From assembly GCA_018969045.1 (NCBI GenBank), contig JAGWZB010000009.1, positions 1 through 32,510 of the forward strand: a stretch of DNA of 32,510 nucleotides, given 5' to 3'. Within the stretch, counting starts at the first letter, position 1. Each line of letters starts with the position of its first letter. Below are positions 1-32,510 of the stretch, piece by piece. This DNA is from Planctomycetota bacterium (GTDB taxonomy: Bacteria; Planctomycetota; Planctomycetia; Pirellulales; Pirellulaceae). The translations under genes and the position numbers were made by a program. Below the pieces are notes generated by a model. The model had not been told where the DNA came from. It was given only the letters and a program-made list of their open reading frames with translations, and searched no databases.

Positions 1-2
1 TG

Positions 3-116
3 TTCTCGGGAGTGATAGCACCTTTGGTTCTTGCGGGATTGTTGATCGTTTTGGGGTCCCTTTTGTGGGTGATCCATCAGTCCAAGCGACTTTTGGGTTT
101 AGGGGCAAGAGCGTGA
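3..116 (+). CDS. C-terminal end of an unidentified membrane protein (partial)
   Basis: This reading frame is open from the left edge and stops at TGA 114-116. The visible 37 residues contain one hydrophobic stretch (GVIAPLVLAGLLIVLGSLLW) followed by a basic tail (HQSKRLLGLGARA), which looks like a last transmembrane helix with a cytoplasmic end. The stop codon overlaps the GTG start of the next gene in a GTGA arrangement, so the two genes are very probably cotranscribed and translationally coupled. In planctomycetes, genes for TgpA-like transglutaminases often sit behind MoxR-ATPase and DUF58 genes. This could be the end of such a neighbour, but the fragment is too short to name. Confidence 0.55.
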   Translation, partial: FSGVIAPLVLAGLLIVLGSLLWVIHQSKRLLGLGARA

Positions 117-2599
117 TAGAGCAGAAGAATTTCCAGCGGCTATCCTTTTGCTTTGTGATGTTTTCTGCCATCGCCGCTGTCTTGGTGGGGCTGGGGCAAG
201 AATCCTGGTACTTGCCGATTCTGGTTTGTACTTCGGCGATTGCGGCCTATTTTTTCACCGACAAGTTCGGCTGGATTTATTTGCCCCGCTATGTGGTGTA
301 CATCGGGATGATCGCAGGGGCGTTTCTGGCCGGTTATGAATACTTCACCCAGATGCGTTCGAACCAATTGCTGTGGGTCGGAAATCTTTTGGTCTATGTC
401 CAAATCCCGCTTTATTTTCAGAAAAAAGAGAAGCGTGTATTCGAACAGTGGGGAGTGTTCTTGCTGTTGGAATTGGTCGTGGCGGCCTTGGTCAACGACA
501 ACGTCTTGTATGGAATTTTGATGCTGCCGGTCCTAGCCGTCGGCAGCGCTGCGCTGCTAGCTCTTGCCGAATACGCTTCCTACCAGCGTCACAATGAATC
601 GAATTCCGAGTCGACTTCGATGTTCTGGCGGTTGCTCCATTGGATCGGAGTCGAGAAACTCACCAGCCGTGGAGTGTCTGGATTGAAGTTATCGGCCAGC
701 GGTGGCTTGAACCAGAGCCTTGGAAATCGCGTGGAATTTGAGCCGAGCCGATGGCGCTCGAGCATCATCCCTTTTGCCTTGGCGATGCTGATTTTTTCCA
801 TCGGCTATTTCTACATGCTGCCTCGTCTGTATTCGGAGTCCTTTGACGGCGAAGGGCTCGGATGGGGTGGAAGTCGGGTCGGGTTTAGCGAGCAGATATC
901 GCTCCAGTTCGTTGGCAATCTACTTCGGAATGAATCACCGGCATTTCGAATGAGTATGGTCAATGAGTCGACCACCAAAACCTACAGGCCTAATCAGCCA
1001 CCCTACATCCGAGGCACCGTCGTGCATCGCTACATCGATGGACCAGGGCGAGGGTTCTGGCAACCCAGCGACCGAGACAATTCCAACGGCAAGCAAAATA
1101 GTCTCCGAGACTTGATGACCCAGCAAGAGTGCGACGATGATTTGCTCAAGCGACGCGACAGCGTGCGAGTCAATGTTGCAGAGCGATCCCCATTTGGCTC
1201 TGTCGTCTGTTCGATCCCTCCGTACGCTCAGATCGAAAATTCGCCCTTTCGAACGTCTCGTCGCGATTGGCGATTGGTGGATTTACGAAGCAACTACTCG
1301 GGAGCCAATCCACCCAAAAGACGCTACTCGTTTTTGACTTACGGGTTCGTCGGGGGGCAGGAATCACCGATCCTCGAAGATCAATCCGACGTGTTCGCGG
1401 AGAAACAAGCCAGTTCGTTTTCCAGTTATGGCAACTCGGTGATCGAATACCCTGAGTCGCTAAATATTCTCCGTCCGGAGATCGATCGAATTTTGTCTGC
1501 CAGCGAAAAGCCTTTGGAAAGCAAAATCGCCAAGGCTCTGTTCTTAGAAAACCACTTGGCCAACAGCAGTCTCTACGAATACACCCTTTCGTTGACCGGA
1601 CCGAAAGACCCGGGCATCGACCCTATCGCTGATTTTCTGCTGAATAAACGGCGAGGTCACTGCCAGTACTTTGCAAGCGCCTTGGCTCTGATGCTCCGGG
1701 CCCAAGGAATCCCAACACGATTGGTCGTCGGCTTTCGTCCCAGCGAATACAACGATATCGGAGGTTACTTTCAAGTCTCCCAAAGCCATGCTCACGTCTG
1801 GGTTGAAGCTTACTTTACCCTTGATGAAATGGGTCAAGCCGACGAATCGGTCCGAATCGGAATCCCAGTACCTAGCTGGGCAAGAAGCGGAGTGTGGCTG
1901 AGGCTCGATCCGACTCCACCGGTGGATGGTTCCAATGCCGGCGGGAGTTTCCGAAGCAGCGGTACCCAAACGTTCGATGCGATGCAGGATTTTTGGGATG
2001 AGATGGTCATCAACATGGACAAATCTCGCCAAGGTGGTTTGTTCTCCTTGTTCGGAGATTCCTCAGAGGGAACGTACGCAAGATTCTGGGTACAGATTCA
2101 AACACTTCTATCTCGGATGCAATCGAGCCGTTTTGTTGGTGGATTCCTGTCCCCTGACCGCTGGTTCTCCTGGAGAATTGCCATCGCATTCTTCGCCCTG
2201 GCAGCAAGCTTGCTCGTGGTATACAAGGGGCTTATGAAGTTCTTTCCGAACCTGGTTCCCAAAAGCTTACGGGGAAAATCAGCTGTCCTGCGACGAACTT
2301 ATTCGAAGATTGAATTTTACGAAAAGCTGATCAAACTCTTGCGATCGCTGGGGCTCAGACGGCAGCCTCATCAAACACCTCAGGAGTTCCTTTGGGCCGC
2401 AGGCGATGCACTCAAGCGAGCCGATCTTTCACTGGACATGGAACAACTTTCAGCCTTGTTTTATGCCAAGCGATTCGGACAATCAGAAACACTTGATCCT
2501 GATCAAGCCGCGTGCATCAGCGCGAATCTAAAGAGTTTGGATGAAGCGATCCGCGGCGGATTAAAGAATAAAATAAAAGCCCTCTCACCGACTCTCTGA
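113..2599 (+). CDS. TgpA-like membrane-anchored transglutaminase/protease-like protein
   Basis: This is a large integral-membrane protein with a transglutaminase-like papain-fold domain facing the periplasm, of the TgpA/DUF3488 type. About five hydrophobic segments fill residues 12-150 and another lies near 218-240. The core domain carries the catalytic triad: Cys517 in GHCQYFAS, His561 in SHAHVWVE and Asp599 in WLRLDPTPP. A further transmembrane helix lies near 684-705, followed by a cytoplasmic tail resembling DUF4129. I place the start at GTG 113: it overlaps the upstream TGA and has AGGGG about seven bases ahead. A GTG at 65 would add 16 residues inside the upstream gene. The physiological substrate of this family is poorly known; a cell-envelope role is inferred. 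Length (828 residues) is usual for planctomycete homologues. Confidence 0.85.
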   Translation: MIEQKNFQRLSFCFVMFSAIAAVLVGLGQESWYLPILVCTSAIAAYFFTDKFGWIYLPRYVVYIGMIAGAFLAGYEYFTQMRSNQLLWVGNLLVYVQIPLYFQKKEKRVFEQWGVFLLLELVVAALVNDNVLYGILMLPVLAVGSAALLALAEYASYQRHNESNSESTSMFWRLLHWIGVEKLTSRGVSGLKLSASGGLNQSLGNRVEFEPSRWRSSIIPFALAMLIFSIGYFYMLPRLYSESFDGEGLGWGGSRVGFSEQISLQFVGNLLRNESPAFRMSMVNESTTKTYRPNQPPYIRGTVVHRYIDGPGRGFWQPSDRDNSNGKQNSLRDLMTQQECDDDLLKRRDSVRVNVAERSPFGSVVCSIPPYAQIENSPFRTSRRDWRLVDLRSNYSGANPPKRRYSFLTYGFVGGQESPILEDQSDVFAEKQASSFSSYGNSVIEYPESLNILRPEIDRILSASEKPLESKIAKALFLENHLANSSLYEYTLSLTGPKDPGIDPIADFLLNKRRGHCQYFASALALMLRAQGIPTRLVVGFRPSEYNDIGGYFQVSQSHAHVWVEAYFTLDEMGQADESVRIGIPVPSWARSGVWLRLDPTPPVDGSNAGGSFRSSGTQTFDAMQDFWDEMVINMDKSRQGGLFSLFGDSSEGTYARFWVQIQTLLSRMQSSRFVGGFLSPDRWFSWRIAIAFFALAASLLVVYKGLMKFFPNLVPKSLRGKSAVLRRTYSKIEFYEKLIKLLRSLGLRRQPHQTPQEFLWAAGDALKRADLSLDMEQLSALFYAKRFGQSETLDPDQAACISANLKSLDEAIRGGLKNKIKALSPTL

Positions 2600-2611
2600 T
2601 CCTTGAAAACT

Positions 2612-4108
2612 ATGGACCAACCTGATATTGCATTGGCTATCGACTTGGGTGCTTCTGGTGGACGCGTCATCGCAGCGGAACTTCGCGGAGACATGATCCA
2701 ACTCAAGGATGTTCATCGTTTTGAGAATGCGCCATTGTCGGTCGGCAATCGATTGCTATGGAACCTCTTGTCGCTTTGGAAAGAAGTCGAGATCGGGATT
2801 GGCAAAGCGGTCGAAGAGCATCGCGATCGAATCGTTAGCTTGGGGGTCGATACCTGGGGGGTCGATTACGTATTGCTCGATCGAAACGATGATCTGGTCG
2901 GTCCGTCCTTTTGCTATCGGGATCCCCGAACCCGAGGAGTTATGGACAAGGCTTTTCAAAAGATCAGCCGGCAGGAGATCTTTCAGGAAACCGGGATCCA
3001 GTTCATGGAAATCAACACGCTCTACCAACTCTACAGCATGCGTGTGGAGAACTCACCTATCCTGGATATCGCCGATCGGTTCCTGATGATCCCGGACTTT
3101 TTTCATTGGATGTTGACCGGAGAGAAAGTCAACGAATTCACCAACGCATCGACCACCCAGATCCTCCAACCCGGAGGCGGTGGATGGTCCAGCAAGATCC
3201 TTGAGCGTTTGGGGATCCCTGAAAAGCTCTTTCGCACTCCGGTCCAGCCCGGGTGCTCCCTGGGGTCGGTCCGAACTCAGTTGAGAAACTTAACGGGTCT
3301 GTCGCAACGGGCCAAAACGATCGTTCCTGCAACCCATGACACCGGTGCGGCCGTCTTGGCCGTGCCGGCCAAAGGCTTCTCGGAATCCAAACCCAATTGG
3401 TGCTACATCAGCAGCGGAACTTGGTCGCTTATGGGGGTCGAACTCAGCGAACCTAGGCTCAACAACAAATGTTCGGAATTGAACTTTACCAACGAAGGTG
3501 GAGCCAATGGAACGGTGCGATTGCTCAAGAACATCGCTGGGCTTTGGCCACTGCAGCAATGCCGGGCCAGTTGGCAACGACGCGGTAAGCCTTACGATTG
3601 GACGACGCTTGCGACACTGGCCACAGAGTCCAAACCGCATGCCCACTGGATCGACATTCAAAACCCTGCCTTCGTCGCACCCGAAGACATGCTCGATGCG
3701 GTTCTTGGGTACATCAAACAAACCGGTCAGCCGACTCCCAACACCGATGGGGCCATCGCAAGGGCCATTCTCGAAAGCCTTGCGATGCGCTACCGGATCT
3801 GCCTGGGAATGCTCGAAGACCTTCTGGGTTACCAGCTAGAGACCATCCACATCGTGGGTGGTGGGGTCCGCAACCAACTCCTTTGCCAGATGACGGCTGA
3901 TGCTTGCAATCGAACGGTTGTCGCCGGACCGGTCGAAGCGACCGCGCTTGGGAACGTTATCTCGCAAATGCTCGCACTGGGTCGTTTCAAGAATGTAGGC
4001 GAAGCTCGGGCGTGGATGCTTCAAACCAGCTCGATCGATGTTTATGAGCCGAAATTCCCTCAGGCCTGGGATGACATCCACAGCAAAATCTCAAGCCATT
4101 TGAGTTAG
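2612..4108 (+). CDS. rhaB: rhamnulokinase (FGGY carbohydrate kinase)
   Basis: This cytoplasmic kinase phosphorylates L-rhamnulose to L-rhamnulose 1-phosphate in rhamnose catabolism. It has the two actin-like ATPase halves of the FGGY family. The N-terminal phosphate loop reads AIDLGASGGRVIAAEL. The C-terminal half has CYISSGTWSLMGVEL, which is characteristic of rhamnulokinases rather than xylulo- or glycerol kinases, and the adenosine motif HIVGGGVRNQLLCQMTADA. With ATG 2612 the protein has 498 residues, usual for RhaB; TTG 2603 is an in-frame alternative with no better ribosome site. It starts 12 bases after the transglutaminase gene, so it may ride on that transcript although the functions are unrelated. 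No other rhamnose gene (isomerase, aldolase) is in the window. Confidence 0.88.
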   Translation: MDQPDIALAIDLGASGGRVIAAELRGDMIQLKDVHRFENAPLSVGNRLLWNLLSLWKEVEIGIGKAVEEHRDRIVSLGVDTWGVDYVLLDRNDDLVGPSFCYRDPRTRGVMDKAFQKISRQEIFQETGIQFMEINTLYQLYSMRVENSPILDIADRFLMIPDFFHWMLTGEKVNEFTNASTTQILQPGGGGWSSKILERLGIPEKLFRTPVQPGCSLGSVRTQLRNLTGLSQRAKTIVPATHDTGAAVLAVPAKGFSESKPNWCYISSGTWSLMGVELSEPRLNNKCSELNFTNEGGANGTVRLLKNIAGLWPLQQCRASWQRRGKPYDWTTLATLATESKPHAHWIDIQNPAFVAPEDMLDAVLGYIKQTGQPTPNTDGAIARAILESLAMRYRICLGMLEDLLGYQLETIHIVGGGVRNQLLCQMTADACNRTVVAGPVEATALGNVISQMLALGRFKNVGEARAWMLQTSSIDVYEPKFPQAWDDIHSKISSHLS

Positions 4109-4606
4109 TCAGCGTTTGATTTGGCCGATCAAGGATCGGTATTGATCCAATTCCAAGTCTCCGATCAGGAAACGATGGGTCAAGATGTATCGCTCGAGTC
4201 GGCTTGCATCGTGGGCTCGATGATCCTCTCGGTATTTGACCCTTGCTATCGAGTAATTGTCTTCTAGATCGGCAAGTTTCACTTCGACGGCGATCGGATC
4301 GCAGCTGAGCGATTCAATGTAATGGCCATAAGAAACACCGGGTAGGTGGGTCAGTCGCTCTACCGTTTGAACCACCTCTGGGGAGATCCCGTTTGCAAGA
4401 AGATCCTCAGACGTTGCGCTGGTGTCTTCAAGGATATCATGCAGCACTGCAGCCTGCTTGGCATGCGGATCCTTGCACCGCATCATGACCCGGACTAAGT
4501 GGAGGATGTAAGGGGCACCGTCGGCATCGCGTTGGCCTTGGTGCATACGGACGGCTAAGCCCAGAGCGTTTTCGATCGCTTGGGCATCCTCTTGCCTAAA
4601 TAACAT
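4109..4606 (-). CDS. HD-domain phosphohydrolase, RelA/SpoT hydrolase-like (MESH1-type)
   Basis: This small 165-residue protein consists of one HD domain. His36 (in PYILHLVRV), the pair His56-Asp57 followed by Glu60-Asp61 (VLHDILEDT) and Asp113 (VKLADLEDN) match the Mn-binding site of RelA/SpoT ppGpp hydrolases and of stand-alone MESH1-like enzymes. It is therefore probably a nucleotide phosphohydrolase; ppGpp is a possible substrate but is not shown by the sequence. The usual VKLADRLHN motif is changed to VKLADLEDN, so specificity may differ. Its stop codon lies immediately against the stop of rhaB, with no spacer. It follows the epimerase gene by 25 bases on the same strand, so the two form a likely operon. 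Confidence 0.75.
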   Translation of the reverse strand: MLFRQEDAQAIENALGLAVRMHQGQRDADGAPYILHLVRVMMRCKDPHAKQAAVLHDILEDTSATSEDLLANGISPEVVQTVERLTHLPGVSYGHYIESLSCDPIAVEVKLADLEDNYSIARVKYREDHRAHDASRLERYILTHRFLIGDLELDQYRSLIGQIKR

Positions 4607-4631
4607 GGACTCACAACTTTAAAAAAAAGGT

Positions 4632-5609
4632 TCAAACAAACATTTTTTGTTGCCGCATCCAATCGATCGCATCGGCGATCGATTCATCCACCGGCCTGAT
4701 GCGGTAATCGAGTTGATCGATCGCCAGTTGGCTTGAGTACCAGTGGTATTGCGAAGACATCGCGATGGCAGCGGAATTAACCAACGGTTCTTTACCGGTC
4801 AGTTTACCAAGTAGATCCCCGATCGAGCCCGCTGCTATCTGGCCTGGGCGACGCAAGAAAGTCCACGGAGCTCTAGCGCCAAATTGTTTGGTGATTTCTC
4901 GCCAAAGTTGAAAATAAGTCCAGTTTTCGCCGGCCAGAATGTATCTGGATCCGCCGGGGGCTTTGGCGATCGCTTGCAGGATTGCGTCGGCGACGTCGCG
5001 AGGATCGCAGATGCTGCAGCCACCCGAGGGAGCAAGAGGCGGTGCACCTTTGCGAAGATCCATGATCATCCTGCCGCTGCTGGGTTTCCAGTCCCAAGGA
5101 CCTAGCATGAAACCTGGGTAAACAATCACAGCATCGATCCCTTGCTGGATCGCTTGGCGCACCTCCTGTTCGGCAGAGCGTTTGGAGACAACGTAAGTGC
5201 ACGGGACCTGACCGTCTCCTGGTGTCTGCTCGTCAACAATCCGGTCTGCGGCTCCGATAGCTAGCGTATTGACGGTAGAAACATGAATCAATCTAGCTTG
5301 ATGCTTTCGAGCAAGCCTGATGGCATTGGCTGTTCCGTTCTTGTTGGTCTGGATACCTTGCTGGCGCTGCGACCAACCGATGTGGATGTGCGCCGCAGAA
5401 TGGATCACCGCATCGAGTTTGCCGTCGATACGGTCCAGCGAATCGAAGTCAGTGATGTCGGCATCGAGCTTCTGGAGATTCAAATCCTCAAGCGACTTGG
5501 CAGAGGTTGAATTCCTTGAAATCGCTACGACCTCGATTCCTCGGCCCAGTGCCAAGCGAGTCACGTTGTTTCCAAGCAAACCGGTCGCCCCGGTGACGGC
5601 GATTCTCAT
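4632..5609 (-). CDS. NAD(P)-dependent epimerase / dihydroflavonol-4-reductase-like protein
   Basis: This is an extended short-chain dehydrogenase/reductase of 325 residues. The Rossmann loop TGATGLLG begins at residue 6. The catalytic pair Tyr139 and Lys143 is in TYVVSK, and the active-site Ser/Thr lies in HVSTVNT near residue 111. The overall pattern fits the NAD-dependent epimerase/dehydratase family, nearest to dihydroflavonol-4-reductase-like and hopanoid-associated sugar epimerase proteins. The true substrate cannot be read from the sequence. ATG 5609 has AGGA about eight bases ahead (reverse strand). It is the first gene of a two-gene minus-strand unit with the HD protein, and is divergent from the ABC transporter operon across a 156-base gap. 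Confidence 0.8.
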   Translation of the reverse strand: MRIAVTGATGLLGNNVTRLALGRGIEVVAISRNSTSAKSLEDLNLQKLDADITDFDSLDRIDGKLDAVIHSAAHIHIGWSQRQQGIQTNKNGTANAIRLARKHQARLIHVSTVNTLAIGAADRIVDEQTPGDGQVPCTYVVSKRSAEQEVRQAIQQGIDAVIVYPGFMLGPWDWKPSSGRMIMDLRKGAPPLAPSGGCSICDPRDVADAILQAIAKAPGGSRYILAGENWTYFQLWREITKQFGARAPWTFLRRPGQIAAGSIGDLLGKLTGKEPLVNSAAIAMSSQYHWYSSQLAIDQLDYRIRPVDESIADAIDWMRQQKMFV

Positions 5610-5684
5610 CTGTGTTTCCTACTGGTTTTATCCCCCAATCTCTCTGATCGTCAGATCTTACCAAAGAATCTCGGCTTTCGAAGG

Positions 5685-5714
5685 TCTGCAATTAACTCGG
5701 AATTCTGATATACT
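5685..5714 (+). promoter_or_regulatory. candidate promoter for the ABC transporter operon
   Basis: A good -10 hexamer TATACT (5709-5714) lies about 50 bases before the ATPase start codon. The best upstream hexamer at 18-base spacing is TCTGCA (5685-5690), only half matching TTGACA. The position in a divergent intergenic gap supports a promoter; the -35 part is weak. Confidence 0.35.
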
Positions 5715-5765
5715 AAGTCGCGTGATCATCCCGGTCCTTATCACTCATTCAAAGACATCCTCTGT

Positions 5766-6509
5766 ATGCCGATCATCGAAGTCAGAAATCTGACGAAACA
5801 ATTCGGAGCTGGGGATTTGGCCGTCGAAGTTCTCAAAGGGGTGAACTTAAAAATCGAGCCGGGCGAGTTTGTCGCCTTGATGGGCCCTAGCGGGTCTGGA
5901 AAAAGCACCCTCATGAGTATCATCGGTGGCATCGAGCCACCCACGGGTGGTCAAGTCTTGGTCGATGGTATCGATATCGGCCAACTCGATGATGACCAGC
6001 GAACGCTGCTCAGACGCCGCAAAGTTGGGTTTATCTTTCAAGCCTTTAACTTGATCCCGACCCTCAACGCGCTTGAAAATGTGGCCCTGCCATTGCAGCT
6101 CGACGGGGTCCCCTTGAAGCAAGCTCAGGAGAGAGCTCGCTTGGCACTCGACCGCGTTGAAATGAGCCATCGCATGGACCATGTCCCTTCGAAACTCTCC
6201 GGTGGCGAGCAGCAGCGGGTTGCCATCGCTAGGGCACTTGCGATCGAACCGGTGATTTTGCTAGCCGACGAACCAACCGGTAACTTAGATTCCCGGCAAA
6301 GCGGGCGAGTGACGGAGCTTCTAAGAGATCTTGCGATGTACTCTCGGCAAACCATCGTGATGGTCACCCACGATGCTACCGTCGCACGGAGCGCCTTTCG
6401 ACTTTTGAAGTTCAAGGACGGGAATATCGAACGCGATATTGCCCAAGAGGACTTTGAAGCCAACGCCGCGGTTTTCCATGCCTCTTCGGTTCAAAACGCG
6501 ACGGGCTGA
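5766..6509 (+). CDS. ABC transporter ATP-binding protein (LolD/MacB type)
   Basis: This is the ATPase subunit of an ABC transporter of the LolD/MacB/FtsE group (247 residues). Walker A GPSGSGKST spans residues 40-48. The signature LSGGEQQRVAIARAL starts at 144, Walker B has Asp168-Glu169 in LLADEPTGNLD, and the switch His202 is in MVTHD. The PTGNLDSRQ continuation after Walker B is typical of the LolD/MacB group. The cognate FtsX-type permease begins 12 bases downstream, so the two make one transporter. Such transporters move lipoproteins, peptides or other envelope molecules by mechanotransmission; the cargo here is unknown. The tail after residue 225 is somewhat longer than in E. coli LolD. 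Confidence 0.92.
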   Translation: MPIIEVRNLTKQFGAGDLAVEVLKGVNLKIEPGEFVALMGPSGSGKSTLMSIIGGIEPPTGGQVLVDGIDIGQLDDDQRTLLRRRKVGFIFQAFNLIPTLNALENVALPLQLDGVPLKQAQERARLALDRVEMSHRMDHVPSKLSGGEQQRVAIARALAIEPVILLADEPTGNLDSRQSGRVTELLRDLAMYSRQTIVMVTHDATVARSAFRLLKFKDGNIERDIAQEDFEANAAVFHASSVQNATG

Positions 6510-6521
6510 TCGAGGAGTTTT

Positions 6522-9065
6522 ATGGCCCTTGCGAGACTTTCACTCAGGGAACTGCAAAGCCGACCCGCCAGGTCGCTGCTGACGCTCCTGAGTATCATCA
6601 TCGGAGCCGGGGCGATCGTCGCAACATACATCGCCTCCGATAGCGCAAAACTCGCTCAGCGTGCCATGGTGCAAAATGTTACCGGCAATGCTCAACTGGA
6701 AATCCAAGCCGCCGGGGGCGGTTCGTTCGATATCCGAGAAGTCCTGTTCCTCAAGGAGCTCGATGGCATCGAAGTGATTTCTCCGTCGGTCCGAAGGTAT
6801 TCGACTCTTGCAACACTCGACGCCCAAGGGAAACCGGATCGCAAACTGCGAGTCCAACTCCTGGGGGTGGATTTCGCGGAAGACAAAAAGGTTCGCAACA
6901 TCGAGCATGTCGCAGGAAAAGACCCTTTTGTAGAGGCTCCTTCCGACGAGCCTGAAGTATGGTGCGACGAAGGACTTGCCAAATCCGCAGGGCTTGCTGT
7001 GGGTCAAGAAGTCAAGTTGCTGACGAAAACCGGAAATCAATCGGCGAAAATCGCTGGGCTGCTCAAATCCAACACCGCCGCGTCGGCTTTTCAATCGGCC
7101 GTCTTGATGGCTCCGACTCGAACTATCCAAAAGTGGACTCGTTCGACCAACAAACTCGATGTCGTGCAACTGATGCTCAGCGATGAAAAACGTACTCAAG
7201 AGATCCAAACCAAGATCGCTGAGAAATTGCCTCAAGGGGTCTACGTTCGCGAACCGCCGATGCGCAGTGAACTGGCCAATGAAAGCACCGTTGCGATCCA
7301 GCGTGGGCTACTGATCGCCACGATCTTTTCGCTGGTGATGGCCGGATTCATCATTTTCAATACTTTTCAAATGAACGTTGGCGAGCGGCGAAGGCAGCTT
7401 GGAATCCTCAGGGCTATCGGCACGACTCGCAAGCAGGTTCTCTGGATGGTTCTCCGAGAAGCCGCGATCCTGGGAGTCCTAGGTAGTATACTCGGATGCT
7501 TCGTGGGGTACTTTGGGGCCGATCTGCTGAACCAATCGACAGCAACGCTGCTTGGGGTCTCGATACCGAGCTCCTCGGTCGGTTTCCTGCCGATCGCACT
7601 TGCGATCGCTTGCGGGTTTCTCGTGTCGCTGGTTGGAGCCAGCCTCCCGGCAATGACGGCTGCCAAAGCGTCACCTTCGGAAGCCATGAAGAGCGTATCG
7701 GAATCCGATTCCAAGAGTCTCTGGGCATTGTGGTTTGTGATCGGATGGATCGTCATCGCCTTGGGGTTGCTGATCCTCTGGGCGTCGACCTATCAATACA
7801 TCACGGTTCGATTAGGAACTGCGGGCATCGTGATGATCATCTTGGGAGTGATTTTCCTGCTGCCGGCATCGCTTCCGCTGTTGACCAAGATCGCCGCGGC
7901 ACCGCTGATGGCCTGGATGCCTGTTGAAGCCGCATTGGCGCGCCGCCAGGTACTACGGCATCCGGGGCGGTCCGCCATGACCATTGGAATCTTGCTGGTG
8001 GCCATGGCCATGGGGCTTGGGATGGCCTTTACCATCCTGGACAACATCCGGGATGTCCAGTTCTGGTACAAACGGACCATCGTCGGAGATTTCTTTGTGC
8101 GCGCGGCCATGCCGGACATGAGCAGTGGGCACGCAGCCGATATGCCGGAAGGCTTCCCCGAGAAAGTGGCTGCGGTCGATGGGATTTTGACCAGCGATAC
8201 CATGCGTTTTGTCAGCGCAAGGGCCGGTGAACTTAGCGTCATCGCAATCGTCAGGCAATTCAATTCGCCTACTCAAGATTACTTTGATTTGGTCCAGGGC
8301 AAAGAGGATCAAGTCATGCAGGGGATTCGCCAAGGCCAAGTCGTTTTGGGCTCGGTTCTTGCCGAGCGTGCCCAGTTGAATGTCGGTGATGAAATCGAAC
8401 TCGAAACCAACGAAGGCAAGGTCAAGGTTCCCATCGTGGGGGTGACCAACGAGTACCTTGCCGGCGGGTTGACTCTCTACATGCAAACCGATCAAGCCAA
8501 ACGCTTGCTCAGTGTCGATGGAACCGATGCGGTGATTGTCCGAAGCGATCCGAGCAAACGCGCTCAAGTCAAAGAATCTCTGCAGAAACTCGCCGATTCT
8601 GAAGGGCTCATGGTCCAGTCCTTTCAAGAGATGGCTGACATCATCGAAAACATGATCAGCGGCGTGGTCGGTGGGCTTTGGGTCGTACTAGCCCTTGGTG
8701 CATTGATTGCCGCCTTTGGACTTATCAATACACTTGCGATGAATATTCTTGAGCAGACACGAGAAATCGGAATGCTTAGAGTCGTCGCTATGACTCGCCA
8801 GCAGATCCGCAGGATGATTTTAGCCCAAGCCTTGATCATGGCCTTCATCGGAATTTTGCCAGGAGTTGTCTTGGGGGTCGGCGTTGCCGCCGCGATGAAT
8901 TTGAGTACCTTGATTGTCACAGGGCATGCCGTACGTTTTCAGTGGTACCCAGGCTTTATCGCCGGGGCTCTTTTGGCCGAAGTCCTTATCGTGATCATGG
9001 CGGCGATGTTCCCTGCCGAAAGGGCCGCTCGCTTAAACCTCGCGAAAGCCCTTCAATATGAGTGA
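6522..9065 (+). CDS. ABC transporter permease with two FtsX/MacB modules
   Basis: This permease of 847 residues contains two FtsX-type units in tandem, as in YbbP-like proteins. Unit 1 starts with a basic motif and helix (LRELQSRPARSLLTLLSIII, from residue 7), followed by a MacB-type extracytoplasmic domain to about residue 245 and three helices between about 260 and 385. Two more helices lie near 400-455. Unit 2 begins with the parallel motif ARRQVLRHPGRSAMTIGILL near residue 473, has its own periplasmic domain (about 520-700) and ends with three helices (about 715-840). The shared RELxSRPARS / RQVLRHPGRS motif shows internal duplication, so one chain may supply both halves of the membrane domain. 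The neighbouring ATPase powers it. Substrate unknown. Confidence 0.9.
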   Translation: MALARLSLRELQSRPARSLLTLLSIIIGAGAIVATYIASDSAKLAQRAMVQNVTGNAQLEIQAAGGGSFDIREVLFLKELDGIEVISPSVRRYSTLATLDAQGKPDRKLRVQLLGVDFAEDKKVRNIEHVAGKDPFVEAPSDEPEVWCDEGLAKSAGLAVGQEVKLLTKTGNQSAKIAGLLKSNTAASAFQSAVLMAPTRTIQKWTRSTNKLDVVQLMLSDEKRTQEIQTKIAEKLPQGVYVREPPMRSELANESTVAIQRGLLIATIFSLVMAGFIIFNTFQMNVGERRRQLGILRAIGTTRKQVLWMVLREAAILGVLGSILGCFVGYFGADLLNQSTATLLGVSIPSSSVGFLPIALAIACGFLVSLVGASLPAMTAAKASPSEAMKSVSESDSKSLWALWFVIGWIVIALGLLILWASTYQYITVRLGTAGIVMIILGVIFLLPASLPLLTKIAAAPLMAWMPVEAALARRQVLRHPGRSAMTIGILLVAMAMGLGMAFTILDNIRDVQFWYKRTIVGDFFVRAAMPDMSSGHAADMPEGFPEKVAAVDGILTSDTMRFVSARAGELSVIAIVRQFNSPTQDYFDLVQGKEDQVMQGIRQGQVVLGSVLAERAQLNVGDEIELETNEGKVKVPIVGVTNEYLAGGLTLYMQTDQAKRLLSVDGTDAVIVRSDPSKRAQVKESLQKLADSEGLMVQSFQEMADIIENMISGVVGGLWVVLALGALIAAFGLINTLAMNILEQTREIGMLRVVAMTRQQIRRMILAQALIMAFIGILPGVVLGVGVAAAMNLSTLIVTGHAVRFQWYPGFIAGALLAEVLIVIMAAMFPAERAARLNLAKALQYE

Positions 9066-9411
9066 TTCGACGACCAACTGGATCCAAGTGGAGAATCTCG
9101 TCGAGATTTCAACCACCTTTCCCGACGATATCATCGCCGATGATGTCGCCGAAGTCTTGGTTCAAAGAGGTCTTGTGGCCTGCGCGCAAGTCTCCGGTCC
9201 GATCCAGAGCACTTATCTTTGGAAAGGTGCCTACGAGCAATGTTCGGAACATAAACTTTGTGTGAAAACCACGCTCGAACGCATGCCTGCAGTGGTCGAT
9301 CTGATCCGTTCTCGGCATCCTTATGAAGTCCCGGAAATCACTGCCCGCAGGTACCATTGGATGACCGAGGACTACGCAAGTTGGATCATCGAAGCGACCA
9401 AGCCAACTTAG
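9058..9411 (+). CDS. cutA: CutA-family divalent-cation tolerance protein
   Basis: This 117-residue protein belongs to CutA, a small cytoplasmic trimer of the PII-like fold. Family signatures are visible in order: LVQRGLVACAQV, the SxYLWKG strand (QSTYLWKGAYEQC), the KTT strand (LCVKTTLERM) and HPYEVPEI near the end. CutA has been linked to divalent-cation (copper) tolerance in E. coli, but its biochemical role is not settled. Its ATG lies eight bases inside the end of the permease gene, so it is translationally coupled to the ABC operon. The N-terminus is slightly longer than usual (about eight residues). Its position near a metal efflux locus is suggestive but not proof of a shared role. Confidence 0.88.
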   Translation: MSDSTTNWIQVENLVEISTTFPDDIIADDVAEVLVQRGLVACAQVSGPIQSTYLWKGAYEQCSEHKLCVKTTLERMPAVVDLIRSRHPYEVPEITARRYHWMTEDYASWIIEATKPT

Positions 9412-9450
9412 CATTAGCTAGGACTCGCCAGCCAAGGAAACGTAAATCCG

Positions 9451-10677
9451 GTGGAACAGCAACTTACACGGACCCAGCGTCTGGAGCTGATGGCTCTGCT
9501 GTTCCTCCACGGCATGGCGTTGTCGGCTTGGTTCGTTCCCATGGGAACGGTCTTGCAAGCCGCGGGGTTGGGCAGTTGGACCCCTTATGCCTTTGCCGCA
9601 TCGGCCATCGCAGCGTTTCTGTCCCCGCTATTCTTCGGAGCGATGGCCGATCGATCGGTTCCTCCTATGAAAGTTCTCCGCTGGGTTTGCATCGGTTCGG
9701 GCGTGCTGTCGATCATTACCGCTTTGGCACTCAAACAGAATTTACAAGGAACGATGGTCTGGGGTTTGATCCAACTGCAAGCCCTCTTGAGCGTACCGAC
9801 CAATAGCCTTTCTGGTTCGATCGTTCTGTCGAGGGTTGCTAGCTCCCACGGCCAATTTGGAGCGATTCGTGCGATGGGGACTGCCGGTTGGATGACCGGT
9901 TGCTGGATCGTCAGTGGACTGCACATGGACGCCAGTCCCAATACGTTTTTGCTCAGTGGAGCCCTTTGGTTTGCTCTGTCGGCTTACACCCTCATGCTGC
10001 CAATCGGTACGGTCCAAGCCCCTAGTTCAACACGACTGACTTTGCGACAACGCTTTGGTCTCGACGCGCTGACACTCTTGAAAGACCACGACCATCGAGT
10101 GATCTTCATCACTGCAACCCTCATCGCGGTCCCTTTTGCTGCTTTCTATCCCTACACTCCCACCCACATGAAGGATCTAGGGTTCCAACGCACCAGCGCA
10201 TGGATGTCGATCGGCCAAGTCTTTGAAGTAGCCATTATGCTCAGTATCGGAGGGGTCATGGTCGATTGGCCTGTCAAACGAGTTATCCTCGTAGGCCTTT
10301 TTTGCGGATTGCTTCGCTACCTGTTCTATGCCTTCGATGGCCCCTTGCCACTGATGGTAGGTGTTGCGCTGCACGGCTTGGCATTTACCTTTACCTATAT
10401 TTCGATCCAAATTTACCTGGCCCGCAGGATCGCTACCCAGTGGCGAGCCCGTGCTCAGGCCCTCTTGAGCTTGCTGGTCGGTGGAGTAGGTAATCTCACC
10501 GGGTACTTGATCACCGGCACTTGGTTGTCTTGGTGTACCCAGGACACCACTGTGGATTGGTCCCAATACTGGATCGGGCTAGACCTGCTGGTATTGGCGG
10601 TGCTGATCTATTTTGCATGGAGTTATCATGGCCAAAAAGAGCCATCCCAGACAGTTTCCCCCTCGAATCCCGCTTGA
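9451..10677 (+). CDS. MFS transporter, nucleoside:H+ symporter-like (NupG/XapB family)
   Basis: This 408-residue protein has about twelve hydrophobic segments and belongs to the major facilitator superfamily. The first helix region (LMALLFLHGMALSAWFVPMG) and the FFGAMADR loop between helices 2 and 3 resemble the nucleoside permease group (NupG/XapB), so a nucleoside or related small molecule is the probable substrate; this is inferred from resemblance only. A GTG at 9451 is taken as start, with AAGGAA about ten bases upstream. ATG 9487 is possible but would cut into the first helix region. It starts 39 bases after cutA on the same strand and may be the last gene of the ABC operon. Confidence 0.78.
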   Translation: MEQQLTRTQRLELMALLFLHGMALSAWFVPMGTVLQAAGLGSWTPYAFAASAIAAFLSPLFFGAMADRSVPPMKVLRWVCIGSGVLSIITALALKQNLQGTMVWGLIQLQALLSVPTNSLSGSIVLSRVASSHGQFGAIRAMGTAGWMTGCWIVSGLHMDASPNTFLLSGALWFALSAYTLMLPIGTVQAPSSTRLTLRQRFGLDALTLLKDHDHRVIFITATLIAVPFAAFYPYTPTHMKDLGFQRTSAWMSIGQVFEVAIMLSIGGVMVDWPVKRVILVGLFCGLLRYLFYAFDGPLPLMVGVALHGLAFTFTYISIQIYLARRIATQWRARAQALLSLLVGGVGNLTGYLITGTWLSWCTQDTTVDWSQYWIGLDLLVLAVLIYFAWSYHGQKEPSQTVSPSNPA

Positions 10678-10709
10678 ACGATTCGACCAAATGAACTAGT
10701 CTCAAGACC

Positions 10710-11207
10710 ATGAACGGTTCCTGGCTACCACTGATTCTTGTCCTGGCTACGGCGATCCAACAGATTGTCGGGGGAGTCTCCTGTTGTTGTCTGAGCCACA
10801 GGTTGCTTGGCTCCTCGAGCGATTCTGTCCTCGCCAAAAGCCAATCGGACTTCTCAGCCCCCAGGCCTGAAAAACCTCGATGTAGCAAGTGCAAACCGAA
10901 ATCGAATCGGACAGTGGAGTCGAAATCCCAGCCTCTCCAGGGACCTGCGGTTTCCTCGGATCTTTGTGATTGCAAGCATGCGGCTCAAGCACTTGGATTC
11001 CAGAGCGAGTTGTCCAACTCCCAAAGGTCCCATCAGAAAAGCCCGCTGTTATTTGATAACGTTTTTACCCATCCACCCAGATCGCATCGAGGTGCGTTGG
11101 CTCTTGATTGCTATAGAAATTCTGCGCACGGCTTGCATTTGGGCCATCTTGTTGCGCCGTATTCCATCCAGACTCGGTTGTCTTGGTTGGGACATTGGAT
11201 GATCTGA
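10710..11207 (+). CDS. small secreted Cys/His-rich protein at a metal-efflux locus
   Basis: I do not recognise a named family. The 165-residue frame begins with a clear signal peptide (WLPLILVLATAIQQIVGG) followed by a CCC triplet at residues 25-27. After a Ser-rich stretch come two cysteine pairs, PRCSKCKPK and LCDCKH, and near the end a His cluster (HGLHLGH). Small secreted proteins with this CCC / CxxC / CxC layout are, as I recall, found beside Cus-type efflux genes in planctomycetes, which suggests periplasmic metal binding; this is inference. It stands 32 bases after the MFS gene and 138 bases before the His-rich lipoprotein. A TTGAAC / 17 / TAGTCT pair (10674-10702) lies directly upstream, but its spacing to the ATG would imply a nearly leaderless mRNA. 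If this frame is not coding, 10678-11345 is empty. Confidence 0.55.
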   Translation: MNGSWLPLILVLATAIQQIVGGVSCCCLSHRLLGSSSDSVLAKSQSDFSAPRPEKPRCSKCKPKSNRTVESKSQPLQGPAVSSDLCDCKHAAQALGFQSELSNSQRSHQKSPLLFDNVFTHPPRSHRGALALDCYRNSAHGLHLGHLVAPYSIQTRLSWLGHWMI

Positions 11208-11254
11208 TCGGTTCATTCTCCTGCCGATTGGATCTCCAAATTCTCTCTGTCTAA

Positions 11255-11283
11255 CGCAAGTCGCATTAGCGACCAACGTTGCG
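11255..11283. promoter_or_regulatory. nested inverted repeat upstream of the metal lipoprotein
   Basis: The arms GTCGC (11260-11264) and GCGAC (11269-11273) flank ATTA, giving a 14-base dyad. An outer pair CGCAA (11255-11259) and TTGCG (11279-11283) encloses it. It lies about 65 bases before the lipoprotein start. It could be an operator for a metal-responsive regulator or an mRNA hairpin. No run of T follows, so it is not a typical terminator. Confidence 0.35.
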
Positions 11284-11345
11284 AATATTCCTTTCAAGAC
11301 TAATTCTCCAAGATGGGCCAATGCCCTGTTCCAAAGAGGAAGATA

Positions 11346-12197
11346 ATGAAGTATTGCATCAAGTATTGTGGTGTTTTTGTCGTTTGCCTTGGGATGGCCA
11401 TGCTAAATAGCGGTTGCCAACAGAAGGCTAGTTCACCTGCTAAAGCTCCCAATAGCCAAGCCTCTCACGATCATGATCATGCCGATGAGCACGACCACGA
11501 GCATCCTCCAGGTGCGCATGGTGGGACCATCGTTCCCCTGGGGGCAGATAGCTACCATGCCGAAGCCCTTGTGGATTCCGACGGTACCCTGAGGCTCTTT
11601 ATGCTGGGCAAAGATGAATCGAGAATCCAGGAAATCGATGCTCAAACGATCAAGGCTTTCGTGAAATCCCAGGATGCACTCGAAGCCAAGAATATCGAAC
11701 TGAGTCCGCAACCCCAGGAAGGGGATAGCAACGGAAAAACATCCCAGTTCGTCGCGAAAATCCCCAGTGACAACCTTGGAAAACCCCTGCGCGTGACGAT
11801 CCCAAATCTGACCATCGCAGGGGAGCGATTCCGAATCGCTTTCGAACTCAAAGCCTCCCAAGGTCACGCTCCCATGGGTCAAGCCGCCGCCGATGGCCAG
11901 GAAGAAGCCCTTTATTTAACCCCCGGTGGGAAATACACCCAAGCGGATATCGAAGCCAACGGCAAAACCATTCCATCGATCAAATTCAAAGGGATCCGCT
12001 CCAACCACGATGATAAACCGATGCCCGGTGACAAGATCTGTCCAATCTCTAAGACCAAGGCCAACGAGCAGTTCGCTTGGGTGATCGATGGCAAGAACTA
12101 CACATTTTGCTGCCCTCCATGCATCGACGAATACGTCAAGCTCGCGAAAGAACAGCCCGAGGCGCTTCAATCCCCCGATTCCTTTGTCAAGGAGTAG
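11346..12197 (+). CDS. His-rich lipoprotein with C-terminal TRASH/YHS-like metal site
   Basis: This is a predicted exported lipoprotein of 283 residues. The signal peptide ends in LNSGC with Cys24; the -3 residue is Asn, slightly off the lipobox consensus. A His/Asp/Glu cluster (SHDHDHADEHDHEHPPGAHG) follows at about residues 42-61 and should bind metal ions. The middle (about 65-180) is a beta-rich domain I do not recognise. The C-terminus has CPIS, then 22 residues, then CCPPC, fitting the TRASH spacing C-x22-C-x3-C and resembling YHS domains (YTFCCPPC). ATG 11346 has AGAGGAAG just upstream; ATG 11313 would add 11 residues ahead of the signal peptide. The next gene, the RND adaptor, starts six bases after its stop, so it is probably part of the efflux operon as metal binder or sensor. 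Confidence 0.8.
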   Translation: MKYCIKYCGVFVVCLGMAMLNSGCQQKASSPAKAPNSQASHDHDHADEHDHEHPPGAHGGTIVPLGADSYHAEALVDSDGTLRLFMLGKDESRIQEIDAQTIKAFVKSQDALEAKNIELSPQPQEGDSNGKTSQFVAKIPSDNLGKPLRVTIPNLTIAGERFRIAFELKASQGHAPMGQAAADGQEEALYLTPGGKYTQADIEANGKTIPSIKFKGIRSNHDDKPMPGDKICPISKTKANEQFAWVIDGKNYTFCCPPCIDEYVKLAKEQPEALQSPDSFVKE

Positions 12198-12202
12198 CCA
12201 AC

Positions 12203-14458
12203 GTGCTGGTCGATACGTCTTTTCGACTGCTTCGACGATTTTTGGCCATAGGCGTAGTGCTGTGGCCAAATCCAATGGTCGCGCACGAGGGTCATAAGCC
12301 TTTGCCGACCAAGGGCGTCGAGGTTCAGACCCAAACTGGGACCTTGGTCCTGAGCGCATCGGCTCGCGATGCGATCGAAGTAAAAACAGAAGAGATCCAG
12401 CCAAGGACTCTGGATAGTTACCTCAACGCTTACGGCACCTTGACCGTCCCCTGGAACAACCATGCGCTGGTGGGTTCGTCGATCGAAGGCCGAGTCGTTT
12501 CGGTGCTAGTGATTGCCGGAGACACCGTCAAGTCGGGTCAAACCGTCGCTCAGATCGAATCTCCGGTCATCGAGCAAATGCAGCGAGATATCCGCGACTT
12601 GGTCATCTCGATTGGCCTGGATCGACAGTTGTTGCAAGGATCGCAAGAGGCCAGTAAAAGCGGCTCGATCCCTGCGGCCAGAGTGCTTGAAATTCAAACG
12701 TCACTTTTTCAAAAAGAGATCTCCTTGAAACTCGCCAAAGCCAAATGGCTTGGGCTTGGTCTAAGCTCTGAGGACTTGGAACGCATCCTTGCAAATCCGG
12801 AAGTCTACCAACGCGTTCGACTGGGGCTTCAAAGCCCCATCGATGGGACGGTCTTGCATAACGATTTGACAGTGGGAAAGTACGTCGGGCTTAAGGAACA
12901 CGTTTTAGAGCTGATCGATCTTTCTACGTTGTGGCTGAAGATTGAAATCCTCGAAAAAGACATCTCCAAGGTCCACTCAGGAGATCCAGTCGAGTTCCTT
13001 CCCAGCGGCCAGCCGAGCAACTCGATTGCAGGATCGATACGGTTGATCGAAAAAGTGCTCGATCCACGCACGCATGTCGCGACGGCATGGGTCGATCTTG
13101 ACGCCCCTGATCTCAAATCCCTCCCTTTGTTGCCAGGAATGACCGGACAAGTTCGAATCGGAAGATCGAATCCCGAACCAAAACTGTTGGTTCCCAGTTC
13201 TGCGGTAGTGCGTGATGGAGCGGAACGATTTGTTCTGGTCGAGCAGGAACGAAACGACAAAGCCTCGATTTTTAAAAAGATTCCCCTAGCGATCGGTCTT
13301 CAAAGCGGCGGATACTGCGAAGTTTCCCGAGGGGAGTTGGTTCCAGGGGATCGGGTTTTGACCCAAGGAAGCCGGCAGCTTGGGCGGCTCTTTACGCAAG
13401 GAGTCCTGCGATTGAGTCCCGAAGCGATCCAGGATATCGGGCTTAAGACTGCCATCGCAAAATCGCAGGTCGTTTCAAAGACGTTATCTCTGGACGGTGT
13501 GGTCAATCTCCCGCCTTCAAAGCTTGCTCGGGTTTCGGGGCAGCTCAGCGGTCGTATCCATCAGATTCTCATCGACCGCGGAGCCACTTTGAGCTCAGGA
13601 GATCCTATGGCACTGATCGCAAGTCCGCAGTTCCAGGACTTGCAACTCCAAGCCATCCAAGCGTCACTGCAGAAGAAATTCAGAGAATCTGTTTTAACGA
13701 ATATACGCCAAGCTGGAACGTCTATCCCTCAGCGACAAAGACTTGAGTCCGAGACCCAACTGGTATCGGCAAGGATTCAATACGAGGCTGCCTTTGAGCA
13801 GCTTCGGCTCTTGGGACTGACTGCCGAACAGATCGATGCGATTGTCGAATCCGGACGACTCATGCAGTATTACCCGGTCCTTGCTCCCATCGATGGGGTC
13901 GTCGCCGGATTCAACAAAGCGATAGGTCATGTGGTTTCAGCCGATGAGGAACTTTTCGAACTCCACGACACGAGCCAGAGGCTCATCGAGGCGTTTGTTT
14001 CCGAGAAGGATGCCCCAGCGATACGTCCAGGACAACGTCTGCGGTGCAAACCGGTCGCTCAGGATCATCGCATTTATACCGGTGTCGTGATTTCCAGCGG
14101 ACAGTCTTTGAGCAACAAAGGACAAACGCTTTCGGTATGGGCAAAAGTCGACTTCGAGCAGGATACCGTTGTATTTCACAACATGCTTTGCCGTCTAACG
14201 ATCGAGTTGCTCGATGACGATGGGCAGCAAGCAAGCACGGAGATGATGCCTGTTGTGCCCTTGTCGAGTGTTTTGCAAGAGGGGACTCAGTCGTACATTT
14301 TTGTTGCATTGACCGATGGGACTTATGAGCGTCGCAGTGTGAGTCTGGGTCGTAGCGACGATAGCCATGTGGTGGTTCTTTCAGGGTTATCGGACCGCGA
14401 GACGGTAGTGACCCAAGGGGTCTCTGCGCTTCAGACCGGTTATGCGGCGGTTCAATAG
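12203..14458 (+). CDS. tandem (double) periplasmic adaptor of a heavy-metal RND efflux system
   Basis: This is a HlyD/CusB-type membrane fusion protein, but 751 residues long instead of the usual 380-500. It holds two complete adaptor units. Unit 1 has lipoyl half-motifs SIEGRVVSVLVIAGDTVKSG (about residue 92) and SPIDGTVLHNDLTVGKYV, with a barrel and membrane-proximal region to about 410. Unit 2 repeats them as QLSGRIHQILIDRGATLSSG (about 446) and APIDGVVAGFNKAIGHVV, ending with VPLSSVLQEG and a closing VTQGVSALQTGYAA. The offset is about 354 residues. The N-terminus is a signal peptide (RRFLAIGVVLWPNPMVA) followed by AHEGHKP. GTG 12203 is chosen because AGGAG sits eight bases upstream; earlier in-frame starts lie inside the preceding gene. 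The RND pump gene follows directly. Confidence 0.9.
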   Translation: MLVDTSFRLLRRFLAIGVVLWPNPMVAHEGHKPLPTKGVEVQTQTGTLVLSASARDAIEVKTEEIQPRTLDSYLNAYGTLTVPWNNHALVGSSIEGRVVSVLVIAGDTVKSGQTVAQIESPVIEQMQRDIRDLVISIGLDRQLLQGSQEASKSGSIPAARVLEIQTSLFQKEISLKLAKAKWLGLGLSSEDLERILANPEVYQRVRLGLQSPIDGTVLHNDLTVGKYVGLKEHVLELIDLSTLWLKIEILEKDISKVHSGDPVEFLPSGQPSNSIAGSIRLIEKVLDPRTHVATAWVDLDAPDLKSLPLLPGMTGQVRIGRSNPEPKLLVPSSAVVRDGAERFVLVEQERNDKASIFKKIPLAIGLQSGGYCEVSRGELVPGDRVLTQGSRQLGRLFTQGVLRLSPEAIQDIGLKTAIAKSQVVSKTLSLDGVVNLPPSKLARVSGQLSGRIHQILIDRGATLSSGDPMALIASPQFQDLQLQAIQASLQKKFRESVLTNIRQAGTSIPQRQRLESETQLVSARIQYEAAFEQLRLLGLTAEQIDAIVESGRLMQYYPVLAPIDGVVAGFNKAIGHVVSADEELFELHDTSQRLIEAFVSEKDAPAIRPGQRLRCKPVAQDHRIYTGVVISSGQSLSNKGQTLSVWAKVDFEQDTVVFHNMLCRLTIELLDDDGQQASTEMMPVVPLSSVLQEGTQSYIFVALTDGTYERRSVSLGRSDDSHVVVLSGLSDRETVVTQGVSALQTGYAAVQ

Positions 14459-14477
14459 AGGGGACCCAAGGAATCGT

Positions 14478-17400
14478 ATGTTCGACTCAATCATTCGCCT
14501 TTCGCTACAGCATCGACCACTGGTCCTTTTCATCGCAATGTTTTGTGCATGTGCAGGAGTCTGGGAGCTTTCAGGAATCCCTGTCGATGTGTTTCCGGAT
14601 TTGAATCGTCCTACGGTGACGATCATGACCGAATCGCCTGGGCTTGCGCCCGAGGAAGTCGAGTTGCTTGTCACCAGGCCGTTGGAGTACTCGCTCAATG
14701 GTTTGACGGGGGTCGAGCGTATTCGGAGCGCCTCGGGGATTGGGCTCTCGATCGTTTGGGTCGAGTTCGGTTGGGGGACCGATATCTACCGAGACAGGCA
14801 AATCGTTCAGGAAAAGCTTGCCATAGCTCGGGAGCGGATCGCTACGGGTGCCAATCCTACGATCGCGCCGATCTCTTCGATCATGGGCGAAATCATGCTT
14901 TTGGGGATCCGCCCATCGCTTGCCAAGGACCAGGAGGATCCTCAGTTGCAGATGGCAATGCGTACGTTTGGAGAATTTACGCTTCGAAATCGGCTTATGG
15001 CCATCCAAGGTGTTTCGCAAGTGACTGTCATGGGTGGTGTGCTCAAGCAGTATCAAGTCCTGACCTCTCCGGAGCGGCTTGCCTCTCAGAACATTACCTT
15101 AGCCCAACTCAGTGAAGCGATTCAGAAAGCCAACGTGCTAGCTGGGGGTGGGGTCATGGTCAGAGACACCCAGGAGTCGATCTTGCGGATCAGTGGGCAA
15201 TCTCTTTCGCTTTCGGACATCGAGAGCACACCCATTTTGTGGCGCGAGCAGCGACCTGTTTTGGTTCGTGAAGTTGCAGACGTACAATTCGCAGGACCGA
15301 TCCGTCGAGGAGACGGAGGTGTTCGTGTCAAGAACCTCCAAGACGGGAGTGTCCAAGGAGGCCAAGGGGTGATCTTGGCCGTGCAAAAACAACCGGGGGT
15401 CGACACCATCAAACTCGATCGCCAGATTCAACTTGCGCTCGATGGATTGCAGAGCGAGCTACCCGGTTCGATGACGCTTGAGCGTCGATTGTTTCAGCAA
15501 GCCAATTTCATCGAAGCGGCCGTTTCGAATGTGTCCGAAGCGGTTCAGGATGGAGCGATTTGGGTCGTGGTGATTCTGTTTTTATTTCTGTGGAACTTCC
15601 GAGTCAGTGTGTGTTCACTGATCGCCATGCCGTTATCGATCTTGATGACATTTCTGGTGTTCCGAGCTATGGGAGCGACGATCAACACGATGAGTTTGGG
15701 TGGTATTGCCGTAGCGATCGGAGACTTGGTCGACGACTCGATCGTCGATGTCGAGAACATCTTTCGCAGGCTCAAAGAGAACCGTCAGCTTGGGGTCTTG
15801 CAGCGCAAGCCATCCTTGGAGGTCGTCTATCAAGCGTCCAGGGAGGTCCGCAGTTCGATCGTCTATGCAACGATGATCGTGGTTCTTGTGGTGGTACCAC
15901 TTTTTGGACTGACGGGTCTTGAGGGGAGAATGTTCGCTCCACTGGGAGTCTCTTACATTGTATCCCTGCTTTGTTCCCTGCTGGTTTCGCTGACCGTTAC
16001 CCCGGTCCTTGCATCGTATCTGTTGCCCAGCGCAGGTTTTTTGTCGGTACAAAACGAAACGCGGTTGGTCCGTGTGCTTAAGTCCCTGGCGCGCCGTGTA
16101 CTTCACTGGACGTTGGATCACACCGGTTGGGTTTTTGCAGCGACAGGTTTAGGAGTCCTTTTGTCTCTTTGCGCAGTGGCTTGGATGGGTGGATCATTCC
16201 TTCCTGAGTTCAACGAAGGCAGCTATACCGTCAACTTGCAATGCTCTCCAGGGACGAGTTTGCAAGAGAGTCAAAGGATTGCACGGCGTTGCGAAGAAAT
16301 GTTGCTGGAGATACCCCAAGTCATATCGATATCCAGGAGGACTGGTCGGGCCGAATTGGACGAGCATGCCGAAGGAGTCCATTCCTCGGAGATCGATGTT
16401 CAGACACACCTGAGCAGGGCATCCAAACCAGGATTGGCTTGGGCGATGATCAGACGCATTCCGGGTTTTCAGCACTTTGGGTATGAGTCCACGGCGCTAG
16501 ATCGTCTGAACATCATGGAGGAAATACGCGAGAAAGTAACCACGATTCCAGGGGTTCAAGTCAATATTGGTCAGCCGATTTCCCATCGGCTCGATCACAT
16601 CATGTCTGGGGTTCGCGCTCAGATCGCGATCAAAGCCTTTGGGGAGGATCTGCGTCAATTGCGAGAGTTAAGCCATGACATCCTCGATGCGATCGGCGAT
16701 GTTCCAGGGGTGGTTGATTTGCAAGCCGAGCCGCAGGTTGAAGTATCGCAGATCAGGCTGCAGATCAAGCGGCAGGAGGCGGCCCGTTACGGATTAACTC
16801 CCGGTGACTTGGCCGACTTGATGCAGACGGCTTATAAGGGAAAGGTGGTTTCTCAAGTGCTCGATGGGCCGCAGTACCATGATCTGGTGGTTTGGTACGA
16901 CCAGGAATCCAGGAGTTCGCCTCAGAGGATTCAATCGACGATCATCGACACCCCGTCGGGCAGACGTGTGACGTTAGGACAAGTAGCTGAGGTGATCGAC
17001 ACGACCGGGCCGAGCACGATCAACCGTGAGAATGTTCAGCGTCGGATTGTCGTGCAGTGCAATGTGCAAGGTCGTGATTTAGCAAGTGTCGTACGAGAGA
17101 TCGAAGGTCGCCTGGAACCGATCCAGCAGCGCATGGCGGGACTGGAGGGCAACTATTATTTGCAGATGGCAGGGCAATACGAAGCACAGCAGCAGGCCAA
17201 CGCTCGATTGCTCCTGTTTGGGTGCATGGCACTTGTGGCGATTTTGTTGTTGCTGGTGCAATGCTTGAAGTCTTGGTCGGCGGCGATCCAGATATTGGTC
17301 AATGTGCCGCTGGCGGCGATTGGAGCCGTGGCGATGCTCTTGTGGTTCCAGAGGCCTGATGCGTCGGTCTTCGAGGGATTACCTTGGTGGGCATGGCCTA

Positions 17401-17792
17401 GGGCTTGGGTGCAATCGATCACGTTATCGGTAGCGCACTGGGTGGGTTTCATCACGCTTGTTGGGATCGTCAGTCGCAATGGGATTTTGATGATATCCCA
17501 CTATCAGCATTTGATGGAGCATGAGGGAGAGACCTTTAGCAAAGAGATGATTATCCGGGGCAGTTTAGAGCGGCTTACACCGGTCATGATGACGGCCTTT
17601 ACGAGTTTTGTTGGGTTGTTGCCATTGCTCATGGGGGCAGGAGAGACGGGCAAGGAGATCCTTCATCCGCTTGCGGTCGTCGTTTTTGGGGGGATGCTAT
17701 CGACGACGCTATTGGATCAGTTGGTCACACCTGCGTTGTACTGGCGTTTTGGTCCGAGGTCGTTGGAACACCAACAGGGCACTGACCGCTAA
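14478..17792 (+). CDS. CusA/CzcA-family heavy-metal RND efflux pump
   Basis: This is the inner-membrane proton-driven pump of a tripartite efflux system (1104 residues). The N-terminus shows the RND helix and porter start (GIPVDVFPDLNRPTVTIMTE), then the SPGLAPEEVE and TRPLEYSLNG motifs of the heavy-metal branch. The fourth-helix motif GGIAVAIGDLVDDSIVDVEN gives the acidic residues expected for proton relay, and VGLLPLLMGAGETGKEILHP lies near the end. The motif in helix 4 is neither the classic CzcA (DFG..DGA.VEN) nor CusA (VDAAIVMIEN) version, so the metal cannot be named. ATG 14478 has AAGGA five bases upstream; ATG 14442 would overlap the adaptor gene by 17 bases. No outer-membrane factor gene follows. 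Confidence 0.92.
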   Translation: MFDSIIRLSLQHRPLVLFIAMFCACAGVWELSGIPVDVFPDLNRPTVTIMTESPGLAPEEVELLVTRPLEYSLNGLTGVERIRSASGIGLSIVWVEFGWGTDIYRDRQIVQEKLAIARERIATGANPTIAPISSIMGEIMLLGIRPSLAKDQEDPQLQMAMRTFGEFTLRNRLMAIQGVSQVTVMGGVLKQYQVLTSPERLASQNITLAQLSEAIQKANVLAGGGVMVRDTQESILRISGQSLSLSDIESTPILWREQRPVLVREVADVQFAGPIRRGDGGVRVKNLQDGSVQGGQGVILAVQKQPGVDTIKLDRQIQLALDGLQSELPGSMTLERRLFQQANFIEAAVSNVSEAVQDGAIWVVVILFLFLWNFRVSVCSLIAMPLSILMTFLVFRAMGATINTMSLGGIAVAIGDLVDDSIVDVENIFRRLKENRQLGVLQRKPSLEVVYQASREVRSSIVYATMIVVLVVVPLFGLTGLEGRMFAPLGVSYIVSLLCSLLVSLTVTPVLASYLLPSAGFLSVQNETRLVRVLKSLARRVLHWTLDHTGWVFAATGLGVLLSLCAVAWMGGSFLPEFNEGSYTVNLQCSPGTSLQESQRIARRCEEMLLEIPQVISISRRTGRAELDEHAEGVHSSEIDVQTHLSRASKPGLAWAMIRRIPGFQHFGYESTALDRLNIMEEIREKVTTIPGVQVNIGQPISHRLDHIMSGVRAQIAIKAFGEDLRQLRELSHDILDAIGDVPGVVDLQAEPQVEVSQIRLQIKRQEAARYGLTPGDLADLMQTAYKGKVVSQVLDGPQYHDLVVWYDQESRSSPQRIQSTIIDTPSGRRVTLGQVAEVIDTTGPSTINRENVQRRIVVQCNVQGRDLASVVREIEGRLEPIQQRMAGLEGNYYLQMAGQYEAQQQANARLLLFGCMALVAILLLLVQCLKSWSAAIQILVNVPLAAIGAVAMLLWFQRPDASVFEGLPWWAWPRAWVQSITLSVAHWVGFITLVGIVSRNGILMISHYQHLMEHEGETFSKEMIIRGSLERLTPVMMTAFTSFVGLLPLLMGAGETGKEILHPLAVVVFGGMLSTTLLDQLVTPALYWRFGPRSLEHQQGTDR

Positions 17793-17932
17793 TTTGCTCT
17801 CATTTGAGATCATACAAGTCTGACCCGATGACGCCTTAGTCATTTGATGATTCCAACGCAAATTTCATCTGGGACTCGTAGACGAAAGGCACCAACTGCG
17901 TAGAATGCTGCACGCCGTGTCAGAGGATTCCA

Positions 17933-17955
17933 TTAGGTCTTACCGGAAGATCTAA
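17933..17955. other. short hairpin in the gap before the coiled-coil lipoprotein
   Basis: TTAGGTCTT (17933-17941) can pair with AAGATCTAA (17947-17955) across the loop ACCGG, giving nine pairs with one G-U. It lies 41 bases before the lipoprotein start. It may be a 5' leader structure; there is no T run, so a terminator is unlikely. The rest of the 17793-17996 gap shows a possible -10 TAGAAT at 17901-17906 without a clear -35. Confidence 0.25.
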
Positions 17956-17996
17956 CGACGCCTCTGGCTGCACTTCTTGATAGACTGCGTGAAGCA

Positions 17997-18518
17997 ATGA
18001 AAAAGCTATCGCACCATTGGCGCATCCTCGTCCTGCTGTCGACCGGACTGATTTTCGGTTGCAGGCAGGAGTCCCGCCAATACCTGTTGGCTCTGGAAAC
18101 CAAGGATCGGTTGATTCAGAAAGCCCACAAGGCGCGTCAAGACATGATCGATTCGCTTGGGCACCGCGACTTAGTTAGATCGGACCAAGCGATGAAAATA
18201 GAGCAACAAGTCCAACAAGAAACCCTGCTGGTCGATGGGTTGTTGGACTTGCACCGCCCCCGTAAACCAAACTTGGCTTTGTTCGATCAAACCTTGCCAG
18301 TGGTAAGAGATTTGGAACGTCAACGATTGGATTTGCAAGACCAATGGTTCAGCGCAACTGGAAGTTCCGATGAGGAAAATGCCGGGCAAATATCGGCTAA
18401 GATCCGTGACGTCGAACTGGCACTGGCAGAAGCTTACGAGACTCTTAGACGATCACAGCCTATCGGTGTTACGACCGGTCAGGTTCAAGCCAAACCGATG
18501 GAACAGGACCAAGATTGA
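17997..18518 (+). CDS. small coiled-coil lipoprotein of unknown function
   Basis: I do not recognise a family. The 173-residue product has a lipoprotein signal peptide (WRILVLLSTGLIFGC, lipid Cys22). The mature part is almost entirely polar and helical: charged heptad-like stretches from about residue 28 to 85 and again from about 95 to 150 (RDLERQRLDLQDQW, then ISAKIRDVELALAEAYETLR) suggest two coiled-coil segments. The tail is short and acidic. It lies 204 bases downstream of the RND pump on the same strand, followed by a strong hairpin, so it could be read from its own promoter or close the efflux transcript. Its helical hairpin shape is reminiscent of periplasmic adaptor or spacer proteins, but no function can be assigned. 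Confidence 0.65.
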   Translation: MKKLSHHWRILVLLSTGLIFGCRQESRQYLLALETKDRLIQKAHKARQDMIDSLGHRDLVRSDQAMKIEQQVQQETLLVDGLLDLHRPRKPNLALFDQTLPVVRDLERQRLDLQDQWFSATGSSDEENAGQISAKIRDVELALAEAYETLRRSQPIGVTTGQVQAKPMEQDQD

Positions 18519-18530
18519 TCGGTCCAAAGC

Positions 18531-18582
18531 AGAAGGCCCATCTTGTTCACACCCTTTGAGGGGTGAGCAAGATGGGCCTTCT
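18531..18582. terminator. strong hairpin between convergent genes
   Basis: AGAAGGCCCATCTTG (18531-18545) is exactly complementary to CAAGATGGGCCTTCT (18568-18582). A further partly paired inner section (CACACCC with GGGGTG) extends the 15-base-pair stem. It sits 12 bases after the stop of the lipoprotein gene and about 40 bases past the end of the oppositely directed DUF1598 gene, so it may stop transcription from both sides. There is no clear T run on either side. Confidence 0.7.
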
Positions 18583-18622
18583 TGGTCATTGAGTTTCGTG
18601 ACTGAATCTTGAAGTTAGGCGA

Positions 18623-19999
18623 TTACTGGTACCACTGGTTTGAATCGTTCCAACGTGCAATCGACGCCTTGGCTTGAGCCACCGATTCGCTTTCTTTGAC
18701 GTTGGATGCAAAATGCCACGATTCGATCATGACCCCACCGCTTGCAGAAATCAGCATGCTTTGTGCGGTTTGAACGAAACTGATTTGCGGATCCAACGAC
18801 TTAGCCACTTCTAGTTCCACAGTCTTGTATTTGGCACTAGAACCCAAAAGACCAGAAAGATCGCATGCTGCGAGGGACTGAAGGTTTTGCGACTCGATCA
18901 AGGCGGCCACAAGACACAGATCCATGACGTTTCGAAGCTCACCGAAGACGGGGTCCTTGGTCGCGAGTTGCTCGAGCTTATTGGTAAAGTTATCCGCCCA
19001 TTTCTTAGCCACTGGATCTGCCTTTCCGGTCTGCTTGCGCTGACCAGAGGCGTCAAAGGCTTCCGATTCGGTCATCGTTTTGATACGTTGGCCGGAAATC
19101 TTCCAGGCTAAGCGGTCTTTGCTGTGAGTGATGGCATCGTAGTCACAAGCCATCCAAAATCGGGACTGCAGTTGCGTCGAAGCGTTCGATCGATTTTTCA
19201 TCATCTCAAGGTAGCTTGGTAGACCTGCAACAGGAGCCTTGGCCAGATTCATGCCGTAGAGTTTCATTCGGTAGTCCGCAGCCAAAATGACGCGTGCCAT
19301 GTTGCTCTGAGCAGGGATCCCGGAGAGAGTCACTTGCTGGGGACCAAAGGCCCTGGCTAACTCAGCGACTGTCGTTGGATTGATGTTTCCAGCCACGCGA
19401 GCATAGGTTTGATTGAATTGACGGTATCCTTGTTCGGTCGGATCGATCGAAACCGAAACTCCTCCCTGGCGAGCTTCGTCGACGTAACGAAACGCCGTTG
19501 CCAAGTCATCCAGATTGATCACTGGGCTTCCAGAAACCTTGCCTACGATCGATCCTTGAGGGCCTACCATCCAAGGTTCTGCTGGGCCAGCAAGAACGAT
19601 GTCGTTGCGCTCGGGATAGACCATTACATAATCGATTCGAGTCAAACCGCCCAAGCAATACACATCCTCTGGGATCTGCTTACCTAGTTTCTGAGCGTCC
19701 AAAGCGATTTGCTGAATCCCCTTGAGCGAAATCAGTCGCATCGATGTTGCTTGAGCAAGATCCCCTTGGGCGCCTTGCAAGACCCCTCGAAGTTGCTCTA
19801 AGCTTCGGCTCTGGTCTTCTTTGGAAACCGATCGCAGGACGCCATCGGAGTCGATCATGACTCCACCGACCCCACGGTTCCCAAAGACGTTCCCGAACTG
19901 AGCCGTTGCGTTCTGGAACGAAACGGAGCATGCGGCAACCATAACGGCCAAGGACCGCGGCAACCACGATTGGACAAAGCCAGACAATCTCAAACGCAT
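18623..19999 (-). CDS. DUF1598-like secreted planctomycete protein
   Basis: This protein of 458 residues resembles the DUF1598 family, which I know from planctomycetes only; its function is unknown. It starts with a signal peptide (WLPRSLAVMVAACSVSF then ATAQ before the likely cleavage site). Family-like stretches follow: GGVMIDSDGVLRSV, LGGLTRIDYVMVYPE, DIVLAGPAEPWMVG and SGSPVINLDDLATAFRYV, and later AADYRMKLYGMNL. I saw no catalytic motif. ATG 19999 is preferred because GGAG lies seven bases upstream; ATG 20005 would leave only one base between GGAG and the start. It is divergent from the FHA-sigma54 activator gene with a 94-base gap and convergent with the coiled-coil lipoprotein across a strong hairpin. 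Confidence 0.78.
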   Translation of the reverse strand: MRLRLSGFVQSWLPRSLAVMVAACSVSFQNATAQFGNVFGNRGVGGVMIDSDGVLRSVSKEDQSRSLEQLRGVLQGAQGDLAQATSMRLISLKGIQQIALDAQKLGKQIPEDVYCLGGLTRIDYVMVYPERNDIVLAGPAEPWMVGPQGSIVGKVSGSPVINLDDLATAFRYVDEARQGGVSVSIDPTEQGYRQFNQTYARVAGNINPTTVAELARAFGPQQVTLSGIPAQSNMARVILAADYRMKLYGMNLAKAPVAGLPSYLEMMKNRSNASTQLQSRFWMACDYDAITHSKDRLAWKISGQRIKTMTESEAFDASGQRKQTGKADPVAKKWADNFTNKLEQLATKDPVFGELRNVMDLCLVAALIESQNLQSLAACDLSGLLGSSAKYKTVELEVAKSLDPQISFVQTAQSMLISASGGVMIESWHFASNVKESESVAQAKASIARWNDSNQWYQ

Positions 20000-20029
20000 G
20001 ATCATACTCCGTTAAAACACCTAAATTTG

Positions 20030-20038
20030 TGCTACGAT
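20030..20038 (+). promoter_or_regulatory. candidate extended -10 promoter for the FHA-sigma54 activator
   Basis: TGCTACGAT is an extended -10 element (TG, one base, then TACGAT). TTAAAA at 20012-20017 is the only -35-like word, at short spacing. A start point near 20045 would give a leader of about 50 bases to ATG 20094 and would exclude ATG 20037 as the translation start. Confidence 0.4.
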
Positions 20039-20093
20039 GGACACGGGGGAATACCCAAACCGCTCCCCATTAGTTTATTTCAGCCTTTGCGCG

Positions 20094-22214
20094 ATGCAAC
20101 CAAACAACCAACCCGCCTACCTGATTATCCGCCAAGGAAACCGCTGGACCGACGTTTTCCGGCTGGAAAACAACCAATCCTTGGTCGTCGGGAGGGCCTC
20201 TTCCAACGAAATCCCCGTTGCTGACGAACGAGCCAGTCGCCGGCACGCCGAGATCTTTTTCAAGGACGGCGAATGGATCCTAAGGGATCTAGGGTCCCGA
20301 AATGGTACCCTCATCGACGGATCCAAGATCGACGCTCCCAGGGCTCTTTCCCCAGGAAATCAAATAACGGTTGCATCATGCCGGATGACTTTCGTGCATT
20401 CGCTGACCGATTATGTGCCCCCGGTTAACGATTCTGAGGGTGCTGACGATTCTCCAGGCTCGCAGACCCAAGGAGACCTTCCCCCCTCGATCACCCATCG
20501 CAGATCCAAAGCCTCGATGCTTGAGTCTCAAGAGATCGATCCCCTGGTACCGGATCCATCCGTAGAACTCGCATCTTCGATGCAATCCTCATCGAAGGAC
20601 CGATCCCAGAGATTCGATCCACCGGTCCAGGCAGCGGCTGTCGAAGTTTTGCAACTTGCTTTCGAGCTTGCAAAATCGACATCCATACCGGAAGCTTGCG
20701 AATTGGCTCTTGGAAAACTCTTAACGGTCACAGGTTGCCAAGCTGGTGGAGTGATCAAACTGGATGCTCCCACCAAAGAGTCCAAACCGGCTCGCGGGAA
20801 ATCACCAGATTCAAGCCGTTTGAATTTAACGGTTTTGGCAGCCTCTGAACTCGCTGGTAAGGCTTACCATCCTATCTCCGAGACACTTGTTCAGAATCTA
20901 CTGCGTGACCGCTCAGCGATTCTTGCACGTAATGTCACTTCAGATCCAAACTTCATCGGGGACCCTCAACAAAGCGGTAGTCATGTTCTTTCAACGACCT
21001 CGCTGATCGCAGCCCCCATCCAACTCGATGGCACTCTCTTTGGCGTGTTGCACCTGTACTCGCGCATCGGTCGACAGGACCTTACCCCCAACGACCTTGA
21101 AGTGGCCTTGGCAATCGCGGAAGTCTTGTCGGTTTCGATCAGCAACCTTTCAAGGCAACAAAACCTGGAGTCCAAGCTGCAATCGACTAGCTCTCGACTC
21201 GAGCAGCTCGAACAGAAACTAGGTCATGGGGATTGGATCGGAGAGTCCGAATCGATGAAGCTTCTGCGTGCGCAAGTTCGCCGCGTGGCACCGACTCAGG
21301 CGACGGTGTTGATCCGAGGCGAGAGTGGAACCGGCAAGGAACTCGTCGCTAGAGCCGTTCACGAGCATAGCCCAAGAGCCTCCGGTCCGTTTGTGACGAT
21401 CAACTGTGCCGCCCTCTCGCCAACACTCCTAGAGAGCGAACTGTTTGGACACGAAAAAGGTGCCTTCACCGGCGCGACAGACCGAAAAATTGGCAAGTTC
21501 GAACTGGCCGATGGGGGAACCATGATGCTCGATGAACTCGGTGAAATGAGCATGGAAATCCAGGCCAAATTTCTTCGAGTCCTCGAAGGCCACCCGTTCG
21601 AAAGACTCGGGAGCAATAAACCGATTCGCTCAAACGTCCGCATCGTCGCGGCCACCAACCGCGATTTGGAACAAGCTGTCCAGGAGGGACGTTTCCGTTC
21701 CGATCTGTATTTTCGTTTAAGGGTGATCGAATTAAAAATTCCACCGCTTCGTGAACGCTCCGACGACATCCTCCAACTCGCCGAGTTCTTTCTCAGGCAA
21801 TTCAGAAACAACTCTGGTTATGGTCCCACGCAGTTTTCTCCCCGTGCCCGAAAAGCGATGCTCGCTTACCATTGGCCCGGCAACGTGCGTGAACTAAAGA
21901 ACTCGGTCGAGCGAGCTCATGTTTTGGCTACTGGCGATATCGCAGAGCCTGAAGACTTGGCACTCTCCCATTTGCCAATCCCAAATCTCCCTTCCCCAGC
22001 TATGCAAGCTCAAGAGACCCAAGAGACCGGCTCGGAGTCTGAGTCCCTTGTTGAGCCGGCTTACACGGAACGAACCCTCGAAGAGGTCGAACTCGATCAT
22101 ATCGCAAAGACGCTCAAATACACCCAAGGACAGAAAAATCGAGCCGCGAGTATTCTAGGTATCGAGCGCTCGACCCTGGACCGAAAACTGAAACGTTTGC
22201 AAGACGGCGTCTAA
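20094..22214 (+). CDS. FHA-GAF-sigma54 transcriptional activator (Fis-type HTH)
   Basis: This is a bacterial enhancer-binding protein of 706 residues that activates RNA polymerase with sigma-54. An N-terminal FHA domain (about 10-95; [27 protein letters not shown]) should bind a phosphothreonine protein. A linker leads to a GAF domain (about 180-345). The AAA+ domain (about 375-610) has Walker A GESGTGKE (409-416), GAFTGA (456-461, the sigma-54 contact loop) and Walker B Asp480-Glu481. The C-terminus carries a Fis-type helix-turn-helix ([20 protein letters not shown]). There is no receiver domain, so input probably comes from a Ser/Thr kinase and a small-molecule or redox signal at GAF. ATG 20094 is favoured over ATG 20037 because FHA strands follow at once and an extended -10 covers 20037. 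Its stop codon overlaps that of the M28 gene. Confidence 0.92.
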
Positions 22215-23905
22215 CGATCCTTGGTCTGCTCGATCGCATGTTTGCGTGCAATCTCAAACTCATCTCCAGGCGTCCAGGACTGCATTTGAGCCGAGTCTGC
22301 CGCACTGAGTCCGACTTCGGTAAGCAATTGAATGTCTTCGATCGCTCCGCTTAAGTCCCAGCTTGGATCGTACTGATCGGACCGCTGATGATAATGCTTG
22401 TCCGTCCAAGCTTGCAACTGCTTCTTTCCCCATCCTTCCGGCTGATTTCGCACCGCATGACCGCTATGTAGATAAACTGCTGGGACTCCGACTTTCGCCA
22501 AGGAAAATTGGTCGCTGCGGTAGTAAAATCCTTTGCTGGGTTCCAAATCTCCCACGACGATTCGTCCCTGTTTGGTCGCTGCGCTTTGCACCAACTTGTC
22601 CAGAGAGCTCTTTCCCAAGCCAATCACTTGGACGTCCCTAGTTGGACCAAGAAAATTAATCCCATCGATATTGATAAGAGCCGATAACTTACCGTTGGGG
22701 ATCGGTGGATTCTCCGCAAGGAATTTCGATCCGAGCAGCCCCTGTTCTTCGGCCCCCACGGCTGCAAAGAGCAACGACCGCTTGGGTCGATACCCCGACT
22801 CGCTGATAGCCCTGAGGATCGTTAGGAGCGAGGCGGTTCCCGACGCATTATCGATCGCACCATTGTAGATATTATCACCGTTGGCATCTCGATCCGCAGA
22901 CATGCCGATATGATCGTGGTGAGCCATAAAAACCACATACTCGTCAGACAACTTCGGATCGCTTCCGGGGAGGATTCCAAGCACATTGGCAGTGACTCGT
23001 TCGCGAGCCGTACAGGCAACATTGGTCGAGAGTTTAAGTCCAAGCGGGACTGGTTTGAAATCACGATGCTCGGCTTGCTTGCGCAATTGGTCCAGATCAA
23101 ATCCACCCGATGTAAACAACTCCCGGGTGGCTGACTCGGTCATCCATCCTTTCAGGTCCATTCGGGGGCCAGCCGAGTCCCTCAATTCAAATTCCTCGCC
23201 GGTCCAGGAAGTCTGAATCACTGTAAACGGATACCCTGCAGAAGCATCGGTGTGGATGATGATCGCACCGGCTGCACCTTGCCTTGCTGCGCTTTCGTAC
23301 TTGTAATCCCATCTCCCATAATACAACCGTTTTGATCCTGCGAATAATTCAGGATCGTTCTCAGGGTCGTTGTTCATCATGACTAAGATCTTGCCCTTTA
23401 AGTCCATCGCTTTGTAGTCATCCCACTGAAACTCGGGGGCTTGGATCCCATATCCAACAAAAACCAATTCAGCATCTTTGATCGCAATCTTGGGATCGGG
23501 CCTACCGGCCACGGCGATGAAATCCTTGAAGTACTCGAACTTTACCGACTCCCCATTTTTGGCCTGAATTTCCCAACGGTTATCAGGGGTACTGGTCAAA
23601 CCCAGCATCGGAAAGACTTGTCGGTAAGACCCAACGGCGGGCACGATTTCCAGACCATTGGCTTGAAACTGGGTTTCCAAATAAAGCTGCGTGAAGGCAT
23701 CCCCTTGGCTTGCAGGGCCGCGCCCCTCTAGCAGATCGTCCGCCAGGAACCGGATATGGGCCCTAAGGGTCGACTCGGCAATCCTTTTTTGCACCGATTC
23801 GATCGTTTGCTGCCCAAACGAAGCATTTGGGGTCGCGATCCATAAAGGATCCATCGTGCAGAGAATGCAAATCGCTTTGCGGACATTTGCCAGCTTGATT
23901 TCCAT
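22211..23905 (-). CDS. M28-family zinc metallopeptidase with PA-type insert
   Basis: This is a predicted exported aminopeptidase-like enzyme of 564 residues. The M28 di-zinc site is visible: the HxD pair in MAHHDHIG (His329 and Asp331), the Asp in [11 protein letters not shown], the Glu pair in [11 protein letters not shown], the Asp in INIDGINF and a final His in YLHSGHA. Upstream of it, [20 protein letters not shown] marks a PA domain inserted near residue 210-230, as in other M28 peptidases. The start is uncertain. ATG 23905 gives a signal-peptide-like N-terminus, has GGTGG eight bases ahead and leaves a 105-base gap to copA. ATG 23971 adds 22 polar residues, has GAGG four bases ahead, and leaves only 39 bases. 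It is not obviously linked in function to copA. Confidence 0.85.
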
Positions 23906-24010
23906 CGGAATATCCACCCAAATCTCTTTGAACTTAGTCTTTTCAATCTTCCACGCTAGGATATTGATCATCCTACCTCATTTTTTCAAGCATTCCATGA
24001 TAGGCTCCAA

Positions 24011-26320
24011 ATGGACAGATCTTCTTGGAACTCAGTCGAATTCGAAATCCAAGGAATGACCTGCGCTGCGTGTGTAGGTCGTGTGGAAAGGGCCATTAAG
24101 AAAGTGCCAAACGTGGCCCAAGCTAGTGTGAATCTTGCCACCCAACGCGCCACCATCGAGCTTAATACTTCCGAAGAAAAATCCATCGATCAGATCCAAC
24201 AAGCGATCGAGTCTGCGGGATACGTTGCGGTTCGAGTCCCGACAGGACGTTTCAATCGGGGGATCGACTCGAATACCCAGCTCATGAACGGAGATAACCT
24301 CAGGCCCGACAGGGATCTTGAGAGTCTTCGAAGGGACTTTGCGATCTCACTGATTTTTGCAATACCGGTTTTCTTGATCGCCATGGCACCCATGCTCTGG
24401 CCCCCGCTGATGGACCAAATGATGGATTGGATGCCTATGCAACGGTGGAACCAACTCCAATGGCTACTGGCTTCTATCGTCCAGTTTTGGTCGGCAGGTC
24501 GTTTCTACAGGAATGCTTACTACGCCCTGAAAAATGGGTCACCCGACATGAACGTCTTGGTCGCGATGGGAACCTCGGCCGCCTATGGAATCAGCGCGCT
24601 GATCACCCTCTTTCCCAACTGGATCCCAGGACATCACCAACATGTTTATTTTGAATCCTCCGCTGTGGTCATCTGCCTGGTTCTTCTGGGAAAATACATC
24701 GAGGCCCGATCGAAACACTTTACGCAAGATGCACTTTTTGGCCTCGCTAAATTGCAGCCACAATCGGCGCTTAAAATGCTCGATCACGACCAAACCGTAG
24801 AGACCCCCATTTCTCAAATCGCGCTGGGGGATCAACTGGTTGTGCACGAAGGACAGTCGATCCCGCTAGATGGAAAAATCCTCAGCGGTAGCAGTTTCAT
24901 CCAAGAAGCCATGGTCACCGGTGAACCGATCCCCAAAGAAAAAACCATCGGGGACACCGTCATCGGAGGAACGGTCAATGGCAATGGACGATTGATCATC
25001 CGAGTCACTGCGATCGGACCGGACACCTTTCTGTCCCGCATGACCGCCTTGGTCATCGAAGCCCAGTCCAAAAAACCACCGATCCAATCGGCTCTGGATC
25101 GGATCATCCGCGTTTTCGCCCCACTGGTTCTTGGGATCGCAATCGCAACGGCGATCGGATGGTGGACTCTCTCCAATAAAAACGCTTTCGAAAAAGGACT
25201 CCTGCACGCCGTGGCGATCCTAGTCGTGGCATGCCCATGCGCTCTAGGACTTGCATCCCCTTTGAGCATGATGGTCGGGAGCGGGCGGGCAGCACAACTT
25301 GGGATTTTGTTTCGATCCCACGAAGCGATCCAAAAGCTTGCTGCGGTCAATTCAATCGTTTTCGACAAAACAGGGACTCTCACATCCGGTAAACCTGTCC
25401 TTGCGGGGGCATGGCCCGTGGATCCACTCCCGGCCAATAGCAACGCATCGCTGGTGTCGCTAGGAGGGCTCGTCGCCAAATCCTCCAAGCATCCCATCGC
25501 GACAGCCATTGCCCAAGAGGCAAAAAGCCAACGATCGATGCTCTTGGTTATCCAGAGCCAAGCCGTCGGTGGAAAAGGGGTCCAAGTTCAACTTAGCGAC
25601 CAGCGCCGATTGTTTCTTGGATCCTACGCATGGATGAAAGAACTTGGAGTCTCCAACGAGAAATCGGATGAACTGCATCAGGAATTGGTCCAACAAGGTT
25701 TGAGCATCAGTTGGCTGGCTATCGAAAAACAAATCGCAGGCGCTTTTGGTGTCAACGATCCAATCAAACCCCAGGCATCCTCTGCGATCGCAACGTTACG
25801 GAAAATGCAAATCGATGCGTCGGTGCTCTCAGGGGACCAACCCATATCGGTCAAGAATGTCGCCAGCCAACTGGGCATCGACCGGTGGTTTGCAGAGCAA
25901 TCACCACAAGACAAAGCCGAACGAATTCGGGAGGATCAGCAGCAGGGAAAAAATGTTGGATTCGTAGGGGATGGAATCAACGATGCCCCTGCGCTATCGA
26001 CTGCCGATGTTGGGATCGCTATGAGTGGTGGATCCGATATTGCGATCTCCAGCGCCGATGTGGTTTTGACATCGGATTTTCTCCCCCAAGTTCCACTTGC
26101 GATCGGACTGGCGCGGCAAGTCATGCGAAACATCTACCAGAACCTCTTTTGGGCCTTCGCATACAATGTCGTTCTAATACCACTTGCAGGTGGTTGGCTG
26201 ACCCCTTGGACCAACTGGAACTTGACTCCGATGCTGGCCGCTTGTGCTATGGGGCTTTCGAGTCTCTTGGTAGTGGGCAATGCATTGAGGCTGCGCAGCT
26301 ACCAAGGGTTCGGCTACTGA
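24011..26320 (+). CDS. copA: Cu(I)-exporting P1B-type ATPase
   Basis: This inner-membrane ATPase pumps Cu(I) out of the cytoplasm. One HMA domain at the N-terminus carries GMTCAAC (Cys18 and Cys21). The metal site in the sixth helix is Cys408-Pro-Cys410 (ACPCALGLASP). The phosphorylated Asp452 lies in FDKTGTLT, the actuator loop is MVTGEPIP, the nucleotide domain has KHPIA, and the hinge reads GDGINDAPALS. AYN in helix 7 and MGLSS in helix 8 are the residues that mark the copper subgroup P1B-1, so copper rather than zinc or cadmium is well supported. Length (769) is usual for a single-HMA CopA. ATG 24011 follows AGG at about eight bases. No CueR, CopZ or CsoR gene is next to it. Its last seven bases overlap the end of the hemD-hemE gene. 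Confidence 0.94.
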   Translation: MDRSSWNSVEFEIQGMTCAACVGRVERAIKKVPNVAQASVNLATQRATIELNTSEEKSIDQIQQAIESAGYVAVRVPTGRFNRGIDSNTQLMNGDNLRPDRDLESLRRDFAISLIFAIPVFLIAMAPMLWPPLMDQMMDWMPMQRWNQLQWLLASIVQFWSAGRFYRNAYYALKNGSPDMNVLVAMGTSAAYGISALITLFPNWIPGHHQHVYFESSAVVICLVLLGKYIEARSKHFTQDALFGLAKLQPQSALKMLDHDQTVETPISQIALGDQLVVHEGQSIPLDGKILSGSSFIQEAMVTGEPIPKEKTIGDTVIGGTVNGNGRLIIRVTAIGPDTFLSRMTALVIEAQSKKPPIQSALDRIIRVFAPLVLGIAIATAIGWWTLSNKNAFEKGLLHAVAILVVACPCALGLASPLSMMVGSGRAAQLGILFRSHEAIQKLAAVNSIVFDKTGTLTSGKPVLAGAWPVDPLPANSNASLVSLGGLVAKSSKHPIATAIAQEAKSQRSMLLVIQSQAVGGKGVQVQLSDQRRLFLGSYAWMKELGVSNEKSDELHQELVQQGLSISWLAIEKQIAGAFGVNDPIKPQASSAIATLRKMQIDASVLSGDQPISVKNVASQLGIDRWFAEQSPQDKAERIREDQQQGKNVGFVGDGINDAPALSTADVGIAMSGGSDIAISSADVVLTSDFLPQVPLAIGLARQVMRNIYQNLFWAFAYNVVLIPLAGGWLTPWTNWNLTPMLAACAMGLSSLLVVGNALRLRSYQGFGY

Positions 26321-28257
26321 TCCCGACGATCCGACATCTCGTGGACCATATCGACCAGTGCGATCACGTGGTCCACCGGCGTACCTGGCAGGATTCCATG
26401 CCCAAGATTGAAGATATGGCCTGGACGCCCGGCGGCTTGATCCAAAACCCTCTTTGCATGCTGACGAATCGAATCGATTCCTGCGAAAAGCACCGTCGGA
26501 TCTAGATTTCCTTGGACAGCCCGATCGGGTCCGACCATGTCCCAAGCGACATCGAGCGAAATTCTCCAATCCACTCCGCACACCGTGCGAGCATCTCCTC
26601 GCAAGCATGGTAGAAGCATCGGATTGCCTGTTGCAAAGTTGATCACAGGGACATTGGGAATGATCGACTCGAGCAGCCGTTGCATATGCGGCAAAACATA
26701 AGTCCGATAATCGCTTGGGGATAAACATCCTGCCCAAGAATCAAAAAGCTGCACGACTTGCGCACCTGCGACGATCTGCGAATTCAGATACAAAGCGATC
26801 GAACGCACCAACTTGTCCATCAATACATCCCATGCCACCGAGTCATTGACCATCAGCGATTTGGTATGCACGAAATTTCTAGACGATCCTCCTTCAATCA
26901 TATAACTGGCAAGCGTGAAGGGAGATCCTGAAAAACCGATGACCGGAATATGCCCCGGCAATGCTTTGCGGGTATGCTCGACGGTCTGCGAGACAAATTC
27001 CAAAGGTTGCATCGATTCGAGCATTACCACCCTATCGATATCCTTGGCTTGCCTGATGGGGTTGTGAATCACCGGCCCATCCCCTTGAGTGAATTCAAGA
27101 TGAAAACCCATCGGCTCGAGGATAGGCAACAAGTCGGAGAAAATGATCGCGGCGTCAACACCGAGCTTCTCGACGGCGGTGACCATCACTTCAGCGCACA
27201 GACTGGGATTCTTGCACAGGTCCAAGAACGAGACCTTTTCCCGAACGGCTCTGTATTCGGCCATATACCTGCCGGCTTGGCGCATCAACCAAACGGGCGT
27301 GACCTCCGATGGTTGCCTGTAACAGGCCTTCATAAACGGGCTTTGGGCAAGCTGGTCTCCGAGTCGCGTGAGCTTGTCTTTCGCCGAGCCGCTGATGCTC
27401 GATGGCAACACGGCAGCAGAAAATCTCTTGGCCTTGAGGATTCGCTCCGACTTCTCAGCGGCTTGTTGGACGAGATGTCCCATCTTGTTTGGGGTCGCTT
27501 CGACATCCACGGGTAAATTCAAATGCTGAAGCATCTCCGAGGTGGTCGGTCCGATGGAGGCAACCACCATGCGATCCAGCGCCGTTCGCAACGGAGTTTC
27601 GCAGCCCATTTGCTCTGCCATTCGCATCAAATTCACCGCTTGATGGGCGCTGGTAAACATCAATACGTCTTGATCACCCTGACAGATCGACTGGATGTTC
27701 CTTTGCAAAGGCTCGGTATCCTCTGGGAAGTCCCACTGATAAACTTTGACGCTGATGACGTTTGCCCCGCGAGCTTCAAGCCCAGCGACAAGCGAATGGT
27801 TGGTAACACCGTATTCCTGCAAGCCGATCGTTACGTTGGATACGGGGATGCTCTGATCGATCAGATGCAGAACTTCTCTCCATGTGTTGGGTTCAGGTGC
27901 GCGATAGCTTGGTTGCAATCCGACTTCGCGCATCGCAGCAACAGGTTTCGGGCCCCGTGCAATGGTGATAATGTCCGACAGGGAATCCAAGAGCCGTTGG
28001 CGATCGACGTGCTTTTCTACCGTCGAGAGAAAGTGCTTGAAACCAACACCGGTCAGAAAGATTACCAAGCCCACTTCTCCGGTCATGATCCTGTAAGCGA
28101 AATCGACGGCCTCTTTGTTCTTGTCGATCGGAAGTTCACGCATCGAGGGACTAACGGTTGGGATTCCGCCGAAGCGCTCGATGAGCCTGGAAAATTCATC
28201 GCGTCGACGGCTCTCTAGGGCGCTGACTCGAAGTCCGTGAAAGTTGGGTTCGCTCAT
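26314..28257 (-). CDS. fused uroporphyrinogen-III synthase and uroporphyrinogen decarboxylase (HemD-HemE)
   Basis: This 647-residue chain joins two successive heme-pathway enzymes. Residues 1-265 look like HemD, which cyclises hydroxymethylbilane to uroporphyrinogen III: FLTGVGFKHFL near residue 70, GLQEYGV and MFTSAHQAVNL, and the late SIGPTTSEML motif typical of HemD. After a linker of about 35 residues, residues 300-647 are a complete HemE, which decarboxylates uroporphyrinogen III to coproporphyrinogen III: PVWLMRQAGRYMAEYR (from about 320), DAAIIFSDLLPI, GFSGSPFTLASYM and FNLGHGILPGTP. The HemE part has the normal family length. The HemD half is more divergent, so its activity is less certain. 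It is preceded by an oxidoreductase gene on the same strand with a 35-base gap. Confidence 0.88.
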   Translation of the reverse strand: MSEPNFHGLRVSALESRRRDEFSRLIERFGGIPTVSPSMRELPIDKNKEAVDFAYRIMTGEVGLVIFLTGVGFKHFLSTVEKHVDRQRLLDSLSDIITIARGPKPVAAMREVGLQPSYRAPEPNTWREVLHLIDQSIPVSNVTIGLQEYGVTNHSLVAGLEARGANVISVKVYQWDFPEDTEPLQRNIQSICQGDQDVLMFTSAHQAVNLMRMAEQMGCETPLRTALDRMVVASIGPTTSEMLQHLNLPVDVEATPNKMGHLVQQAAEKSERILKAKRFSAAVLPSSISGSAKDKLTRLGDQLAQSPFMKACYRQPSEVTPVWLMRQAGRYMAEYRAVREKVSFLDLCKNPSLCAEVMVTAVEKLGVDAAIIFSDLLPILEPMGFHLEFTQGDGPVIHNPIRQAKDIDRVVMLESMQPLEFVSQTVEHTRKALPGHIPVIGFSGSPFTLASYMIEGGSSRNFVHTKSLMVNDSVAWDVLMDKLVRSIALYLNSQIVAGAQVVQLFDSWAGCLSPSDYRTYVLPHMQRLLESIIPNVPVINFATGNPMLLPCLRGDARTVCGVDWRISLDVAWDMVGPDRAVQGNLDPTVLFAGIDSIRQHAKRVLDQAAGRPGHIFNLGHGILPGTPVDHVIALVDMVHEMSDRRDQ

Positions 28258-28292
28258 GGATCCATTTCTTTTCGTTGTTGCAAAAACTCGGC

Positions 28293-29189
28293 TTAGCGAG
28301 TTAAGTTGGATAGGCGTTGAAGAACTTTAGCGAGTGCATGAATACCTTCGGCACCATCTCCGTGGACTTGTGCGCTCCGCCACAATTGGGTCACCAAAGC
28401 TGCACCTGGGAGTGCCACATGGGAGCTCTCGGCGGCTTGTGCTACCAACCGCATGTCTTTCTGTTGCGTGTCGACCATAAACCCAGGACTCCAATCTCCG
28501 TTGCAGATCTTGGGACCCAGATTCTGCAGAGCCCAGCTGGTAGCTGCTCCTCCACTGAGTGCATCGACGAGAATCTTCGGATCGATCCCCATTCCTTGGG
28601 CAAGCGTCATTGCTTCGCACACTCCTAGCAAATTCATCGCGCCCATGATTTGATTGCACAGCTTAACAACTTGGCCAGCACCCCAAGGACCACAGTGCGT
28701 AATGTTCTTGCCCATCGCTTCGAAGATCCCAAGTGCTCCTTGATAGTCTTCCTTGGATCCACCCACAAGAATGCTCAGGGTTGCGTTTTGGGCTCCCAGG
28801 GTACCGCCTGTCACAGGGGCTTCGATGAATCGAAACCCATCGTGGGTCAAACGCTCCGCGATTTGGATCGAGACGCTCGGTGAAATCGTGCTCATGTCGA
28901 TAAAGAGCGTTCCAGGGCTTGCACCTTGAACCGCTCCTTGATCTCCAAAAAGAACTTGCTCGACATCCGGGCTATCTGTCACGCAAGTGATCACAGCATC
29001 AACACCTTGGCAGGCTTGTTTAGCAGTCCCGAAAGCCAGAGCACCTGCCTGGACTACAGTCTGTGTTTTTGAGGCAGTTCGGTTGTAAACATGGACTGTG
29101 AAACCTGCCTTGAGCAGATTGCAGGACATGCGAGCACCCATGAGTCCCATTCCAAGAAAGGCGATGCTTCGAGGTTGTGTGCTTTTCAT
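28293..29189 (-). CDS. 3-hydroxyisobutyrate dehydrogenase-family oxidoreductase
   Basis: This is a beta-hydroxyacid dehydrogenase of 298 residues, NAD(P)-dependent and cytoplasmic. The nucleotide loop is FLGMGLMGARM near residue 11. The family's substrate motif appears as FIEAPVTGGTLGAQNATLSI, and the catalytic Lys lies in GAGQVVKLCNQ. Members act on 3-hydroxyisobutyrate, tartronate semialdehyde, succinic semialdehyde or similar compounds; the sequence does not decide among these. The usual length matches. ATG 29189 has GGGATGG about seven bases upstream (reverse strand). It is the first gene of a minus-strand pair with hemD-hemE, but I see no pathway link between them. A nagB-like gene is divergent across a gap that holds a candidate promoter. 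Confidence 0.85.
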   Translation of the reverse strand: MKSTQPRSIAFLGMGLMGARMSCNLLKAGFTVHVYNRTASKTQTVVQAGALAFGTAKQACQGVDAVITCVTDSPDVEQVLFGDQGAVQGASPGTLFIDMSTISPSVSIQIAERLTHDGFRFIEAPVTGGTLGAQNATLSILVGGSKEDYQGALGIFEAMGKNITHCGPWGAGQVVKLCNQIMGAMNLLGVCEAMTLAQGMGIDPKILVDALSGGAATSWALQNLGPKICNGDWSPGFMVDTQQKDMRLVAQAAESSHVALPGAALVTQLWRSAQVHGDGAEGIHALAKVLQRLSNLTR

Positions 29190-29222
29190 CTATCCATCCC
29201 ACGCGAAAACCGAAATTAAAAC

Positions 29223-29236
29223 GCCTAGCCCTAGGC
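29223..29236. promoter_or_regulatory. 14-base palindrome in the divergent gap
   Basis: GCCTAG (29223-29228), CC, then CTAGGC (29231-29236) form a perfect inverted repeat. It lies 34 bases upstream of the dehydrogenase start codon (minus strand), so it could be an operator or a leader hairpin. Nothing else in the gap explains it. Confidence 0.25.
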
Positions 29237-29296
29237 TCGCATCATGCTAAACGATTGTGGAAAAATCGGGTAGGCAAAAAAAGCGACCTACGGCTA

Positions 29297-29305
29297 TGCT
29301 ACAAT
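29297..29305 (+). promoter_or_regulatory. candidate extended -10 promoter for the nagB-like gene
   Basis: TGCTACAAT is an extended -10 element (TG, one base, TACAAT). No -35 hexamer is visible at normal spacing, which fits an extended -10 promoter. The start point would be near 29312, about 60 bases upstream of the proposed ATC start of the gene. Confidence 0.45.
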
Positions 29306-29405
29306 AGATTTAGGCTTGAAATCCCAAGGGTCGTTTAGGCCATGACCACTCTGTCTGCAACGAGGTGCTACCATCGATATCGTCATCCAACCTGATCGAC
29401 CCCGC

Positions 29406-30110
29406 ATGGGGACTTACTCCGCAACACTGGCTGCAATGATTCTTCGCAGCGCGGTTGCAGAGAAAGGCCAAGCCCGCATCATTGTTGCTACCGGATCAAG
29501 CCAATTTGAAGTTCTCGAAGCCTTGACCAATCAACCGGACATCGATTGGACGCGTGTGGACGGATTTCATTTGGATGAATATGTAGGCATTGCCCCAAGC
29601 CATCGAGCGTCTTTCTGCGGATATCTGAAGTCCCGTTTCGTCGATAAAGTGCCGATGCGGTCTTTCCATTATCTGGATGGTTTGCAAGACCCTAAAACCG
29701 TTTGCAAACTCGCATCCGAAAAACTTCTCAGCGCTCCGATCGACGTTGCAATGATCGGGATCGGTGAAAACGCTCACTTAGCCTTCAACGACCCGCCAGC
29801 CGACTTCGAAACCAATGCCGCATACCATGTGGTAGTTCTGGATGAAGCCTGCCGAAAACAGCAGGTTGGAGAAGGTTGGTTTGCAAGCATGCAAGAAGTC
29901 CCAACGCATGCAATCAGCATGACTATCCATCAAATCCTGCAATCCAAAAAAATCATCTGCAGTGTACCCGACGAACGAAAAGCCGTTGCGGTTCGAGATA
30001 GCGTCGAAGGTCCAACGACCAACATGGTTCCGGGCTCCATCCTTAAACGCCATCCAAACACCACCTTGGTCTTGGACCGAGCCGCAGCAAGCCTTTTACC
30101 CCCTCAGTGA
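29406..30110 (+). CDS. nagB: glucosamine-6-phosphate deaminase family protein (NagB-like)
   Basis: This enzyme family converts glucosamine 6-phosphate to fructose 6-phosphate and ammonia in amino-sugar catabolism. Visible motifs are IVATGSSQFEVLEAL (phosphate loop), GFHLDEYVGI with the first catalytic Asp, GIGENAHLAFNDP with the second Asp/His site (NAH where most have NGH) and RHPNTTLVLD near the end. From ATG 29406 the protein has 234 residues. The frame stays open upstream and encodes DIVIQPDRPR, matching the first beta strand of the family, so the real start is probably ATC 29373 (GAGGTG lies five bases ahead), giving 245 residues. No ATG, GTG or TTG exists between the upstream stop (29343) and 29406 in this frame. 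The family also includes 6-phosphogluconolactonases, so the exact sugar is uncertain. Confidence 0.82.
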   Translation: MGTYSATLAAMILRSAVAEKGQARIIVATGSSQFEVLEALTNQPDIDWTRVDGFHLDEYVGIAPSHRASFCGYLKSRFVDKVPMRSFHYLDGLQDPKTVCKLASEKLLSAPIDVAMIGIGENAHLAFNDPPADFETNAAYHVVVLDEACRKQQVGEGWFASMQEVPTHAISMTIHQILQSKKIICSVPDERKAVAVRDSVEGPTTNMVPGSILKRHPNTTLVLDRAAASLLPPQ

Positions 30111-30189
30111 TTCGCGTCCAGCGGGTTGCTGTTACGAGCGTTACCCTCTGGTAGAAAGCTCGTTGGAGGTTAGTCCCTCAAGCTAAAGA

Positions 30190-32510
30190 ATGAAAATGAT
30201 GATCCTCTCGAATACCAAATCCGTTGCAACTATAGCTGTCGTGTCTTGTCGCTTCGGCTTGGCGATGGCGATGCTGTGCTTGGTGTCTCCAAGCCTTCTG
30301 CATACCCAAGCCCAAGACTTCATACCACGGAAGCAAACCAAACCCCCGGGGCCACCGCTGAGCCCCAGCGAAGCGCTCTCAAAGATGGTTGTGCCCGAAG
30401 GATTTCATGTGGAACTGGTCGCCTGCGAACCCGATATTCAGAACCCTGTCGCGATGGCCTTTGATGATGCCGGTCGAATCTACGTCACCGAAAGTTTCGA
30501 ATACCCCAGGCACGAGCCAGGCCCAGGCAAGGACCGTATCAAGATCCTTACCGATACCGATGGCGACGGGAAAGTCGACCAAGTAAAAATCTTTGCCGAA
30601 GGATTGAACATCCCCTCGGGGATCGCTGTGGGACACGGTGGAGTGTGGGTCGCAAACGCACCCGATATCCTCTTCTTGGAAGATACCGACGGAGATGATG
30701 TCGCCGACAAGTCGACCGTCGTTGTTACGGGATTTGGTCGATACGATACCCACGAGTTACCCAACGCACTGACTTGGGGACCAGACGGATATCTCTACGG
30801 CCTAAACGGTGTCTTCAATCCATCGGTCATCGAGCAAGACGGGGTCAAGCATGCTTTTACATGCGCAATGTTTCGAATCCATCCAAAAACTAAGAAGTTC
30901 GAAGTCTTTTGCGAAGGGACCAGCAATCCATGGGGAATTGCATTTGACTCCGTCGGCAGCGCCTTTGTCAGCGCCTGTGTGATCGATCACCTTTGGCACC
31001 TTACCCAGAGTGCCTATTACCTTCGCCAAGGTGGTCCGTATCCACCTCACACCTGGTGGGCCGAGTCGATTGTCAAGCACAAGCATCAGATGGCAGCCTA
31101 CTGCGGAATCGAGTACTTCGACTCGGATGCCTACCCCGAAGCTTACCGAGACAAACTCTACATGGGGAATATCCACGGCGGGTGCATCAATGCCGATGGG
31201 GTCGAACGTTTTGGCGCCACCTACCAAGGATTCGGTCTGCCTGACTTGCTCACGGCCAACGACGTGTGGTTCATGCCCGTCGCTCAGAAAATTGGCCCTG
31301 ATGGTTGCCTCTATGTGCTCGATTGGTACGACCGATACCACTGCTATCAAGACGCCTCAGCAGATCCCAAAGGTGTCGATCGAGCCCATGGTCGTCTGTA
31401 TCGAATCGTCCATTCCAAAAGACCCAATCCTCGCTACAAAGACATCTCCAAACTTACAGATCCAGAGTTGGTTGAAGCTCTTTTGGATTCGAATCTGTTT
31501 GTTCGTCAGCGAGCCCAATTGGAGCTAGCCGAGCGATCGTTCCAGAGAGACTCAGAGACTGCAAAGACCCTTGAGAAGCTTGTCCAAACGCACGGTTCGC
31601 TTAAGACCCAGTTGCATGCGATCTGGGCGCTGGCTGGTTCTGGGGCACTCCGAGAACCTTTTCTTTTGTCGCTGTTGAATCATTCGAATCCTGAGATCCG
31701 CGCTTGGGGAGTTCGGCTTGCAGCCGACCAATTCGCTGACTCGCAAACCTTGGTTGCCGCTTGCCGCAAGCTTGCCAAAGACCCTGACTCACGGGTTCGT
31801 ATCCAAGTCGCCATCGCGACGCCGAAATTTCATCGCCTGAGCAAAGACCCGCAGGCTTGGGTCGAGACCCAACTCGATGTTCTTTTAGCAAGTGGAATCG
31901 ACTCTGAAAAAGATCCGATCTTGGGTCGTGTGGTATGGCAGAATCTCAAACAGCCATCGATGAACACTCGCGATCAAATCATCCGAGCTGCCAAGGAATC
32001 CAGCGATGAGTCCGGAAAACTTCTTCGTGCATTGCTACCCCGATTTTCCTCGTTGTGGACCGACAAACTACCCAAATCCAACTTCGAACCATCCGACATC
32101 AAGCTCATCGAAGACCTTTACCTGCTCAGCACAATCTTTCGCAAGACCGATTCCCAACTGGCTAGCGCCGTCCTTGAACCCTTGATCAGTCGGGCTCTAA
32201 ACCGAGGTTTCGACACAAACCAACTGCGTCAAATCCTTGGACGTTTCTATCAAACCCTAGGCGATCAGGACTGGAACACTCTCAAAGCGACCAATCCTCT
32301 GGACAAACAGCAGATTTTGCTGGGCCTGCTCGTTGGCGACGCTAAGGCGATGCTCGCTGCCAAACGATGGGTCCAGGACGAATCGACAGGGCCATCGAAC
32401 CGAAAAGATTTGCTGGAGTTTCTTGCCCACGATTCTCCTGAAACCGCAAGAGAAGCGTTGGCAAGAGTCCTTCAACTCGAAGCAACCGGTCAATCCCAAG
32501 ATCGCAAGTG
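30190..32510 (+). CDS. PVC-type membrane-bound dehydrogenase, N-terminal part (cut by window edge)
   Basis: This frame runs off the right edge after 773 residues. It matches the secreted PVC-type heme-binding dehydrogenases abundant in Planctomycetes and Verrucomicrobia. A signal peptide (LAMAMLCLVSPSLLHTQAQ) is followed by the beta-propeller start PEGFHVELVACEPDIQNPVA and MAFDDAGRIYVTE, with two Ca-binding-like loops (DTDGDGKVD and DTDGDDVAD). Propeller blades run to about residue 415 (GPDGCLYVLDWYDRYHC). From about 425 the sequence is helical, with HEAT-like repeats such as LVEALLDSNLFVRQRAQLEL. The heme c motif CxxCH expected at the C-terminus is beyond the window. Sugar or polysaccharide-derived substrates are often proposed for this family. 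ATG 30190 is followed by alternatives at 30196 and 30199; no strong ribosome site is seen. Confidence 0.88.
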   Translation, partial: MKMMILSNTKSVATIAVVSCRFGLAMAMLCLVSPSLLHTQAQDFIPRKQTKPPGPPLSPSEALSKMVVPEGFHVELVACEPDIQNPVAMAFDDAGRIYVTESFEYPRHEPGPGKDRIKILTDTDGDGKVDQVKIFAEGLNIPSGIAVGHGGVWVANAPDILFLEDTDGDDVADKSTVVVTGFGRYDTHELPNALTWGPDGYLYGLNGVFNPSVIEQDGVKHAFTCAMFRIHPKTKKFEVFCEGTSNPWGIAFDSVGSAFVSACVIDHLWHLTQSAYYLRQGGPYPPHTWWAESIVKHKHQMAAYCGIEYFDSDAYPEAYRDKLYMGNIHGGCINADGVERFGATYQGFGLPDLLTANDVWFMPVAQKIGPDGCLYVLDWYDRYHCYQDASADPKGVDRAHGRLYRIVHSKRPNPRYKDISKLTDPELVEALLDSNLFVRQRAQLELAERSFQRDSETAKTLEKLVQTHGSLKTQLHAIWALAGSGALREPFLLSLLNHSNPEIRAWGVRLAADQFADSQTLVAACRKLAKDPDSRVRIQVAIATPKFHRLSKDPQAWVETQLDVLLASGIDSEKDPILGRVVWQNLKQPSMNTRDQIIRAAKESSDESGKLLRALLPRFSSLWTDKLPKSNFEPSDIKLIEDLYLLSTIFRKTDSQLASAVLEPLISRALNRGFDTNQLRQILGRFYQTLGDQDWNTLKATNPLDKQQILLGLLVGDAKAMLAAKRWVQDESTGPSNRKDLLEFLAHDSPETAREALARVLQLEATGQSQDRK

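Follow-up and report, generated by a model that had tools for sequence, protein, structure and literature searches.

A single gene of a planctomycete of the family Pirellulaceae encodes two complete, mutually related RND periplasmic adaptor units, arranged head to tail. It occupies positions 12203 to 14458 on the forward strand of the window, meaning the whole analysed stretch of 32,510 nucleotides, and its product is best read as a natural covalent adaptor dimer for one CzcA/CusA-like pump clade of Planctomycetota, with three chains per pump and a fixed position for each unit, a reading to which we assign a probability of roughly 0.7. In ordinary RND pumps one adaptor protein occupies both of the non-equivalent adaptor positions, so that a mutation in it affects the two together. 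In the planctomycete chain, each position seems to have acquired a half of its own in the course of evolution, and one of these halves seems to have been trimmed in a sister form. As each half could be mutated or deleted separately while the number of chains is set by the covalent linkage, the role of each adaptor position would become directly testable.

The adaptor of 751 residues starts at a GTG codon, with AAGGAG 8 bases 5' of it (12189-12194). Residues 1-26 (12203..12280) form a probable signal peptide without a lipobox cysteine, with a cleavage site predicted from the sequence. Directly behind it lies a near-invariant arm, HEGHxPLPxxG (residues 28-38), of which H28, G30, H31, P35 and G38 are present in all 63 non-redundant tandems and E29 in 98% of them. 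The N-unit follows at residues 45-397 (12335..13393) with a helical hairpin at residues 121-184 (12563..12754), and the C-unit spans residues 398-751 (13394..14455) with its hairpin at residues 475-536 (13625..13810), all on the forward strand. The earlier note had deduced this layout from whole-adaptor motifs recurring at a constant offset of about 354 residues. The six motifs that it quoted are all found in the protein (at 96/450, 211/561 and 379/729) and the approximate offset is right, whereas its constancy is not, as the three pairs are 354, 350 and 350 residues apart. When residues 1-397 are aligned with 398-751, 84 of the 331 paired residues are identical (25%). The alignment scores 217, compared with a mean of 40.6 (SD 6.4) and a maximum of 74 in 1000 shuffles, which puts it 27 SD above that mean. 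Two stretches each are matched by Pfam HlyD_D23 and HlyD_3 and also by TIGR01730 (RND_mfp), whose 213 bits against a cut-off of 94.9 mark the protein as an RND periplasmic adaptor. It scores below the NCBIfam cut-offs for CzcB/NccB (TIGR00999, 162.9 versus 319.3 bits), CusB (NF007303, 67.8 versus 390) and IhpB (NF045680, 81.8 versus 450). The PDB returned ten matches by sequence, the best stretch of each lying inside one half, while an Rfam scan of the whole window gave no match.

Structure prediction with AlphaFold2, using the chain from residue 25 together with 58 relatives (protein residue = model residue + 24), gave a model with a mean pLDDT of 88.5 and a pTM of 0.78. The chain alone is predicted to contain two of everything, rather than one barrel and one lipoyl domain: each unit of the model has the lipoyl, hairpin, barrel and membrane-proximal domains of an adaptor, the hairpin helices lying at model residues 97-128 and 134-160 in the N-unit and at 451-479 and 486-512 in the C-unit. 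By VIA-align, model residues 29-366 match MacA (Z 15.3, rmsd 7.1, 299 aligned), residues 13-372 match ZneB (Z 13.9, rmsd 14.6, 331 aligned) and residues 375-727 match CusB of the CusBA crystal (3ne5_C; Z 13.9, rmsd 10.4, 313 aligned). The N-unit also has a whole-chain match to CusB. The high rmsd values probably reflect domain hinges. The remaining VIA-align rows are lipoyl-type domains of carboxylases, and each of the best 50 Foldseek matches listed is an adaptor shorter than 400 residues, with E down to 6e-20. Thus sequence, profiles and predicted structure, together with the homologues described below, bear out the view that two complete adaptor units reside in one polypeptide.

The same layout recurs widely among close relatives. 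Of 60 genomes searched, that of the window among them, 25 have the full-length tandem in one stop-free frame, comprising 23 of the 27 genomes of the genus and two genomes from other families of the order (G044 and G055); a further tandem in G011 is cut by a contig end, which brings the genus total to 24 of 27. The three partial matches that were checked (G011:C203, G011:C333 and G012:C234) all stop at contig ends, and an open frame in G056 (2068 aa in one search, 950 aa in another) was left out. At G012:C179:17854-20115 (L227) the tandem is matched in two pieces within one 802-aa frame, which may mean an insert between or within the units. The possibility that a stop and a start codon between two adjacent adaptor genes were lost through sequencing or assembly, which the earlier note had raised against itself, has in its favour that the window comes from an assembly broken into 589 contigs, of which it is one. 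It has practically no chance of being right and is rejected: the stop-free layout is found in independent assemblies, among them the one-contig genome G006, 73 full-length tandems are known with the window included, the three partial matches checked stop at contig ends, and a sequencing error would not be carried by nearly the whole genus.

Further away, the distribution becomes patchy. None of the ten genomes from other genera of the same family in the 60-genome sample carries the tandem, but in a larger sample five genomes from other genera of the family do (G555, G588, G611, G619 and G644). In the order as a whole, the tandem is present in 33 of 246 genomes, 19 of them with the full-length form, of which one is truncated at a contig start, and 14 with a short form. 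A search of 392 genomes of the phylum with the A1 profile covered virtually the whole tandem in 11, including the window, of which eight are from other classes. Absences in these profile searches are soft because only part of the candidates in each genome was scored: two in the A1 and A3 phylum searches, four in the order, up to 18 in the 60 genomes and up to 11 for the lipoprotein discussed below. A contig scan spanning bacteria and archaea of all phyla, reached through two peptide patterns only, gave no relatives with the single adaptor protein and 100 loci with alignment A1. The best 80 of these 100 were kept; all carry planctomycete titles except L091, which is titled 'bacterium' only, and together with the window they supply the 73 full-length tandems. 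A tblastn search against plasmids matched 682 records, and no tandem is among the 50 of these that were listed: their matches span 0.88-1.32 kb each, and therefore both halves align to one single adaptor. The plasmid and contig scans leave room for tandems outside Planctomycetota.

The short form departs from the full-length one in its C-unit. In these 14 tandems, one of which has an in-frame TGA, the profile match stops short at position 672-687 of 750. The 11 that were examined by domain have a whole N-unit (profile position 3 or 4 to 352 or 353), and their C-unit, with a linker in front, covers just positions 27-35 to 270-287 of 347 and is thus without the first 26-34 and the last 60-77 positions. 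Judged by the model of the window's protein and the comparison of units, the missing parts would correspond to the membrane-proximal domain. A pump frame lies beside all 11 short tandems, downstream in L030-L032, and therefore the membrane-proximal domain of the C-unit can evidently be lost, with that of the N-unit kept in these 11. As the sister form has apparently lost this domain from the C-unit only, the two positions would not be equivalent. The loci concerned are L030-L033, L207, L208, L210, L211 and L214-L216; for L030-L033, in which a start was chosen, the proteins measure about 690-720 aa. The short-form profile A3 found no further recognisable short tandem in the 392 genomes of the phylum.

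To reconstruct the origin of the tandem, its units were placed in trees together with single adaptors. The careful tree holds 84 units from 23 full-length tandems (17 of 31 thinned tandems and six of eight far tandems, with L041 and L044 omitted), 10 short tandems and 18 of 28 single adaptors; a quick tree holds 110 units from 41 tandems (31 of 62 after identity thinning, plus L035-L044) and all 28 singles. L117 was left out of the quick tree, which was the earlier of the two, and L099, L100, L117 and L124 were left out of alignment A2, in which 59 of 63 rows were kept, the window included. In the 84-unit tree, a branch with support 100/99 sets all 33 N-units apart, and the 33 C-units form a set with two single adaptors, L139 and L081 (98/89). 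Far, short and full-length tandems branch largely in parallel among the N-units and the C-units, the far-tandem groups being weakly supported (97/70 and 90/69, respectively). The AU test did not reject a single clade of C-units (p 0.43) or a single clade of all tandem units (p 0.238). The quick tree agrees on the N-units (99), and its C-units need three changes, one of them forced. With all N-units in one clade and a single C-unit clade allowed by the data, a single internal duplication before these planctomycete lineages split, with the units distinct ever since, is likely and is the simplest reading of the trees; more broadly, the history of the units points to an old internal duplication or to a fusion of close paralogues. 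Had two unlike adaptors of different pumps been fused instead, as is described for the protein DSY0927 discussed below, this could account for the grouping of L139 and L081 with the C-units, which might then descend from a single adaptor of their own. We consider this unlikely, since these two singles sit on a long branch (1.66), the other 16 of the 18 singles fall outside all tandem units (100/99), and one clade of all tandem units is compatible with the data. The pumps next to L139:20300-21817 and L081:2908-4404 (minus strand) share 39-43% identity with that of the window, and these two adaptors are possibly the closest single relatives.

Whether the two units have become specialised is a separate question. 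The comparison of units drew on 60 of the 63 non-redundant tandems (L117, L099 and L124 left out). W84, H219, H233, E347 and H391 are conserved in the N-unit and not at the matching positions of the C-unit, H588, D719 and D720 are conserved in the C-unit only, and 19 positions are strongly conserved in both. Engineered AcrA tandems reportedly repeat one identical unit. According to PMC4446572, fused AcrA is functional (Xu et al. 2011, as cited there), and this result fits deep-interpenetration models equally well. Together with the 19 shared positions, it lends something to the idea that the fusion merely raises the local concentration of adaptor, with interchangeable units that can take either position without specialisation. 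That idea is distinctly unlikely in view of the N- and C-units staying separate throughout the tree, the different residues conserved in each, and the loss of what appears to be the membrane-proximal domain from the C-unit only. The same three observations lend indirect support to the suggestion in the earlier note that the halves differ and that each may be specialised.

The partner of the tandem adaptor is a CusA/CzcA-like RND pump encoded at 14442..17792 on the forward strand (start at 14442 or 14478; Pfam ACR_tran, 742.8 bits), for which TIGR00914 is the best-scoring NCBIfam family with 694.2 bits, narrowly below its cut-off of 701.45. A pump starts at most 300 bases downstream of the tandem in 65 of the 73 loci with room, a lower bound because the greedy gene caller can miss or mis-start genes; it gave no tandem frame in L088, L116, L121 and L128. 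The other eight loci with room have no pump within 300 bases, with L082 and L093 having one further on. Identity to the window's pump is 55-100% for pumps next to full-length tandems of the window's form and 49-58% for pumps next to short and far tandems (over 234-517 aligned residues), as against 26-43% for the 11 remaining pumps of these loci. The tandem pumps include four, at 58-64% identity, that were moved there from the other pumps: those of L115, L079 and L068 lie directly behind tandems, and that of L128 belongs to a tandem locus without a kept frame. On these sequence comparisons, the tandem adaptor travels with one clade of CzcA-like pumps. No outer-membrane factor is encoded in the window, and none of the nine OEP hits in the genome is on its contig (C189). 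OEP-like frames occur in the flanks of 12 of 81 loci (the window and the best 80 of 100); a putative outer-membrane factor is encoded directly behind the pump in L117 (4e-44) and also, as a weak match, in L094 (1e-9). The likely partner is an outer-membrane channel shared from elsewhere in the genome.

By analogy with the 3:6:3 architecture in print, it is plausible that three tandem chains assemble on the trimeric pump, so that the usual six adaptor units would form the funnel. Of the two non-equivalent positions, one would then always go to an N-unit and the other to a C-unit. The N-unit would act as the obligatory pump-docking unit, while the C-unit, whose membrane-proximal domain is dispensable in the sister form, would complete the hexagonal ring and also the contacts to the outer-membrane channel. 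In the periplasm, the adjacent lipoprotein would probably capture a soft metal ion and pass it to the adaptor or the pump. Taken to its full extent, this becomes a tentative proposal of hard-wired asymmetry: position I might always be held by an N-unit, responsible for pump docking and perhaps for metal handling through the arm HEGHxPLP and residues H219, H233, E347 and H391, and position II always by a C-unit that closes the ring, grips the channel and has dropped its pump contact in one form. Only three membrane-proximal domains per pump would be needed instead of the usual six, and the lipoprotein might be a metallochaperone whose evolution went along with that of the complete form. The fusion of two units as such, which is old and has been conserved among relatives, offers a natural test of how labour is divided between unequal adaptor positions.

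Adaptor dimers as units of assembly have precedents. The 3:(3+3):3 view of tripartite assembly has been reviewed (PMC13328181), and the 3:6:3 assembly, TriA/TriB and the functional AcrA tandems described in PMC4446572, PMC4338810 and PMC13328181 speak for adaptor dimers as units; the planctomycete tandem adds natural support for the dimer as the building block of a 3:6:3 assembly in a heavy-metal-type pump. In TriABC-OpmH of Pseudomonas aeruginosa, two unlike adaptors likewise serve one RND pump with divided roles, TriA and TriB being 36% identical and both needed (PMC4338810), but these are two proteins, whereas the window's adaptor is one chain in a single frame with units 25% identical, beside a CzcA/CusA-like pump. 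DSY0927 of Desulfitobacterium hafniense is named as a fused dimeric adaptor in PMC4446572, and PMC4338810 describes it as an ABC-type, Gram-positive fusion of two different MFPs with an N-terminal half lacking the coiled coil. It resembles the window's adaptor in having two adaptor units in one natural polypeptide, which the authors of these papers took to support dimers as functional units; by this description it is set apart from the window's adaptor, which has an RND partner (the ACR_tran neighbour), hairpins in both units, and units of one type. The engineered AcrA tandem is likewise a working covalent adaptor dimer, but it is man-made, while the planctomycete one is natural, old and asymmetric. 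As DSY0927 and the AcrA tandems are already in print, the novelty of a fused adaptor pair implied by the earlier note was overstated; for planctomycetes, a search of open-access papers brought up no tandem adaptor belonging to an RND pump. CusB and ZneB/CzcB, which the window's units match as whole chains and by sequence and whose partner pump is of the same CusA/CzcA-like type, are single-unit chains and differ in this from the two-unit adaptor.

Upstream of the adaptor, at 11313..12197 on the forward strand, lies a gene for a lipoprotein with a lipobox (LNSGC), a His-rich arm (HxHxxGxHGG), a YHxE motif, a FetP/P19-like β-sandwich and a C-terminal TRASH/YHS-like cysteine cluster (CP...FCCPPC), a putative metal-binding partner. 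Its histidines and cysteines are conserved among family members 48-77% identical to it (alignment A4). Pfam scores of the family stay under the cut-offs (TRASH 18.6-20.7 versus 27 bits, YHS 16.2-18.7 versus 30.3), and the sequence gave no useful match among solved structures. The predicted structure (pLDDT 86, pTM 0.49) resembles FetP, P19, FtrA, HftA and Tp34 with Z 8.1-9.8 over 104-107 residues, which is middling by the tool's yardstick; a DUF4426 protein is also among the fold matches (Z 9.7), and the entry titles of several matches name copper, iron or nickel. A soft metal is therefore a likely substrate, given these fold matches and titles and the weak TRASH/YHS matches. The lipoprotein lies upstream of the tandem in 63 of 71 loci with room, in 34 of them at a distance of at most 400 bases. 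In the order it is present in 22 of 246 genomes: all 19 with the full-length tandem, one of the 14 with the short form (G472, on another contig) and two of the 213 with neither (G594 and, as a partial match, G332), in both of which a second search also shows no tandem. It is further present in both same-class genomes with a full-length tandem and in none of the eight far-tandem genomes, so that it is not part of every tandem system. As the full-length and short forms each make up one clade, this co-occurrence represents few independent events. From sequence and model, the lipoprotein is a probable metal-binding partner of the full-length tandem form.

Among the other neighbours in the window, positions 20037-22214 encode a sigma-54 activator with FHA and GAF domains that has no known link to the pump. 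Positions 5766-9065 encode an ABC ATPase and, behind it, a two-fold FtsX/MacB-PCD permease (LolCE/ADOP-like); some close relatives have similarly sized frames upstream. A 165-aa open reading frame at 10710-11207, without a Pfam or NCBIfam match, is seen again ahead of the lipoprotein gene in several Pirellula-type loci.
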